From Gammaproteobacteria bacterium (GTDB lineage Bacteria > Pseudomonadota > Gammaproteobacteria > Steroidobacterales > Foliamicaceae), in contig VYBN01000019.1 in assembly GCA_009844425.1 (NCBI GenBank), positions 79,260 through 143,259 on the forward strand: DNA of 64,000 bases, given 5' to 3'. A program made the translations under genes and the position numbers. Below the pieces are notes generated by a model, which saw nothing but the letters and a program-made list of their open reading frames with translations, had not been told where the DNA came from and did not search any database. Below, piece by piece: positions 1-64,000 of this stretch. Each line of letters begins with the position of its first letter. The stretch's first letter is position 1.

Positions 1-201
1 ATCGCCGAGCGGGGGTTCGAGCCGGGCGTCGTGCGCCAGGTGCTCGACCGGGTGCGTAGAAGCGAATACAAGCGCCGGCAGGCGCCGCCGGGCGTGCGCG
101 TGACCCAGCGCGCCTTCGGCCGCGACTGGCGCTATCCGATCGTTTCCGGCTACCGCCCCTCCCGCCCGCAGCCTCACTCCTCCCTGCCGGGAGACGCATG
201 A
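1..201 (+). CDS. nadE: C-terminus of glutamine-dependent NAD+ synthetase (5' truncated by window)
   Basis: Frame 1 reads ...RRSEYKRRQAPPGVRVTQRAFGRDWRYPIVSGYRP..., typical NadE C-terminal motif; stop TGA 199-201. Confidence 0.8.
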   Translation: MAERGFEPGVVRQVLDRVRRSEYKRRQAPPGVRVTQRAFGRDWRYPIVSGYRPSRPQPHSSLPGDA

Positions 202-272
202 ACCCATCCATGGGGCTTGGTTCCGCCATCCATGGCTCACATACTCCCGGCAGGGAGGAGTGAGGCTGCGGG
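165..272. repeat. 29-bp perfect inverted repeat (arms 165-193 and 244-272) overlapping the nadE 3' end
   Basis: CCCGCAGCCTCACTCCTCCCTGCCGGGAG ... CTCCCGGCAGGGAGGAGTGAGGCTGCGGG. Confidence 0.85.
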
Positions 273-284
273 CTCAGGTTTCGT

Positions 285-848
285 TCAATCCCGGGGCAGG
301 ACCGAGGCCAGCCAGATCAGGGGCAGGCCGACGATGGCGGTGGGGTCCGTCGTCTCGAGCGCCTCGAGCAGCAGCGGTCCCGCGCCCTCGGCGCGAAACG
401 CCGCCGTGCAGTCGTAGGGTTCATCCAGGGCCAGATAGCGCTCAACCAGCGCCTGGTCCAGCGGCCGGAACCGCGCCACCGTCAGGTCGGTATGGGCGTG
501 AGCATTGCCCGCGGGGTCCAGGACGCACACGGCCGTGTGGAAACTGAGCGCCCTGCGGGAGAGTGACATCAGCATCGCTCGCGCCTGCTCCGCAGTGGGC
601 TGTTTGCCCACGGCGCGGCCGTCCAACTCGGCCAGCTGGTCCGCGCCGATGATCCACGCGCCGGCATGGCGCGGCGCTACCTCGCGGGCCTTTGCCTCGG
701 CCAGCCGCGCCGCCTGGTCGGGCGGGTTTTCGCCGGCGAGCGGACTTTCGTCGATGCCGGAGGGATCGGCCACGAAATCGCCGACCAGCCGTGAGAGCAA
801 CTGGCGCTTGTACGGTGATTGCGTCGCCAGTACCAGCTTTGAAGACAT
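285..848 (-). CDS. maf: Maf-family nucleotide pyrophosphatase
   Basis: MSSKLVLATQSPYKRQLLSRLV...; Maf signature and conserved position upstream of yceD-rpmF. Confidence 0.88.
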   Translation of the reverse strand: MSSKLVLATQSPYKRQLLSRLVGDFVADPSGIDESPLAGENPPDQAARLAEAKAREVAPRHAGAWIIGADQLAELDGRAVGKQPTAEQARAMLMSLSRRALSFHTAVCVLDPAGNAHAHTDLTVARFRPLDQALVERYLALDEPYDCTAAFRAEGAGPLLLEALETTDPTAIVGLPLIWLASVLPRD

Positions 849-871
849 GGAATCAGGGCTAACCCGCTGAA

Positions 872-900
872 TTGACAGCGTAAAGACAGCTTCCTATGAT
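872..900 (+). promoter_or_regulatory. Consensus-like sigma70 promoter for yceD-rpmF-plsX-fabH
   Basis: TTGACA (872-877), 17-nt spacer, TATGAT (895-900), upstream of the ATG at 963. Confidence 0.65.
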
Positions 901-962
901 AGCGGTGTCCGCTTCCTTCGTCATTTCCGTAAGTTCCGGGACACGACACTTGGGGCATCAGC

Positions 963-1472
963 GTGATTCAGCGTAACGTCATTGCATTTCGAAAGTTGCG
1001 TGAGTGGGCCGGCCGCCGCCATAGCGTGGAAACCACGTTTGACGTAGGCGACTCCGCGCGTCTGGCCGACCTGTGCCCGAGCAGCGGGCTGGCCGAGCGG
1101 CTGCACGCGAGCTGGTCTTTCGAATCGGGACTCGAGGGCTTTCCGCAGGTGCGCGTGCGAGCCGCCGGCGCCCTGGAGCTCAAATGCCAGCGCTGCCTGG
1201 CGCCGGTTCGGCTGCCCGTCGAGGTGGACTGCAAGCTCACCATCGTGGCCGGCGAAAACGAGATTCGGGAGGTCGCTTCGCCCTACGACACCGTGGTGGC
1301 CGGCCCGGGAGGGCTGGCGCTGGGTACAATATTGGAGGATGAGATATTGACCAGCTTGCCTCTGGCGCCCGTACACGATGGTTGCACGGTCTCGGGGGTA
1401 GCGGAAACCCACTCATCGCCGGATGCAAGAAGGCCGCTGGCTGGCCTCGGGGCACTGCTTCGGCAAGAGTAG
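963..1472 (+). CDS. yceD: YceD/DUF177 family protein
   Basis: ...LKCQRCLAPVRLPVE... CxxC motif; located directly before rpmF. Confidence 0.85.
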   Translation: MIQRNVIAFRKLREWAGRRHSVETTFDVGDSARLADLCPSSGLAERLHASWSFESGLEGFPQVRVRAAGALELKCQRCLAPVRLPVEVDCKLTIVAGENEIREVASPYDTVVAGPGGLALGTILEDEILTSLPLAPVHDGCTVSGVAETHSSPDARRPLAGLGALLRQE

Positions 1473-1511
1473 ATTTAACCGCACTTTGGGCCTGTTCCAA
1501 GGGGAATGACA

Positions 1512-1715
1512 ATGGCAGTTCAACAAAACCGCAAATCGCGCTCACGCCGGGACATGCGCCGGTCGCATCACGCGCTGGGCCGCCCGACGCTTTCCATGGA
1601 TCCCGAGACCGGCGAGTTGCACCGCCGCCACCACATTGCGCCCGACGGCTTCTATCGCGGGCGCGAGATCATTCCGCCACCCCCGGAGGCGGATGAGGAG
1701 GAGATGGAAGGCTGA
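1512..1715 (+). CDS. rpmF: 50S ribosomal protein L32
   Basis: [22 protein letters not shown]...[14 protein letters not shown]. Confidence 0.95.
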
Positions 1716-1796
1716 CCCCGCGCCTTCGCGCCGGGCTGCGGCAATCGTGATTCTCAGGGCAGCGGTCGTTCGACCTGCGCCTGCCGGGCGTTTGCC

Positions 1797-2782
1797 ATGA
1801 GCAAGCTCGTAACGATAGCAGTGGACGCCATGAGCGGCGACCTGGGGTCGGCCGTGGCGGTGCGCGGCAGCCTGGAAATGCTCCGCAATCGCGAGGAATT
1901 GCGTTTGATCCTGGTGGGCGACGCGGATACCGTGCGGCGCAACCTGGGCCGGCTGGGCAAGGAGTCCAGGCGCGTGGAGATTCACCACGCCGAGCAGGTA
2001 GTGTCGATGGAGGATACGCCTTCCGAGGCCCTGCGGCGCAAGAAGCGCTCCTCGATGCGCGTGGCCCTGGAACTTGCCCGTTCCGGCGAGGCGCAGGCTT
2101 GTGTGAGCGCCGGCAATACCGGCGCCCTGATGGCGATCGGACGGCTGATCCTCAGGATGCTTCCCGGAATCGACCGGCCTGCCATCCTGGTCGCCCTGCC
2201 GACGCTCAGCGGCGCCTGCTACATGCTGGATCTGGGCGCCAACCCTGTGTGCACGCCCACCCACCTGCTGCAGTTCGCGGTGATGGGTTCGGTGATCGCC
2301 TCGATCAACAATGTCGAGAACCCGGCGATCCGATTGCTGAACAACGGCGAAGAAGACATCAAGGGCATAGAGACGGTGCAGGCCGCCGGCGCCCTGCTCA
2401 GCGACAGCCATCTCAACTATCACGGCTTCGTGGAACCGAACGACGTATTCAAGCACCGCGCGGACGTCGTGGTGTGCGATGGATTTACCGGAAATATCGC
2501 GCTCAAGACGATGGAGGGTTCGGCGCAGTTCGTATACGCGCAGATGAAGTCGTATTTCCAGACCGGATGGCTCAGCCGCGCCTACGGGCTGGCGTGCTGG
2601 CCCTTTCTCTACACCATCCAGAAAAGGCTGGATCCGAACCGCCACAACGGGGCCGCCCTGGTAGGGCTGAACGGTATCGTGATCAAGAGCCATGGCGCCA
2701 GCAACGAGGTCGGCTGGCAGCAGGCCATACAGCTGGCCATGCGCGAGGTGGCGAAAGGTTTGAATGAGCGGATCCAGGGCGT

Positions 2783-2804
<22 letters not shown>
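1797..2804 (+). CDS. plsX: Phosphate acyltransferase PlsX
   Basis: IAVDAMSGDLGS..., SAGNTGALMAIG, VVCDGFTGNIALKTMEG, VGLNGIVIKSHG. Confidence 0.95.
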
Positions 2805-3789
<985 letters not shown>

Positions 3790-3790
<1 letters not shown>

Positions 3791-4731
3791 TGCGAATCAC
3801 GTCTTTCGGGCTCACTGTCCTGCTTGCCGGGACTTTCGCCGTCCTTCCCGCCGGCGCGGAGACTTTCCTGCTGCCGTCGCCGGCCGCGACCGTTGTGGGC
3901 GAATCGCACTGGATCAACGCCGACCGCCGCGAGTCGCTGCTGGATGCGGCACGGCGCAACGGCCTGGGTTTCTTCGACATGAAGCAGGCCAATCCCGACG
4001 TGGATATGTGGGTGCCCAGGGACGGTGCGCGGGTGCTGCTGCCGACTTCCTTCATTCTGCCGAATGCCCGGCGCCGCGGCGTGGTCGTTAACATCGCCGA
4101 GTACCGCCTGTATTTCTACCATGAGCGTGACGGGCAGGACATGGTGGCGACCTTCCCGATCAGTATCGGGCGCATGGACTGGCAGACCCCGCTGGGGGAC
4201 TGGAGAGTCACGCGCAAGCGGACCCGCCCCACCTGGCGTCCGCCCAAGTCCATAATCGCCGAGTACGCCGCCGATGGCGAAGTTCTGCCGCCGGTCGTTC
4301 CACCCGGGCCGGACAATCCCCTCGGCGACTACGCGATCAATCTTTCCGCGCCGGGTTACCTGATCCACGGGACCAACAAGCCGCGCGGGGTCGGCATGCA
4401 GGTGACGCACGGCTGCCTGCGGATGCTCCCCGAAGACATCGAGTGGCTGTTTCCGCAGGTTCCCACCGGACTGCCGGTGACCATCGTCAATCAACCGGTC
4501 AAGATTGGCTGGCGTGACGGCCGGCTGTACCTCGAGGCGCATCCCGCGCTGGAGGACCGCGGGGCGGAAGAGATCGACAGTCTGATCGAGCGGATCAGCG
4601 CTTCTGCGCAAGCGGCGCGGGTCGCTCTGGACGTCCAGTCGATGCGCCGGGTACTGATCGAGCGCCGCGGCGTTCCAACGCCGATATCGCTTTCCCGGGA
4701 GCAGGTTCAGGCCGCAGCCGTCGGGCGCTGA
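3790..4731 (+). CDS. L,D-transpeptidase (YkuD/ErfK family)
   Basis: IHGTNKPRGVGMQVTHGCLRMLPEDIEWLF: the H-x-CLRM catalytic motif. Confidence 0.9.
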
Positions 4732-4875
4732 TACCGGCTTTCCCCCGGGCGTCCCGACCGGGGCTTTTCAGCCTCGGAAACGCCCCGATCTCTTGCAATT
4801 TCCGGCGGGCTGGGCGAATATACGCGGGTGCGCTGGTACAGGCGCGCTTTACATGCCGAGAACCCGAGGACCTTC

Positions 4876-5193
4876 ATGAAAAAGACCAGACTTGTTGTTG
4901 CTCTGCTCGGAGCACCGGCGGTCGCGGTAGCCATGTCCGGCTGCTGCACCGCGGGCATGGACGAAATGGCCGCCAAGATCGATTCCAGCGCTGCTGCTAT
5001 GGGCAGCAGACTGTCTGCCCTTGAGGGCAGGATCGGCGATCTGGAAGCGGCCCAGCGTCAGACTGCTGCCGAAGTGGAGCGGGCGAGCGTGACTGCCGAA
5101 CGTGCGGCTGAGGCGGCTGCGGAGGCGAGTGCCTCGGCGGACGCGACCAGCGAACGCATGGACCGCATGTTCGAGCAAAGCCAGCAGAAATAA
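4876..5193 (+). CDS. Small Lpp/OprI-like coiled-coil lipoprotein
   Basis: Signal peptide with lipobox-like ...AMSGC, then a heptad-rich Ala coiled coil (105 aa); ATG internal to ORF 4828..5193. Confidence 0.65.
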   Translation: MKKTRLVVALLGAPAVAVAMSGCCTAGMDEMAAKIDSSAAAMGSRLSALEGRIGDLEAAQRQTAAEVERASVTAERAAEAAAEASASADATSERMDRMFEQSQQK

Positions 5194-5205
5194 TCTTACC
5201 GACGT

Positions 5206-5246
5206 AAGGCGGCCGCGATAGCAGATCACGGCCGCCTTGCTCTTTT
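5206..5246 (+). terminator. Rho-independent terminator after the lipoprotein gene
   Basis: 10-bp perfect stem AAGGCGGCCG/CGGCCGCCTT followed by GCTCTTTT. Confidence 0.8.
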
Positions 5247-5344
5247 CGGCGCCGGTTGAACAGCCCGTCCGGGCCTTCCGGGACCTTCAGTTACTCCGCG
5301 CATTTCACAATCCGCGGTCAGTAACTCCTCTCTTCCAACTCCAC

Positions 5345-5406
5345 GAGCGAGGGCATGTCCCTCGCAGCGTCGCGCCTTCGCCGGAGGACGGGGCGTCCTC
5401 TCTCCC
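5345..5406. repeat. Paired extragenic palindromes (divergent member of REP-like family)
   Basis: GAGCGAGGGCATGTCCCTCGC and GGAGGACGGGGCGTCCTC. Confidence 0.5.
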
Positions 5407-5437
5407 AGGCCAGGCATGGGACGTCCTTCCGCCCAGG

Positions 5438-6646
5438 CTACTGGCCGATGAGGCGGTTCATTTCGAAGATCGGCATCAGTATGGACAGCACGATCAGCAG
5501 CACGAATCCCCCCACCAGCATGATCAGTACCGGTTGCAGCAGCGAGGTCAGGGTGTTGATGCGCGCCGACAGTTCCCGTTCCTGGGTTTCCGCCGCGCGG
5601 CCAAGCAGTTGATGCAATTCGCCGCTGGCCTCGCCGCTGGCGATAAGCTGGATGCAAAGCGGCGGAAACAGCCCGTTGCGGTCCAGCGCCTCGGCGGCCG
5701 ATTTGCCTTCGCTGACTTCCCGGGCCGCGTCCATCGCGGCCTGGCGCATGGGCAGATTGGTCAGCATGCGCGCAGCCACCCGCAAGGACTCCCAGACGGA
5801 GACGCCGGCATCGGTTAGCGTGGAAAGCGACTGCATCAGGCGGGCCGAATTCAGTTCGCGGGAAAGTGCGCCGAACAGCGGAGTGCGCAGGAGCAGCCGG
5901 TGCAACTTCAGGCGCGCCGCGGGAAGGCGCAGCGCCCGGGCGAGAAGACCGCAGCCCGCGGCGGCCGCCAACAGCGCCAGCCAGCCCCAGGCGCGGGCAA
6001 AATCGCTTACTGTGATCAGTACGCGCGTCAGACGCGGCAGTTCCACGCCGCTGTCGACGAATACCGGGGTAACCTGCGGCACGACATAGACCAGCATCAG
6101 GCTCACGATCGCCAGGCTGAAGACGGTGAGCACCATCGGGTAGGCCAGGGCCGCCCGTACCTGCTGGCGCAGCGCCTGGCGTTTCTCGAAGTGCTCGGCC
6201 AGCCGCTCCAGCACTTCCTCCAGGCGGCCGATCCGTTCGCCGGCGCCGACCGTGGCGACGAGCAATTCCGGGAACGCGCGACGCGACGCGTCAAGGGCCT
6301 CGGCGAAGCTGTAGCCTTCCTGCACGCGGGCCCGCATGCCCACGAGGACTTCGCTGTGACGAGAGCGCTGGGCGGCCAGCGCGTTGAGGGCCGCGTCCAG
6401 CGGCAGTCCGCCGCGCAGCAGCGTGGCAAGCTGGCGGGTCAGCTGCGCCAGGGCCTCGCTGCCGAGTGCGCGCCGTTTACCGAGCCGGAAGCGACTGGCG
6501 ATACCGGGCCTCGCCGGCCGCACCTGGAGCGGCCGCAAGCCCTGCTCGCGCAACAGGCCGCGCACATGGCGCGGGTTGTCTCCTTCGACGGTGCCGCGCC
6601 TGCGTCGGCCGGCCTCGTCCAGCGCGGCGAAACTCCATTGGGCCAC
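5438..6646 (-). CDS. gspF: Type II secretion inner-membrane protein GspF
   Basis: LTRQLATLLRGGLPLDAALNAL..., NLPMRQAAMDAAREVSEG, SGEASGELHQLLGRAAE. Confidence 0.93.
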   Translation of the reverse strand: MAQWSFAALDEAGRRRRGTVEGDNPRHVRGLLREQGLRPLQVRPARPGIASRFRLGKRRALGSEALAQLTRQLATLLRGGLPLDAALNALAAQRSRHSEVLVGMRARVQEGYSFAEALDASRRAFPELLVATVGAGERIGRLEEVLERLAEHFEKRQALRQQVRAALAYPMVLTVFSLAIVSLMLVYVVPQVTPVFVDSGVELPRLTRVLITVSDFARAWGWLALLAAAAGCGLLARALRLPAARLKLHRLLLRTPLFGALSRELNSARLMQSLSTLTDAGVSVWESLRVAARMLTNLPMRQAAMDAAREVSEGKSAAEALDRNGLFPPLCIQLIASGEASGELHQLLGRAAETQERELSARINTLTSLLQPVLIMLVGGFVLLIVLSILMPIFEMNRLIGQ

Positions 6647-6658
6647 CGGGGACCCGCC

Positions 6659-8125
6659 CTAATCCTCGCTGGTAACGCGCATTACCTCTTCCAGCGAGGT
6701 AATGCCCTTGCGCACCTTGTCCAGTCCATTCGATCGAAGCGCCGGCGTGCTCCTCCGGACTTCCTCCTCCAGTTGCTGTTCCGGCGCTCCGTCGTGTATG
6801 AGTTTGCGCAAACGGTCGTCGACGCGGACCAGCTCATAAATTCCGGTGCGGCCCCGGTACCCGCCGCCATCCGCTGAGGCGACCGTCCCGGGGCGGTAGA
6901 GCGTCGGCGCCTCGCGAGAACTCGTTCCCAGCAGCCCGCACTCGTATTCTCCCGGCGAATACGCCTCGTACGTTTCCGGATCGAGCCGGCGCACCAGTCG
7001 CTGCGCCAGGATGCCCTGCAGGCTGGAGGAAATCAGAAAGGGCTCCAGCCCCATGTCGCGCAGCCGGGTCACCGCTCCCACCGCAGTGTTGGTGTGCAGG
7101 GTGGAGAAAACCAGGTGCCCCGTAAGGCTGGCGCGTACGGCGATTTCCGCCGTCTCCAGGTCACGGATCTCGCCCACCATGACGACGTCGGGATCCTGGC
7201 GCAGGATCGCGCGCAGACCGCGGGCGAAGGTCAGGCCCACACGGGTATTGACCTGAGTCTGGCCGACGCCGTCCAGGTAGTACTCGACCGGGTCTTCCAC
7301 CGTCATGATGTTGCGCGTGCTGTCGTTGATCCGCTCCAGCGCCGCGTACAGCGTGGTGGTCTTGCCCGACCCCGTGGGGCCGGTGACCAGCACGATCCCG
7401 TGCGGGCGCTGAATGAGCTGCTCCATGTGCTCAAGCGTCCCCGCGTCCATGCCCAGCGATTCGAGGTCCAGCCTGCCGGACTGCTTGTCCAGCAGCCGCA
7501 GCACCACGCGCTCGCCGTGGATGCCGGGCAGCGTGGAAACCCGCACGTCCACCGCGCGGCCCGCGATGCGCAGGGAAATGCGGCCGTCCTGCGGCAAGCG
7601 TTTCTCGGCGATATCCAGGTCAGCCATGACCTTGGCGCGCGAGATCACCAGCGGGCTCAGTCCCCGGCGGAGCTTCAGCGTTTCGCGAAGCACGCCGTCG
7701 ACGCGAAAGCGCACGTTCAGGTTGAACTCGCCCGGCTCCAGGTGCACGTCGGAGGCGCCGGTCCGGATCGCGGACGCCAGCACCGCGTTCAGCAGCCGGA
7801 TGATCGGGGCGTCGTTCTCGCTGTCGAGCAGGTCGGAAGGAGCCGGAAGCTCCCGCGCCAGCGCGCCCAGTTCGGTGTCCTCGCCCAGGTCTTCGGCAAT
7901 CGACAGCGCGCTGTCGGCGCCGCTTTCGTAACGCGCCCTCAGGCGGCGGTCGAATTCTTCCGCGTCGATCAGTTTCGGCCGCAACGGCCGGCGCGCGACG
8001 CGGCCGGCCTCGGCCAGCCCGGCCAGCCCGGCGCCGGCCCGGACCAGCGCGATCAGTTCACCATCCGGTCCCGGCGCAAGCAGCACCCCATGGCGCTGCG
8101 CGAAGCTGAAGGGCAGGGCGTTCAA
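6659..8125 (-). CDS. gspE: Type II secretion ATPase GspE
   Basis: Walker A VTGPTGSGKTTTLYAAL; Asp/His boxes; lacks an obvious zinc tetra-Cys. Confidence 0.93.
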   Translation of the reverse strand: MNALPFSFAQRHGVLLAPGPDGELIALVRAGAGLAGLAEAGRVARRPLRPKLIDAEEFDRRLRARYESGADSALSIAEDLGEDTELGALARELPAPSDLLDSENDAPIIRLLNAVLASAIRTGASDVHLEPGEFNLNVRFRVDGVLRETLKLRRGLSPLVISRAKVMADLDIAEKRLPQDGRISLRIAGRAVDVRVSTLPGIHGERVVLRLLDKQSGRLDLESLGMDAGTLEHMEQLIQRPHGIVLVTGPTGSGKTTTLYAALERINDSTRNIMTVEDPVEYYLDGVGQTQVNTRVGLTFARGLRAILRQDPDVVMVGEIRDLETAEIAVRASLTGHLVFSTLHTNTAVGAVTRLRDMGLEPFLISSSLQGILAQRLVRRLDPETYEAYSPGEYECGLLGTSSREAPTLYRPGTVASADGGGYRGRTGIYELVRVDDRLRKLIHDGAPEQQLEEEVRRSTPALRSNGLDKVRKGITSLEEVMRVTSED

Positions 8126-10074
8126 TCCGAATCGGAGCTGTCGGCGTCTTCGGTCCCGGCCTTGTCCTCGTCCTCGTCCTCTTCGCCGAGACTGAAGGCA
8201 TCCTCAAGTTCGGGCATTTGCGTGCTGCCTCCCGAGAACGTCTGCGCGAGTTGCTGGCGGCGCAGATAGTCGTACTTGACGTTGGTGGCCGCGTCCGCCT
8301 GGGCCGAGTCGCGCAGGATGGTGGGGCGGATGAACAGCATCAGGTTGGTCTTCTCGCGGGTCTGGCCGCTGGCGCGGAACAGCGCGCCGATCAGCGGAAG
8401 GCTGCCCAGCACCGGCACGGACTGGCGACTCTCCCGGATCTTGTCCTGGATCAGTCCTCCAAGCACCAGCGTTCCTCCGTCTTCGACGATCACCGCCGTC
8501 TTCAATTCGCGGGTATTGGTTACCAGGTCCACGGCGCCCGCCACCGACGGCGCCAGTTCGGACAGCGTCTGGTCGATCTCCAGCCGCACCGCGTCGCCCT
8601 GGTTGATTCTCGGCGTGATCGTGAGCGTGAGGCCGATGTCATTGCGGCCCACGGTCGTGAACGGCCGGATCTGACCTTCCGCGCTGCTGGGGTTGATGCC
8701 GGAACTGGCATAGCTGCCGGTGATGAAGGGCACGTTCTGGCCCACGTTGATCGTGGCCTCCTGGTTGTCCAGCGTAACCACCATCGGGGTGCCGAGGATA
8801 TTGGAGCCGGCCGTGTTCTCCACGGCGCTGATCAGCGCCGCGAAGCTCAGTCCGTCGTCGCGCACGCGCCCGACCGCGAAGCCGGCGCCGGGGCCCAACG
8901 CTTCCGCCGCCACCGACCGGCCCTGGTCGGCGCCGGAGAGGGACCCGGCCACCAGTTCGCGCAAGCTGGTCCCCGAGGCCGGAAAATCGGTGCTGCCCAG
9001 CACCCGCTGAGGGTCGTAGGCGGCCCAGTTGACGCCGAGCTGGTTGGCCCGGTCCGCGCCGACCTCGGCGATCAGGACCTCGACCAGCACCTGCGCGCGC
9101 CGGATGTCGAGCTGATCGACCACGGAAAGCATCTGTCGCATCGTGGCCGGCGGCGCGTCCATGATCAGAGCGTTGGTCGCAACGTCGGCAGTCACCAGCA
9201 CCCGCTTGTCGTCGGTGCCCTCATCCTGGAACTGTGCCGAGAGTTGCGCCGCAAGGTTTTCGGAATCCGCGTAATTCAGGTAACGAACGCGAGTGTCGCC
9301 GCCTTCAACCGGAGGCGCATCCAGGTGCGCGACCAGGGCTCTCAGTTCCAGGCGCCGATTCTGCTCGCCGCCCAGCAGCACGCTGTTGGTGCGGTCGTCC
9401 GCTACGGCCAGGTTGAAGGCGGTGTCCGCTCCCACCGCCATTTCATTCAGAACACGAACGACGTCACGCGCGCTGGCGTGTTCCAGCGGAATCACTTCCA
9501 CGGGCCGGCCGTTCTTCCGGTCGATGCGCCCGATTACGCGCGCCACCTTGTTTACGTTGGAGCCGCGGTCGGAGAGGATCAGGACATTCGTGGGCGGGTG
9601 GGCCGCCACATGCGCGCCGGGCGACATCATCGGGCGGACGATCGGCACCAGGCCCTGGGCATCCACGTTGGTTACGGGCAGAACGAGGGTCTGAAGTTCG
9701 TCGTTCTCCGATGACTCCGGGCCGGCGCCGGCAAGGATCCGCATGGTGCGGTCCGGTGACAGGCGGATGACCGGCCCCGAGGGCACGGCGACGATGCCGT
9801 GCGCGCTCAGCATCGAAAGGAAGGCCTGGTAGTAGGCTTCGGGGGACAACGGCTGCGATCCGAAAAGATTGACCTTCCTGTCCGCGCCCACCAGGGGATC
9901 GATCACGAAGTTCCTGCCGGTAGCTTCGGCAACGGCCTCCACCACCTCCTGCAGGTCCGTGTTGCGGTAGTTCAGACGGACCGTGTCCTGCTGCGCCGAT
10001 ACCGCGCCGGCGAGCAGCAGAGCAGCCGCCGGCCACCGCCGGACAGGTTTCTTTCGGATGGGACTCATCTGCAT
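8122..10074 (-). CDS. gspD: Type II secretion secretin GspD
   Basis: Repeated N-domains plus the secretin domain VPVLGSLPLIGALFR, LMLFIRPTILRD. Confidence 0.95.
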   Translation of the reverse strand: MQMSPIRKKPVRRWPAAALLLAGAVSAQQDTVRLNYRNTDLQEVVEAVAEATGRNFVIDPLVGADRKVNLFGSQPLSPEAYYQAFLSMLSAHGIVAVPSGPVIRLSPDRTMRILAGAGPESSENDELQTLVLPVTNVDAQGLVPIVRPMMSPGAHVAAHPPTNVLILSDRGSNVNKVARVIGRIDRKNGRPVEVIPLEHASARDVVRVLNEMAVGADTAFNLAVADDRTNSVLLGGEQNRRLELRALVAHLDAPPVEGGDTRVRYLNYADSENLAAQLSAQFQDEGTDDKRVLVTADVATNALIMDAPPATMRQMLSVVDQLDIRRAQVLVEVLIAEVGADRANQLGVNWAAYDPQRVLGSTDFPASGTSLRELVAGSLSGADQGRSVAAEALGPGAGFAVGRVRDDGLSFAALISAVENTAGSNILGTPMVVTLDNQEATINVGQNVPFITGSYASSGINPSSAEGQIRPFTTVGRNDIGLTLTITPRINQGDAVRLEIDQTLSELAPSVAGAVDLVTNTRELKTAVIVEDGGTLVLGGLIQDKIRESRQSVPVLGSLPLIGALFRASGQTREKTNLMLFIRPTILRDSAQADAATNVKYDYLRRQQLAQTFSGGSTQMPELEDAFSLGEEDEDEDKAGTEDADSSDSD

Positions 10075-10078
10075 ACCC

Positions 10079-10915
10079 TCACATGGCCAGCAGGCCGAAG
10101 TTTCCGCTTCCCACGGCTATTTCCAACTGTTCCCCGCCGCGCAGTACCGTGAGCATCATATCGTTTCCGCCGCTCATTTCCCGCCGGGCCTGCGCCAGGT
10201 TGTCCGGGTCGAAGGCAATGCCGTTGACCGCGACCAGGAGGTCGCCCGGTAACAGTCCCAGGCTGTCGAACCATGCCCTGCGCGAGCGGGGGGAAAGCCG
10301 GTAGCCTTCCATTCTGCCGTCGGCATTCATGACCGGCTCCATGTTGATCAGTTGCGATAGCGTCTCCCGCGGAAGTGTCAGCAAATCGTCGCTGACGCCG
10401 CCCGCGCCGGACCAGATCGGACTTCGGCTCCGGCTCGGCGACCCGCTCCCGCTCACGGCCGGAGCCAGGCCGCTGAGCGGGAGACGCAGCGTATCGGCGC
10501 CCCTGCGAAGCAGTACTTCATTCGGCCGCACTTCCTGTAAAAGGATGCCGGAAGCCACGGTGTCGCCAAGGAAGTAGGTCTCCGAAACCCCGCCGGTTTC
10601 AATAATGGCGTGCGCCAGTTTCCTGTTGGCCGTGGCCACCACGCCGGTGAGGCGAAAGTTGCCGTTACGAATCACGGAAGGCGCCTGTTTTGCATTGCCG
10701 CGCTTAGCAGGCAGGCCGAAGAGCCTGTTGCCGGGCGCGCCCTGGCCGGTCTCCCGCTCTGAAGCCGCGGGGCGGACGCCTGTTGCGGACGGCGGCTCGA
10801 ACTGCGCCATGCCCCAGCCGGTCAGCGCGATTTCCACCAGCAGCCACGCCGCTGCGCCCATCAGCGCGAGTGCCGGCAAGCGCCGAAGCAGTCTGCCGCT
10901 ATTCTCGAAACTCAT
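10079..10915 (-). CDS. gspC: Type II secretion protein GspC (with PDZ-like C-terminus)
   Basis: Single N-terminal TM, HR-like domain, ...LGLLPGDLLVAVNGIAFDP...; start of gspCDEF. Confidence 0.85.
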   Translation of the reverse strand: MSFENSGRLLRRLPALALMGAAAWLLVEIALTGWGMAQFEPPSATGVRPAASERETGQGAPGNRLFGLPAKRGNAKQAPSVIRNGNFRLTGVVATANRKLAHAIIETGGVSETYFLGDTVASGILLQEVRPNEVLLRRGADTLRLPLSGLAPAVSGSGSPSRSRSPIWSGAGGVSDDLLTLPRETLSQLINMEPVMNADGRMEGYRLSPRSRRAWFDSLGLLPGDLLVAVNGIAFDPDNLAQARREMSGGNDMMLTVLRGGEQLEIAVGSGNFGLLAM

Positions 10916-10969
10916 GCGAAATATCCACGCTTGCGCCGCATTTTTGCAGGGAGATTGTGATAACTTTAC

Positions 10970-11034
10970 GGCATTATTCCAGATGCCATGAAGGCATCAT
11001 TCCGGATGCCAGAAAAGGCATAATCCCGCATGCC
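10970..11034. repeat. Three tandem palindromic repeats, consensus GGCATnATTCCgGATGCC
   Basis: Units start at 10970, 10993 and 11017; the last overlaps the first clpS ATG. Confidence 0.75.
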
Positions 11035-11371
11035 GGAAATGAACAAGCCAACCAATAAAGATCGCCTGCCCGCTTTCGGCAGCGCTCCGGACACCGAAGT
11101 CGCGCCGCCGGATGTTGATAGCCCATCACTGTATCGCGTCGTGCTGCTCAACGATGACTATACGCCGATGGAGTTTGTCGTGCAGATGTTGCAGAAATTA
11201 TTCGGTTACGGACGCGAAAAGGCAACCCGGATCATGCTGGAAGTGCATATGAAGGGACGGGGCGTATGCGGAGTGTTTTCTTTTGAGATCGCCGAGACCC
11301 GCGCCGCCCAGGTGCTGGACTACGCGCGCCGCCACGAGCACCCGCTTGCATGCGTGGTCGAGAAAGCCTAG
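11030..11371 (+). CDS. clpS: ATP-dependent Clp protease adaptor ClpS (alternative start 11039)
   Basis: [24 protein letters not shown]...[24 protein letters not shown]. Confidence 0.95.
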
Positions 11372-11399
11372 TGTTCTTCCCACGCCACGATTTACCAGA

Positions 11400-13658
11400 A
11401 TGCTGAGCCGCGAACTCGAAATCTGCCTGTCCAACGCGCTGGTGCGCGCCCGGGAGAGCCGCCATGAATTCCTGACGGCGGAGCATCTGCTGCTGGCCCT
11501 GACCAGCAGTCCGGTAGTGACGGAGATACTGGCCGCCTGCGAAGCCGACGTGGATGATCTGGCCCGGGCGCTGGAGGAGCATCTCGAGGAGACCATGCCG
11601 ACTCTGGGCGTGGAAGCGGACCGGCAGACCCGGCCCACGCGCGCGTTCGACCGGATACTCAAGCGCGCCATGGCCCATGTGCAGAACAGCGGCGTCAAGG
11701 AAGTCAGTTCCGCCAATGTCCTCGTGGCGCTGTTCGCCGAGAACCAGACCTTCGCGGTGAGCGAGCTGAATCGGCAGGGCGTCACGCGCCTGGATGTCGT
11801 GAACTACATTTCCCACGGTATTTCGCGGGCCAAACGCTCTCCCGCGGGGGAGCCGGCCGAAGACGCCACCGATGCGCGTGGCAAACGGGCGCTGGAGACC
11901 TACGCCGCCAATCTCAACGAGCGCGCCCGCAACGGCAAGATCGATCCCCTGGTGGGGCGCGCCGGCGAAATCGAGCGCGCCATGCAGGTGCTCGGCCGCC
12001 GGCGCAAGAACAACCCGCTTTTCGTGGGCGACGCCGGCGTCGGCAAGACCGCGCTGGCCGAGGGCCTGGCGATGATGATGGTGAGCGATGACGTCCCGCC
12101 GTCGCTGGACGGATGCACGCTCTACGCGCTGGACATGGGCGCGCTGCTGGCCGGAACGCGCTACCGGGGCGATTTCGAAAAGCGCCTCAAGGCGCTGGTC
12201 AACGAACTCGCCGAGGAAGAAGGCGCCATCCTGTTCATCGACGAAATCCATACGGTTATCGGGGCCGGCGCCGCTTCCGGCGGAATGCTGGATGCTTCGA
12301 ACATCATCAAGCCGGTGCTGGCCAACGGCGATCTGCGCTGCATCGGCTCCACCACCTACAAGGAGTATCGCGGCGTATTCGAGCGCGACCGGGCGCTGGC
12401 CAGACGCTTTCAGAAGATCGATGTGCCCGAGCCCAGCGTTGAAGAGACATACGAAATACTTTGCGGACTCAAGAGCCGCTTCGAGGACCATCACAAGACC
12501 CGCTACGACGACGACGCCCTGCGCGCCGCCGCCGAGCTTTCGGACCGCCATATCGGTGACCGCTGCCTGCCGGACAAGGCCATCGACGTGGTCGACGAGG
12601 CGGGAGCGCGGCTGAAACTGAACGCCGCGGAGGATGAGGAACTCATCGTGGACGTGGGACAGGTCGAGGCGGTGGTGGCGCAGATGGCCGGCATACCGCC
12701 CCGGACCGTCTCGGCCTCCGACCGCGAGTTGCTGGAGCAGCTGGAAAGCAATCTGAAGCGCGTGATCTTCGGTCAGGATCCGGCCATCGATGCGCTGTCA
12801 TCGGCGATACGCATGGCCCGATCCGGTTTGCGCGAAGCCGAAAAGCCGGTCGGAAGCTTCCTGTTTTCCGGTCCCACCGGCGTCGGCAAGACCGAGGTGA
12901 CGCGACAGCTCGCCTACTGCCTTGGCCTGGAACTGCTGCGTTTCGACATGTCGGAGTACATGGAGCGCCATACGGCGTCGCGGCTGATCGGAGCGCCTCC
13001 GGGTTACGTGGGCTTCGATCAGGGCGGACAACTCACCGAGGCCGTCACCCGCCATCCCCATTCGGTATTGCTGCTGGATGAGATCGAGAAGGCGCATCCG
13101 GACGTGTTCAACCTGCTGTTGCAGGTCATGGACCACGGCGCGCTGACCGACAACAACGGCCGCAAGGCGGATTTCAATCACGTGATCGTGGTCATGACCA
13201 CCAACGCCGGCGCTCGCGAGGCGGCCCGCGGGTCGATGGGCTTTACGCCGCAGGACCATTCCAGCGACTCCATGTCGGCGATTGAAAAAATGTTCTCGCC
13301 CGAGTTCCGCAATCGCCTCGACGGCGTTATCCAGTTTGCGGCGCTGGAGCACGATTCGGTGCTGCGCGTGGTCGAGAAGCTGGTGCTGGAGCTCGAGGCG
13401 CAATTGCAGGGGAAGAACGTGACCCTGGTGCTGGAGGACGAGGCCCGGGAGTGGATTGCCAGGCGCGGTTATGACCGTAAAATGGGCGCCCGACCCATGG
13501 CGCGAGTTATCCAGGAGCACATCAAGAAGCCGCTGGCCGAGCGGATGCTGTTCGGCGACCTGCAACAGGGCGGGCGCCTGCTGGTGCAACTCGATGAGTC
13601 GGGCGAGGGACTGGCGCTGGAAGTGGATGAGCGTCAGATGGCCGAGGAGGACCAGTGA
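11400..13658 (+). CDS. clpA: ATP-dependent Clp protease ATPase subunit ClpA
   Basis: [34 protein letters not shown]; two AAA+ modules ([26 protein letters not shown]). Confidence 0.96.
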
Positions 13659-13700
13659 GGTCTGCGCGGCGATACGGCGCCCCGGCGGAGTAGCGGCTCA

Positions 13701-13919
13701 GTGGCGAAGCAGGAACCGATACAGTTGCAGGGGGTGGTCACGGAGACGCTGCCCAACACGACTTTCCGCGTCACGCTCGATAACGGCCACATGGTGATGG
13801 CGCATATTTCCGGCAAGATGCGCAAACACTACATCCGCATCCTCACCGGCGACCGGGTCACGGTGGAATTGACACCCTACGATTTGAGCAAAGGGCGCAT
13901 CGTATATAGAGAGAGATGA
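13701..13919 (+). CDS. infA: Translation initiation factor IF-1
   Basis: [68 protein letters not shown]. Confidence 0.96.
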
Positions 13920-13925
13920 GAGCCT

Positions 13926-13977
13926 GGAGGGAGGGCGTGTCGTCCTCCACCCCGGGAGCGAGGGCGTCTCGCCCTCG
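13926..13977. repeat. Double extragenic palindrome (REP-like)
   Basis: GGAGGGAGGGCGTGTCGTCCTCCACCCCGGGAGCGAGGGCGTCTCGCCCTCG; relative at 55817-55865. Confidence 0.6.
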
Positions 13978-13999
13978 ATGCATCAAAAGGAGTGAGTGC

Positions 14000-15775
14000 A
14001 TGCGAACGGTATCCGGTCCGATCTGTATTCTGGCGGTCCTGCTGACCGCGGGCGTCGTCCCCGCCGGCGCCCAGCAGCCGTCGGCAGAGCAGCAGATGGG
14101 CGCCCTGTTCGCGGACGAATGGGCGACGCGCTTGCGTGAGAACCCGCTGCTGGCCACGTCCATGGGAGTGACCGACTACAACGGCCGGCTGCCTGGCGCG
14201 TCCCCGGACGATATCGATCGCCGCAGGCGCCAGACGGCTGCGTTCATGGACCGCCTCGCCCGGATTGACATTGAGGCGCTGCCGGAGGGTCGCCGGCTGG
14301 ATTATGAGCTGTTCGGGTGGATGCTGCGCAACCGCATCGAATCGGCGTCCTATTACCCGGAGCGGATTCCCTTTATCGCCGACAGCGGCTTTCATTCCGG
14401 CCTGTTGCGCGCGGCGGACGGGGTGAATTTTCGCAATCCCGGGGATTACGACGATTACCTGCTGCGTTTGCGGGCAATCCCCCGGTACGTGGATCAGAAC
14501 ATCGCGAACATGCGCGCCGGCATCACCGACGGATTCGTCGCGCCCCGGATTGTGCTGGAAAGCGTGCTGCCGACCATTACCGCGCCGGCCGGACAGGCAG
14601 TGGGGGATAGCGCGTTTTTCGCACCATTCAAGAGCCTGCCGGATTCGCTCAGCGAGACGGACCGCGCCCGGCTGGAATCCGAAGCCCGCGAGGTCATCGG
14701 CGGGCAAGTGCTGTCGGCGCTGGGACGGCTGGCGGAGTTTCTGGACACGGAATACCGGCTGCACGCCCGCGACAGTATCGGCGCTTCGGAGTGGCCCGAA
14801 GGCGCGGAATACTACCGGCAGAGGATTCGGGCCATGACCACGCTCGATCTTTCCCCGGATGAAATCCATGAAATCGGAATGTCCGAGGTGGCGCGTATCC
14901 GCTCGGAAATGCTTGCCATCGTCGAGGAGCTTCAATTCCAGGGTGGCATAGATGCGTTCGTTACCTTTCTGCGCACGGACCCGCGCTTTTACGCCGAGAC
15001 CGCGGAACAGTTGATTGGCCATGCGGCGCTGATCGCCAAGAAGGTGGACGGCATTCTGCCGGGCTGGTTCAACCTGTTGCCGCGCACCCCGTACGGCATC
15101 ATGCCGATGCCCGCGGAAATGGCGCCGACCGGAACCACGGCCCGCTACTGGTCCGCCCCCCGCGGCGGCAATCGCGGCGGGTATTACTGGCTGAACACCT
15201 ACGCGCTCGACCAGCGCCCACTCTACGAGCTGCCCGCGTTGACGGTCCACGAGGCGGTCCCGGGCCATCATCTGCAGATCGCGCTGGCGCGCGAACTTCA
15301 GGGCGTGCCGGAATTCCGCCGCACGCTGGGATTCACCGCGTTTGTCGAGGGCTGGGCGCTATATACGGAATGGCTCGGTATCGAAATGGGCATCTACACG
15401 ACCCCGTACGAGCATTTCGGCCGACTCAGCTACGAAATGTGGCGGGCCTGCCGGCTGGTTATCGATACCGGAATTCATGCCAAAGGCTGGACGCGCGACC
15501 AGGCGGTCGCCTTCCTGGCGGACAACACTTCGCTCAGCCTGACCAACGTCGAAAACGAAATCAACCGCTATATCGCCTGGCCGGGCCAGGCCCTGGGCTA
15601 CAAGCTCGGTGAACTGAAGATCAAGGAACTGCGCCGGCGGGCCGAAGACGCCCTGGGAGCGGAATTTGACGTGCGGGCGTTTCACGACGCCGTGCTTGCC
15701 AACGGCGCGCTGCCGCTGCCGATCCTGGAAAGGCGGATCGACCGCTTCATCGCCCGCTCGCTCGATGCCGGCTAA
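14000..15775 (+). CDS. DUF885-family protein (putative secreted metallopeptidase-like)
   Basis: Signal peptide MRTVSGPICILAVLLTAGVVPAGA; LTVHEAVPGHHLQ zinc-like motif; YTEWLGIEMG. Confidence 0.85.
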   Translation: MRTVSGPICILAVLLTAGVVPAGAQQPSAEQQMGALFADEWATRLRENPLLATSMGVTDYNGRLPGASPDDIDRRRRQTAAFMDRLARIDIEALPEGRRLDYELFGWMLRNRIESASYYPERIPFIADSGFHSGLLRAADGVNFRNPGDYDDYLLRLRAIPRYVDQNIANMRAGITDGFVAPRIVLESVLPTITAPAGQAVGDSAFFAPFKSLPDSLSETDRARLESEAREVIGGQVLSALGRLAEFLDTEYRLHARDSIGASEWPEGAEYYRQRIRAMTTLDLSPDEIHEIGMSEVARIRSEMLAIVEELQFQGGIDAFVTFLRTDPRFYAETAEQLIGHAALIAKKVDGILPGWFNLLPRTPYGIMPMPAEMAPTGTTARYWSAPRGGNRGGYYWLNTYALDQRPLYELPALTVHEAVPGHHLQIALARELQGVPEFRRTLGFTAFVEGWALYTEWLGIEMGIYTTPYEHFGRLSYEMWRACRLVIDTGIHAKGWTRDQAVAFLADNTSLSLTNVENEINRYIAWPGQALGYKLGELKIKELRRRAEDALGAEFDVRAFHDAVLANGALPLPILERRIDRFIARSLDAG

Positions 15776-16886
15776 AGCGACGCCGCTGCGGGAACAGCAT
15801 CGCTCTTGCGGCGGGCGCCTGGTCGATTTCGCCGGCTGGGAGCTGCCGCTGCACTATGGCTCGCAGGTCGCCGAACACCATGCCGTGCGCCGGGCCGCCG
15901 GGGTTTTCGATGTCTCCCATCTTGCCCTGACGATGGTGTCCGGACGCGGCGCCAAGTCCTATCTGCGACGCCTGCTTGCCAACGACATCGATCGCCTGGG
16001 CGAGCGGATTGCGGGCCTCTACACCTGCCTCCTGAATGATTCCGGTTGCGTAATCGACGACCTGATCGCCTACCGCCTGGCGGATGAGCGCTACCGCGTC
16101 GTGAGCAATGCCGCAACCGCGGAGTCCGTGCACGCCCAGATGAAGAAGATCGCGCGCGCGTTTCCCGTAACGCTTGTGCCCGAGGAGGAGCGGGTCACTC
16201 TGGCGGTCCAGGGTCCGCAAGCCATGGAAACAGGCGCTGCTGCGGCGACGACGGTGCTTGGCGGCGAATTCGCTAGCGAATTGGCCGCGCTGAAGCCCTT
16301 CAATGCGATGGAATCGCGCGGCTTTCTCGCTGCGCGAACCGGCTATACGGGTGAGGACGGCTTTGAAATCTATCTGGACGCGGCAACGGGACAGGCGTTG
16401 TGGCAGGCGCTGCTCGAGGCCGAAGTGGCGCCGTGCGGACTGGGAGCGCGCGACACCTTGCGGCTGGAGGCGGGCCTGTGCCTGTACGGTCAGGACATGG
16501 ACGACTCGGTAACGCCGCTGCACTGTGGTTTGAAGTGGACCGTGGCGATGGATCCGCCGCAGCGGGACTTCCTGGGCAGGCGTGCGCTGGAGCAACTGGC
16601 GGACAGCGAAAACCTGCCGGCATTCAAGGGCCTGGTACTGAAGAAAAGGGGTATGCTTCGCGCCGGTCAAACGGTGCGGACTCCGCATGGCCCGGGCGTC
16701 GTGACTAGCGGCGGCTATTCGCCTACTATGGGCGCCTCGATCGGCCTGGCGCGCGTTCCGCGCGGTGCGTACGCCGATTGCGAGGTGGAAATCCGCGGCG
16801 TTGGAGTCACGTGCGCCGTCGTAAAACCGCCGTTCGTGCGCCGCGGCCGCATTCTGGTTGACGCGCACGGCGACAGAGAAAGTTGA
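15765..16886 (+). CDS. gcvT: Glycine cleavage system T protein
   Basis: MPAKATPLREQHRSCGGRLVDFAGWELPLHYGSQVAEHHAVRRAAGVFDVSHL; GARDTLRLEAGLCLYGQD. Confidence 0.95.
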   Translation: MPAKATPLREQHRSCGGRLVDFAGWELPLHYGSQVAEHHAVRRAAGVFDVSHLALTMVSGRGAKSYLRRLLANDIDRLGERIAGLYTCLLNDSGCVIDDLIAYRLADERYRVVSNAATAESVHAQMKKIARAFPVTLVPEEERVTLAVQGPQAMETGAAAATTVLGGEFASELAALKPFNAMESRGFLAARTGYTGEDGFEIYLDAATGQALWQALLEAEVAPCGLGARDTLRLEAGLCLYGQDMDDSVTPLHCGLKWTVAMDPPQRDFLGRRALEQLADSENLPAFKGLVLKKRGMLRAGQTVRTPHGPGVVTSGGYSPTMGASIGLARVPRGAYADCEVEIRGVGVTCAVVKPPFVRRGRILVDAHGDRES

Positions 16887-16899
16887 AGAGGAAACAGCA

Positions 16900-17289
16900 G
16901 TGTCAGAAATACCGACCGACCTCAAGTACACCGACGAACACGAGTGGGTGCGCAGGGAAGACAGCGGGACGCTGGTAGTGGGTCTGACCGACTACGCCCA
17001 GGAACAGCTCGGCGACCTGGTCTATGTCGATACTCCGGAGGTTGGAGCATCGTTCGCGGCCGGCGACGTCTGCGCCGTGGTGGAATCGGTCAAGGCGGCC
17101 AGCGACGTCTATTCGCCCGCCGGCGGTGAGGTCGTGGCGGTCAACGAATCGCTCCAGGATTCACCGGAACAGATTTCGAACGATCCTTACGGCGACGGCT
17201 GGCTGTTCGAAATAGCGCCGGAAGACGCGGCCGAATGGGAGGACCTGCTGGACCCGGACCAGTACGAAGAACTGCTGGATTCGGCGTAG
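16900..17289 (+). CDS. gcvH: Glycine cleavage system H protein (GTG start)
   Basis: YTDEHEWVRRE..., VVESVKAASDVYSPAGGEVVAVNE (lipoyl Lys). Confidence 0.95.
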   Translation: MSEIPTDLKYTDEHEWVRREDSGTLVVGLTDYAQEQLGDLVYVDTPEVGASFAAGDVCAVVESVKAASDVYSPAGGEVVAVNESLQDSPEQISNDPYGDGWLFEIAPEDAAEWEDLLDPDQYEELLDSA

Positions 17290-17753
17290 AGCCTTAACCC
17301 GCTCTGGCAGCCCGCGCTATAGGAACGGCGATATCGGGCTGCAACCGGGCCAGCACACTAAGAGGTTGGCATCCGTAGTCTAAAACGAACAGCCTTCAGT
17401 CCTTTCAGTGCGTTGATTCGGTCTCCCAGTTTATGGACGTCGAATGCTCCTTGGCGGTGCAGGCGAAAAAGTAAATCCTCGGCATCTGTGGCCCCTTTCC
17501 GATTGTTTGCTTTACGCGAACACGCTACAACACTTCTGTATCCGCTATCCCCTTTGGCCACGCCCACCTCGCCAATTTGGTCTCGGGACCACGTAGAATC
17601 GGTCCAATTCGCCGGATCGAACAGATCGCAAACAAGACTTAGCCCAGCCTTGTCGTCGCTATCGCATCGACTGGATGTGACATCCCTGTTCCGTGCGCAT
17701 GGCCGTTATTCGCGGCCCAAGAGAATCGCGGCAAGTCGATGCGTCGCCGGACA

Positions 17754-18857
17754 CTATGTCTTCGATGACCTATCCCTGATTTGGTACGGACGCGACCACA
17801 GCCCCGGCCCTTCTATCCTGTTCGACTTGGAAAGACAGGCCTCATAAAGTAAAACGCTCGGCTCACAAATTTCCGTGCCGGGCAAAATCAGAGCGTATCC
17901 GTCGCAGCCGACCGTCAGCCCGTTCCACAGGCCGTCATTCGAGGCGGACGCCCCGCCAAAAGGAATACCCATGGCTATGCGACCGAAGATGCCGTCAGAG
18001 AAGGCGACACTGGCTCCGTAACGGAATACTTCCGGCTCGTCGTCTTCGCCCACAATCGGCCGTACGGACACCAAGCGGGGGTGAGGATTTACGCTTGCAC
18101 GTATCGCCTTCTTATCGAACCGCCAACAGTTGACCTTCACTTCCGGCGATTCGCCGATGACCATTGGCTGGTCCACCAACCAGTCCATTTGGTTGAGAAA
18201 ATCGAGCACATGGTCGAAGTTCAATTGCATGACTTCGCCGGTCGCAAACCAAGTCAGGATTGCGCAGGCCCCGGCTTGATCGCTCGTGGACAAATTTGAC
18301 TCGGAATGAAGGAGATTGTTGCGGATCAGCCTTAGGTCGCCGAGCACTTGTTGCCGCGGACGGATCGCGCCGGGAGCGTCGCCATAGTGCTCTTTGAGGT
18401 TAGTGCGGTAGCGGTTTTCCCACAAACCGTATATCTCGGCAACCCACGATTTGTACACCATCTGCTCGGCGAGCCCGCCGGGCGACATCCGGTCGATCAG
18501 GGGTTCGCCGACCAAGAAAGGTCTGGAGCGAATGTCCATTCCTTCAGGTGGAATGAACGTCCCGCGAGCTCGTTTGTTCTCGAGTCCGTCAGGGCCATGC
18601 GCGCGGACAATCGCCGTGCTAAGAGCCTGATAATACATGCGAATCCCGCTCAGAACGTAGAGCAGCGTATCAGTGCGAACCACGGTCTCGTGGCGGAATC
18701 TCGCCCATTCCTGATTAACCTTGTTTTCGTCCATCGTGATGAGACCGCCGGACATCCGGACGCTATCGGCCATGGTGTCCACTTCGTTTCCGTACCGCAT
18801 CGTCGGTGCCGGTCGATTCTCGGCTGATCGGCATTTCATTTTCTCCGAAGCTCTCAA
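17754..18857 (-). CDS. Uncharacterised protein with HEPN-like R-x4-H motif
   Basis: ...LRLIRNNLLHSESNLS...; last gene of a minus-strand accessory run. Family not recognised; N-terminal start uncertain (several in-frame Mets). Confidence 0.6.
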   Translation of the reverse strand: MRASEKMKCRSAENRPAPTMRYGNEVDTMADSVRMSGGLITMDENKVNQEWARFRHETVVRTDTLLYVLSGIRMYYQALSTAIVRAHGPDGLENKRARGTFIPPEGMDIRSRPFLVGEPLIDRMSPGGLAEQMVYKSWVAEIYGLWENRYRTNLKEHYGDAPGAIRPRQQVLGDLRLIRNNLLHSESNLSTSDQAGACAILTWFATGEVMQLNFDHVLDFLNQMDWLVDQPMVIGESPEVKVNCWRFDKKAIRASVNPHPRLVSVRPIVGEDDEPEVFRYGASVAFSDGIFGRIAMGIPFGGASASNDGLWNGLTVGCDGYALILPGTEICEPSVLLYEACLSKSNRIEGPGLWSRPYQIRDRSSKT

Positions 18858-18982
18858 TGGCCCTATTGAAACAGAGTTTCGCAGTCGGCACCCAACCAGC
18901 CGTCGTTGCCGGCCAATCCCACGCTACCCTTAGTCTTAAATAAGTGAACTAAGGTATCGCCAATTGAATGAAACAAAACCCG

Positions 18983-19483
18983 CTAATTCACTGTCCGATT
19001 TCTCAGGTTTGCCAGTCTGGACCCGACAATCTCCATAAATTTCTGAACTTCCTTCTTGGGAATACGTGCCCGGTAGACTTCTCGACTTTTCGAAGTATCC
19101 CAAATCTCTATATCGTCTCCCTGAAACGCAATTCGGGCATGAGCCAGCGCATTTCGCAGTCGATGCACAAATCCGTAAACGGTACTTCCATACTTCTCGT
19201 CAGGTGTAACGACACTCACCTCGTCCACAGACCACCGTTGTTCAATGTCTCGATATATGGGATCACTTTGATCCAAATTCCAATATTCCTTTGGAAACAA
19301 TATGAGCATATACAAGAGCGATAGAGCCCGTGTTTGCCAGATGAGTCCGGTTGCCAAGTATCTAGGCGGCAGACCATACTCCCTCTCCACCTTTTGAGCA
19401 TGGTTCTGGAGACTGCCATCGCGCTCCGCCGAAGCAAGTACCGCCTGTTCAATGAAGGCCCATGCCGCGATATCTTTACTCAT
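18983..19483 (-). CDS. Putative HEPN-domain protein
   Basis: Helical 166-aa protein with HRLRNALAHARIAF (R-N-x-x-x-H). Confidence 0.65.
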   Translation of the reverse strand: MSKDIAAWAFIEQAVLASAERDGSLQNHAQKVEREYGLPPRYLATGLIWQTRALSLLYMLILFPKEYWNLDQSDPIYRDIEQRWSVDEVSVVTPDEKYGSTVYGFVHRLRNALAHARIAFQGDDIEIWDTSKSREVYRARIPKKEVQKFMEIVGSRLANLRNRTVN

Positions 19484-19550
19484 TTTCTTGTCCCATAATG
19501 ACTCCGAGTGCAGTAACGGTGCCGAGTTCTCTAGTCGAACTCGTTGCCTT

Positions 19551-22370
19551 CTACCTCAAGCGTCTTCGGCTCGAGTTCGCTTTGGCCGCGACCTCAACTC
19601 GATTGCGCATCTTCTCATACAACATGAACAGGTATTCGACGCGCTCGCGCTCGGACGCGAAGCCGCCTCGCCGGTAGAGCCGGTCCACGGCGCGGTCAAG
19701 CGCTTGATGTGCCTTGCGGAGCTGCGGCGGCATCAGGTCGGGATCGTAGAGATTGGCCAGAGTTGCATCCGGATGCGCAGCGCGAGCATCCAGCACGGCC
19801 TTCGCCAGCGGCACCAGTTTCGACACGTCCAGCTCTCGGTCGGCGAAGCCCGCCGGCGTCGGGAAGGTGTTGTAGACGAGGCCGATGGAATACCGGTAAT
19901 CGCTCTTCAGCCGACCACCTACTTGGCGCAGCCACGCCATATGCATCGCCGAGGTCAGCAGGGCGAAGTCCGCGAGCGTCGCATTCTCAAGGACGCGCAC
20001 GAGATTGCTCGGAATTGTCGGCGGTTCGAGCCAACCTATGGGCACATAGTCGCGCCGGTATGAGCTGACTTCTGGGACGACAAGGAATGGCTTGGTGGGA
20101 ATGGTGGAGAACGCGAATTGTGTGGGATAAGCAGCAAGCTCCCGGGTAACAGCGCGTTTGCTTTGCAGACGATATTCTCGAACTGCAGCAATGCGCTCTC
20201 GTACAACTGACAACAGCGCAAGCTTTTCGGGTGGAGCATCAGCCAAAGCCAGAATCCATCGCGAACCTCCCTGCAAGTACTCGCGCGCACCAACAAATGG
20301 GCGGAGATAGGGCTTGGCCTCAGGCTCTTTCTCCAATAGAGTCGCGCGTTTTTCCAAATCGAATATCAGATGTCCACCATCTATAGGCTGTGACCCATAC
20401 CGCAGGGCGCGCAACCCGCTTATCGGCACATTTGACGCCCGCACCACCAGATGCGCATCGGACAGGCCGCCCGCGTCGAACAGGTACGGCGATAGAGCTG
20501 CGTGAAGGCTCTCCTCCGGTTCGGAATTAATGTCGGGATAGCTGAAAAGGCGTTTCTCGGTTCGTGCGGCCTCCCGACGGTCGAGACCGAGAATGACCAC
20601 ATGCACGTGTGCCTTGCCACGTGCGTCCGATCCCCACGCGAAAGTGCGGTGCGCGAACGCAATTTCCAACGTGCAGCGTTTGAACAAAATCGGCCAGAGT
20701 TGCTCGACCTGCTCCCCTTGAGTGATCGAATTGGTTGCGACGAAACCGATGCGCGCATCTGCATCCTGCACATACTCTCCGGCTTTGATAAACCATGCAG
20801 CGACGTAATCTAGTGTGCCGCCGCTCTTCCCGAGCGCCGCGATTCCGCGAACCTGGGCGCGCTGTTCCGGGGTCTGGAACTTCGCGCCTACGAAGGGAGG
20901 ATTGCCCAAGACGAACGAGCATTCATTGGGCGGCAGCAATTCGGACCAGTCCGTTTCCAGTGCATCGCCTTGCACGATGTTTGGTGAGTTCTCGAGCGGA
21001 ATGCGCGCATAAGTCTGGCCGAAAACCAGGCTAAGCCGGGTGTTCATGATGTGATCCATCATCCATAGTGCGGTCTCCGCGGTCCGCGCCGGAAATTCGC
21101 CGAGTTCGATCCCGTAGAACTGATCGACGTCGATACGGGAAAGCTGGTCGGACGGGAGATTGGAACCGCCTCGGAGTTGGCTGAGTCGCTGGAGAGTCTT
21201 GGCGTGAATTTCCTTCAGGACTTCGATCTCCAGTTCGCGCAATTCGCGGTAGGCGATGATCAGGAAGTTGCCGCAGCCGCAGGCCGGGTCGAGGAACTTA
21301 AGTTGTGCGAGTTTTTCCTGAAAGCGCTCTAGGTCCGCCCGGCGGCGGGTGTCCTTGCGGGATTTCAGGCGCTCGAACTCGGCGCGAAGGTCATCCATGA
21401 ACAGCGGCTCGATCACCTTGAGGATGTTCTTCTCGGTGGTGTAGTGCGCGCCCTGGGCTCGGCGCTCGGCCGGATCCATGACCGACTGGAATAGGGCCCC
21501 AAAAATGGCGGGCGAAATATTCGACCAATTGAATCTGCACGCTCCCAGCAGCTTTTCGCGCATGTCTGAATCAAACGCGGGAATGCGGAGCGGCCTGTCA
21601 AACAGGGAGCCGTTTACAAACGGAAAACGCAGCAGGTCCTCATCTCGGGTCGCGTGGCGTTCGTCCTCCGGCGTATCCAGAACCTGAAACAACTCGATCA
21701 GCCGGGCGCCCGTATCCGAGCCGTCCTTCCCGGTGCGGTCGTCAATGAAGTCCAGAAAAATGTCGCGCTCGAAGATACCGGTGTCATCGGCGAACAAACA
21801 GAACACGACCCGCACCAGGAACTGCTCCAGATCGTGCCCCCGGTAGCCGGACTCGTGAAGCGCATCGCGCAGCCGGCCCACCAACTCGGCGGCCCTGATG
21901 TTGACCGGATCCTGATCACGGAATTCACGCCGCCGCAACCCGAGCATGAAGGCGAACGCCTCCACATTCGCCGGCAGTTCAGCCAGCGAAAAGCTTACGA
22001 CTTCTCTCTCACTCAGATCATGCAGTTCGAATGTCTGAAAGTCACTGAGTAGGATGCAGCGGGGACGGTCGTGTTCCGGCAGCGCATCGAAATACTCGCC
22101 GGCCTGCTCACGCGCCTTGTTCAGATCACGCCCGGCGCTTTTCTGTTCAACGATGAGTTCGCCGGGCCAGAACAGGTCGATATAGCCGGAACTGTTGTCG
22201 AGCTTGGACACACGCGCCTCGTAGCGCGCGACGGAACTCCTTCGTATGCCGAATACGCCGAAGAAGTCGTTGTAGAAACTCTGGGTCTCGCCCTTCTCGT
22301 AAGCGGCATCCTTCCATTCCTCCGCAAACGCAGCCGCGCGAACACGGACCTCGTTCCAGGACAGGCGCAT
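19551..22370 (-). CDS. Type IIG/IIL-like (MmeI-like) fused restriction endonuclease-DNA methyltransferase
   Basis: N-terminal nuclease motif YIDLFWPGELIVEQKSAG (D...ExK); SAM motif LDPACGCGNFLIIAYREL; catalytic LGNPPFVG; C-terminal target-recognition-like region. Confidence 0.85.
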   Translation of the reverse strand: MRLSWNEVRVRAAAFAEEWKDAAYEKGETQSFYNDFFGVFGIRRSSVARYEARVSKLDNSSGYIDLFWPGELIVEQKSAGRDLNKAREQAGEYFDALPEHDRPRCILLSDFQTFELHDLSEREVVSFSLAELPANVEAFAFMLGLRRREFRDQDPVNIRAAELVGRLRDALHESGYRGHDLEQFLVRVVFCLFADDTGIFERDIFLDFIDDRTGKDGSDTGARLIELFQVLDTPEDERHATRDEDLLRFPFVNGSLFDRPLRIPAFDSDMREKLLGACRFNWSNISPAIFGALFQSVMDPAERRAQGAHYTTEKNILKVIEPLFMDDLRAEFERLKSRKDTRRRADLERFQEKLAQLKFLDPACGCGNFLIIAYRELRELEIEVLKEIHAKTLQRLSQLRGGSNLPSDQLSRIDVDQFYGIELGEFPARTAETALWMMDHIMNTRLSLVFGQTYARIPLENSPNIVQGDALETDWSELLPPNECSFVLGNPPFVGAKFQTPEQRAQVRGIAALGKSGGTLDYVAAWFIKAGEYVQDADARIGFVATNSITQGEQVEQLWPILFKRCTLEIAFAHRTFAWGSDARGKAHVHVVILGLDRREAARTEKRLFSYPDINSEPEESLHAALSPYLFDAGGLSDAHLVVRASNVPISGLRALRYGSQPIDGGHLIFDLEKRATLLEKEPEAKPYLRPFVGAREYLQGGSRWILALADAPPEKLALLSVVRERIAAVREYRLQSKRAVTRELAAYPTQFAFSTIPTKPFLVVPEVSSYRRDYVPIGWLEPPTIPSNLVRVLENATLADFALLTSAMHMAWLRQVGGRLKSDYRYSIGLVYNTFPTPAGFADRELDVSKLVPLAKAVLDARAAHPDATLANLYDPDLMPPQLRKAHQALDRAVDRLYRRGGFASERERVEYLFMLYEKMRNRVEVAAKANSSRRRLR

Positions 22371-22448
22371 CAGTCCACCTTTATTGGCGCGGCGCTACGC
22401 GGTTCGCGCCACGCGCGGACTGGTCTGCTACTCTCCAAGTCGCCACGC

Positions 22449-22907
22449 TCAGCATCTAGGCAAAGTGCCTTGGTGAGGTTGCGTTAGACAGCAGTCAATC
22501 AATTCCCTGCCTGGGTGTAAGAAACGCATCAATCCAGAACTGATGTGAGCGCGAAAACGTAGAGTGTGGAGTTCTTTGTCCCGGCATAATCGCCGGACAT
22601 TCTCGCGGAATACACCATACGGCGAGAAGATTATTTTCAGTGTTTCGTTGGGCAGGATCTCCCGGTCCCACGTCACGCCGTCGAAAGATCTGCGGTTCCG
22701 CCTTCTACCGATGCACCAGTCGGTTGCATGGATGGTGACCGGCCGTTTGCCCGAATTCAGGATTCTGATCCGTGACCAGCGTGAAGGGTTACTGACCCGG
22801 ACTTCCAGCCTTAGCGCTTTTGCGGCGCGGCGGTTGATAAACCAGTCCACGCCTCGCAAGACCAGCGAGGTCGGAGGTATCAACGACTCATAATCAGGAA
22901 CGGGCAT
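22449..22907 (-). CDS. Hypothetical protein
   Basis: 152-aa ORF in the same strand run; no recognised domain. Confidence 0.4.
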   Translation of the reverse strand: MPVPDYESLIPPTSLVLRGVDWFINRRAAKALRLEVRVSNPSRWSRIRILNSGKRPVTIHATDWCIGRRRNRRSFDGVTWDREILPNETLKIIFSPYGVFRENVRRLCRDKELHTLRFRAHISSGLMRFLHPGRELIDCCLTQPHQGTLPRC

Positions 22908-22973
22908 CGGCCACCATGCCTATAGTTGCCGCCAGCCGGCCAAGCTCTGTATCGGAGGAATGGATTGCGACGA

Positions 22974-23390
22974 TCATTCGGCTTCTTCCCAATATGGCCG
23001 ATCTTCCACTTCGTCGTGCCGCCTGCCTTCCGGCGTCGTATAGACGGTTTTCTCGAAGCTCAGGATCAACCAATTGCCGAACCGGGTTCCCAAGCCGCAA
23101 CCGTTCTCGCGCATTAGCGAAAGCGTATCGGGATCAACTTGGTGTCGGTCGGCGAAGTACGTCTGAAGATCGGAGAGCCGGTAGACCGGTGTGTCCTTTG
23201 TCAGCCGCAACACGAAAGCGGGCTCGATTCGCTTTTTCCGTGCCGCCTCTCGGATTGTCGACTCTCCGCAAGCAAACAGCTTCGCGGCCTCGCGCGGTGT
23301 GAGTACTTCGCGCCCGTCCGCTGTACATGCTGCATTGAATTCTCGAGTGCGCGCGGCCTCGCTCTCATTGTAGTAGTTCCGCGAATTCAT
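22974..23390 (-). CDS. Helix-turn-helix (excisionase/MerR-like) DNA-binding protein
   Basis: LTPREAAKLFACGESTIREAARKKRIEPAF...YRLSDLQTYFADR. Confidence 0.6.
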   Translation of the reverse strand: MNSRNYYNESEAARTREFNAACTADGREVLTPREAAKLFACGESTIREAARKKRIEPAFVLRLTKDTPVYRLSDLQTYFADRHQVDPDTLSLMRENGCGLGTRFGNWLILSFEKTVYTTPEGRRHDEVEDRPYWEEAE

Positions 23391-23645
23391 GACCTTGCCT
23401 TATTCATTGACAAGATAATGACTCTAGCGTCATTATGACCCTGAAGTCAACTCTCTCTCTCGGCTAGAATCCCGATTATCGCAACCGTTGCCGTTATGGC
23501 CATGGAAAGCCAAAACGACGGGCTGAAACGCCTGCACGCTGCCCCCAAGAGCGCTGACGCACCCCAAAGTTGAGTTCATTGACGGAAGGCATGTGTTGAT
23601 AGTTGGCTCGTTGCCAAACGTCGCCGCCGCCGCTAGGATTAGCTC

Positions 23646-23888
23646 ATGAGCACGATGAATTTGCGGCTTCCCGAATCCCTGAAGGACTTTGTCAACGCTC
23701 AGGTCAGCGCCCGCGGCTATAGCACTTCGAGTGAATATGTTCGCGAGCTGATTCGCAAAGACCTCGACCGCCAGCTTTTGCGCGGACTGATTCTCGATGG
23801 CGCAGCGTCGCCTCGGGCAGTTGTGGCGGATGCGGATTACTTTGACGAGCTTCGCAGCCGGATTGATGCTGAAGCCAGCGGGCGGTAA
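23646..23888 (+). CDS. ParD-like ribbon-helix-helix antitoxin
   Basis: MSTMNLRLPESLKDFVNAQVSARGYSTSSEYVRELIRKDLDR. Confidence 0.88.
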   Translation: MSTMNLRLPESLKDFVNAQVSARGYSTSSEYVRELIRKDLDRQLLRGLILDGAASPRAVVADADYFDELRSRIDAEASGR

Positions 23889-24211
23889 TGCCCAAACCCG
23901 CAGCGCTCAGGGAGAGAGCCCGCCGCGACATTGACGAGGCGATAGAGCACTATCTGACTGAAGCCGGCGCGAAAATCGCGAATCAATTTACCGATACGCT
24001 TCAGGCAACCATTCAATCTGTTTCCAGTCAGCCTAAAGCGGGCTCGCCGCGATACGCCCATGAGCTGGATATGGTCGGCTTGCGCTGTCGAAAGGTGGGC
24101 AAGTTTCCTTACTTGATATTCTACGTTGAAAGAAACACGGAGATTGACGTCTGGCGCGTCCTTCATGGCGCACGGGACATACCGAGATGGTTGCGGGAGT
24201 CTGACGAGTAA
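23888..24211 (+). CDS. ParE/RelE-superfamily toxin
   Basis: Overlapping taATG start; ERARRDIDEAIEHYLTEAGAKIANQFTDTLQ...GLRCRKVGKFPYLIFYVERNTEIDVWRVLHGARDIP. Confidence 0.88.
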   Translation: MPKPAALRERARRDIDEAIEHYLTEAGAKIANQFTDTLQATIQSVSSQPKAGSPRYAHELDMVGLRCRKVGKFPYLIFYVERNTEIDVWRVLHGARDIPRWLRESDE

Positions 24212-24347
24212 CCCTGTCCGCGCTCCGGCCAGTCCTCATACGGGCCGCCGGTTCCAGAAGCTACCCGTTGGACCGAAATGCGGGTACCATTCGGCACGCT
24301 ACAAGCCACCGCAAATCACTGCGTCCCCGCAAGTCTCCGTATAGCTA

Positions 24348-25778
24348 ATGCCCTTTGTCCCGCATACCGGCGAACAAGCGGAAGAAATGCTCGACCGTAT
24401 GGGCTTGGCCCGGCTCCGGGACTTGTACGACGAGGTTCCGGACAGTCTGCTGCGTGACGAGCCGCCCAGTATTTTTCCGGGGCTGGATGAGGCCGGCGTA
24501 ACCCGCATCGCACGCGAGCGCGCCGGCAACAATACACCGCTGCTTTGCTTCGCCGGCGGAGGCGCCTACGAACACCATATACCCGCGGCAATCTGGGACA
24601 TTGCATCGCGGGGCGAGTTCTACAGCAATTACACGCCGTACCAGGCCGAGGCGGCGCAGGGCTCGCTGCAGCTCACCTACGAATACCAGACCATGATCGC
24701 CGGGCTGACCGGCATGGATGTCGCCAATGCGTCGCTGTACGACGGCGCCACGGCTTTTGCCGAGGCCTGCCTCATGGCGGTGCGCTGCAACAGGAAGTCG
24801 GACGCTCGCCGGATTGCCGTGGCGCGCTCGCTGCACCCGGCCTGGCGGGCGGTCGCGCGGACGCTTTTGAACGGCCAGGGGATCGAACTGGTGGAAGCCC
24901 CCCTGGACGATTCCGGACGCGCCGATTTCAACTACGTGTACGAGAATGTCGGCGGCGGATTCGACGCGATCGCGGTGGCCGCGCCGAATTACCTTGGCGG
25001 AATGCCCGACCTCGAGGCCTGGCGCGCGCTCGCGGACAGGGAGGGCGCGCTGTTGGTGGTGGGGATCAATCCCGTTTCGCTGGGCCTGTTGCGGCCGCCG
25101 GGCGAGTTCGGCGCCGATATCGTGTGCGGCGAAGGCCAGCCGCTGGGCATTCCCATGTCCGGAGGCGGTCCCTTCCTGGGCCTGCTGGCCTGCAAGGCCC
25201 AGTACATTCGCCAGATGCCGGGGAGACTGGCGGGGCGGACGGTGGACGCGGCCGGCGACACCGCTTACGTATTGACGCTGCAGGCGCGCGAGCAGCATAT
25301 TCGCCGCAGCCGGGCGACTTCGAACATCTGCACCAATCAGGGGCTGATGGTGGTTGCCGCTACCTTGTACATGGCTTTGCTCGGAGGCGAGGGAATGCGC
25401 CGGGTCGCGTCGGCCTGTCATGCGCGGACGGCGCAACTGGTGGAGGCGCTGACCGCCATCGGGGGCGTGCGGCGGGCCTTTGACGCTCCCTTTTTTCACG
25501 AAGACGTGCTTTGCCTGGACCGCCCGGTAGCCCCTGTTCTGGCCGCCCTGGCGGAGCAGGGCATCCTGGGCGGCGTCGATATCTCCTCCGAGTATCCCGA
25601 ACTGGGCAATGCGCTACTGGTTTGCGCAACCGAAATGCGCACGGAAGACGACATTATTTGCTACGCCCGCGCGCTGCGCGAAATCGTCGCGCCACGTCAG
25701 CGCGCCGCGCGAAATCGTCGCGCCACGTCAGCGCGCCGCACGAAACATGAACCGGACGATTCCGGCCAAACGACCTGA
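24348..25778 (+). CDS. gcvPA: Glycine dehydrogenase (decarboxylating) subunit 1
   Basis: [20 protein letters not shown]...; [42 protein letters not shown]. Confidence 0.95.
25676..25739. repeat. 31-bp perfect tandem duplication at the gcvPA/gcvPB junction
   Basis: GCGCGAAATCGTCGCGCCACGTCAGCGCGCC at 25676-25706 and 25707-25737. Confidence 0.95.
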
Positions 25779-25779
25779 C

Positions 25780-27246
25780 ATGACGCGCAGGCTGATATTC
25801 GATGTGTCGCGTCCCGGCCGGCGGGCCCGGGCGCAGGCGCCTGCCGCGGAGAGCGCCGCTCCGGCGGGTCTGCCGGCGAAATTGATCCGGGACCGGAAAG
25901 CTCCCCTTCCCGCAGTCTCGGAACTGGATGTCGTGCGCCACTACACGCGCCTTTCGCAGTTGAATTTCTCGATCGACACCAACAGTTACCCGCTGGGTTC
26001 CTGCACGATGAAATACAACCCGCGGGCCTGCCACCGCCTGGCTTCGCTGCCCGGATTTCTCGACGTGCACCCGGCCGCTCCGGACGCTTCCGTTCAGGGT
26101 CTGCTGCAGTGTCTCCACGAACTGCAGGACATGCTGGCCGCGGTGACCGGCATGCAGGCCATCACGCTGGCGCCGATGGCCGGCGCCCAGGGGGAGTTCG
26201 CCGGTGTGGCGATGTTCAAGGCCTACCATCATGCCCGCGGAGACCACGCGCGCGACGAAATCATCGTGCCCGACGCCGCGCACGGCACCAATCCGGCCAC
26301 GGCCGCCATGTGCGGACTGAAGGTACGGGAAATCGCCACCGGCAAGGACGGGGACATAGAACTCGACGCGCTGGATGCGGCCCTGGGCCCGCGCACGGCC
26401 GGAATCATGCTCACCAACCCATCGACTCTGGGGGTGTTCGAGCGCCACATCCTGGAGATATCAAGACGGGTTCACGCCGCCGGCGGCCTGCTGTATTACG
26501 ACGGCGCCAACCTCAACGCCCTGCTGGGCCGCGTGCTGCCGGGCGACATGGGCTTTGACGCGGTGCACCTGAACCTGCACAAGACCTTCTCCACGCCGCA
26601 TGGCGGCGGCGGTCCGGGAGCGGGGGCCGTGGGCGTGGCAAGCAGTCTCCAGCCCTTTCTGCCCGTGCCCTACGTTGAAAAGGCCGAAGGGGAGTACCGG
26701 TGGCGCAGCGACAGTCCGGACAGCATCGGAAAGCTGGCGGCCAACGGCGGCAACATCGGCGTGCTGCTGCGCGCCTGGGTGTACCTCAGGATGCTGGGGC
26801 GCGAGGGATTGCAGCGGGTGGCCGACCACGCGGTGCTCAACGCCAACTACCTGGCGTTCCGGCTCGCGGAAGAGGGCTTCGATCTGGCCTATCCCGAACG
26901 GCGCGCCGGGCACGAGTTCGTGATCAGCCTGAAGCGCCTGCGCGATGAAACCGGCGTCACCGCCGCCGACTTCGCCAAGGCCATGCTGGACGAAGGCTTT
27001 CATGCGCCCACCGTGTACTTCCCGCTGCTGGTTCCCGAGTGCCTGCTCATCGAGCCGACCGAAACCGAGTCCCCCGAAGCGCTGGATGCGCTGATTGAAG
27101 CCATGGTGCGTATCCGCGACGCGGCCCTGAGCGATCCCGAGGCGGTTCGCTCCGCCCCGCACCGCATGCCGGTCCGGCGTCCCGACGAGGTGCTCGCCGC
27201 CCGCAAGCCGGACCTGGCCCACGCCCCGGCGCTGCGCCGGGATTGA
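25780..27246 (+). CDS. gcvPB: Glycine dehydrogenase (decarboxylating) subunit 2
   Basis: [18 protein letters not shown]-type PLP region ([15 protein letters not shown]); [21 protein letters not shown]; start could alternatively be 25747. Confidence 0.95.
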
Positions 27247-27264
27247 TGCGCGCAAACGGCCGAC

Positions 27265-28062
27265 ATGAAACGGGCCTACGTATCGACCCAAAGAGGTCAG
27301 ATTCACCTGCGGTATATCGAATCGCGCCTGAAGCCTGCCGGCACGCCCCTCGTTTGCCTTCACCCGTTTCCCTATAGCGGCGCTTTCTTCGAGACGATCG
27401 TGCCGCTATTGAACGAGCGGCGCAGGGTTCTGGCGCCGGATTGCCCCGGATTCGGGGGATCGGACGCACCTCAAGGGATGCTCTCGATGGAGGAACTCGC
27501 GGAAACCGTCCTTGAGGCGCTTGAAGGAGCGCCCGAGGCGCCGGCAGGCCCCGTGGATCTAATGGGCTTTCACAGCGGCTGTCTGCTGGCGGTGGAGATG
27601 GCGCGGCTGGAGCCTTCCCGCGTGCGAAGAATTGCGATCATCGACGTGCCTTATTTCACCGCCGAGGAGCAGAAAGGCCGATACCCGAAGTCCACCGCGC
27701 CGGTTCGGTACGATGGAGACCTGACGAGCCTGGCTGACGCCTGGGAGTTCAGCGTGGCCAGGCGCCTGGACGGCATGCCGTTCAACCGCGCCTTCGGCAA
27801 CTTCGTGGAACTCCTGCGCGCGGGGGAGCGGGCCAACTGGGGATACCACGCCACGCTTACCTACGATTGCGCGCCGCGCTTTAGCGCCGTTCGGCACGAA
27901 ACGCTTGTCGTCGCCAGCCAGTACATGCTCAAGGAACACACGCGCAAGGCCGCGGCCGATATCCCCGACGCCCGCTTCGTCGAGCGCAGGGACGTGACCC
28001 GGGCCGTCATGGAAGAGGGCGCCCCCGCCATCGCGGAAGAAGTAACGGCCTTCCTGGGCTGA
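27265..28062 (+). CDS. Alpha/beta hydrolase
   Basis: VLAPDCPGFGGSD; DLMGFHSGCLLAVEMA nucleophile-elbow-like. Confidence 0.8.
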   Translation: MKRAYVSTQRGQIHLRYIESRLKPAGTPLVCLHPFPYSGAFFETIVPLLNERRRVLAPDCPGFGGSDAPQGMLSMEELAETVLEALEGAPEAPAGPVDLMGFHSGCLLAVEMARLEPSRVRRIAIIDVPYFTAEEQKGRYPKSTAPVRYDGDLTSLADAWEFSVARRLDGMPFNRAFGNFVELLRAGERANWGYHATLTYDCAPRFSAVRHETLVVASQYMLKEHTRKAAADIPDARFVERRDVTRAVMEEGAPAIAEEVTAFLG

Positions 28063-28092
28063 ACGCCCTCGTTCCCAGGGGGAGCCGCGCCG

Positions 28093-28644
28093 TTACGGTG
28101 CCGAGAAACGGGCGCGGTGGGGGCGCGCGGCATTCTCCAGCCAGCGGTGCACGTAGTCGGAGAAGCTTCGGCGAACGACGATTGCGTAGCTTGACGGGTC
28201 AACGGCGGCCAGCAGGACAGCCGCCCTCCCGAGGCCTGTCTGCGCGCATTGGCCCGGGGCGAACTCCCTCGGGTGGAGATCGAGGGCGCAGCCTTTCGCC
28301 AGCACGGCGCGCGCTTCCGCGCCGCGCACAAGCAGCTCGACATTGCCCCCGCTCACATCGTTGACCGCGGCGTGGAAACCGCCGAGCGCTTCCGCGAGTT
28401 CGCTGCCCAGAGCGGCGGCGCGCTCCGCGACGTTCGCGATCAGCCACTCGTCCGGCCCCAGCCAGTAGACCTCGTGCCCGCCGTTCGTGAATGTATTCGC
28501 GGCCTGCGGTATCGGTTGGCCGAGGACTCGCTCGGCGGTCTCGACGGCCTGCCCGTGGTGCGGATTCAGCCTGAGGTTCAGGAACCCGCGGCCGGAACGG
28601 ACGCTGATCGCGACGCCCGAGAGCGGCAGGCCGTTGTCAGACAT
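28093..28644 (-). CDS. soxG: Sarcosine oxidase gamma subunit
   Basis: MSDNGLPLSGVAISVRSGRGFLNLRL...; position at the end of soxBDAG. Confidence 0.85.
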   Translation of the reverse strand: MSDNGLPLSGVAISVRSGRGFLNLRLNPHHGQAVETAERVLGQPIPQAANTFTNGGHEVYWLGPDEWLIANVAERAAALGSELAEALGGFHAAVNDVSGGNVELLVRGAEARAVLAKGCALDLHPREFAPGQCAQTGLGRAAVLLAAVDPSSYAIVVRRSFSDYVHRWLENAARPHRARFSAP

Positions 28645-31600
28645 GCTGGCGCATTCCCCTGGGGTCGTAAAAGACCGGCGACACGATCCGGACCGGCAGG
28701 GGGTCGCGGCCGGATAGCGCCGCATGGATGGTCTCGCCCTTGCGCTGCCGTCCGCCGGCCACCAGCGCCAGCGCGATCGGGTGGCCCAGGCAAGCGCTGA
28801 AGTAGCTGGACGTGACATGACCGCACATTGCTGCCGGCTTGCCGGTATCGCCGATGAGCTGCGTGCCCTCCAGCAGCACGGTCCGGCCGTCTTGCGACAG
28901 CAGTCCCACCCATTGCTTGCGGTCCTCGCGCAGGCAGTCCGGACGCTGCAGCGAACGCTTGCCGAGAAAGTCCTTTTCCCTTGACAGCAGCCAGTTCATG
29001 CCGAGATCCACGGGCGTTACCGAGCCGTCGGTGTCCTGGCCCGCGATGATGAATCCCTTCTCGGCGCGGAGCACGTGCATGGCTTCCGTTCCGTAGGGAG
29101 TGACATCGAATTCGGCGCCGGCTTCCATGATCTTTCGCCACATAGCCAGCGCGTTGTTGCTGTCGATGTTGATCTCGAACGCCAGTTCGCCGGAAAAGCT
29201 CACCCGGAACAGCGTCACGGGTATGCCCGCCAGCACCGCCGGCTTCGTGGTCATGAACGGAAAACTCTCCTTGTCCAGCGGTATATCGCAGCCCAGCCTT
29301 TCCAGCAGGCTTCGGCTGTTGGGGCCGGCCGCCGCGATCGTCGAATAGTGATCGGTGAGCGACGTCAGGTAGACCTCGAGCTCCGGCCACTCGGTCTGCA
29401 GCCACTTCTCCATCCAGTCCAGCACCGCCGCCGCCCCGCCGGTCGTCGTGGTCAGGTAAAACCGTTGTTCGCCGGTTCGCGCCATCACGCCGTCGTCCAT
29501 CAGCATGCCGTCCTCGCCCGGAATAACGCCGTAGGCGCAGCGTCCGACCTTCATCCGGCCGACGTTGTGGGTGTAGATGCGCTCGAGGAATTCGACCACA
29601 TCGGGTCCGCAGGCATCGATCTTGCCCAGGGTGGAGGCGTCCATGACGCCCAGCGACTTGCGCACCGCCAGGCATTCGCGCGCCACCGCGGCGTGCAGGT
29701 CTTCGCCGTCCCGCGGAAAGTACCAGGGCCGGCGCCACTGGCCGACGGTCTCCATGGGCGCGCCCGCCGCTTCATGCCATTCGTGAATCGCGGTCGTGCG
29801 AACCGGATCGTAGAGATCTCCGACGCTTTCCCCGGCGCAAACGCCGAAACTCACCGGCGTGTAGGCCGGCCGGAACGTGGTCGTCCCGACCTCGGGGATC
29901 GGCTTGCCCAGAATGTCCGCGAGCACCGCCATGCCGTTGATGTTGCCGAGTTTGCCCTGGTCGGTGCCGAAACCGAGCGCCGTGTATCTCTTGACGTGCT
30001 CCACGTTGCGATAGCCCTCGCGGGCGGCCAGGCGGATGTCGGCCACGGTGGTGTCGTTCTGGAAGTCGATGAACTGCCTGGAGCATCGATCCGCGTCCCT
30101 GGCAGCCGGTACCCGCCACAAGGGCTCGATCGGGTTTTCGCCGGCGCCGGCGGCCGTGTGCGGCGTCATGACGCCCGCCGGTTTCAGCCCCAGCTTCGAC
30201 ACGGCCGCAGCGCCGGCGTGCAGCCCCTCGGCCAGGCATTCGCCCAGGGACCATTTGCCGTTGCCCGCGCCGGCGGAAACATGGGCCTGGCGCGCTTCGG
30301 CGGGCAGGAAACAAAGCCTGGATTCGTCCCAGGCAAGCCGCCCGCCCGCCTGCGAGTGCAGGTGCACCACGGGGCTCCAGCCGCCGGACACTGCCACCAG
30401 GTCGCAGTCCATGCGGATTGTGCTCCTGACGTTGCTCCAACTGTCGCCGCTCCACCGCGCGATGCCGGCGCCCGTGACGCGGCTCCGGCCTGCCACCTCG
30501 CTCACGACGTGCCCCGCCAGCACCGGAATACCCAGGGCCTGCGCCCGCACGCCCAGTTCCCCGGCGCCTCCCGGACGGCTGTCCACGATGGCGGCAACCT
30601 CGGCGCCGGCCCCGGACAGGCTGATCGCCGTCCGGTAGGCGGAATCGTTATTGGTGAAGACCACCGCGCGGCGGCCCGGCAGGACCGCGTACCGCTCGAC
30701 GTAGGTCGAGACCGCCGAAGCCAGCATCACGCCGGGACGGTCGTTGTTGCAGAACGCCAGCGGCCGCTCGAGGCTGCCCTGCGCCAGCACCACCTGCCTG
30801 GCCCGGACCCGCCAGAGCCGCTCCCGGACGCCGGCGCCGGCCTGGCCGCCCGGACGGACCGGGCAACGCTCGGCGATCGTCAGGAAGTTGTGATCGTGGT
30901 AACCGAAAACCGTGCTTGAAGGCAGCAATACGCAGTCTTCCAGGCCTCGAAGTTCAGCAACCACGGAGGCGATCCACTCAGCGGCCGGGACCCCGTCGAT
31001 GCTCGCGTCCGAGGCAAGCAGGCTGCCGCCGAATTCGTTCTGCTCGTCGGCGAGAATCACCCGGGCGCCGGACTTCGCCGCCGTCAGCGCCGCCATCAGG
31101 CCGGCCGGCCCGCCGCCGGCCACCAGCACGTCGCAGTGCGCGTTCATGTGCTCGTAGCGGTCGGGATCGGGCCCGTCCGGCGCCTGCCCGAAGCCCGCCG
31201 ACTTGCGGATCGCGTGCTCATAGTGCTTCCACCAGGAGCGTGGCCACATGAATGTCTTGTAGTAGAAGCCGGCGCCCAGCAACCGGCCGAACAGGTTATT
31301 GACCGCGCCGATATCGAAGCGGACCCCCGGCCAGCCCCTGGTGGAGCGCGCTTTCAGCCCCTCCCGGAGTTCGACCTGCGTCGCCTGCAGGTTGGGCTGC
31401 GCCGCGGCGCCTTCGCCGATCTGCATGATCGCGTTCGGCTCCTCCGCGCCGCTGCCGACGATCCCTCGCGGGCGCCGCAACTTGAAGCTTCGCCCCACCA
31501 GGGATACGCCGCCGGCCATCAGTGCGGACGCGAGCGTGTCGCCGGCAAAGCCCTCGCAGGCCCTGCCGTCAAAGGAGAACGCCAGGGGCCGCGAACGGTC

Positions 31601-31645
31601 TATCCGCCCGCCCTGAGGCAAACGATTCGGCTGGGCGGCGGCCAT
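28637..31645 (-). CDS. soxA: Sarcosine oxidase alpha subunit
   Basis: NAD-binding CDVLVAGGGPAGLMAALTAAKSGARVILADE; C-terminal GcvT-like domain (1002 aa). Confidence 0.93.
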   Translation of the reverse strand: MAAAQPNRLPQGGRIDRSRPLAFSFDGRACEGFAGDTLASALMAGGVSLVGRSFKLRRPRGIVGSGAEEPNAIMQIGEGAAAQPNLQATQVELREGLKARSTRGWPGVRFDIGAVNNLFGRLLGAGFYYKTFMWPRSWWKHYEHAIRKSAGFGQAPDGPDPDRYEHMNAHCDVLVAGGGPAGLMAALTAAKSGARVILADEQNEFGGSLLASDASIDGVPAAEWIASVVAELRGLEDCVLLPSSTVFGYHDHNFLTIAERCPVRPGGQAGAGVRERLWRVRARQVVLAQGSLERPLAFCNNDRPGVMLASAVSTYVERYAVLPGRRAVVFTNNDSAYRTAISLSGAGAEVAAIVDSRPGGAGELGVRAQALGIPVLAGHVVSEVAGRSRVTGAGIARWSGDSWSNVRSTIRMDCDLVAVSGGWSPVVHLHSQAGGRLAWDESRLCFLPAEARQAHVSAGAGNGKWSLGECLAEGLHAGAAAVSKLGLKPAGVMTPHTAAGAGENPIEPLWRVPAARDADRCSRQFIDFQNDTTVADIRLAAREGYRNVEHVKRYTALGFGTDQGKLGNINGMAVLADILGKPIPEVGTTTFRPAYTPVSFGVCAGESVGDLYDPVRTTAIHEWHEAAGAPMETVGQWRRPWYFPRDGEDLHAAVARECLAVRKSLGVMDASTLGKIDACGPDVVEFLERIYTHNVGRMKVGRCAYGVIPGEDGMLMDDGVMARTGEQRFYLTTTTGGAAAVLDWMEKWLQTEWPELEVYLTSLTDHYSTIAAAGPNSRSLLERLGCDIPLDKESFPFMTTKPAVLAGIPVTLFRVSFSGELAFEINIDSNNALAMWRKIMEAGAEFDVTPYGTEAMHVLRAEKGFIIAGQDTDGSVTPVDLGMNWLLSREKDFLGKRSLQRPDCLREDRKQWVGLLSQDGRTVLLEGTQLIGDTGKPAAMCGHVTSSYFSACLGHPIALALVAGGRQRKGETIHAALSGRDPLPVRIVSPVFYDPRGMRQHV

Positions 31646-31647
31646 CG

Positions 31648-31965
31648 TCAGCGGCGCTTCTCTTCGCTGGCTTCAATATGGGCAGCGGCCGGCCGGGCGC
31701 TGCCGGCGCCGCTCAATCTGTAGCTCTTCTCGATGCGGTAGCTGACGGTGTCGCGCTCGACGCCGAACCACCGCCGGCAGCCCTGGGCGTGATTCCACAG
31801 CTCCCGGTGCGCGCCCCGCGGATTGCGGCGGAAGAACAGGTAGTCGGCCCATTCCGCGTCGCTCAGCGCATACGGGTCGGCGGGACGCTCGATGCCGGCT
31901 TCCCCGCCATAGCTGAACTCGGTCTCGGCCCGGGGGCCGCACCATGGACATTCGATCAGCAGCAC
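31648..31965 (-). CDS. soxD: Sarcosine oxidase delta subunit (probable GTG start)
   Basis: LLIECPWCGPRAETEFSYGGEA...WNHAQGCRRWFGVERDTVSYRI. Confidence 0.88.
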   Translation of the reverse strand: MLLIECPWCGPRAETEFSYGGEAGIERPADPYALSDAEWADYLFFRRNPRGAHRELWNHAQGCRRWFGVERDTVSYRIEKSYRLSGAGSARPAAAHIEASEEKRR

Positions 31966-31969
31966 GGTA

Positions 31970-33220
31970 CTAGTGCGCCACCGCCGCGGCGCCGTGTTCA
32001 TCGATCAGCGCACCCGATGCGAACCGATCCAGGCTGAAGGGCGCGTTGAGTTCGTGGGGGCGGTCGTGGGCCAGCGTGTGCGCGAACACCCACCCGGAGC
32101 CCGGAGTCGCCTTGAACCCGCCGGTGCCCCAGCCGCAGTTGAAGTACAGGCTCTCGACCGGTGTTTTCGACACGATCGGACAGGCGTCCGGGCAGATATC
32201 GACGATTCCGCCCCACATCCTGAGCATGCGCACGCGGCTGAATGCCGGGAACAGTTCGATGATCGCCTGCATCGCATGCTCGATCACCGGGAAGCTGCCA
32301 CGCTGGCCGTAGCCGTTGTAGGCGTCGATGCCGGCGCCGATCACCAGTTCGCCCTTGTCGGACTGGCTGATGTATCCATGCACGGCGCCGGACATGACCA
32401 CGGTGTCCAGCACCGGCCTGATGGGCTCGGAAACGAAGGCCTGCAGGGGGTGGCTCTCAATCGGCAGGCGCAGGCCGGCCATTCCCGCCAGCACGCCGGC
32501 GTTGCCGGCGACCACGACGCCGATGCGATCGGCCGCGATCGCCCCGCGCGTGGTCGCGACTCCCACGGCCCTGCCGGCCCGGACATCGATGCCGGTGACC
32601 TCACACCGTTCGATGATGTCCACGCCGAGCGCGTCGGCCGCCCGCGCAAAGCCCCAGGCAACGGCGTCATGGCGCGCGACGCCGCCACGGCGCTGCAGCG
32701 ATGCGCCGAGTATCGGATAGCGCGCGCCGGGCGAGGTATTGATGCAGGGAATCGCCTTCTTTACCTCGGCCGGGCCAAGAACCTCGGCGTCGATCCCGTT
32801 GAGCCGGTTTGCATTGACGCGCCGTTCGATGTCGCGCATGTCCTGCAGCGAGTGCCCCAGGTTGTAGACGCCGCGCTGGCTGAACATGACGTTGTAGTTC
32901 AGGTCCCGGCTCAGCCCTTCCCAGAGTTGCAGCGATTTCTCGTACAGCAGCGACGCCTCGGTCCAGAGGTAGTTGGAGCGGACGATGGACGTATTTCGCC
33001 CCGTATTGCCCCCGCCTATCCAGCCCTTCTCGAGCACGGCCACGTTTCTCATACCGTGGTCCCTGGCCAGGTAGTAGGCGGTCGCCAGACCGTGCCCGCC
33101 GCCGCCCACGATGATCGCGTCATAGCTTTTCCTCGGCTCGGGGCTGCGCCACGCGGCCGGCCAGTTCCGGTTGTAGTCAAGCGCATTGCGCAGCAGCCCC
33201 AGCGCGGAGTATCGCTTCAT
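31970..33220 (-). CDS. soxB: Sarcosine oxidase beta subunit
   Basis: [52 protein letters not shown]. Confidence 0.95.
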
Positions 33221-33276
33221 GCCCGCCCCGGTGCTAGCCGTTGGCGCCGTTTACGTCGCGCAGCCGCCATTCATGA

Positions 33277-33870
33277 TCATCCAGGCTCCATTGGATCAAC
33301 TTTGCTCATGACATTCAATACCAGCGCGCATCTTTGCTCGGTAGCGTTGCAGCGATAGCTGTGCCAGGTGTCCTCGGCCTTGCTGAATATCAGTGCCCGG
33401 TTGGGTTTCCACGGCACTTCGAACCGGTCGCCGCCCGCTTGACTGGAAAACAGAAACGTTCCGAGATTCTCCTCGGGCTTGCAATAGACAACGGCCGATA
33501 ACAGCTTTTCCGGAATATCCGGATGAATGGATTGCCCCAGAGACTTCGGAGTTGTCTGAAATCCCCAGTCGACGTATCTGGCTTGCTCCAGTTTATGCGG
33601 GGCCAACGCTCCCAGCACGTTCAGCAGTATCGTTGCGAGCCTCTCATTGATCGGACGCAGTTTGTCCTCAGTGCAGCGTGTGGTGTTATATACGCACCGG
33701 CCGGACAAGTCGAACGCGCACTTGAGAACCAGAAACCCTCTCCTGGGGTTGAAACGCCGGTCAATGTCGCCAAACCCGCTCTTTACCGTTTCGAATTCTT
33801 CCGGTTCGAAAAATTCGTCGAACACGATATACGGGTTGGTCCATACGTAATCCAACGCGACTTCTTTCAT
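33277..33870 (-). CDS. Fe(II)/2-oxoglutarate-type oxygenase
   Basis: SIHPDIPEKLLSAVVYC (HxD) ... DTWHSYRCNATEQRCAL; 4-nt overlap with the upstream CmcJ-like gene. Confidence 0.65.
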   Translation of the reverse strand: MKEVALDYVWTNPYIVFDEFFEPEEFETVKSGFGDIDRRFNPRRGFLVLKCAFDLSGRCVYNTTRCTEDKLRPINERLATILLNVLGALAPHKLEQARYVDWGFQTTPKSLGQSIHPDIPEKLLSAVVYCKPEENLGTFLFSSQAGGDRFEVPWKPNRALIFSKAEDTWHSYRCNATEQRCALVLNVMSKVDPMEPG

Positions 33871-34886
33871 CTGGCCAGGTTATCCGGAGCGCGGGAGTTA
33901 CGGGACTCCCGCTGATTCGCGGGATCCGCCGCCGCCATTGGCGGCCGCCGCTGCATGCCGTTCCAGTCCACCATCGGCTCCTGACGCCAGGTGGAAACCG
34001 AGCCGTCCAGCCGGACGTTCGGAACTTGCGCCTGGAATGTCGCCTTTCTGCGTTCGCGTTCCCGGTCGGCCCCGGGTAAAACCGCCAGCACGCGCACTTC
34101 GACCGACTCCCGCAACGGCGCGTCCTGCCGGGCGGCCGGGTTGTGGAATGCGGCATGAAAGACCCCGCGCCGCGCCGCGTTTTCCCGGCGCGAGTCGTAT
34201 TGTTTGAAAATCAGCGCCTCGCAAGGCTTCATTCGCGGGAAGTAATACCAGCGCTGACCGGTATTGTGGATCAGGCGGCAATCGATTAGCCGGGTTCGCG
34301 GCTCGGTGCGCCGCAGGCAATCGGCGTAAACGATATCCTCAGCTGCGACGGTGGTCAGATCGCATAGCGCCAGCGGCATCGACTCGATTTCACGGTCAGG
34401 ATTCGTTCCCCGCCAGACGTTGTACAGGGCAAAGTGCCGGCCGTCCGGCACGACCGCAAAATCCTCGATGAAGGGGGTAAAGTCGGAATGGACCACCACC
34501 GCGTAGCGGCCCACGCCCGCGGGGCCTATCACTCTTCCGGCGCGGAACTCGTGCTGCACGGCCTTGGCGGCCTGACATCCGGTGGCGGCCTTGACCAGGT
34601 TCGCGCAATGCTCGTAATAGCGGCTTGTCACTTGGGATGGACTGCTGAAATCCAGACGAATCGGCGCCTCGACCAACTGAAAGCCTTCGGGTTCGATTCC
34701 CGGCGCCCGCTTCAGCGAACGCGCGTCATGGATCCGGATTTGCATGCGGCGAATCGCTTCGCGGCTGCCATCCGGATCGAACGCTTCCTCGCCTGCCAGC
34801 CGCGTGCCCCGATACTTCGGATTGACGAAGACGCTGTCCGAAACTACAAACGGCGCGTCCACCAGCGGCGGCAACCCTCTTCTCAT
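33867..34886 (-). CDS. CmcJ/AsaB-like oxidoreductase, copy A (start 34886 or 34898 preferred over 34964)
   Basis: HSDFT, LYNVWRGTNPDREIESMPLALCD, YYFPRMKPCEALIFKQYDS; paralogous to 46232-47170. Confidence 0.7.
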   Translation of the reverse strand: MRRGLPPLVDAPFVVSDSVFVNPKYRGTRLAGEEAFDPDGSREAIRRMQIRIHDARSLKRAPGIEPEGFQLVEAPIRLDFSSPSQVTSRYYEHCANLVKAATGCQAAKAVQHEFRAGRVIGPAGVGRYAVVVHSDFTPFIEDFAVVPDGRHFALYNVWRGTNPDREIESMPLALCDLTTVAAEDIVYADCLRRTEPRTRLIDCRLIHNTGQRWYYFPRMKPCEALIFKQYDSRRENAARRGVFHAAFHNPAARQDAPLRESVEVRVLAVLPGADRERERRKATFQAQVPNVRLDGSVSTWRQEPMVDWNGMQRRPPMAAADPANQRESRNSRAPDNLAR

Positions 34887-34993
34887 GGTTCGGGACATGG
34901 CCGGGGCCAAATTTCCGGTTTGATTGCCGCGCCAGCTTTGTGTACCGTTGCGTTCCTTGCGCACGGCGAGCGCGCCGGTCGAATTCCGAATCC

Positions 34994-35779
34994 ATGAACG
35001 ATCGTATCGCGGAAAACCCCGGCGACCCGCAGTGGTGGAAGCAGGAGCAGATTCGCTATTGGCGCGAGACGACCGATCATTATCTGAAGTTCGGAACCAC
35101 CATCCAGGCCGGGATTTTTCGAGACGACGGCGCCGCCGGCGAATCCTACGACGACAATAATCGAACCATTGTCAGGCGGTCCGGGCTTCGCGCCGGCCAA
35201 GTGGTGCTTGACGCCGGATGCGGCGTCGGCGGACCGGCCCTGTATGCGGCCTTGCGCGTGCCGGACCTTGAAGTTCATGGAATCACCCTCTCGCCCTATC
35301 AGGCGGAACTCGCCCGGGAGCTGATCGCCGATTCCCCGGCCGCCGGGCGCGTCCACGTGCAGGCGGCCGACTACCACAAGCTGCCGTTTCCGGACCGGAA
35401 ATTCGACTGTGCGCTGTTTCTCGAATCCGCCGGATATTCTTTCGAGCTTGAGAAACTCTTTGCCGAGATCGCCAGGGTGCTGCGCGATGAAGGAAAGGTC
35501 TATATCAAGGACGTGTTTTGCAGGGCCGGAAATTTGACTGTGGAGGAATGGAAGCAGATCGACTTGTTTCGCAGGATCTACGTGCAACCGACGCCGCCCA
35601 TGGAAGAAATGGCTGCGGCACTGGCCGCAACCGGCTTTACGATCAGGTCGATGCTGGACATTACGCCAATGGTTGCGCCCAAGCCCAGGGAAAAACACTT
35701 CGGCCTTCCCCGCTTTCGCACATTTCCCGTTTTGCCCATTCACTGGGGCGAAATCATCGCCGTAAAGACGGCGGGTTAG
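34994..35779 (+). CDS. Class I SAM-dependent methyltransferase
   Basis: VVLDAGCGVGGPALYAA; FDCALFLESAGYS. Confidence 0.88.
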   Translation: MNDRIAENPGDPQWWKQEQIRYWRETTDHYLKFGTTIQAGIFRDDGAAGESYDDNNRTIVRRSGLRAGQVVLDAGCGVGGPALYAALRVPDLEVHGITLSPYQAELARELIADSPAAGRVHVQAADYHKLPFPDRKFDCALFLESAGYSFELEKLFAEIARVLRDEGKVYIKDVFCRAGNLTVEEWKQIDLFRRIYVQPTPPMEEMAAALAATGFTIRSMLDITPMVAPKPREKHFGLPRFRTFPVLPIHWGEIIAVKTAG

Positions 35780-35800
35780 CCTGACGGAAACCACGAGCCA

Positions 35801-36871
35801 GTGGAGCGCTTCCGGGACGTATTGACCGCATTGCGCGGCCGCATTCCCCGATCCCTGCTTGCCGGAGAAGGCTGGGACCGTCTGCTCGAACGGGTGGGGG
35901 ACCTGCCCGCCGCCGCGGCTTGCTCGCTGTGCGGCTTTGAGTTCAGACTGGACGAACCGGCGGCGGCGGCGGACTTTTCGAACCCGGTTTCCGGGGGCCG
36001 GGTGGCGCGCCACTACATCGCCCGCGGCGAAGCGGCGGCGCCGGAATCGGTCGAGGCCTGGCTCGCCGCGCACTTGAAGAACGCATCCGCCACCGATCGT
36101 TGGCTTGAGTCCGTATTGCCGGCCTATGACATTATCGGTGCGCCTGCCGGGCGCCCCGAGCCCCCGGTGGTCTATCTGCGGCTGTTGCCGGGCCGCGAAA
36201 AAGGCGGAATAGCCGCCGGGCCTGCGGCAATAGCGCGCACGGTCGCCGCGGCTTGCGCGCGCGGCGGCAGCGAACCCGAGCGCCGTGCGCTGGCGCGAGC
36301 CCTCGGCGCCTTGCCGGCGGGCGCCAGGCTGGCGTACGTCGCGGCGACCCCCAATCGCGCGCCCAGATCGGTAAGGCTGCTGGCTGCGAACATCGGCGCC
36401 CGTGAAGTCGGGCCTTTGCTTGAGCGGCTGCAATGGCGGGGATCGATCGCCGCCGTTGACCGCTTGCTGTCCGGCATGGCGGATCTTTGCGGGCGCTTCC
36501 TGCTCCTCTTCGACATCAACGAGGACGGCGCATTGCCGCGGATCGGATTTGAAATGCACGCGCTGCGGGAGCGCGTGACGAACGACCGGGCTTTGTTCTC
36601 GGCCTGGCTGATCAGTTCGAAAAACGACTGGAAACCTGTGATCCGGCGCCTGGTTGACCGGGGCTGGTGCCTGCCTTCCAAAGCCGAAGGCCTGCTTTCC
36701 TGGCCCCGCCTGCGAACGGTTTTTGGCGAGGCCGGGGCGTTTCAGCTCTATATGGGAATCAACCACGTCAAGTTGTCGGTCGAGGGAGAACTCCTGCGGG
36801 CCAAGGCCTACGGGGGCTTACGCCTGTTGCCGCTGGATCAGTTCGCGAAAAAGGCCTTCCTCGGCGGCTAA
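35801..36871 (+). CDS. Uncharacterised RiPP-associated protein, copy A
   Basis: 356 aa; strong end-to-end similarity to 45225-46286 (RSLLAG..WDRLL.RVGD; ALPRIGFE; CLPSKAEGLLSWP; MGINHVKL....LRAKAYGGL). Confidence 0.6.
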   Translation: MERFRDVLTALRGRIPRSLLAGEGWDRLLERVGDLPAAAACSLCGFEFRLDEPAAAADFSNPVSGGRVARHYIARGEAAAPESVEAWLAAHLKNASATDRWLESVLPAYDIIGAPAGRPEPPVVYLRLLPGREKGGIAAGPAAIARTVAAACARGGSEPERRALARALGALPAGARLAYVAATPNRAPRSVRLLAANIGAREVGPLLERLQWRGSIAAVDRLLSGMADLCGRFLLLFDINEDGALPRIGFEMHALRERVTNDRALFSAWLISSKNDWKPVIRRLVDRGWCLPSKAEGLLSWPRLRTVFGEAGAFQLYMGINHVKLSVEGELLRAKAYGGLRLLPLDQFAKKAFLGG

Positions 36872-39724
36872 TTCCTCAAAGCGGCCTGCCTGAACCACCC
36901 GGCCCGCCTGCAGCACATAAATCCGGTTCGCCCCGCGTATGGTGGAAAGCCGATGCGCAATCACCAGGCGCGTGCTGGTGGACTCCTCTATCGCCCGCAT
37001 CGTTCGGGACTGGCTTTTTGTGTCCAGCCAGCTTGTGGGTTCGTCCAGAAAGATAATGCGGGGTTTGCGGATCAGCGCGCCGGCGATACGGATTCGCTGG
37101 TTCTGTCCGCCGGAGAAAGTCGCCGAATTCTCGTCCACCGGCGTGTGCAGGCCCATCGGCATGGCGCGGATTTCGTCTTCTACGCCGGCAAGCCGGGCGG
37201 CGCGCCAGGCGTCGTTTTCGCTCAATTCCGAGTCGTAGCCGATGATATTGTCGAGAACGGTGCCGCTTTGCAGCAAGCCATCCTGCGGAACGACGCCGAT
37301 TTGCTTTCGCACCGCGGAGACATCGAGCCGCTCGAGGTCCTGGCCATCGAAGTACACCGCCCCGGCGCTTGGCTTTTCCAGGCCAAGGGCGAGCCGGAGC
37401 AAGGTGCTCTTGCCGGCGCCGGATTCGCCCACGATCGCAATGAACTCGCCGGGCTTCGCGTAAACAGTTACCTCCCGCAAGGTCTCGGCATTCTCCGAAT
37501 ATCCGAAGCTCACCTTGTCGAGCAGGATTTCCCCTTGCAGCGTCCTGTGCGCGCCACGCGCCACGCCGGACTCGGGCTCGGCGGCCAGAATCGGGCGCAC
37601 CTGCTCGCAGGCCGGCCTGACGAAAGCGACGGAACGGGCTGAATTGCCCAGCATGACGAGGGCCATGAACAAGGTCATGGCCGCGGTTTGAACCGCAAGA
37701 AAGCCGCCGGTGCCAAGGCCGTCTGCCCCCTGTGCAATCACCGTGGCGAACAGCGCGGCGCTGCCGAGGAAAGGAACTGCGGCCGCGATCGCGACAATCC
37801 GTTCGCTTAAAGCGGCCTGCTGGATTTCCGAGTGTTTGTGCTCGCGGTAGCGCCTTGCCCAGGCGGCAAAAGCCATGTCCTCGGCGCCGGTGGCGCGCAG
37901 CTTCGCAATTCCGGTCAGGAACTGATGCAATTCGCCCAGAAGCTGGCGTGAAGACCGCAAGTAGCGGCGCTGCTGTTCAACCATGCTGGCGCAGTAGCCG
38001 AAGGTTATTGCGAGCACAGCAAAAGTCAGCGCGGCAACCGTCCAGCCGAGCGCCGCGTCGTAGAAAAACAGCAGGCCGAGCGCTGGCAGGGCGAACAGCA
38101 TGGATAAAGCCGCATCGGCCGTCACTCCGGCCACATGGTTCCTGATATCCTGAAAGATCATGGCTCTCGCCGCGAGTTCGCCGGCGCTGAAGCGGCGAAA
38201 AAACTTAAGCCGTAGACGCAGCAGACGGTCCTGGATGGCAGCGCCGATGCGCGCGGCAAGGCGCCCTTCAAGGCGCATGAGAGCCATCCCCCGCAGCACC
38301 CGGGCCAGTGACGCCGTAAGCGCGATTCCGGACAGAACGGCGGAGAACTGGATCAGTGCGATCGTGTCTCCGGCGGGAATGACCTCAGCGACCAGCACAT
38401 TCACCGCGATTGCGGGCGCCAGCGCCAGCAGTCCCGCGCCGAGACCGAAAGCCGTGAGCCGGAGGATCGCCGCAGTCATTGGCGCCACTCCGGCGCGAAG
38501 CAGATCGCGCATCGTGGCGGGTCCATCGCTGGGCAGCGCGGGATAGAGCAGGCAGGCGTCGCGAAGCCCGGCGCCGGTGTTGGCATTGGCGGGCATGGAC
38601 TTGCCGGTTTCCGGATCCACCACGCGGTAGCGGCCGGCAAGGCCGGGCAGCAGCGCTACGGGTTGGCCGCCGCCGCGCCGGAAGGCCAGCATCGCGCCGC
38701 TGTCGCCAAGCCACCAGCGATCCTCCACCGTTAATCGCACGCTTCGCCGGCGCAGCACCGACGCCTCGCAGTAATCGTCCAGCGAAGGCAAGCCTTCGCC
38801 GGACACGCCCGGCGCGCGGATATCGAGCCCTTCATGCCGGGCGATGATTCGCAAGGCTTTATCGAGGGGCGTATGGCTTTCGGAATGCGCGCGAAAGCTC
38901 AGCAAGTCCGCCAGCGCTTTTCTGGCCATGGATTTCTCGCGGCGGCGCAAGGCGGCCTGGGCCACCTGCAGATTCGCGTCATCCACCAGCAGCAGGCGGC
39001 GATGCAGCGATTCGGCGCCCAGGGCGAGGCGGTGAAACTCAGGCAAGCCTGCGTCAAGCAACAGGCCGGCGCCAAGCTCTTGCGATGAGCGGCACACAAC
39101 GCCCGCGGTTGCATGCAGCTTGATCCAGCTATCCCGCGTGGCCGGCATCAGGCCCGGCGGCCGGGAGGCGGAGTCGGCCAGGTCGAGGAAAGTGGCGTCC
39201 AGACGATCGGCGGCCAGCCACACCACGCCCTGCTCGGCGGATGAGATTCCATCTCCCGCCTCGCTCCCGGGACCGAGCCGCAGTTCAATGCGGGGGCGGC
39301 TTTCGACTTCGTCCGCCACTGCGGCGGCAAGATCTTCGATCCACGCGTCCACCTGGGCCATGACTTCGGGCGCGAGGCCGCCGGCTCCTTTGCCGCGCAC
39401 GGCTTCCTCACGCAATTCCGCAAGCGGCAGGCATCGCAGGCTTGTGGCTTGAACGCCCTTGGCGACGAGCAGCATCGAATGCCCGGACTGATCCGCTCCG
39501 AATGCCAGCCGGCCCTTGTCCAGGCGCGCAACATGCCGGTACGGCGCCTCCATCCGGCCGTCGGCAAGCTCCGTTGCCAGAATATCAATCGCGCCTTCCT
39601 CGACGAACCAGACGAGACCGGGATCGTTCAGCTTGACCGGGCGGTTGCCCGCTGCGGCATGGCGCTCGCCCATGGTTGCGAAGAAATCGGCCAGCCGGCC
39701 TCCCGAGTGATTCTCATTCCCCAT
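36818..39724 (-). CDS. NHLM-type bacteriocin ABC transporter (permease/ATPase, no peptidase domain)
   Basis: 968 aa; AGVAPMTAAILRLTAFGL; GESGAGKSTLLRLALGLEKP; ATFSGGQNQRIRIAGALIRKPRIIFLDEPTSWLD. Confidence 0.87.
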   Translation of the reverse strand: MGNENHSGGRLADFFATMGERHAAAGNRPVKLNDPGLVWFVEEGAIDILATELADGRMEAPYRHVARLDKGRLAFGADQSGHSMLLVAKGVQATSLRCLPLAELREEAVRGKGAGGLAPEVMAQVDAWIEDLAAAVADEVESRPRIELRLGPGSEAGDGISSAEQGVVWLAADRLDATFLDLADSASRPPGLMPATRDSWIKLHATAGVVCRSSQELGAGLLLDAGLPEFHRLALGAESLHRRLLLVDDANLQVAQAALRRREKSMARKALADLLSFRAHSESHTPLDKALRIIARHEGLDIRAPGVSGEGLPSLDDYCEASVLRRRSVRLTVEDRWWLGDSGAMLAFRRGGGQPVALLPGLAGRYRVVDPETGKSMPANANTGAGLRDACLLYPALPSDGPATMRDLLRAGVAPMTAAILRLTAFGLGAGLLALAPAIAVNVLVAEVIPAGDTIALIQFSAVLSGIALTASLARVLRGMALMRLEGRLAARIGAAIQDRLLRLRLKFFRRFSAGELAARAMIFQDIRNHVAGVTADAALSMLFALPALGLLFFYDAALGWTVAALTFAVLAITFGYCASMVEQQRRYLRSSRQLLGELHQFLTGIAKLRATGAEDMAFAAWARRYREHKHSEIQQAALSERIVAIAAAVPFLGSAALFATVIAQGADGLGTGGFLAVQTAAMTLFMALVMLGNSARSVAFVRPACEQVRPILAAEPESGVARGAHRTLQGEILLDKVSFGYSENAETLREVTVYAKPGEFIAIVGESGAGKSTLLRLALGLEKPSAGAVYFDGQDLERLDVSAVRKQIGVVPQDGLLQSGTVLDNIIGYDSELSENDAWRAARLAGVEDEIRAMPMGLHTPVDENSATFSGGQNQRIRIAGALIRKPRIIFLDEPTSWLDTKSQSRTMRAIEESTSTRLVIAHRLSTIRGANRIYVLQAGRVVQAGRFEELAAEEGLFRELIQRQQA

Positions 39725-41873
39725 GGATCAACCTGCGATAGATGCTGTCGTGGGCATAGAGCTCTTCATGGGCGCCTTGCTCGACGATGCGGCCCCGGTC
39801 CATGACGACGATAAGGTCGGCGTCGCGGATCGTGCTCAGGCGATGGGCGACGATCAGACAGGAGCAGCCCCGCCGGCGGATGCGGTCGTCGATCAGCAAC
39901 TCGGTTGCCGGGTCGAGCGCGCTGGTCGCTTCATCCAGAATCAGCAGCGATGGATTGCTGACCAAAGCCCGGGCGATCTCGAGCCGGGCGCGCTGGCCGC
40001 CGCTGAAATTGCGTCCGCCTTCTTCCACCATAGACTCGTATCCCGCCGGCCGGCTGATGATGACCTCGTGAATCGCGGCGTCCCTCGCGGCGGCGGTCAC
40101 GTGCCGCTCCGGAGTCGTTGTGTCCCACATGGTGAGATTGTTGCGTATGCTGGCGGCGAACAGCACGGGTTGCTGATTGACGATTGAAACCGAGCGGCAG
40201 AACACTTCCCTGGGAATGTCGGCGAGCGGATGCCCGTCGAACAGCACCTCGCCGGACCAGGGCTGATGCAAACCCACCGCGAGAAGCGCCAGAGTGGATT
40301 TGCCGGAACCGCTGGCCCCCACCACCGCCACGCGTTGCCCAGGCTCAATCGTCAAATTGAAGTCTTCCACGAGTGGCGAGCGGTTACGCTGGAAACCGAA
40401 GGTGACAGCGCGCAATTCCAGCTGGCCGACCAGCCGCAGCCGGCCGTTTAGCGCTCGGACCCGGCCTTGCGAGCCGGCATCATCTTTCATCAGGGAAGCT
40501 GACTGCGGCGAGTTGAAAACATCGTCCATTCTCGCCAGGTCCGCCTCCAGCGTCGCCAGCAGATCGGAGAACTGGCCAATGCTGGAGACCGGCCGCAGGA
40601 AATTGCCGGCCAGCACATAGAATCCCATCAAGGCGCCAATGCCGATATCCCCGGACATGGCGCGCCAGCCGCCAAGGCCGAACACCACCGCCGCCGCGAA
40701 CAGTTGAAACATTTGCGGCAGCGCAGCCGTCACATGGCCAAGCTCCACGAACTTTTGCCTGGCGCCCAGTTCGCGAGCCTGTCTGCCGCTCCAGCGCGAA
40801 AAGAAATCGTTCTCCCTGGCCGTTGACTTCAAGGTCTCGATCATTCGCAGGCCTGCCGCGCTCATGCCGGTGAAGATCCCCTGCTCGCGCCGCACCTGAT
40901 GATTCCGGTCCCGGCGCAGACGGGTCAGCATATGAATCGAAACCACGCAAGCAGCGCCAAGGCCGGCCACGGTCAGTCCCAGCAGAAAATCGAAAGCAAG
41001 CATCGCCGCCAGGAAGACCGCGCTCATCGCCAGATCGACGCCGAGCCGCACGAGTTGGCCGGCGCCCGCGTCGGCAACCTGATCGATCAGCCGCATGCGC
41101 ACGGCCAGATCTGCTGCAAAACGCTTATAAAAGAACCGCATGGGAAGCCGAAGCAGGTGATCCAGATAGCGGTCCGATTGGTCGGTGGACACGCGCAGGA
41201 CAAGGTCATTCAGGGAACGCATCTGCAGCCAGGTGAAGAGGAAGGCAAGTCCGCCGGCGGCTGCCATGGCCACGGTCAGAATGATGCCCGCGTCCGTCTG
41301 CTGCGCCAGCAGCACCCGGTCAACGAACAAGGCGAGCAGAACAGGCAAGGCGAGTGAGATCAGGGCGAGCAGCAAGCCGAAAACAGTTGCGCGGCTCAAT
41401 AATGCGCGGTAATTGCGCAGCCAGGGCCACAATCGCCGCAGCACGCCCGGCCGCGCGCCGTAGGCGCTGAATCCGGCGTCCGGCTCAAGCAACAGGCCGA
41501 CGCCGGTGAAGTCGCGATTAAAGGTTTGGGCATCAACCACCCGGTGCCCCTCGGCGGGATCGTTAAGGTAATAGCGCCCCCGCCCGATTCCCTCGAGCAC
41601 GACGAAGTGCCTGAACCCCCAGAACAGGATCATGGGCATCGGCAGACGGGCCAGGCCACTGATCTGACTCGACCAGCCGGTCGCCTTAAGGCCATAATTC
41701 CTGGCGGCGCGCGCCAGATTCTCTAGTGTCGTGCCGTCGCGCCCCACGCCGCACTTCTCACGCAGTTCTTCGAGGGGCGCCCAACAACCGAAATGCGCAA
41801 GCACGATGCCAAGGCATGCGGCGCCGCAGTCGGTGGCCTCCAACTGCATGACCAGTGGGGTGCGGCCGCGCAT
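39714..41873 (-). CDS. NHLM-type C39 peptidase/permease/ATPase exporter
   Basis: C39 motifs QLEATDCGAACLGIVLAHFG / FRHFVVLEGI / YYLNDPAEG; GASGSGKSTLALL; RNFSGGQRARLEIARAL. Confidence 0.92.
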   Translation of the reverse strand: MRGRTPLVMQLEATDCGAACLGIVLAHFGCWAPLEELREKCGVGRDGTTLENLARAARNYGLKATGWSSQISGLARLPMPMILFWGFRHFVVLEGIGRGRYYLNDPAEGHRVVDAQTFNRDFTGVGLLLEPDAGFSAYGARPGVLRRLWPWLRNYRALLSRATVFGLLLALISLALPVLLALFVDRVLLAQQTDAGIILTVAMAAAGGLAFLFTWLQMRSLNDLVLRVSTDQSDRYLDHLLRLPMRFFYKRFAADLAVRMRLIDQVADAGAGQLVRLGVDLAMSAVFLAAMLAFDFLLGLTVAGLGAACVVSIHMLTRLRRDRNHQVRREQGIFTGMSAAGLRMIETLKSTARENDFFSRWSGRQARELGARQKFVELGHVTAALPQMFQLFAAAVVFGLGGWRAMSGDIGIGALMGFYVLAGNFLRPVSSIGQFSDLLATLEADLARMDDVFNSPQSASLMKDDAGSQGRVRALNGRLRLVGQLELRAVTFGFQRNRSPLVEDFNLTIEPGQRVAVVGASGSGKSTLALLAVGLHQPWSGEVLFDGHPLADIPREVFCRSVSIVNQQPVLFAASIRNNLTMWDTTTPERHVTAAARDAAIHEVIISRPAGYESMVEEGGRNFSGGQRARLEIARALVSNPSLLILDEATSALDPATELLIDDRIRRRGCSCLIVAHRLSTIRDADLIVVMDRGRIVEQGAHEELYAHDSIYRRLIHGE

Positions 41874-41884
41874 GATGCTAACCG

Positions 41885-42052
41885 CTAATTCAGAAAGGCA
41901 GCGGCGGCAACCAGAACGAAAAGGATGGATACTCCAAAAGCCAGCAGGAAAACTCTTTCGAGCGGCGCCGTGACTCGCAGCAGATCATCCAGCGCTTCCG
42001 GTTGCGCGCTGCGGATCAGCGCTTCGCGGCGATAAATGCTTCTGTCAGACAC
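41885..42052 (-). CDS. Mini NHLM/HlyD-like protein: only the N-terminal cytoplasmic tail and one TM helix (55 aa, GTG start)
   Basis: (V)SDRSIYRREALIRSAQPEALDDLLRVTAPLERVFLLAFGVSILFVLVAAAAFLN*; resembles the N-terminus of NHLM secretion (HlyD-family) proteins; 11 nt upstream of the C39 exporter. Confidence 0.65.
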   Translation of the reverse strand: MSDRSIYRREALIRSAQPEALDDLLRVTAPLERVFLLAFGVSILFVLVAAAAFLN

Positions 42053-42173
42053 GGCAAGTACTTGCCTCCAGCGGAAATTTGGCGAAGGCCGACAGGCGCC
42101 GTCAACTTGTTTGACGGCCTAAATAGTGCGATGGCGACCGGCCGCAACCGGTGGCCAGCCGCCAGTCGTATGC

Positions 42174-42437
42174 TTAGTACGAATCGTTGGTCGGAGCGAA
42201 GCCACCCGCCGCCCCACGCAGTTCATCGTCGGACAGGCGGCTGCCGGCAGGCGGCAAGACCAAATGAAATTCGGTCGCGCTTTCTTCATGCACATTAATG
42301 GAAAACCCTTCCGGCACGGTCAGGCCGCTGGCTTCCTTGATTGCCTCGCGCGGGTTTTCGAGCAGCCGGCCGCGGTAAGCTTCATCCTCATCCGCCTTGG
42401 CACGGATCATGTCTTCAATTTCCATAACCGTCTTCAT
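42174..42437 (-). CDS. RiPP precursor with NHLP leader (core after GG: FAPTNDSY)
   Basis: MKTVMEIEDMIRAKADEDEAYRGRLLENPREAIKEASGLTVPEGFSINVHEESATEFHLVLPPAGSRLSDDELRGAAGG|FAPTNDSY. Confidence 0.87.
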   Translation of the reverse strand: MKTVMEIEDMIRAKADEDEAYRGRLLENPREAIKEASGLTVPEGFSINVHEESATEFHLVLPPAGSRLSDDELRGAAGGFAPTNDSY

Positions 42438-42455
42438 ATTCTTTTCCCCCGGAAG

Positions 42456-42677
42456 ATGACAATGTATTCATACTATATCAGGAATCACCGCTCTTTTGGC
42501 TTGAACGCCGCGCGGAACGCCGCGATCCGGGAAGGGATCGGCGTCGAGTTGCCGGAAGACTTCAATTTCGTCGCCCACGAGGACTATGCGCAGGCCGCGC
42601 ATCTGGTGTTGCCGCCCTCGGCCGGGATAACCGACGCCTGGCTCGATCAGGTGGCTGGCGGCGGTTGTGTCAACTGA
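42456..42677 (+). CDS. Short-leader NHLP-like precursor or relic (tail GCVN after GG)
   Basis: MTMYSYYIRNHRSFGLNAARNAAIREGIGVELPEDFNFVAHEDYAQAAHLVLPPSAGITDAWLDQVAGG|GCVN; lacks the AKADEDExFRxxLL helix. Confidence 0.6.
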   Translation: MTMYSYYIRNHRSFGLNAARNAAIREGIGVELPEDFNFVAHEDYAQAAHLVLPPSAGITDAWLDQVAGGGCVN

Positions 42678-42782
42678 AGGCATGGGGGGTTGAATCGAAC
42701 ATCGACAGGGAATAAGCTTGTTGGCTGTTGAAGTCTGGAAAGGCATTGCTTGTGCCGATTACCGGGAATGAGGAGAACAGAC

Positions 42783-43043
42783 ATGAACACACAATCGCAG
42801 ATCCAGGAACAAATTCTTGCCAAGGCTGACGAGGATGAACAATTCCGCGCCCGGCTCCTGAAGGATCCGAAGGCGGCCATCAAGGACGCAACCGGACTTT
42901 CGGTTCCGGATGGCATCAACATCCGTGTCCTTGAAGACAACGCCACCGACTTTCATCTGATCCTGCCGCCGGCAGGCCGGAATCTGTCGGATCAGGAAAT
43001 CAGCGGTGTGGCCGGCGGTATTGGTGACATCGACACCTGGTGA
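42783..43043 (+). CDS. RiPP precursor with NHLP leader (core after GG: IGDIDTW)
   Basis: MNTQSQIQEQILAKADEDEQFRARLLKDPKAAIKDATGLSVPDGINIRVLEDNATDFHLILPPAGRNLSDQEISGVAGG|IGDIDTW. Confidence 0.9.
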   Translation: MNTQSQIQEQILAKADEDEQFRARLLKDPKAAIKDATGLSVPDGINIRVLEDNATDFHLILPPAGRNLSDQEISGVAGGIGDIDTW

Positions 43044-43045
43044 AC

Positions 43046-43165
43046 ATGGTCCTGCTGCCGGCAGGCCGGAATCGGTCTGACCGGGAAACCACCGGTCTGA
43101 CCGGTGGCTCAGATCCGGTGTCCCCGGTGGATGGGGACATCGACACCTGGTGGGTGTGGCGATGA
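43046..43165 (+). pseudogene. Degenerate codon-aligned duplicate of the precursor 3' half (leader end plus core)
   Basis: MVLLPAGRNRSDRETTGLTGGSDPVSPVDGDIDTWWVWR*; matches ILPPAGRNLSDQEISGVAGG-IGDIDTW of the upstream gene. Confidence 0.7.
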
Positions 43166-43697
43166 CTCCGGTGGTCATCGTTCGCCGTGCCCAGCAGGCC
43201 TGACGCTTCAGGCTCGACAACAAGAGGCGTCGTCGTTTCAGGGCCTTGCATCTGCCGATCGTCTCCCCTCCCCGCTAGTCGTTACGCAGGCCGCTGCATG
43301 GGCGCCAGCCGTCGGCGGCAGCTTGGTTGGCCGACGCCAACACTTACGGAACGGACTCGTGAGACGCCCCGGAGGAACAGCCCACCGTTTCCTTGAAGCG
43401 GATGCAGGAGCATTCGGTCGCCTGCAAGTCCGGCCAGGAGTTTTCTCCGCTCCGTGCCGCGGTGCCTCGACCGGCTCCGTAGCGGCAGGGCATGGCCCCC
43501 TCGCCGGCATCCGCGGCACCGCGCTGGTGGCTCCATGCGCGCCCTGCCATCGCCCCGTCACTCCCCAGCGGTACGGAATGCGGCCTTGTCTGTGTCAGGC
43601 ACATTGGCCCTTTGGCGCGAGTGCGCCGATCCGATTGCCGAATTGCGACAGGCTCGTGACCTGCGAGCCGATAGGCTGAACCCGCCAGAAACAAGAC

Positions 43698-45188
43698 ATG
43701 CATAACGATAGCATCAGGAAACTCGTGATCGCCGGAGGTGGCACTGCGGGATGGATGGCCGCGGCAATGTTTGCGCACCATTTCGGCAAGACTCTGGACA
43801 TTGTCCTCGTGGAATCCGATGAGATCGGAACTGTCGGTGTGGGCGAAGCGACGATTCCACCGCTGCATCTTTTCCATAAGTACATGAACGTGAGTGAACC
43901 GGAGTTCCTCCGCGCCGTTCAGGGTACTTTCAAGCTTGGAATTTTCTTCGAGAACTGGCGGAACCTGGGCGAGAACTACTTCGGTTCCTTTGGATGGGCC
44001 GGAAAGGAACGCTGGGCGGTGGGCTTTCAGAATTACTGGCTGAGGGGGCGCCTCCTGGGGCTGGCCCGGGGCTACGGAGAATACTGTCTGGAAACATCCG
44101 CGGCTTTACGCAACAGGTTTGCCATTAGCCTGAACACCGTCTTGAACTACGCCTACCACATCGACGCCGGACTCTACGGACAATTCTTGCGAGGGATTGC
44201 CGAGGCGGCCGGGGTCATTCGCCATGAAGGAAGAATTGACCAGGTGGAACAGGATCCGGCCAATGGGTTCATCACCGGCCTCCGCCTGCAGTCTGGACAA
44301 CGGGTCATGGGTGACCTGTTTATCGATTGCACCGGCTTTCGAGGGCTCCTGATCGAGCAGACCCTGAATGTCGGTTTCGATGACTATGGCGACTGCCTGT
44401 TTTGTGACAGTGCAATCGCTGTACCCACCGCAGCGCCCGGACCCCTGCATCCGTACACTCGCGCGACAGCCCATGAAGCAGGTTGGCAATGGCGCATTCC
44501 GTTGCAGCACCGGGTTGGAAACGGCATGGTATTCAGTTCCCAACACTGGTCCGACGACGAGGCCCGGGCGCGATTGCTTGATAATGTCCAGGGCGCCGTG
44601 CTCGCCGAGCCCCGGCTGATCCGTTTCAGGGCCGGCCAGAGGCGGAGGTATTGGCACAAGAACTGCGTTGCCCTGGGGCTGGCCTCAGGCTTCATGGAAC
44701 CGCTGGAATCAACCAGCATCCACCTCATTCAGCGCGGCGTCACCCGCTTGGTCCAGATGTTTCCCGACAAGGGAATTCGCGAACCCGCCATCGCCGAATT
44801 CAACGCCAAGATGCAGGACGAGATTGACAATATCCGGGACTTTCTCGTCTTCCACTACCATGTGACCGACCGGTCGGATACGCCTTTCTGGCGACAGTGC
44901 CAGACCATGGACATTCCCGACTCCCTGACGCACCGAATCGAGTTGTTTCGACAAACGGGCCGGATTGCCTGGAACCCGGGTGAACTGTTCGGCACGACGT
45001 TCTGGGTGCAGCTCATGCTCGGGCAGGGCCTGATTCCGGAACAGTATCACCCTATTGTCAATGCGATGAGCAAGGACGATCTCGGGAAGTATCTGGCCGG
45101 CATCCACCGACAGGTTGAAGAGCAGGTCGATCGGCTTCCTGACCACCAGCAGTTCATTGACGATTACTGCAAGGCGCCACCCGTCTGA
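43698..45188 (+). CDS. FAD-dependent tryptophan halogenase
   Basis: GGGTAGWMAAAMFA (FAD); GEATIPPL; GTFKLGIFFENW (catalytic Lys region); WQWRIPLQ (WxWxIP); GFMEPLESTSIHLIQ. Confidence 0.93.
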   Translation: MHNDSIRKLVIAGGGTAGWMAAAMFAHHFGKTLDIVLVESDEIGTVGVGEATIPPLHLFHKYMNVSEPEFLRAVQGTFKLGIFFENWRNLGENYFGSFGWAGKERWAVGFQNYWLRGRLLGLARGYGEYCLETSAALRNRFAISLNTVLNYAYHIDAGLYGQFLRGIAEAAGVIRHEGRIDQVEQDPANGFITGLRLQSGQRVMGDLFIDCTGFRGLLIEQTLNVGFDDYGDCLFCDSAIAVPTAAPGPLHPYTRATAHEAGWQWRIPLQHRVGNGMVFSSQHWSDDEARARLLDNVQGAVLAEPRLIRFRAGQRRRYWHKNCVALGLASGFMEPLESTSIHLIQRGVTRLVQMFPDKGIREPAIAEFNAKMQDEIDNIRDFLVFHYHVTDRSDTPFWRQCQTMDIPDSLTHRIELFRQTGRIAWNPGELFGTTFWVQLMLGQGLIPEQYHPIVNAMSKDDLGKYLAGIHRQVEEQVDRLPDHQQFIDDYCKAPPV

Positions 45189-45224
45189 TGCCACGCCTCC
45201 CGACGATCACTGAGGAAGAAAGGC

Positions 45225-46286
45225 ATGAACGCAATGACGCAACTTCGGGACCTGCTCGAGGCACTGCGGCCACAGATTCCCGATTCCTTGCTCGCTGGAC
45301 GGGGTCGGGACCGACTGTTGCTGCGGGTCGGAGATTTTCCCGCAGCCGTCGCGGCGAACCTGTGCATCTTCGAACTGAGACTCGACGACCCGGAACCGGC
45401 TGCTGACTTCTCGCTCACCGTGACCTCCTCACAGGTCCCGCACCGCTACCTGGCGGCCACCGACGAGGCAGCGGCGACATCCCTGAAAGCTTCGCTCGAC
45501 GCCTATCTGGCCAGCAAGCCGGAAGCGTACAGATGGCTGATGCTCGAATACGATCTCATTGACATCCCCGAAGAGCGGAAAGCGGCTCCGGCGATCAATC
45601 TGCGATCGGACGCTTCGCTCACCCCGGGCGGCGCGATATTCGAACCGGCTCGCCTTGCCGGCACGCTCAGTCGTGTCTTTGGCCGGAGTGACGCGCGACA
45701 TGAACAGCGCGCGTTATCCCGCACATTTGCTGTGCTGCCCTCCGGCGCAGTAGTCACATTCGCCGCCGCCTTCCCCGAACGCACGCCCCGATCCGTCAGG
45801 CTGGTTGTCGCGGAGGTTTCGGCAGCTCAGGTGGGGCCATTTCTCGATCGACTCCGGTGGCCGGGTTCGATACCCACAGTTCTGCACTTCCTGTCGGAAC
45901 TCTACGATGTCTCCAACCGCTTCATGATGGCATTCGATGTTGCCCCTGAAGGCGCCCTGCCGCGACTGGGTTTCGAAATCTACCCGACTGCCGCCGGCGA
46001 CCGGGATTTTCGAGGCTTGCTCTCGGCCTGGCACACGACAAGGAGCTACCATTGGCGCGGCCTGATAGATCGGCTGGTGGAAATGGGATTGTGCTTGCAG
46101 GCGAAGGCCGACGGGCTTCTGTCCTGGCCGAAGCAACGCATCCTCTACGGGGCGAACGGAACCTGCGGGCTGCGCATGGGTATCAATCACATCAAGATCG
46201 TGATGGACGCGGAGCACTTGCGGTCAAAAGCCTACGCAGGTCTGCAGTGCTTCCCGCTGGCGCCCCAGTCGACCATTCTCTCGTAG
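45225..46286 (+). CDS. Uncharacterised RiPP-associated protein, copy B
   Basis: 353 aa paralog of 35801-36871; PDSLLAGRGRDRLLLRVGD, ALPRLGFE, CLQAKADGLLSWP, MGINHIKI....LRSKAYAGL. Confidence 0.6.
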   Translation: MNAMTQLRDLLEALRPQIPDSLLAGRGRDRLLLRVGDFPAAVAANLCIFELRLDDPEPAADFSLTVTSSQVPHRYLAATDEAAATSLKASLDAYLASKPEAYRWLMLEYDLIDIPEERKAAPAINLRSDASLTPGGAIFEPARLAGTLSRVFGRSDARHEQRALSRTFAVLPSGAVVTFAAAFPERTPRSVRLVVAEVSAAQVGPFLDRLRWPGSIPTVLHFLSELYDVSNRFMMAFDVAPEGALPRLGFEIYPTAAGDRDFRGLLSAWHTTRSYHWRGLIDRLVEMGLCLQAKADGLLSWPKQRILYGANGTCGLRMGINHIKIVMDAEHLRSKAYAGLQCFPLAPQSTILS

Positions 46287-47170
46287 GGCCAGGATGACGG
46301 CCTGCCATCCGGATAGGAGGTCGGAATCTCGGCCTGGTACCTTGACTTCCTTTCTGGCGGATCGTCTTCAGCAAAGACCGCAGCGACCCGGGCTTCGACG
46401 GAACGTCGCCTCGGCGCATCGTCCCGGGTCGTCGGATCGTTGAAGGCCGTGTGAAAGGTCACCCGGGAGGCCGGATCCTCGATGCGGGAATCGTACTGCC
46501 GGAAGATCAGCGCCTCGCCAGGCTCCATTCCCGGAAAGAAGTGCCAGCACTGGGCCGTGTCATGAACGAGATGGTACAGCACCACGCGGGTGCTGGGCTC
46601 GGTCAGGCGCCGTCCATCGGAACTTATCATGTCGCCGGGAGAGACGGTCGCAGGGTCGCACATGGCAAGGGGCTTCGACTCGATCGCCCGCAGGGGGTCC
46701 GTGCTGCGCCATACGTTGTACACGCCGAAGTGACGGCGGTCCGGAATGTCAAGCACGTCCTCGACATACGGGGTCAGGTCTGCATGGGCCTTTTCCGCAT
46801 AGGTCCCGGCGCCTCCGGGCCAGACCGGCGCGCCGACCCGGAACTCGTGCTGCATGGTCCGTGCGGAAAGGCATCCTGTCGCCGCCATGACCAGCTCCGC
46901 GCAATGGTCGTAGAAGCGGGAGACAACGCTGTCGTGATCGCCGTAGTCGATGTCAATCGGCGCATCCACGAGCTCGAACCCCGTACGGCTGACGGTGGGC
47001 GCCTGTGCGAGGGCACGTGCGTCGTGAACCCGGATCGGCTTCATTACCATCATTTTCGAATGATCGGCGCCTTCCCCATGGTACGGCAGCCGAAATCCCC
47101 GGCATCCCGGCTTTACGAAGAGACTCTCCGAAACGACGAACGGCGTGTCCGGAAAGAGTGGAATGCCCAT
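46232..47170 (-). CDS. CmcJ/AsaB-like oxidoreductase, copy B
   Basis: MGIPLFPDTPFVVSESLFVKPGCRG; HADLTPYVEDV; YNVWRSTDPLRAIESKPLAMCD; HFFPGMEPGEALIFRQYDS. Confidence 0.7.
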   Translation of the reverse strand: MGIPLFPDTPFVVSESLFVKPGCRGFRLPYHGEGADHSKMMVMKPIRVHDARALAQAPTVSRTGFELVDAPIDIDYGDHDSVVSRFYDHCAELVMAATGCLSARTMQHEFRVGAPVWPGGAGTYAEKAHADLTPYVEDVLDIPDRRHFGVYNVWRSTDPLRAIESKPLAMCDPATVSPGDMISSDGRRLTEPSTRVVLYHLVHDTAQCWHFFPGMEPGEALIFRQYDSRIEDPASRVTFHTAFNDPTTRDDAPRRRSVEARVAAVFAEDDPPERKSRYQAEIPTSYPDGRPSSWPYERMVDWGASGKHCRPA

Positions 47171-47317
47171 CGTGACGCCGACCCTCTCAAAACGCCTCTT
47201 GGAAGCATGACTTTTCGGATGCCATATTATGCCGCTCTAGGCCGGATATTGCATGAGTAAGGCATGGCGGATCGCGCCCGGTCAAATTAGAATCTGGCAC
47301 GAGGGGAAAACGAAATC

Positions 47318-48514
47318 ATGAAACGCTCGACCCAGGTCGCGCTCGCCTCCCTGGCGGTATCGGCGGCCATCACGGCAGCGCTGCTGGCGACACGGCAGCC
47401 GATCGCCCCGAGCACGCCGGAGCCCGTGGCTCCTGCCGTGCGGGTGCTGCGCGTCAATCCCGGCAGCGAGCGCATGGTGGTCCACAGCCAGGGAACGGTA
47501 TTGCCCCGCACCGAAGCGGACCTGGTTCCCGAGGTTTCGGGCGCCGTGTTGTGGACATCTCCGAATCTCGTCGCCGGCGGTTATTTCCAGGCGGGCGAGA
47601 CGCTGCTGAGAATTGACGGCCGGGACTATCAGAACGCCCTGGAGCGGGCCCGCTCGGCGGTGGACCGCGCCATGGCGGAAGAGGAATTCGCCCGGTTCGA
47701 TCTGAAGCGCCTCCGGGAAATGGAGGCACGCAATCTCGTCAGCGCGTCCGATATCGAAACGGGGATCAGAGCCGCCCGGGTGGCCGAAGCGGACCTGGCC
47801 TCCGCCCGCGCGGCCTTGAGCCAGGCCGAACTCGATTTGTCCCGCACCGAACTGCGCGCCGCGTTCGCGGGCCTCGTGCGCAGCGAGCAGGTTGACCCGG
47901 GCCAGTTCGTGAGCCGCGGCGACGTTATCGCCAGGCTTTACGCGGTGGACTATCTGGAGGTGCGCCTGCCGATCGCGGATCAGCAGCTCGCCTACCTCGA
48001 CATACCGCCAATGCAGCGCGGGGAATTGGATGAATCGCTGGCCCCCGGGGTGGAGTTGTCCGCGGATTTCGCCGGACAGCACTACAATTGGCGCGGCCGC
48101 ATCGCACGCACAGAGGCGGAGATCGATGCGCGCAGCCGGATGGTGAACGTGGTGGCGCGAGTGCGCGCCGGCAACGGCGATCCACAATACGCGCCGCCGC
48201 CCGTGGGCCTGTTCGTGCAGGCCGAAATCCAGGGACGGTCCGCGGGCAATGTCGCGATCGTGCCCCGCTCTGCCATCCGCAACGGCAACCAGCTTCTGAT
48301 CGTGGACGAAAACGATCGCCTGCGGCTGCGCACGGTCAGCGTCGCCCGGATCTACGGCGACGACGCCTACATCGACGGCGGCCTGGAAAAGGGCGAACGG
48401 GTGTGCATTTCGGCGCTGCAGGCGGTGGTCGATGGCATGCGCGTTGAAGTGGTCATGGATGGCGTTTCCGCAGCGGCGGGCGCCGCCGATGCGGAGTCCG
48501 GCACGCCGAAATAG
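47318..48514 (+). CDS. RND efflux membrane-fusion protein
   Basis: HlyD-like: VHSQGTVLPRTEADLVPEVSGAV; LSRTELRAAFAGLVRSEQVDPGQFVSRGD. Confidence 0.92.
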   Translation: MKRSTQVALASLAVSAAITAALLATRQPIAPSTPEPVAPAVRVLRVNPGSERMVVHSQGTVLPRTEADLVPEVSGAVLWTSPNLVAGGYFQAGETLLRIDGRDYQNALERARSAVDRAMAEEEFARFDLKRLREMEARNLVSASDIETGIRAARVAEADLASARAALSQAELDLSRTELRAAFAGLVRSEQVDPGQFVSRGDVIARLYAVDYLEVRLPIADQQLAYLDIPPMQRGELDESLAPGVELSADFAGQHYNWRGRIARTEAEIDARSRMVNVVARVRAGNGDPQYAPPPVGLFVQAEIQGRSAGNVAIVPRSAIRNGNQLLIVDENDRLRLRTVSVARIYGDDAYIDGGLEKGERVCISALQAVVDGMRVEVVMDGVSAAAGAADAESGTPK

Positions 48515-48526
48515 CAGCCCGGGACC

Positions 48527-51500
48527 ATGAAACGCACCATCGCCTGGTTCGTCGGCAACCCGGTCGCCACGAACCTCCTGATGACGATCCTCATTGTGAG
48601 CGGTCTGATTTCCGTCTTCCAGATCCGTCAGGAAGACCTGCCGCCAATAAAGTTGGATGTGGTGCTGGTTACGGTTCCCTACCTCGGCGCCGCGCCGGAG
48701 GAGGTGGAGAGCGGCGTCAGCGTGCGGATCGAAGAGGCGCTTGAGGGCGTCCAGGGAATCCACAGAGTGACCTCCACCTCCAGCGAAGGTGTCGCCTATG
48801 TTGGAGCGGAACTTGAAGCCGGCGCGTCCCTGGCCCAGGTAGCGAACGAGATCCAGAGCCGGGTGGATGCGATTTCCACCTTCCCGGCAGAGACGGAAAG
48901 ACCGGTCGTTTCGCTGGTGGCGCCGATCAACGATGGAGTTGAAATTGCCATCAGCGGCGACGCCGACGAACGCACGCTGAAGGAACTCGCGCTGGAGATG
49001 CGCGAAGAGATCGTCGCCATGAATGGCATTTCCAGCGTGGAGGTGGCCTATGTCCGCGCCGATGAAATCTCCATTGAGGTTTCCGAGCAGACACTGCGCC
49101 GGATGGGGCTGACATTCGACCAGGTTGCCAACGCGGTTCGGAACACGTCGCTCGATATGCCAGGCGGATCGATCAGGACAGGCGCCGGAGAAGTTCTGCT
49201 TCGGACCAGGGGTCAGGCCTACACCGCGGATGACCTCAAGGATGTCGTGGTGGTTTCCGGTGAGGATGGAACGCGGGTTTACCTGGAAGAGATTGCGGCA
49301 ATCGGTGATGGCTTTCAGGAAGGCGAGACCCGGGCCCGGTTCGACGGCAAACCCGCGGCGATTGTAAGGGTCAATCAGGTGGGCGATGAAGATTTGGTCG
49401 AGATCAGCGCCAGGGTCAGGGCATACGCCGAGGAGGCCCGCGCCCGCATGCCCGACGGAATTGCTGTGACCATCTGGCGGGACGAGTCCGAAACGCTGCG
49501 GGATCGAATCGACATTCTCCTTGGGGCGTCTTTCACAGGCTTGGCGCTGGTGCTGCTGCTGTTGTCCCTGCCGCTGCAATTTCGCGTGGCCATGTGGGTT
49601 GCCGCCGGAATTCCCATCGCCATACTCGGCACTATCGCCGTGTTCGGACCCTTGGATATCACGATCAGCACGCTGGTGGTGGTGGCCTTTATCCTGGCGC
49701 TCGGCATCGTGGTGGACGACGCGATTGTTGTGGGCGAGCGCATCTATGCCCACGAAATCCAGGGCAAGGACCGATTCGCGGCGGCCGTCGAAGGCACTGC
49801 CGAGGTTGCGGTTCCGGTCATTTTCGGCGTCCTTACGACTATCGCTGCCTTCACGCCGCTGATGTTCGCCCCCGGAAATCTGGGCCAGTTGCTGTCGGTC
49901 ATCGGGTACGTGGTTGCCATTTGCCTGGTTTTCAGCCTCATCGAGTCGCAGTTGATCCTTCCGGCTCACCTGGCGCACCGCAAGCAGCCGTCAGCGAAAG
50001 GCGGCGTTAACGCTGCCTCTCGCTTATGGCTGCGCTTTCAGCAACAGGTCGCGAGCGGGCTCGAACGGTTCACTCATGAGTGGTACGGCCCCGCCCTCGA
50101 GCGCGTGATCGAGTGGCGGCACACGGCGCTCGCAATCGGTTTGAGCATCCTTCTGCTTGCCCTCGGGCTGATTCTGGGCGGCCGGATACAGGTCCAGTTC
50201 CTGCCCGCCTTTGAAGGCGACAACATCATCGCTCAACTCGAAATGCCCGAGGGCGCCGATGTGGATCAAACTGCCCGCGCCGCCCGGCAAATCGAGGCGG
50301 CGGCCCTGGCATTGAAAGCCGAGCTGGATGCCGCGCATCCCGGCCGTCCTTCTCTCATCCGGCATTTGTTTACCTCGGTGGGCCAGTCTCTGGGTGGGCG
50401 TTTTCGAGATCGTCCCCAAAGCCATGTGGCCGAAGTGGCGCTTTCCATTCTTCCTCTGAGCGAACGCGGCGATATTTCAGTAACGGCAATGACCGGCCGT
50501 TGGCGCGAACTCGCGGGCCCGATCTACGACAGCGTTTCACTAACTTTCTCAACAACGGGCCTGACCGTGGGCGATGCGATCTCGATTCGCCTGCAGGGAC
50601 GCAACGTGGACGACCTGGCCCGCGCCGCAGCGGAGCTGCGCGGGGAATTGGCGCGTTTCGACGGAGTGCGGGATATCTCCGACTCGTTTCGGTCAGGCAA
50701 GCAGGAGGCCAGGCTTTCGCTCCGGCCCGAAGGCCGTCAACTGGGCCTGACGCTCAACGATCTGGCGCGTCAGGCGCGTCAGGCCTTCTACGGCGAAGAA
50801 GTGCAGCGCGTGCAGCGGGGCGCCGAGGACGTGCGGGTCATGGTGCGTTATCCGCAAGCGGAGCGGCGGTCGCTGGGCGATCTCGAAAACATGCGCATCC
50901 GCGCCGGGGATGGCGCGGAGATTCCATTCGCGGCCGTTGCCGACATCGAACTGGGCCGGGGCTATTCCGAAATAACCCGCGTAAACCGGCAGCGGGTGGT
51001 TACAGTGCGCGCTGACGTGGACCGCGAAGCCGTCACCCCGGAAGCGGTCCTGCGCTCGCTTGAAGACGGCGCCCTGCCTGAGATACTGTCCCGCTACCGC
51101 GGGATCAGTTACTCGCTTGCGGGCGAGCAGGAGGAGCAGAACGAGTCCGTTACCGGCCTGATCAACTTCATCCCTGTCGCGCTGCTGCTGATTTACGCGC
51201 TGCTCGCGATTCCATTGCGTTCCTATCTGCAGCCGCTGCTGATCATGAGCGTCATCCCTTTCGGCGCGGTGGGCGCCATCATCGGCCATATCGTCATGGG
51301 GGAGCAATTCATCATCACATCGATCTTCGGGCTGATTGCGCTGGCTGGCGTTGCGGTCAACTCCAGCCTGGTGCTGGTGGATTACGTCAATCGGCAGCGG
51401 CGCGCCGGCGTGGCTCTGCGCGTTGCCGTGCATCGCGCCTGCATCGTGCGTTTCCGGCCTATCCTGATCACATCAGCCACCACTTTCGCCGGCTTGATGC

Positions 51501-51673
51501 CCCTGATGCTCAACGACAACCCGGCAACCTTCTTCTTCGTGCCGATGGCGATATCTCTCGGCTGGGGCGTTCTATTCGCCACCGTTAACACCTGGCTCCT
51601 CCTGCCATGCCTCTATATGATCCTGGAGGACGCTCGCTCCACCAAACCCGCGCTGGCGCAGCACGCAGCCTGA
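48527..51673 (+). CDS. RND efflux permease (AcrB family)
   Basis: MKRTIAWFVGNPVATNLLMTILIVSGL; ALGIVVDDAIVVGERI; 1048 aa. Confidence 0.95.
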   Translation: MKRTIAWFVGNPVATNLLMTILIVSGLISVFQIRQEDLPPIKLDVVLVTVPYLGAAPEEVESGVSVRIEEALEGVQGIHRVTSTSSEGVAYVGAELEAGASLAQVANEIQSRVDAISTFPAETERPVVSLVAPINDGVEIAISGDADERTLKELALEMREEIVAMNGISSVEVAYVRADEISIEVSEQTLRRMGLTFDQVANAVRNTSLDMPGGSIRTGAGEVLLRTRGQAYTADDLKDVVVVSGEDGTRVYLEEIAAIGDGFQEGETRARFDGKPAAIVRVNQVGDEDLVEISARVRAYAEEARARMPDGIAVTIWRDESETLRDRIDILLGASFTGLALVLLLLSLPLQFRVAMWVAAGIPIAILGTIAVFGPLDITISTLVVVAFILALGIVVDDAIVVGERIYAHEIQGKDRFAAAVEGTAEVAVPVIFGVLTTIAAFTPLMFAPGNLGQLLSVIGYVVAICLVFSLIESQLILPAHLAHRKQPSAKGGVNAASRLWLRFQQQVASGLERFTHEWYGPALERVIEWRHTALAIGLSILLLALGLILGGRIQVQFLPAFEGDNIIAQLEMPEGADVDQTARAARQIEAAALALKAELDAAHPGRPSLIRHLFTSVGQSLGGRFRDRPQSHVAEVALSILPLSERGDISVTAMTGRWRELAGPIYDSVSLTFSTTGLTVGDAISIRLQGRNVDDLARAAAELRGELARFDGVRDISDSFRSGKQEARLSLRPEGRQLGLTLNDLARQARQAFYGEEVQRVQRGAEDVRVMVRYPQAERRSLGDLENMRIRAGDGAEIPFAAVADIELGRGYSEITRVNRQRVVTVRADVDREAVTPEAVLRSLEDGALPEILSRYRGISYSLAGEQEEQNESVTGLINFIPVALLLIYALLAIPLRSYLQPLLIMSVIPFGAVGAIIGHIVMGEQFIITSIFGLIALAGVAVNSSLVLVDYVNRQRRAGVALRVAVHRACIVRFRPILITSATTFAGLMPLMLNDNPATFFFVPMAISLGWGVLFATVNTWLLLPCLYMILEDARSTKPALAQHAA

Positions 51674-51686
51674 GGCCGCGCCGCGC

Positions 51687-52502
51687 CTAGAAGGGGGTGT
51701 CGCCGGAGACGGAGGCGCGCTGCATCTTGCGGTGCTGCGGCCAGTAGTCGGCCAGCGCGTAATGGGAAGTGCAGCGATTGTCCCAGATCGCCAGCGTGCC
51801 TGGGCGCCAGCGCAGCCGCACGCAGAATTCGGGAGTTTCGATGTGCCGGAAAAGGAACTCCAGCAGGTTTTCGCTTTCCTGCGGAGTGAAGCCGTTGATG
51901 AAATTGGTGAAGAAGCGGTTGACGAACAGCGACTTGCGGCCGGTTTGCGGGTGGGTCCTCACCAGCGGATGCGTGGCCGGCGGAAATATTTTCTTGAATT
52001 CCTCTATCGCTTCCTCGGCGTTGTCCCAGGTCCTTACGATCGGCTCGTAGTAGCCGAGTATGGTGTGGGTGCAAGTCAGGCTGCCGAGTATCCGCTTCAT
52101 TTCGTCCGACAGGGATTCGTAGGCGCTGTAGTTGCAGGCCCACATCGTGTCGCCGCCGCCGTCGGGCACCACCAGCGCGTGCAGCATGTGCAGCGCCGGA
52201 GGTTGCGCCAGGCCGGTCATGTCCTGGTGAAAGGTGTTGAGCGTGGGCGGCTTGCTCTTGTCGTTCTCCAGAAACAGCAGTTCCTGGTACTTGTGCGCCA
52301 GCGCCGGCTGAATGAAGCTTTCGCCGAATCGCCGGGAAAACTCCACGAGTTCTTCTCCGTTCAGGCCCTGATCCCGGAAAAACAGAACTCTGTGTTCCAG
52401 TATTCCTTTTTCTATCTCGTCGATGACGGCCTGTGCAAGGTCCGGGGAAAGCTCGATGCCCGAAACCTCGGCGCCCAGTTTTGCGACTCGCTCAAAATTC
52501 AT
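51687..52502 (-). CDS. TauD/TfdA-family 2OG dioxygenase
   Basis: FHQDMTGLAQPP (HxD), WDNRCTSHYALADYWPQHRKMQRASV (distal H, R). Confidence 0.9.
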   Translation of the reverse strand: MNFERVAKLGAEVSGIELSPDLAQAVIDEIEKGILEHRVLFFRDQGLNGEELVEFSRRFGESFIQPALAHKYQELLFLENDKSKPPTLNTFHQDMTGLAQPPALHMLHALVVPDGGGDTMWACNYSAYESLSDEMKRILGSLTCTHTILGYYEPIVRTWDNAEEAIEEFKKIFPPATHPLVRTHPQTGRKSLFVNRFFTNFINGFTPQESENLLEFLFRHIETPEFCVRLRWRPGTLAIWDNRCTSHYALADYWPQHRKMQRASVSGDTPF

Positions 52503-52505
52503 GAT

Positions 52506-53444
52506 TCATTGATCCAGAAATTCGCGGGAAACGTTGGCCAGCCGGTCCGCACCCACATCGAACGCCCCGTGGCTCAGTTCGGGCATTTCCACTACCCGCA
52601 CATCCTTCAGCAGTCTGGCGGCTTCGCGGGACTGTTCCTGGAGATTGCCGTGGGTGTTGGGCACCAGCACGGGCTGGCGCACCAGAGGAAGGCGCTCCTC
52701 GGCCGGATAACTGAACACGCTGTGATAGGCCCACCATGCGTAAGGGCCCGACTGCAGGTGATCGACAAAGTGCGATGCGCCGCGTTGCAACGATACATCG
52801 GGGTGCCGATCGGTCACCCAGAAGCGCCACACCTCCATGGCGTTCGAGCCATCTTCCTTGAGTTCGCTCGGCCGCGCGTACTGCTCATAAAGCGCCTCGC
52901 GCTCCTCGCCAACGCGAAAGGGGATGCCGGGCAGCACCAGGCGGCGCACCAGATCCGACCGGACAATGGCCAGTTCCGCGGCGATGAAGGTTCCCGTGTG
53001 GTAGCCGATCACGTCCACGGCGCCTTCGCCATCCGCCCCGTAGCCGAGTGCGTCCAGCGTATCGGCCGCAGCGCCGGCCAGTTCGCTCATCGGCTGCGGT
53101 TCGGGCGGCGGATCCGATCGGCCGTAGCCCGGCGTATCCATCGCCATGACCCGCCGGTCGGCGCTCATCACCAGCACGTAATCGCGATAGAAGTCCCCCG
53201 ACAGAGCCGTGGGATGAAAGCACATCAACGGCGTGCGCCGTGCGGTTTCATCAAGGGATTCGGCTATATGCACATGCACCTGGCCGAAGCGCCCGTCCAC
53301 ATAGCGCCGGCGGATCCGCCGGCGCGCCGCAACGTGGCCGTCGGCGCCGGCAAGCGCCCACGGCCAGGCTAACGCCACAGGCGCCGAGATCAGTCCCTGC
53401 ACTATCCTCCGGCGGACGAGGCCGCCGGCTTCCCGTATTGCCAT
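52506..53444 (-). CDS. Alpha/beta hydrolase
   Basis: MAMDTPGYGRSDPP; DVIGYHTGTFIAAELA; similar to the hydrolase at 27265-28062. Confidence 0.8.
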   Translation of the reverse strand: MAIREAGGLVRRRIVQGLISAPVALAWPWALAGADGHVAARRRIRRRYVDGRFGQVHVHIAESLDETARRTPLMCFHPTALSGDFYRDYVLVMSADRRVMAMDTPGYGRSDPPPEPQPMSELAGAAADTLDALGYGADGEGAVDVIGYHTGTFIAAELAIVRSDLVRRLVLPGIPFRVGEEREALYEQYARPSELKEDGSNAMEVWRFWVTDRHPDVSLQRGASHFVDHLQSGPYAWWAYHSVFSYPAEERLPLVRQPVLVPNTHGNLQEQSREAARLLKDVRVVEMPELSHGAFDVGADRLANVSREFLDQ

Positions 53445-53548
53445 ACTTTCGTACCCTCCAGAGCCGCAGTCACCGGCTCACGCCCACGGCATCTTATCAG
53501 GCGCGGACGCAACGCATCCGCCCTCCACTTGGGCTATACTCCTGTGGA

Positions 53549-53623
53549 GGAAGCCGCCGGTGGGGATCGAACCCACTACTCCCGGTTGACAAGGCAGGGG
53601 CAGGCGCCAGCCCGGCGGCATCC
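53549..53623 (-). other. tRNA-like structured element with perfect T-arm but no canonical D/anticodon arms
   Basis: Minus strand: GGATGCCGCCGG ... GTGGG-TTCGATC-CCCAC ... CCGGCGGCTTCC (long stem, one T-T mismatch); the ~35-nt middle is too short for a normal tRNA. Confidence 0.3.
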
Positions 53624-53768
53624 ATCCTTCATTTTCGCACAGCGGCAATGTAGCGCTGTTGCCCCTTTTGGAGGTTCGGACTAAGCTGCGTCACGGCGCG
53701 GTTCCGTCCGCCGCACAAGACACAAGCGCTTCGCCGTAAGCTGCTGCGTTATCCTGTCGTTACTCACC

Positions 53769-55814
53769 ATGGACTCGATTACCGCAAAAATCGGTGCGCT
53801 GGCGGCACAACTGATTCTCGCTTCGGCCTGCCTTTCCCAAGAGCAGGCGGCCGCGGAAAACACCGGCATTACGGTCTTCCCGGCGTCGTTCTACGCCGAC
53901 GGCGAACCGGTCAGCGCAATGGACGTGATCAATCGGACGCCGGGTTTCATCTTCGAGCGTGGAAACAACGACATGCGCGGCCTGGAGAGCGCCGCGGGCA
54001 ACGTGCTGATAGACGGCCGCTGGCCGACCATCAAGGCCAACACTCTGCAGGAGGTGCTCACCGCCATTCCTTTTGCGGTCATCGAGCAGGTCGAGGTGAT
54101 ACGCGCGGACGCCGCGGATTTCGACACGATGGGCCGCCAGGTCGTCGTCAACGTCGTTCGCAAGGCGGGCGGCAAATCCACGCTGATCACCGAAGCGGCG
54201 GTCAAGAAGTACACCGACAATGATCGCGGCCTTGGCGGTACGGCGCGCGCCGAGTACTCAAGAAGTTCGGGGCGCTTCAATTTCGATGCGAGCCTGGTTT
54301 ACGAGAACGAACAATTCGAATGGGGAACGGGCGAGGGGCCGTACACCCTTACGGCCGTGGATCCCGAGTCCTCGCTCAGTGGCCGGTTCGATATCGACGA
54401 CTGGGACAGGAGCGTGCACGCCACGGCCAGCGGCAACTACGCATGGGACCGTTTCGATTTGGGGCTGAACCTTACGGTCAAGTCGTCGACCCTGCTTCTG
54501 GACCGGCTGGGCGACTACGAGACTGCGGGCGGTGAGCCGTACGCTCAGGTCGTCGATATCGAGAGGGGGAACGACGTATTCGAAGTGGGTTCGGACATCG
54601 CGATCAACCTGGCCGGGAACCGGCGCCTGAACGCCAAATTGCTCCACCGGATGGAGTCCCTGGGCAGCGACTCGTATCTGCAAGTCGGTTCCCTGGAAAC
54701 CCTGGCGGACGACGATTTCGACTGGACCGAGACCGCGGCGCGCGCAATATACCGGTGGGACCTGTCCGCGCCCCTGAGCCTGGAATTCGGGGCCGAGGCC
54801 GCATTCAACGAGCTGGACAGTCTGGTCGAGGTCAGCGTAGGCGACGCGCCCCTTGAGCTGCCGAACGACAACGTCACGGTTCAGGAGGATCGCTATCAGG
54901 CCTTCGCCAAGGCCATTTTCCGAGCCCGGCCCAATCTGTCGTTCGAAGCCGGCCTGGCGTTCGAGCATTCGGCTCTGGAACAGCGCGGCGACGCCAATCT
55001 CAGCAAGCACTTCGACTACCTCAAGCCGCGCCTGACGGCGACCTGGTCGATCAACAGCGTGACCGATGTCCGGCTGCGCGTGGAAAAAGTCGTGGGGCAA
55101 CTCGATTTCTACTCGTTCGCCGCATCGCCGAACCTGGAGTGGGACATTCTGGCCGCCGGTAATGCCGACCTGGAACCGGAAGAATCAGCCGAATACGAAC
55201 TGCAATTCGAACGCAGGTTCTGGGGCAGGGGGTCGGCCATCCTGACCTACACGCGTTACCAGTATGACAACGCGCTGGATTTCGTTCCCGTTGGCCTGGG
55301 CTTCGACGCGCGGGGCAACGCGGGCAGTGCGGCCCGCGGCAGGTGGATACTGGCGACGAATTTTCCCCTGGACCCGTTGGGTTGGAAAGGAGCGACCTGG
55401 CGGTCGAGGACGGTGCACTTCGATTCCCGGGTCACCGACCCCTTTACCGGCGAATCACGGCGGCAATCGCGCCGTGATTCGTTCGTCGGGTTCATCGGCC
55501 TGACCTGGGAATTGCCGCGATGGAATTCCGTGGTGGGTCTTGACGGATTCATCGGCTTCCAGGAGCGCGTCTGGCGCATTTCGGAGGAGCGGCTTATTCG
55601 GGAAAAACCCTTGCCGATGAATATCTGGTGGGACCGGACCTTCGGTGAGGACCTCTCCGTTCGCTTCGAGATCATGAACTTTACACCGGCGCGGCGCACG
55701 CGAATCCGCGAAATCTACGGAGACGGCCGCGCCGGCGGCGCCATTACCGCGGTGGAAGAGCGCAAGACCGAGCAGGCCATGCACTTCATGCTGCGTCTGC
55801 GCAAACGCTTTTAG
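53769..55814 (+). CDS. TonB-dependent receptor-like outer-membrane protein
   Basis: Plug-like MDVINRTPGFIFERGNNDMRGLESAAGNVLIDGRWPTIK...; beta-barrel ending ...MHFMLRLRKRF. Confidence 0.82.
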   Translation: MDSITAKIGALAAQLILASACLSQEQAAAENTGITVFPASFYADGEPVSAMDVINRTPGFIFERGNNDMRGLESAAGNVLIDGRWPTIKANTLQEVLTAIPFAVIEQVEVIRADAADFDTMGRQVVVNVVRKAGGKSTLITEAAVKKYTDNDRGLGGTARAEYSRSSGRFNFDASLVYENEQFEWGTGEGPYTLTAVDPESSLSGRFDIDDWDRSVHATASGNYAWDRFDLGLNLTVKSSTLLLDRLGDYETAGGEPYAQVVDIERGNDVFEVGSDIAINLAGNRRLNAKLLHRMESLGSDSYLQVGSLETLADDDFDWTETAARAIYRWDLSAPLSLEFGAEAAFNELDSLVEVSVGDAPLELPNDNVTVQEDRYQAFAKAIFRARPNLSFEAGLAFEHSALEQRGDANLSKHFDYLKPRLTATWSINSVTDVRLRVEKVVGQLDFYSFAASPNLEWDILAAGNADLEPEESAEYELQFERRFWGRGSAILTYTRYQYDNALDFVPVGLGFDARGNAGSAARGRWILATNFPLDPLGWKGATWRSRTVHFDSRVTDPFTGESRRQSRRDSFVGFIGLTWELPRWNSVVGLDGFIGFQERVWRISEERLIREKPLPMNIWWDRTFGEDLSVRFEIMNFTPARRTRIREIYGDGRAGGAITAVEERKTEQAMHFMLRLRKRF

Positions 55815-55816
55815 CC

Positions 55817-55865
55817 GGAGGGAGGGCGTTCCGCCCTCCACGAAGGCGAGACGCCTTCGCTCCCA
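55817..55865. repeat. Double extragenic palindrome (REP-like)
   Basis: GGAGGGAGGGCGTTCCGCCCTCCACGAAGGCGAGACGCCTTCGCTCCCA. Confidence 0.6.
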
Positions 55866-55874
55866 GCACTCGAT

Positions 55875-56831
55875 TCAGTTGATCTCAACGAATTCCAGCA
55901 GTTCTTCGTTGGCGCCGAGCAGCAGGGCAATGCGTCTGCCGCTCACGTCGGCTGGCCCCCGCAGGAGCGTGGCTCCGGCCTTGCAGCCCTTCTCGAGCGT
56001 GGCGTCCAGGTCGCTTGCCGTGTAGCTGAACAGGTTCACGCCCAGCTTGCCGGGACGCATACGTCCGGTCAGCCGCTTGCCGGGCACGCCCGCGAAATGA
56101 ACGAAGAGGAGTTTGCCGCTGGGTTCGCCGGGCGCCGCCACGAGCAGAAAATAGATGCCGGCCGCGGCGCCGACGCCGGTGAGGCGGCGCGCGAGGTCCA
56201 GGTTTTCCTCCGGCACCCAGGCGTCGGTCCCGGCCTCCATGCCCAGCGCGTCGCAATACAACCGGCGGGCGGCCTCGGGATCGGCGCATACGACCGATGT
56301 CGTGGCGATTTCCGAGAACCGCACTCCGGCGGGTAACTCACGCATGGATTCGGGCGGATGGCGGTGGCCGATCATCAGCAGGGCCGGAACGCCGTCGGGT
56401 CCCGAGAACAGGCATTCCTCGCTCTCGATGTCGCCTACCTCGTAGCGGATCGGCTCCGAGCGGAACGCATATCCTGCGCCCGTGATGGCCTCGACGGCCG
56501 CGCTCATCGGCGCCGGCACGTAGAAATCGATCGCCTTTGGGCCGATGTCGGTGGACGAATCGACTGCTCCCGGGCCATGGTCCAGACGCACCGACTCCGA
56601 TGGGGCGGGGGAGTATTGCGCCAGGCGCAAATGCCCGGCCGGGTAGCCGCGGCAGGACAGTGTGACCAGCCGCGCTGTAACGTCTTCTGGCAGTCCCCAG
56701 GCGTCCAGCAGCGCGCGAGGCGCTTCTCCGTCACTTTCCAACCGCAAACCCATTACGTCGCGGAACAGCCGCAGCGACTCGTCCATGTCGCTGACACCCA
56801 CCGTCACCGAAGTCATCCCGTAAACGCTCAT
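55875..56831 (-). CDS. VOC/glyoxalase-family protein
   Basis: MSVYGMTSVTVGVSDMDESLRLFRDVMGLRLESDG...; two VOC-like halves. Confidence 0.78.
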   Translation of the reverse strand: MSVYGMTSVTVGVSDMDESLRLFRDVMGLRLESDGEAPRALLDAWGLPEDVTARLVTLSCRGYPAGHLRLAQYSPAPSESVRLDHGPGAVDSSTDIGPKAIDFYVPAPMSAAVEAITGAGYAFRSEPIRYEVGDIESEECLFSGPDGVPALLMIGHRHPPESMRELPAGVRFSEIATTSVVCADPEAARRLYCDALGMEAGTDAWVPEENLDLARRLTGVGAAAGIYFLLVAAPGEPSGKLLFVHFAGVPGKRLTGRMRPGKLGVNLFSYTASDLDATLEKGCKAGATLLRGPADVSGRRIALLLGANEELLEFVEIN

Positions 56832-56920
56832 ATATCCGCCTCCAGCAGCTTTGCCAAATTTTATTTCACGCGCCGCGGCCCGAATATGCAAGCAATAACG
56901 CGCCTGCCATGGGAGCGCGC

Positions 56921-57817
56921 TTATTCGCCGAAGTCGATGTCCACCGTGAAGGCGTCGTGGTCGCTGGCCTGATTGTCGATGCGGATGACGGAAGCGGCGG
57001 CAATCTTGTCGAACAGGAACTTGCTCAGCAGCACATGATCGATCTGGTCTTTCTGACCGCGGTAGTCGTAGGTCCAGGCCTCGCCGTTCATATGTTCGGA
57101 TTCGGCGGCATTGGACAGGTTCCATGAGGCGTCGTTCAATCCCCGGATTTCACGCAGGGCGGAGCTTCCCGGAACATCGTTGAAATCGCCCATCACGACG
57201 ACGTTGGGCCGGCCTTTCTCCAGCACCGGGCGTACCAGGCGACGGACCATCCGCGCCTGTGCAAGCCGCTCGCCGTCGGACGTGATCTGATTGCCGAGCC
57301 TCGACTTCAGATGCAGCGCGAACACGGTCACGGGCTCGCCTTCCACCTCCAGATCAACCCGCATGAACTTGTGCAGTCCGGCCACCCGCGGATAACCGCT
57401 GTTGGTGTGAAAATTCTCCTGCATGGCCGGATACGCGCGCACCGGTTCGGTCAGGCTCGGAAACCGCGACAGGATCGCAACATCCTGGCCGGTGAAGGGG
57501 TCGTCGCCCGCACCCACCCAGTAGAAACGGTAGCCCTTGCCGCGACTCTCCAGGACGGCGTTCAGACGCTCCACCGCATGGCGGTCTTCTACTTCCTGCA
57601 AGGCGAGCACATCGGCGTCGATCTCCACGATCGCATCGGCCACATGCGCAATCGATTCCTCCCAGGACTGACCGTCGCGCTGCCTCGCCCAATTCAGGTG
57701 CGGCGGCTCGTCGTCGAACAACCACCAGGTGTTCAGCGTCGCAAATCGAACCTGCCCGGCATCGATCGTGGAAACGAGAAAAAGCGCCGCGCAAAGCGCT
57801 GTGGCGAACCGCATCAT
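56921..57817 (-). CDS. Secreted endonuclease/exonuclease/phosphatase family protein
   Basis: Signal peptide; VLALQEVED; VVVMGDFNDVPGSSALREI; SDHDAFTVDI. Confidence 0.88.
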   Translation of the reverse strand: MMRFATALCAALFLVSTIDAGQVRFATLNTWWLFDDEPPHLNWARQRDGQSWEESIAHVADAIVEIDADVLALQEVEDRHAVERLNAVLESRGKGYRFYWVGAGDDPFTGQDVAILSRFPSLTEPVRAYPAMQENFHTNSGYPRVAGLHKFMRVDLEVEGEPVTVFALHLKSRLGNQITSDGERLAQARMVRRLVRPVLEKGRPNVVVMGDFNDVPGSSALREIRGLNDASWNLSNAAESEHMNGEAWTYDYRGQKDQIDHVLLSKFLFDKIAAASVIRIDNQASDHDAFTVDIDFGE

Positions 57818-58157
57818 TTCAGTTTTCGGTATTGTTGTTGTTCCGATTGATGCGGCGCGCAGTATAGCAGTGGAGCTGTCAGCGTTGATTCTGGCGTTTT
57901 CACACCTTGGGCAGAATCTCTGCGAAGTATGGCAAGAGCAGGGTACCGAGCTAATCTGGCGGGTAGGTGAGAGCGTTGTCTGCCAAAATATCCGAAACAC
58001 GGCATTGCGAGCATGTTTCGGGCTAAAGTCTTCACTGCGCGGAGGCTATCGTATTCATGAGTCGGTCGAAATGGGAACGGGACAACCCCGACACTTTGGC
58101 CTTGGCCGACGCCACCGTGATTTATCTCAATAGACAGGATTTCTGATCAACCTGCAC

Positions 58158-58598
58158 ATGGCCGGCAGCAACGTGGGAATGAAGTGGATCAAGCAGGATG
58201 CGGCTCACGTTCAGAGATTTGTCAATTCCGTACAAAGTCGCATAGCAAGCGGAGGAGCGACGGTCGACACTCATGCCTCCTCGATAACGAACGGGCCAGC
58301 ACAGCCAAGGGATTCCATTCCAGCCCCTGCGATCACGCGGCAACGAGCGACGGCTGCAGCGATCACGGAACCTGAATTCGTTCCACTCCCGTCGGGGTCT
58401 TCAGTTGATTCCACTCGGGAGACGCTTATCGAGGAAATCAATCAGTTGGCGATCATTCCATGCATTTTGTATGCGCTCAAAGAAGAGCCCGAACTCACGG
58501 AGTTGATGTCCCAAACCGAAGCGATTGACCTGATGCTGAATGGCCAGAAAGGTGTTTGGGACATAGCGAGGATGACCATCCTGGAAGAATTGGACTAA
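58158..58598 (+). CDS. Hypothetical protein
   Basis: 146-aa ORF, no recognised domain. Confidence 0.4.
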   Translation: MAGSNVGMKWIKQDAAHVQRFVNSVQSRIASGGATVDTHASSITNGPAQPRDSIPAPAITRQRATAAAITEPEFVPLPSGSSVDSTRETLIEEINQLAIIPCILYALKEEPELTELMSQTEAIDLMLNGQKGVWDIARMTILEELD

Positions 58599-58671
58599 CT
58601 GGGAGAGAACCCTCCGATAGGCCAGCGCTTGGGTGTCTATGCGGCCTGGATAAACACTTGGAAGGAACAGT

Positions 58672-59190
58672 ATGACGCGCAGTAGTGGACTCTTGATTTT
58701 CTTTCTCGCCGCCTACGCGAGCGCGCTGGCGAGCCCTGCGGCAGGTTGCCGACTGATGAGGTCTGCGATTTCATCATTCGATGTGTTTCCGCGGAAACGC
58801 CTATGCCGACCTGCGGGCTTTGCGGGTAATTCGCCTTCAATCCGGTCACTTTCCGTCTTTGCTCTGCTAATTTGCGTCGCAACCGCCTCTGCTGCGGACG
58901 AGGCGCGCGTTATTGACGGCAACACTCTTCAGATTGGCAACGAGAAGATTCGGCTATGGGGTATTGATGCGCCAGAGCGGTATCAGAGGTGCGAGCGAAA
59001 CGGACGGAAATACCTATGCGGGTTGGAGGCAGAATCCGAGCTGCGGCGCCTAATCCGAGGCAAGAGGGTTGCCTGCGAAAGCGTGACAAAGTGCGCTATC
59101 CGAAAAAGACTGATAAATCAGGAGGTTCCAATGAATTCGCCAAGCAATAGATATAATTCCCAAAAAGAACAGGTAAAGCGTGTGACATAA
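58672..59190 (+). pseudogene. Truncated thermonuclease (SNase-like) gene
   Basis: ARVIDGNTLQIGNEKIRLWGIDAPERYQRCERNGRKYLCGLEAESELRRLIRGKRVACE then loss of the usual DRYGR... half. Confidence 0.65.
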
Positions 59191-59241
59191 GTGCGACGTA
59201 AGATGCTTGACATATTACGCTTCGCATACTAGCTTGGTTGT

Positions 59242-59529
59242 GTGATTCAGACGTTTGCCGATGGCGCGACCAGGCGGTTGTTTGAGGATGATCGGCGTCG
59301 CGGATTTCGTGGTCTGGACTACGAGCGGGCGCTGATGCTGCTCGACGCGCTTGATGCGGCAACTTCGCTTGCCGCCTTGCGGAGCTTGCAGGCTACACGT
59401 CTGCACGCGCTCAAGGGACCTCACAAGGGCCGCTGGGCGATGACCGTTAACGCACGGTGGCGCATCAGCTTCAGGTTTCGGGCCGGCAATGCCGGCGAGG
59501 TCAGGATCGAGGACTATCACAAGGGTTGA
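59242..59529 (+). CDS. higB: HigB-like toxin
   Basis: MIQTFADGATRRLFEDDRRRGF...RLHALKGPHKGRWAMTVNARWRISFRF..EVRIEDYHKG. Confidence 0.92.
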   Translation: MIQTFADGATRRLFEDDRRRGFRGLDYERALMLLDALDAATSLAALRSLQATRLHALKGPHKGRWAMTVNARWRISFRFRAGNAGEVRIEDYHKG

Positions 59530-59543
59530 ACGGAGAGGCTGCT

Positions 59544-59834
59544 ATGACAAGACCAAGAACACACCCGGGGGAGGTCTTGAAGGCCGAGCTTGCGGCGCGG
59601 GACATGAGCGCAAACAAACTGGCGCTGGCGTTGCGCGTTCCCGCCAACCGGGTCACGGCGATCCTGCGCGGGGATCGCGCCGTTACGGCGGAGACGGCTG
59701 TGCGCCTGGGGCGCTATCTGGGCACGGGCGCCGCGTTCTGGATGAACCTCCAGGCGTTGCACGACATCTCGGTGGTTGAGGCCAGGCAAGGAGAGGCTAT
59801 TGAGCGCGATCTGGCTGGCGCGCTTGGCGCCTGA
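59544..59834 (+). CDS. higA: HigA-like HTH antitoxin
   Basis: RTHPGEVLKAELAARDMSANKLALALRVPANRVTAILRGDRAVTAETAVRLGRYLGTGAAFWMNLQ. Confidence 0.93.
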   Translation: MTRPRTHPGEVLKAELAARDMSANKLALALRVPANRVTAILRGDRAVTAETAVRLGRYLGTGAAFWMNLQALHDISVVEARQGEAIERDLAGALGA

Positions 59835-59879
59835 GCGGCCCTCCGGCGTAGCGCATTCGCCGTAGTTGATCCGGACGCC

Positions 59880-60854
59880 CTACGTGCCCTGCAGCAGTAC
59901 CTGCAGGGCGCCGCTGCCGGGGTTGCGGACCAGCATTGCGGAAACGCTGCCCGCGCCCGGCCATGGCGTGGCCTGCGGCTTGCTCACAATCTCCGCTTTC
60001 AGTGCCCGGCACGTGGCGGCCGCCGCGTCCAGGTCGCCCACCGCGAAAACCTGGGCCAGATAGCCGATGTTCGGCGCCCTGGCCCGCTCGATCAGGGACT
60101 CGCACTCGTAGTTCAGCGGCTGGCTCAGCACCACCTTGCCGAACATGTGGTTGCCCTGCATGAACACGACGCGGGTCTTCGCGTCCTCGGGCAGGTTCAG
60201 CATTTGATTGGATTCGGGCGAGCCCAGGATCTCGTCGATCAGCGGCTTCATCTTCAGCACCTGTTCGTAAAATCCCATAGCACGTTCGCTGGAATCCACT
60301 CCATGCGAACTGGTCACGATGGGCGTGAAGCCGGCGTGCGTGTAGCCGCGCTTCTCGACGTAGGCGCGCATCTGGCCCACCCGCGTCGCGGTGTCGCGGG
60401 TGGCGAGTTCCACGAGGTTGATCGGCACCCGGTCGGGACCTTCGAAAATGCCTTCGATGGGATCGCCCACGTCGGCCCCGAAAAAGTGCTGGACGGGATC
60501 GGACCAGAGCACGTAGCCGTCCTTCTTCAACCCCTCGAAGTCGCGGCGAATATCGGCCGTATAGAAATTGAGATTGAAGCAGCCGTACGCCCGGACAATA
60601 CTGCGGTCGCGGATTTCCACGGGCCTGGCGCTGCCTTCCGGCAGTTGAAAGTCAAGGAGAAGAACCTGACCCACACCTTCCTCGCCTTGCCCAAGCAGGA
60701 TGGCGCGGGCAGACGCTCCGCCGTTCAGGTTCCAGAAGCTCTGGAAGGCATGGCCGCTAAGCGGCTCGTCGGCGATAACCGGCAAGCCGATGCGGTCCCG
60801 ATAGAATTCCAGCGACTTTTCGATGTCGCGGCAGCCGATAACTGCCGCTCGCAT
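59880..60854 (-). CDS. VOC-family protein
   Basis: MRAAVIGCRDIEKSLEFYRDRIGLPVIADE...; two VOC modules; start uncertain. Confidence 0.75.
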   Translation of the reverse strand: MRAAVIGCRDIEKSLEFYRDRIGLPVIADEPLSGHAFQSFWNLNGGASARAILLGQGEEGVGQVLLLDFQLPEGSARPVEIRDRSIVRAYGCFNLNFYTADIRRDFEGLKKDGYVLWSDPVQHFFGADVGDPIEGIFEGPDRVPINLVELATRDTATRVGQMRAYVEKRGYTHAGFTPIVTSSHGVDSSERAMGFYEQVLKMKPLIDEILGSPESNQMLNLPEDAKTRVVFMQGNHMFGKVVLSQPLNYECESLIERARAPNIGYLAQVFAVGDLDAAAATCRALKAEIVSKPQATPWPGAGSVSAMLVRNPGSGALQVLLQGT

Positions 60855-61019
60855 CGGCGCCCCGTCCGGCGCAATGATTTCCTCGGCCAAAAGACACCTC
60901 CATGCACTTCTTCCCCGCGTCAGGCGGCGCAGTCTATACCGACTTGAACGCGGGCGCCACACCACCATTATCAGGCGCGGCATGCATAGTATGATTTCAG
61001 GCAGGTAAGGAGTGCTTTC

Positions 61020-62219
61020 ATGACCGATTACGTGCGCCACGGCCTGCGGGTCGAGCCCACCCGGGACGAGTTGTCGCGCCAGCGTTTCGTGTCCGAGATA
61101 CGCCGCCACATCCTTGGCGACCTGGCAAACGGGATGCGCGCGGCGTACCGGAACAAGGTGGAACCGGCGCTCGTTCGCGAAAAGGGCCGGGAGCCCGAAG
61201 ACGGCGTGGAGGTCCACCGGGCCATGCGCGGCGAACGCGCCTACCGCTTCTATTCGGCCATGCGGGTGAACTGCCAGAAACTCGTCTGGCGTTCGGTCAT
61301 CCCAACGGTGGAACGCCACCTGGAGGACCTGAACCGCAAGGTTGCCGGAATGAACGCCAACGGGGGCGGACAAGGCGGTTCGGTGACGCTCGACCCGGAG
61401 CTGGAAACGCCGCCGTACGTGGCCAACCACGACGTGCACATGATGCCGGGCTGCTACCACACCGAATACGGCGAGGACGACGCGGCCGCGGGCGCGCTCT
61501 ACGACAACGGCACCGCCGTGTTCAGCATGGGGCTGTTCGGCAGCGCCCGCGACGACATCGGCGCCAGCATCGCGCGCTTCATTGCGCTGAAGTTTCCGGA
61601 ACTGCGTCCGCGCCGCATTCTGGACATGGGCTGTTCCATCGGCTCGAACACCGTGCCCTGGGCGCGCACGTTTCCCGATGCGGAAGTGCACGCGGTGGAT
61701 GTGGCGGCGCCGCTTCTGCGGTACGCCCACGCCCGCGCCGAAGTGCTGGGCGCGCGCGTGCACTACCGTCAGATGGACGCCACGCAATGCGATTTCGATG
61801 GTGAACCCGGCTTCGACATCGTCTGGTCGTCGATGTTCCTGCACGAATTGCCGCCGAAGAAGGTGCATGCCGTATTCCGCGAGGCGCACCGGCTGCTTCG
61901 CCCGGGCGGGCTTATGCTGCATATGGAGCTGCCCCCGAACTGCCGCACCGTGCCGTACGAGAGCTTCTATTTCGACTGGGACAGCTATTACAACCAGGAG
62001 CCTTACTACAAGGCCTTCCGCGACATGCGTCCGGTCGAATGCTGCACGGCGGCCGGCTTCGGCGAGTCGAAGTTCGTGGAATTCATCGTGCCCAGTCTGG
62101 CCCGCAACGGCGAAGAGGAACTTCAGGCTTACGTGTCGCGGGACGACATAACCGTGGACGAGAACACCGGGCGCCTCGTGCCGTCGATCCGCTGGTATTG
62201 CTTCGGCGCCTGGAAATAG
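61020..62219 (+). CDS. SAM-dependent methyltransferase
   Basis: RILDMGCSIGSNTVPWARTFPDAEVHAVDVAAPLLRYA; WSSMFLHELP. Confidence 0.88.
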   Translation: MTDYVRHGLRVEPTRDELSRQRFVSEIRRHILGDLANGMRAAYRNKVEPALVREKGREPEDGVEVHRAMRGERAYRFYSAMRVNCQKLVWRSVIPTVERHLEDLNRKVAGMNANGGGQGGSVTLDPELETPPYVANHDVHMMPGCYHTEYGEDDAAAGALYDNGTAVFSMGLFGSARDDIGASIARFIALKFPELRPRRILDMGCSIGSNTVPWARTFPDAEVHAVDVAAPLLRYAHARAEVLGARVHYRQMDATQCDFDGEPGFDIVWSSMFLHELPPKKVHAVFREAHRLLRPGGLMLHMELPPNCRTVPYESFYFDWDSYYNQEPYYKAFRDMRPVECCTAAGFGESKFVEFIVPSLARNGEEELQAYVSRDDITVDENTGRLVPSIRWYCFGAWK

Positions 62220-62229
62220 GACCGGGCCC

Positions 62230-62532
62230 TTGCCCAAGGATCCCCCCGAGATACGGCTGAAGGACCTGACCCGCGGCAAGCAGCCGCGGTTCTTCGACGT
62301 GCAGGGCGTCGATGAGCTGGTGTCGATCACGATGGGTCTGGCGCAGGAACTCTGGGCGGTCAGGGAGCGCCTCGCGGCCGTCGAGGCAATCGGCAAGGCC
62401 GGGATCAGCGCCGCAGCCGTGGAAGCCTACGAGTTCAGCGGCGAAGAGCGCGCCGCCCTCGACCGGGAGCGCCGCGAATTCATCGAGCGCATCTACTTCG
62501 TGCTGCGGGAAGGCGAGGACGGCGGCCGATAA
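62230..62532 (+). CDS. Small hypothetical protein (TTG start), probably co-transcribed with the methyltransferase
   Basis: PKDPPEIRLKDLTRGKQPRFFDVQGVDELVSITMGLAQELWAVRERL...; 10 nt after the upstream stop. Confidence 0.6.
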   Translation: MPKDPPEIRLKDLTRGKQPRFFDVQGVDELVSITMGLAQELWAVRERLAAVEAIGKAGISAAAVEAYEFSGEERAALDRERREFIERIYFVLREGEDGGR

Positions 62533-62715
62533 TCCGGCCCGCCCGGCAACGTGCCGCTGCCGGCGCGGATGACCCGCCTGCCGAAGGAATCGGTCGCGAA
62601 CGTATCGCAGATCGTAACCCTCGACAAGGCATTGCTTGAAGAGCGCGTGGCGCGTATCCCCCAACGGAAGATCGACCTCCTCCTTGCCGGCATCGAAATC
62701 GTCCTCGGCCGGTAG
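62533..62715 (+). pseudogene. MazF-like toxin C-terminal remnant
   Basis: PGNVPLPARMTRLPKESVANVSQIVTLDKALLEERVARIPQRKIDLLLAGIEIVLGR*; stop immediately upstream, no N-terminal half. Confidence 0.6.
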
Positions 62716-62856
62716 GGTGGCCGCGGCCGCTGGACGGGCGATTCCGCGCTTCGCCATAGTCCCGCATGGGATGCCTCTTTGGGGAGCGCATAAAGGAACC
62801 GGTCTTGACCATTTTGCGTAATGTCGTAAAATCGTTATTACCATTTTAAGGTGAAC

Positions 62857-64000
62857 ATGAATATGGTCATGGAACGCGCATTGCTGGGCGAACTGGTCCG
62901 CCACTTTCGCGAAAACCGGCAGATGGCCTTTCTCTCCGGCCCTAGGCAGGTTGGCAAGACCACTCTGGCAAAGGCCCTGGTGAGCCAGTTTCCCGACAGC
63001 GCCTACCTCAACTGGGACAACCAGGCCCACCGCGCATTGATCCTCAAGGGCCCGGACGCGGTGGCGGGCCAACTCCGGCTCGATCGTCTGCGGGCGGACA
63101 GGCCGCTTTGCGCCTTCGACGAACTGCATAAGTACCAGCATTGGCGGACTTTCCTGAAGGGCTTATTCGACCTCTATGAGGACCGCGCCCGCTTCCTGGT
63201 TACAGGCAGCGCGTCCCTGGAAACCTTCAGACGCGGGGGCGACAGCCTTATGGGACGCTACTTCCCCTATCGTTTGCATCCACTATCGGTGGGCGAGTGC
63301 CTCGGCGGCCTGGCTCGCGAGGGTCCTTGCGTGGAGCCGACTCCGCTCGACGAGGATCGCTGGCAGGCTCTGTGGCGATTCGGCGGCTTCCCGGAGACAT
63401 TTCTCAAGGCCAATCAACGCTTCCACAATCGCTGGCGCGCCTTGCGCAGAGAGCAGTTGTTTCGTGAGGATCTGCGCGACCTCACCCGCATACAGGAGCT
63501 GGGCCAGATGGAGATGCTTGCCGAGTTGATACGGAGCCAGGTCGGCCGGCCCACGAGCTACAGCCACCTGGCCAGGACCGTTCAGGTGTCGGTGGATACC
63601 GCAAAGCGCTGGGCCGCAACGCTTGCCTCGCTTTACTTCTGCTTCACGGTCAAGCCGTGGCATAGAAACGTGGCGCGGGCGTTGCGCAAGGAGCCCAAGC
63701 ACTATCTGTGGGACTGGTCGGAGGTGGCCGACGCCGGCCCGCGGGCCGAGAACCTGGTTGCCTCGGCCTTGCACAAGTCGGCGCACTGGTGGACGGAGAC
63801 CGGTCACGGCGAATTTGGCTTGCATTTTGTGCGCGACAAGCAGAAGCGGGAGGTTGACTTTCTGGTGACGCGCGATCAGCAGCCGTGGTTCCTGGTGGAG
63901 GTGAAGGCGAGCAAGAACGCGAGCCTGAGCGGCTCGCTTGCCCATTTCCAGCGTCAGACCGGAGCGCGGCACGCCTTTCAAGCCGCAATGGACGCCGGCT
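62857..64000 (+). CDS. AAA ATPase with DUF4143-like C-terminus (runs off window)
   Basis: MNMVMERALLGELVRHFRENRQMAFLSGPRQVGKTTLAKAL...FLVTGSASLETFRRGGDSLMGRYFPYRLHPLSVGE...KREVDFLVTRDQQPWFLVEVKAS. Confidence 0.88.
   Translation, partial: MNMVMERALLGELVRHFRENRQMAFLSGPRQVGKTTLAKALVSQFPDSAYLNWDNQAHRALILKGPDAVAGQLRLDRLRADRPLCAFDELHKYQHWRTFLKGLFDLYEDRARFLVTGSASLETFRRGGDSLMGRYFPYRLHPLSVGECLGGLAREGPCVEPTPLDEDRWQALWRFGGFPETFLKANQRFHNRWRALRREQLFREDLRDLTRIQELGQMEMLAELIRSQVGRPTSYSHLARTVQVSVDTAKRWAATLASLYFCFTVKPWHRNVARALRKEPKHYLWDWSEVADAGPRAENLVASALHKSAHWWTETGHGEFGLHFVRDKQKREVDFLVTRDQQPWFLVEVKASKNASLSGSLAHFQRQTGARHAFQAAMDAG

Follow-up and report, generated by a model that had tools for sequence, protein, structure and literature searches.

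The described precedent for halogenation of a proteusin is SrpI, which installs a bromine on the C-terminal Trp of the proteusin SrpE (core LCCCW) (PMC10858898, PMC10286304). SrpI needs both this C-terminal Trp and the attached proteusin leader, in which an LXXXXL motif before the boundary is required; it accepts penta- to octapeptide cores, and its activity is abolished once the Trp is moved inward (PMC10286304, PMC10858898). Another group of halogenases is that of BrvH and Xcc4156, which have open sites, act on indoles and not on free Trp, and favour bromide (PMC5945002, PMC7336383). Neither enzyme had a known natural substrate at the time of description, and a peptide substrate had already been proposed for the group (PMC5945002, PMC7336383).

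We analysed a stretch of 64,000 nt of contig VYBN01000019.1 (GCA_009844425.1), here called the window, and give all coordinates as positions within it. A precursor and a halogenase of the BrvH/Xcc4156 group lie side by side in a gene set that we term type A, which is listed here with the exporter genes and the precursor remnants.

36818 to 39724, minus strand: NHLM exporter subunit 2; TIGR03797, 668.5 bits (cut-off 709.4)
39714 to 41873, minus strand: NHLM exporter subunit 1 with C39 peptidase domain; TIGR03796, 850 bits (cut-off 853.3)
41885 to 42052, minus strand: short membrane protein resembling an HlyD N-terminus, 55 aa; kept short in type-A and type-B loci
42525 to 42677, plus strand: incomplete NHLP remnant with the end GGGCVN; 29.1 bits (under the cut-off) over profile positions 30–77
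42783 to 43043, plus strand: NHLP/proteusin precursor (type A); matches to TIGR03793 and 8tb1, single C-terminal Trp
43041 to 43165, plus strand: decayed duplicate of part of the precursor 3' end, which it matches at 82% identity across 39 bases
43698 to 45188, plus strand: flavin-dependent halogenase, BrvH/Xcc4156 group (HAL-A); Pfam Trp_halogenase, 606.6 bits
45225 to 46286, plus strand: X353, no curated family name, predicted ABBA (aromatic prenyltransferase) fold; AlphaFold2 and PDB fold matches
46232 to 47170, minus strand: CmcJ/NvfI-family oxidoreductase (CmcJ_a); NF041278, 161.5 bits (cut-off 80)

The precursor ORF encodes 86 aa (MNTQSQIQ...LSDQEISGVAGGIGDIDTW, then the stop), with a leader ending ...LSDQEISGVAGG and the predicted core IGDIDTW. 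It scored 76.7 bits against the TIGR03793 leader_NHLP model (curated cut-off 50.9), and since the match spans profile positions 1–77, the GG boundary lies where it is expected. The best PDB match was the MprE7-TH1 proteusin chimera 8tb1 (E 2.9e-16). With a Gly-Gly at the boundary AGG/IGDIDTW, a short core and an NHLM exporter, the gene and its surroundings are, by sequence, a proteusin (NHLP) RiPP cluster. The initial annotation had predicted cleavage after AGG to release IGDIDTW, with the terminal Trp as its only aromatic residue; the residues and their place were confirmed, and W86, the last residue of the C-terminal end SGVAGGIGDIDTW, is the sole Trp of the whole precursor. The LXXXXL-like position before the boundary reads L-SDQE-I in the window and has I, M or V at its second place in orthologs. 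The core contains two Asp, whereas the core trials with SrpI were made without charged cores (PMC10286304). A repeat search of 42000–46000 returned no tandem repeats.

Between the precursor and the halogenase, about 650 bp hold no identifiable intact gene and only the decayed duplicate at 43041-43165. The duplicate is common to three orthologous loci (G099, G103 and G115), where the alignment revealed an indel and differing stops. An ORF within it (43046-43165, MVLLPAGRN...DIDTWWVWR) was considered as a leaderless second precursor and rejected, as the indel and the different stops relative to the three orthologs indicate decay. Its start coincides with the stop codon that ends the first copy, giving a GTGA overlap.

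HAL-A (496 aa) is encoded by the first intact gene downstream of the precursor. The annotated FAD site, catalytic Lys region and WxWxIP motif of a halogenase were confirmed by the 606.6-bit Pfam match and by a complete set of motifs: GGGTAGW at 13, GEATIP at 49, KLGIFF at 79 (catalytic Lys), CTGF at 211, WQWRIP at 263 and EPLESTSIHL at 334. HAL-A is 55% identical to Xcc4156 (6y1w) over 489 columns with one gap, and the alignment is gapless at the residues matching 149-157 and 428-438, the two loop regions that in Trp halogenases shut the active site. In its high identity, its short loops around the substrate and its full set of FDH motifs it fits the BrvH/Xcc4156 group. Identity to an SrpI ortholog was 26%, on a separate long branch, and by sequence HAL-A is a member of the open-site BrvH/Xcc4156 group and not an SrpI. 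The dN/dS values between the window and its orthologs (0.17-0.26) indicate that the window gene is under purifying selection.

In an IQ-TREE phylogeny, the halogenases of type-A loci and those of type-B loci (described below) each formed one clade, and together they formed one clade (support 100/97), with the window halogenase inside the type-A clade (100/100). Next to this RiPP-linked clade is a clade (99/98) in which both Pfam-scanned loci (G040 and G104) carry a TonB-dependent receptor, the G040 locus also carrying cupin_8 and GH3 genes; no precursor was seen in these TonB-receptor halogenase loci. A scan of viral contigs with the halogenase gave one partial relative only, which was uninformative.

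A scan of genome contigs with the X353 family gave 79 loci. Many of these are in metagenome-assembled genomes whose bin names we take to be those of sponge projects. Genome-wide searches, made with the halogenase and with the NHLP model and combined with ORF maps, gave nine loci including the window in which HAL-A is the first intact gene downstream of a TIGR03793 precursor, on the same strand (G000, G097, G098, G099, G100, G103, G104, G115 and G116; the halogenase is cut by the contig end in G098 and G100). The HAL-A proteins of the paired loci are 89-94% identical to that of the window, and their genomes are titled Alpha- and Gammaproteobacteria. All nine cores end in TW: IGDIDTW in five, and IGDINTW, IGDIHTW, SISDIDTW and GFGDIDTW in one each. 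The positions of the exporter and oxidoreductase genes vary around the kept pair, and the type-A set is on a contig of its own in several genomes. Because it recurs in orthologous clusters of several other genomes, the pairing goes beyond chance, although the close kinship of the type-A orthologs means that the nine loci do not count as independent events. Among the loci compared, no type-A cluster without Trp was seen, so loss within type A gives no test of the link between Trp and halogenase. Other type-A loci carry CmcJ_a as well if their contig is long enough to include it.

A tenth type-A precursor, in G114, ends in Trp (core GDIDINITW), and no halogenase was detected in that genome. This orphan precursor (L245, around 1964-2227) lies between apparent mobile-element genes with only a CmcJ fragment nearby, and the cluster has apparently been broken up by mobile elements.

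The initial annotation had further proposed that the halogenase modifies the C-terminal Trp of the precursor. This is supported in silico by the adjacency of the genes, the invariant Trp, purifying selection, the published peptide-substrate hypothesis and the SrpI/SrpE precedent, and we estimate the probability that HAL-A halogenates W86 at about 0.78. The most likely form of this reaction, judged by sequence and analogy, is leader-guided bromination. As HAL-A is of the BrvH/Xcc4156 type, free Trp is its expected non-substrate and bromide its expected halide, and by this analogy bromide is more likely than chloride. Observations that speak against leader-guided bromination of W86 are the I, M or V (not L) at the second motif position, the two Asp of the core and the G114 genome, in which no halogenase was detected. 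Moreover, with HAL-A only 26% identical to the SrpI ortholog, the leader recognition of SrpI is not transferable to it.

Alternatively, the halogenase may act, as MibH does (PMC10858898, PMC12615548), on a core that has already been cleaved or modified, for instance by prenylation or oxidation, and independently of the leader. Co-conservation of X353 and CmcJ_a would fit such an order, and the halogen would be placed on the same Trp, so that this alternative overlaps with leader-guided bromination. However, the peptidase is on the exporter, and leader removal is thus probably coupled to export and later than the FADH2-dependent steps in the cytoplasm; the proteusin precedent SrpI depends on the leader (PMC10286304, PMC10858898). 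We consider halogenation of a leader-free core unlikely, though it keeps some weight.

A substrate outside the cluster, with the halogenase acting on a small indole or another metabolite and standing beside the precursor by chance or co-regulation, appears improbable. The nearest non-RiPP relatives of HAL-A (65-66% identical) are indeed found near TonB receptors, in one locus with cupin and sugar-use genes. Yet adjacency to the precursor is kept in nine loci from two proteobacterial classes while the exporter and oxidoreductase change places, the RiPP-linked halogenases form a clade of their own, and the enzyme group rejects free Trp (PMC5945002, PMC7336383).

The window holds a second proteusin set (type B), which spans 33277-42437 and is without a halogenase.

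33277 to 33870, minus strand: P197, type-B-linked and present in type-B loci; weak match to a putative hydroxylase (9blq, E 0.025 only)
33867 to 34964, minus strand: CmcJ/NvfI-family oxidoreductase (CmcJ_b, type B); NF041278, 181.1 bits
35801 to 36871, plus strand: X356 (type B), a paralog of X353 with 45-46% identity to it
42174 to 42437, minus strand: second NHLP precursor (type B), core FAPTNDSY, no Trp; TIGR03793, 67.5 bits

Type-B clusters elsewhere carry their own halogenase, HAL-B, with the cores WAPTSSSY and WAPTSDSY. WAPT cores were found in four of four type-B cases with HAL-B and in two of six without it, near-copies included; these sequences do no more than suggest that HAL-B goes with Trp in type-B cores. 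Cores of other type-B relatives begin with I, F or W. That the window halogenase should serve FAPTNDSY or its Tyr, and not IGDIDTW, is very improbable despite these HAL-B clusters, given that it belongs to the type-A clade and adjoins the type-A precursor, that the window type-B core has no Trp, and that the type-A set stands alone on its contig in several genomes.

For X353, the gene after the halogenase, neither Pfam nor NCBIfam gave a hit above its curated cut-off, and the PDB gave none by sequence. AlphaFold2 models reached a pTM of 0.83 (11 sequences) and 0.88 (41 sequences), and for both models all PDB fold matches at E<=1e-3 were ABBA/DMATS prenyltransferases (15/15 for the second model), among them AmbP1, DMATS1, CloQ, EpzP and FgaPT2, with TM-scores of only about 0.38-0.58. 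Across the 41 sequences the barrel residues E50, D61, Y109, R192, H322, K324, K335 and Y337 are invariant or nearly so; in the X353 family D61, R192, H322, K324 and Y337 are invariant and E50 near-invariant. The conserved E50, R192, K324 and Y337 are compatible with prenyl transfer to an aromatic acceptor. X353 adjoins the halogenase in type-A loci, its dN/dS between the window and orthologs is 0.34-0.49, and relatives also occur in srp-type clusters. A predicted ABBA-fold protein in the gene string means that the Trp may be altered in other ways besides halogenation, and we see about even odds that X353 prenylates this peptide.

Both exporter subunits have TIGR03796 and TIGR03797 as their best matches, each slightly under the equivalog cut-off. 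The C39 residues are present (Cys in DCGAAC, His in FRHFVV, Asp in NDPAEG), and the domain is predicted from sequence to cut directly behind the GG and to export the core. The 55-aa HlyD-like ORF matches only the N-terminus of an HlyD-like ORF of about 300 aa in two loci (L042 and L047). We considered it as a broken gene and rejected this, since many loci keep it in its short form. A pair of related alpha/beta hydrolase genes borders the region (27265-28062 and 52506-53444), and a TauD-family oxygenase gene lies at 51687-52502.

For the pathway as a whole, we infer halogenation itself, leader dependence, bromide preference, prenylation, the order of steps and the product as follows. The LSDQEI helix would take the role of the LXXXXL recognition motif, and HAL-A, guided by the leader, would halogenate the C-terminal Trp of the precursor, with bromide favoured. 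X353 would probably also act on the peptide, with the Trp as its likeliest site because it is the sole aromatic residue in the core, and another step, probably an oxidation, would be added by the CmcJ/NvfI-type enzyme. Cleavage after GG and export of the product would then fall to the C39 domain of the NHLM exporter.

The same genome holds a separate srp cluster on contig C48, with the cores LCCCW and MCCCGI and an SrpI ortholog (C48:153835-155109) that we recognised by Y102, P105-S109 and Y110, residues named for SrpI. A protein of this cluster matches the position of the srp YcaO and is, by our own identification, a putative YcaO. Among the precursors read, SrpI was present in 18 of the 20 genomes whose cores include LCCCW and in none of the 11 that lack it; these genomes are related, and the sequences suggest a pattern in which SrpI follows the core Trp in srp clusters, not independent events. 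In the srp-type clusters L041 (3382-4851), L043, L045, L046 and L048, an NHLP-like domain is fused to a protein of about 400 aa.

A broader proposal is that the BrvH/Xcc4156 group includes peptide brominases and that in this proteusin family one C-terminal Trp is the target of both a BrvH-type halogenase and a prenyltransferase with the ABBA fold, from a family lacking a curated name, yielding a bromo-prenyl-Trp peptide in parallel to and independently of the SrpI system of the same genome. We hold this tentatively, with the odds somewhat against it. The conserved pair, with its seven-residue, one-Trp core, makes the peptide-substrate guess for the BrvH/Xcc4156 group testable. If true, the same bacteria would have recruited halogenases of two distantly related lineages to act on the final Trp of proteusins, and the family with the predicted ABBA fold in type-A and srp clusters would be a candidate peptide prenyltransferase family. 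We did not find a description of the cluster among the open-licence papers searched, and an earlier description elsewhere is possible.

Compared with srp, the type-A cluster shares the NHLP leader, the Gly-type boundary, a short Trp-ending core, a flavin-dependent halogenase, the NHLM exporter and an X353-like gene. It differs in its Cys-free core (IGDIDTW against LCCCW), in the added CmcJ/NvfI oxidoreductase and in a halogenase of another lineage (26% identity); no match to the srp YcaO cyclodehydratase was found in the type-A loci searched. PalQ, which modifies the conserved C-terminal Trp of the NHLP precursor PalX, sets a precedent for prenylation at this position by another fold, as PalQ belongs to the isoprenoid-synthase superfamily and X353 has a predicted ABBA fold; the described PalX cluster comprises three genes and no halogenase (PMC10853753). 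The predicted fold of X353 resembles that of ABBA/DMATS prenyltransferases (AmbP1, DMATS1, PagF), and many of the top matches are indole or Trp enzymes, but X353 has no detectable sequence similarity to them. MibH, the NAI-107 lanthipeptide chlorinase, is likewise a peptidyl Trp halogenase of RiPP biosynthesis, but chlorinates a leader-free, modified lanthipeptide core (PMC10858898, PMC12615548). Finally, HAL-A has the same short active-site loops and the same motifs as BrvH and Xcc4156; no RiPP setting is reported for these two in the accessible parts of their descriptions (PMC5945002, PMC7336383), whereas the HAL-A gene is fixed beside a Trp-ending precursor.
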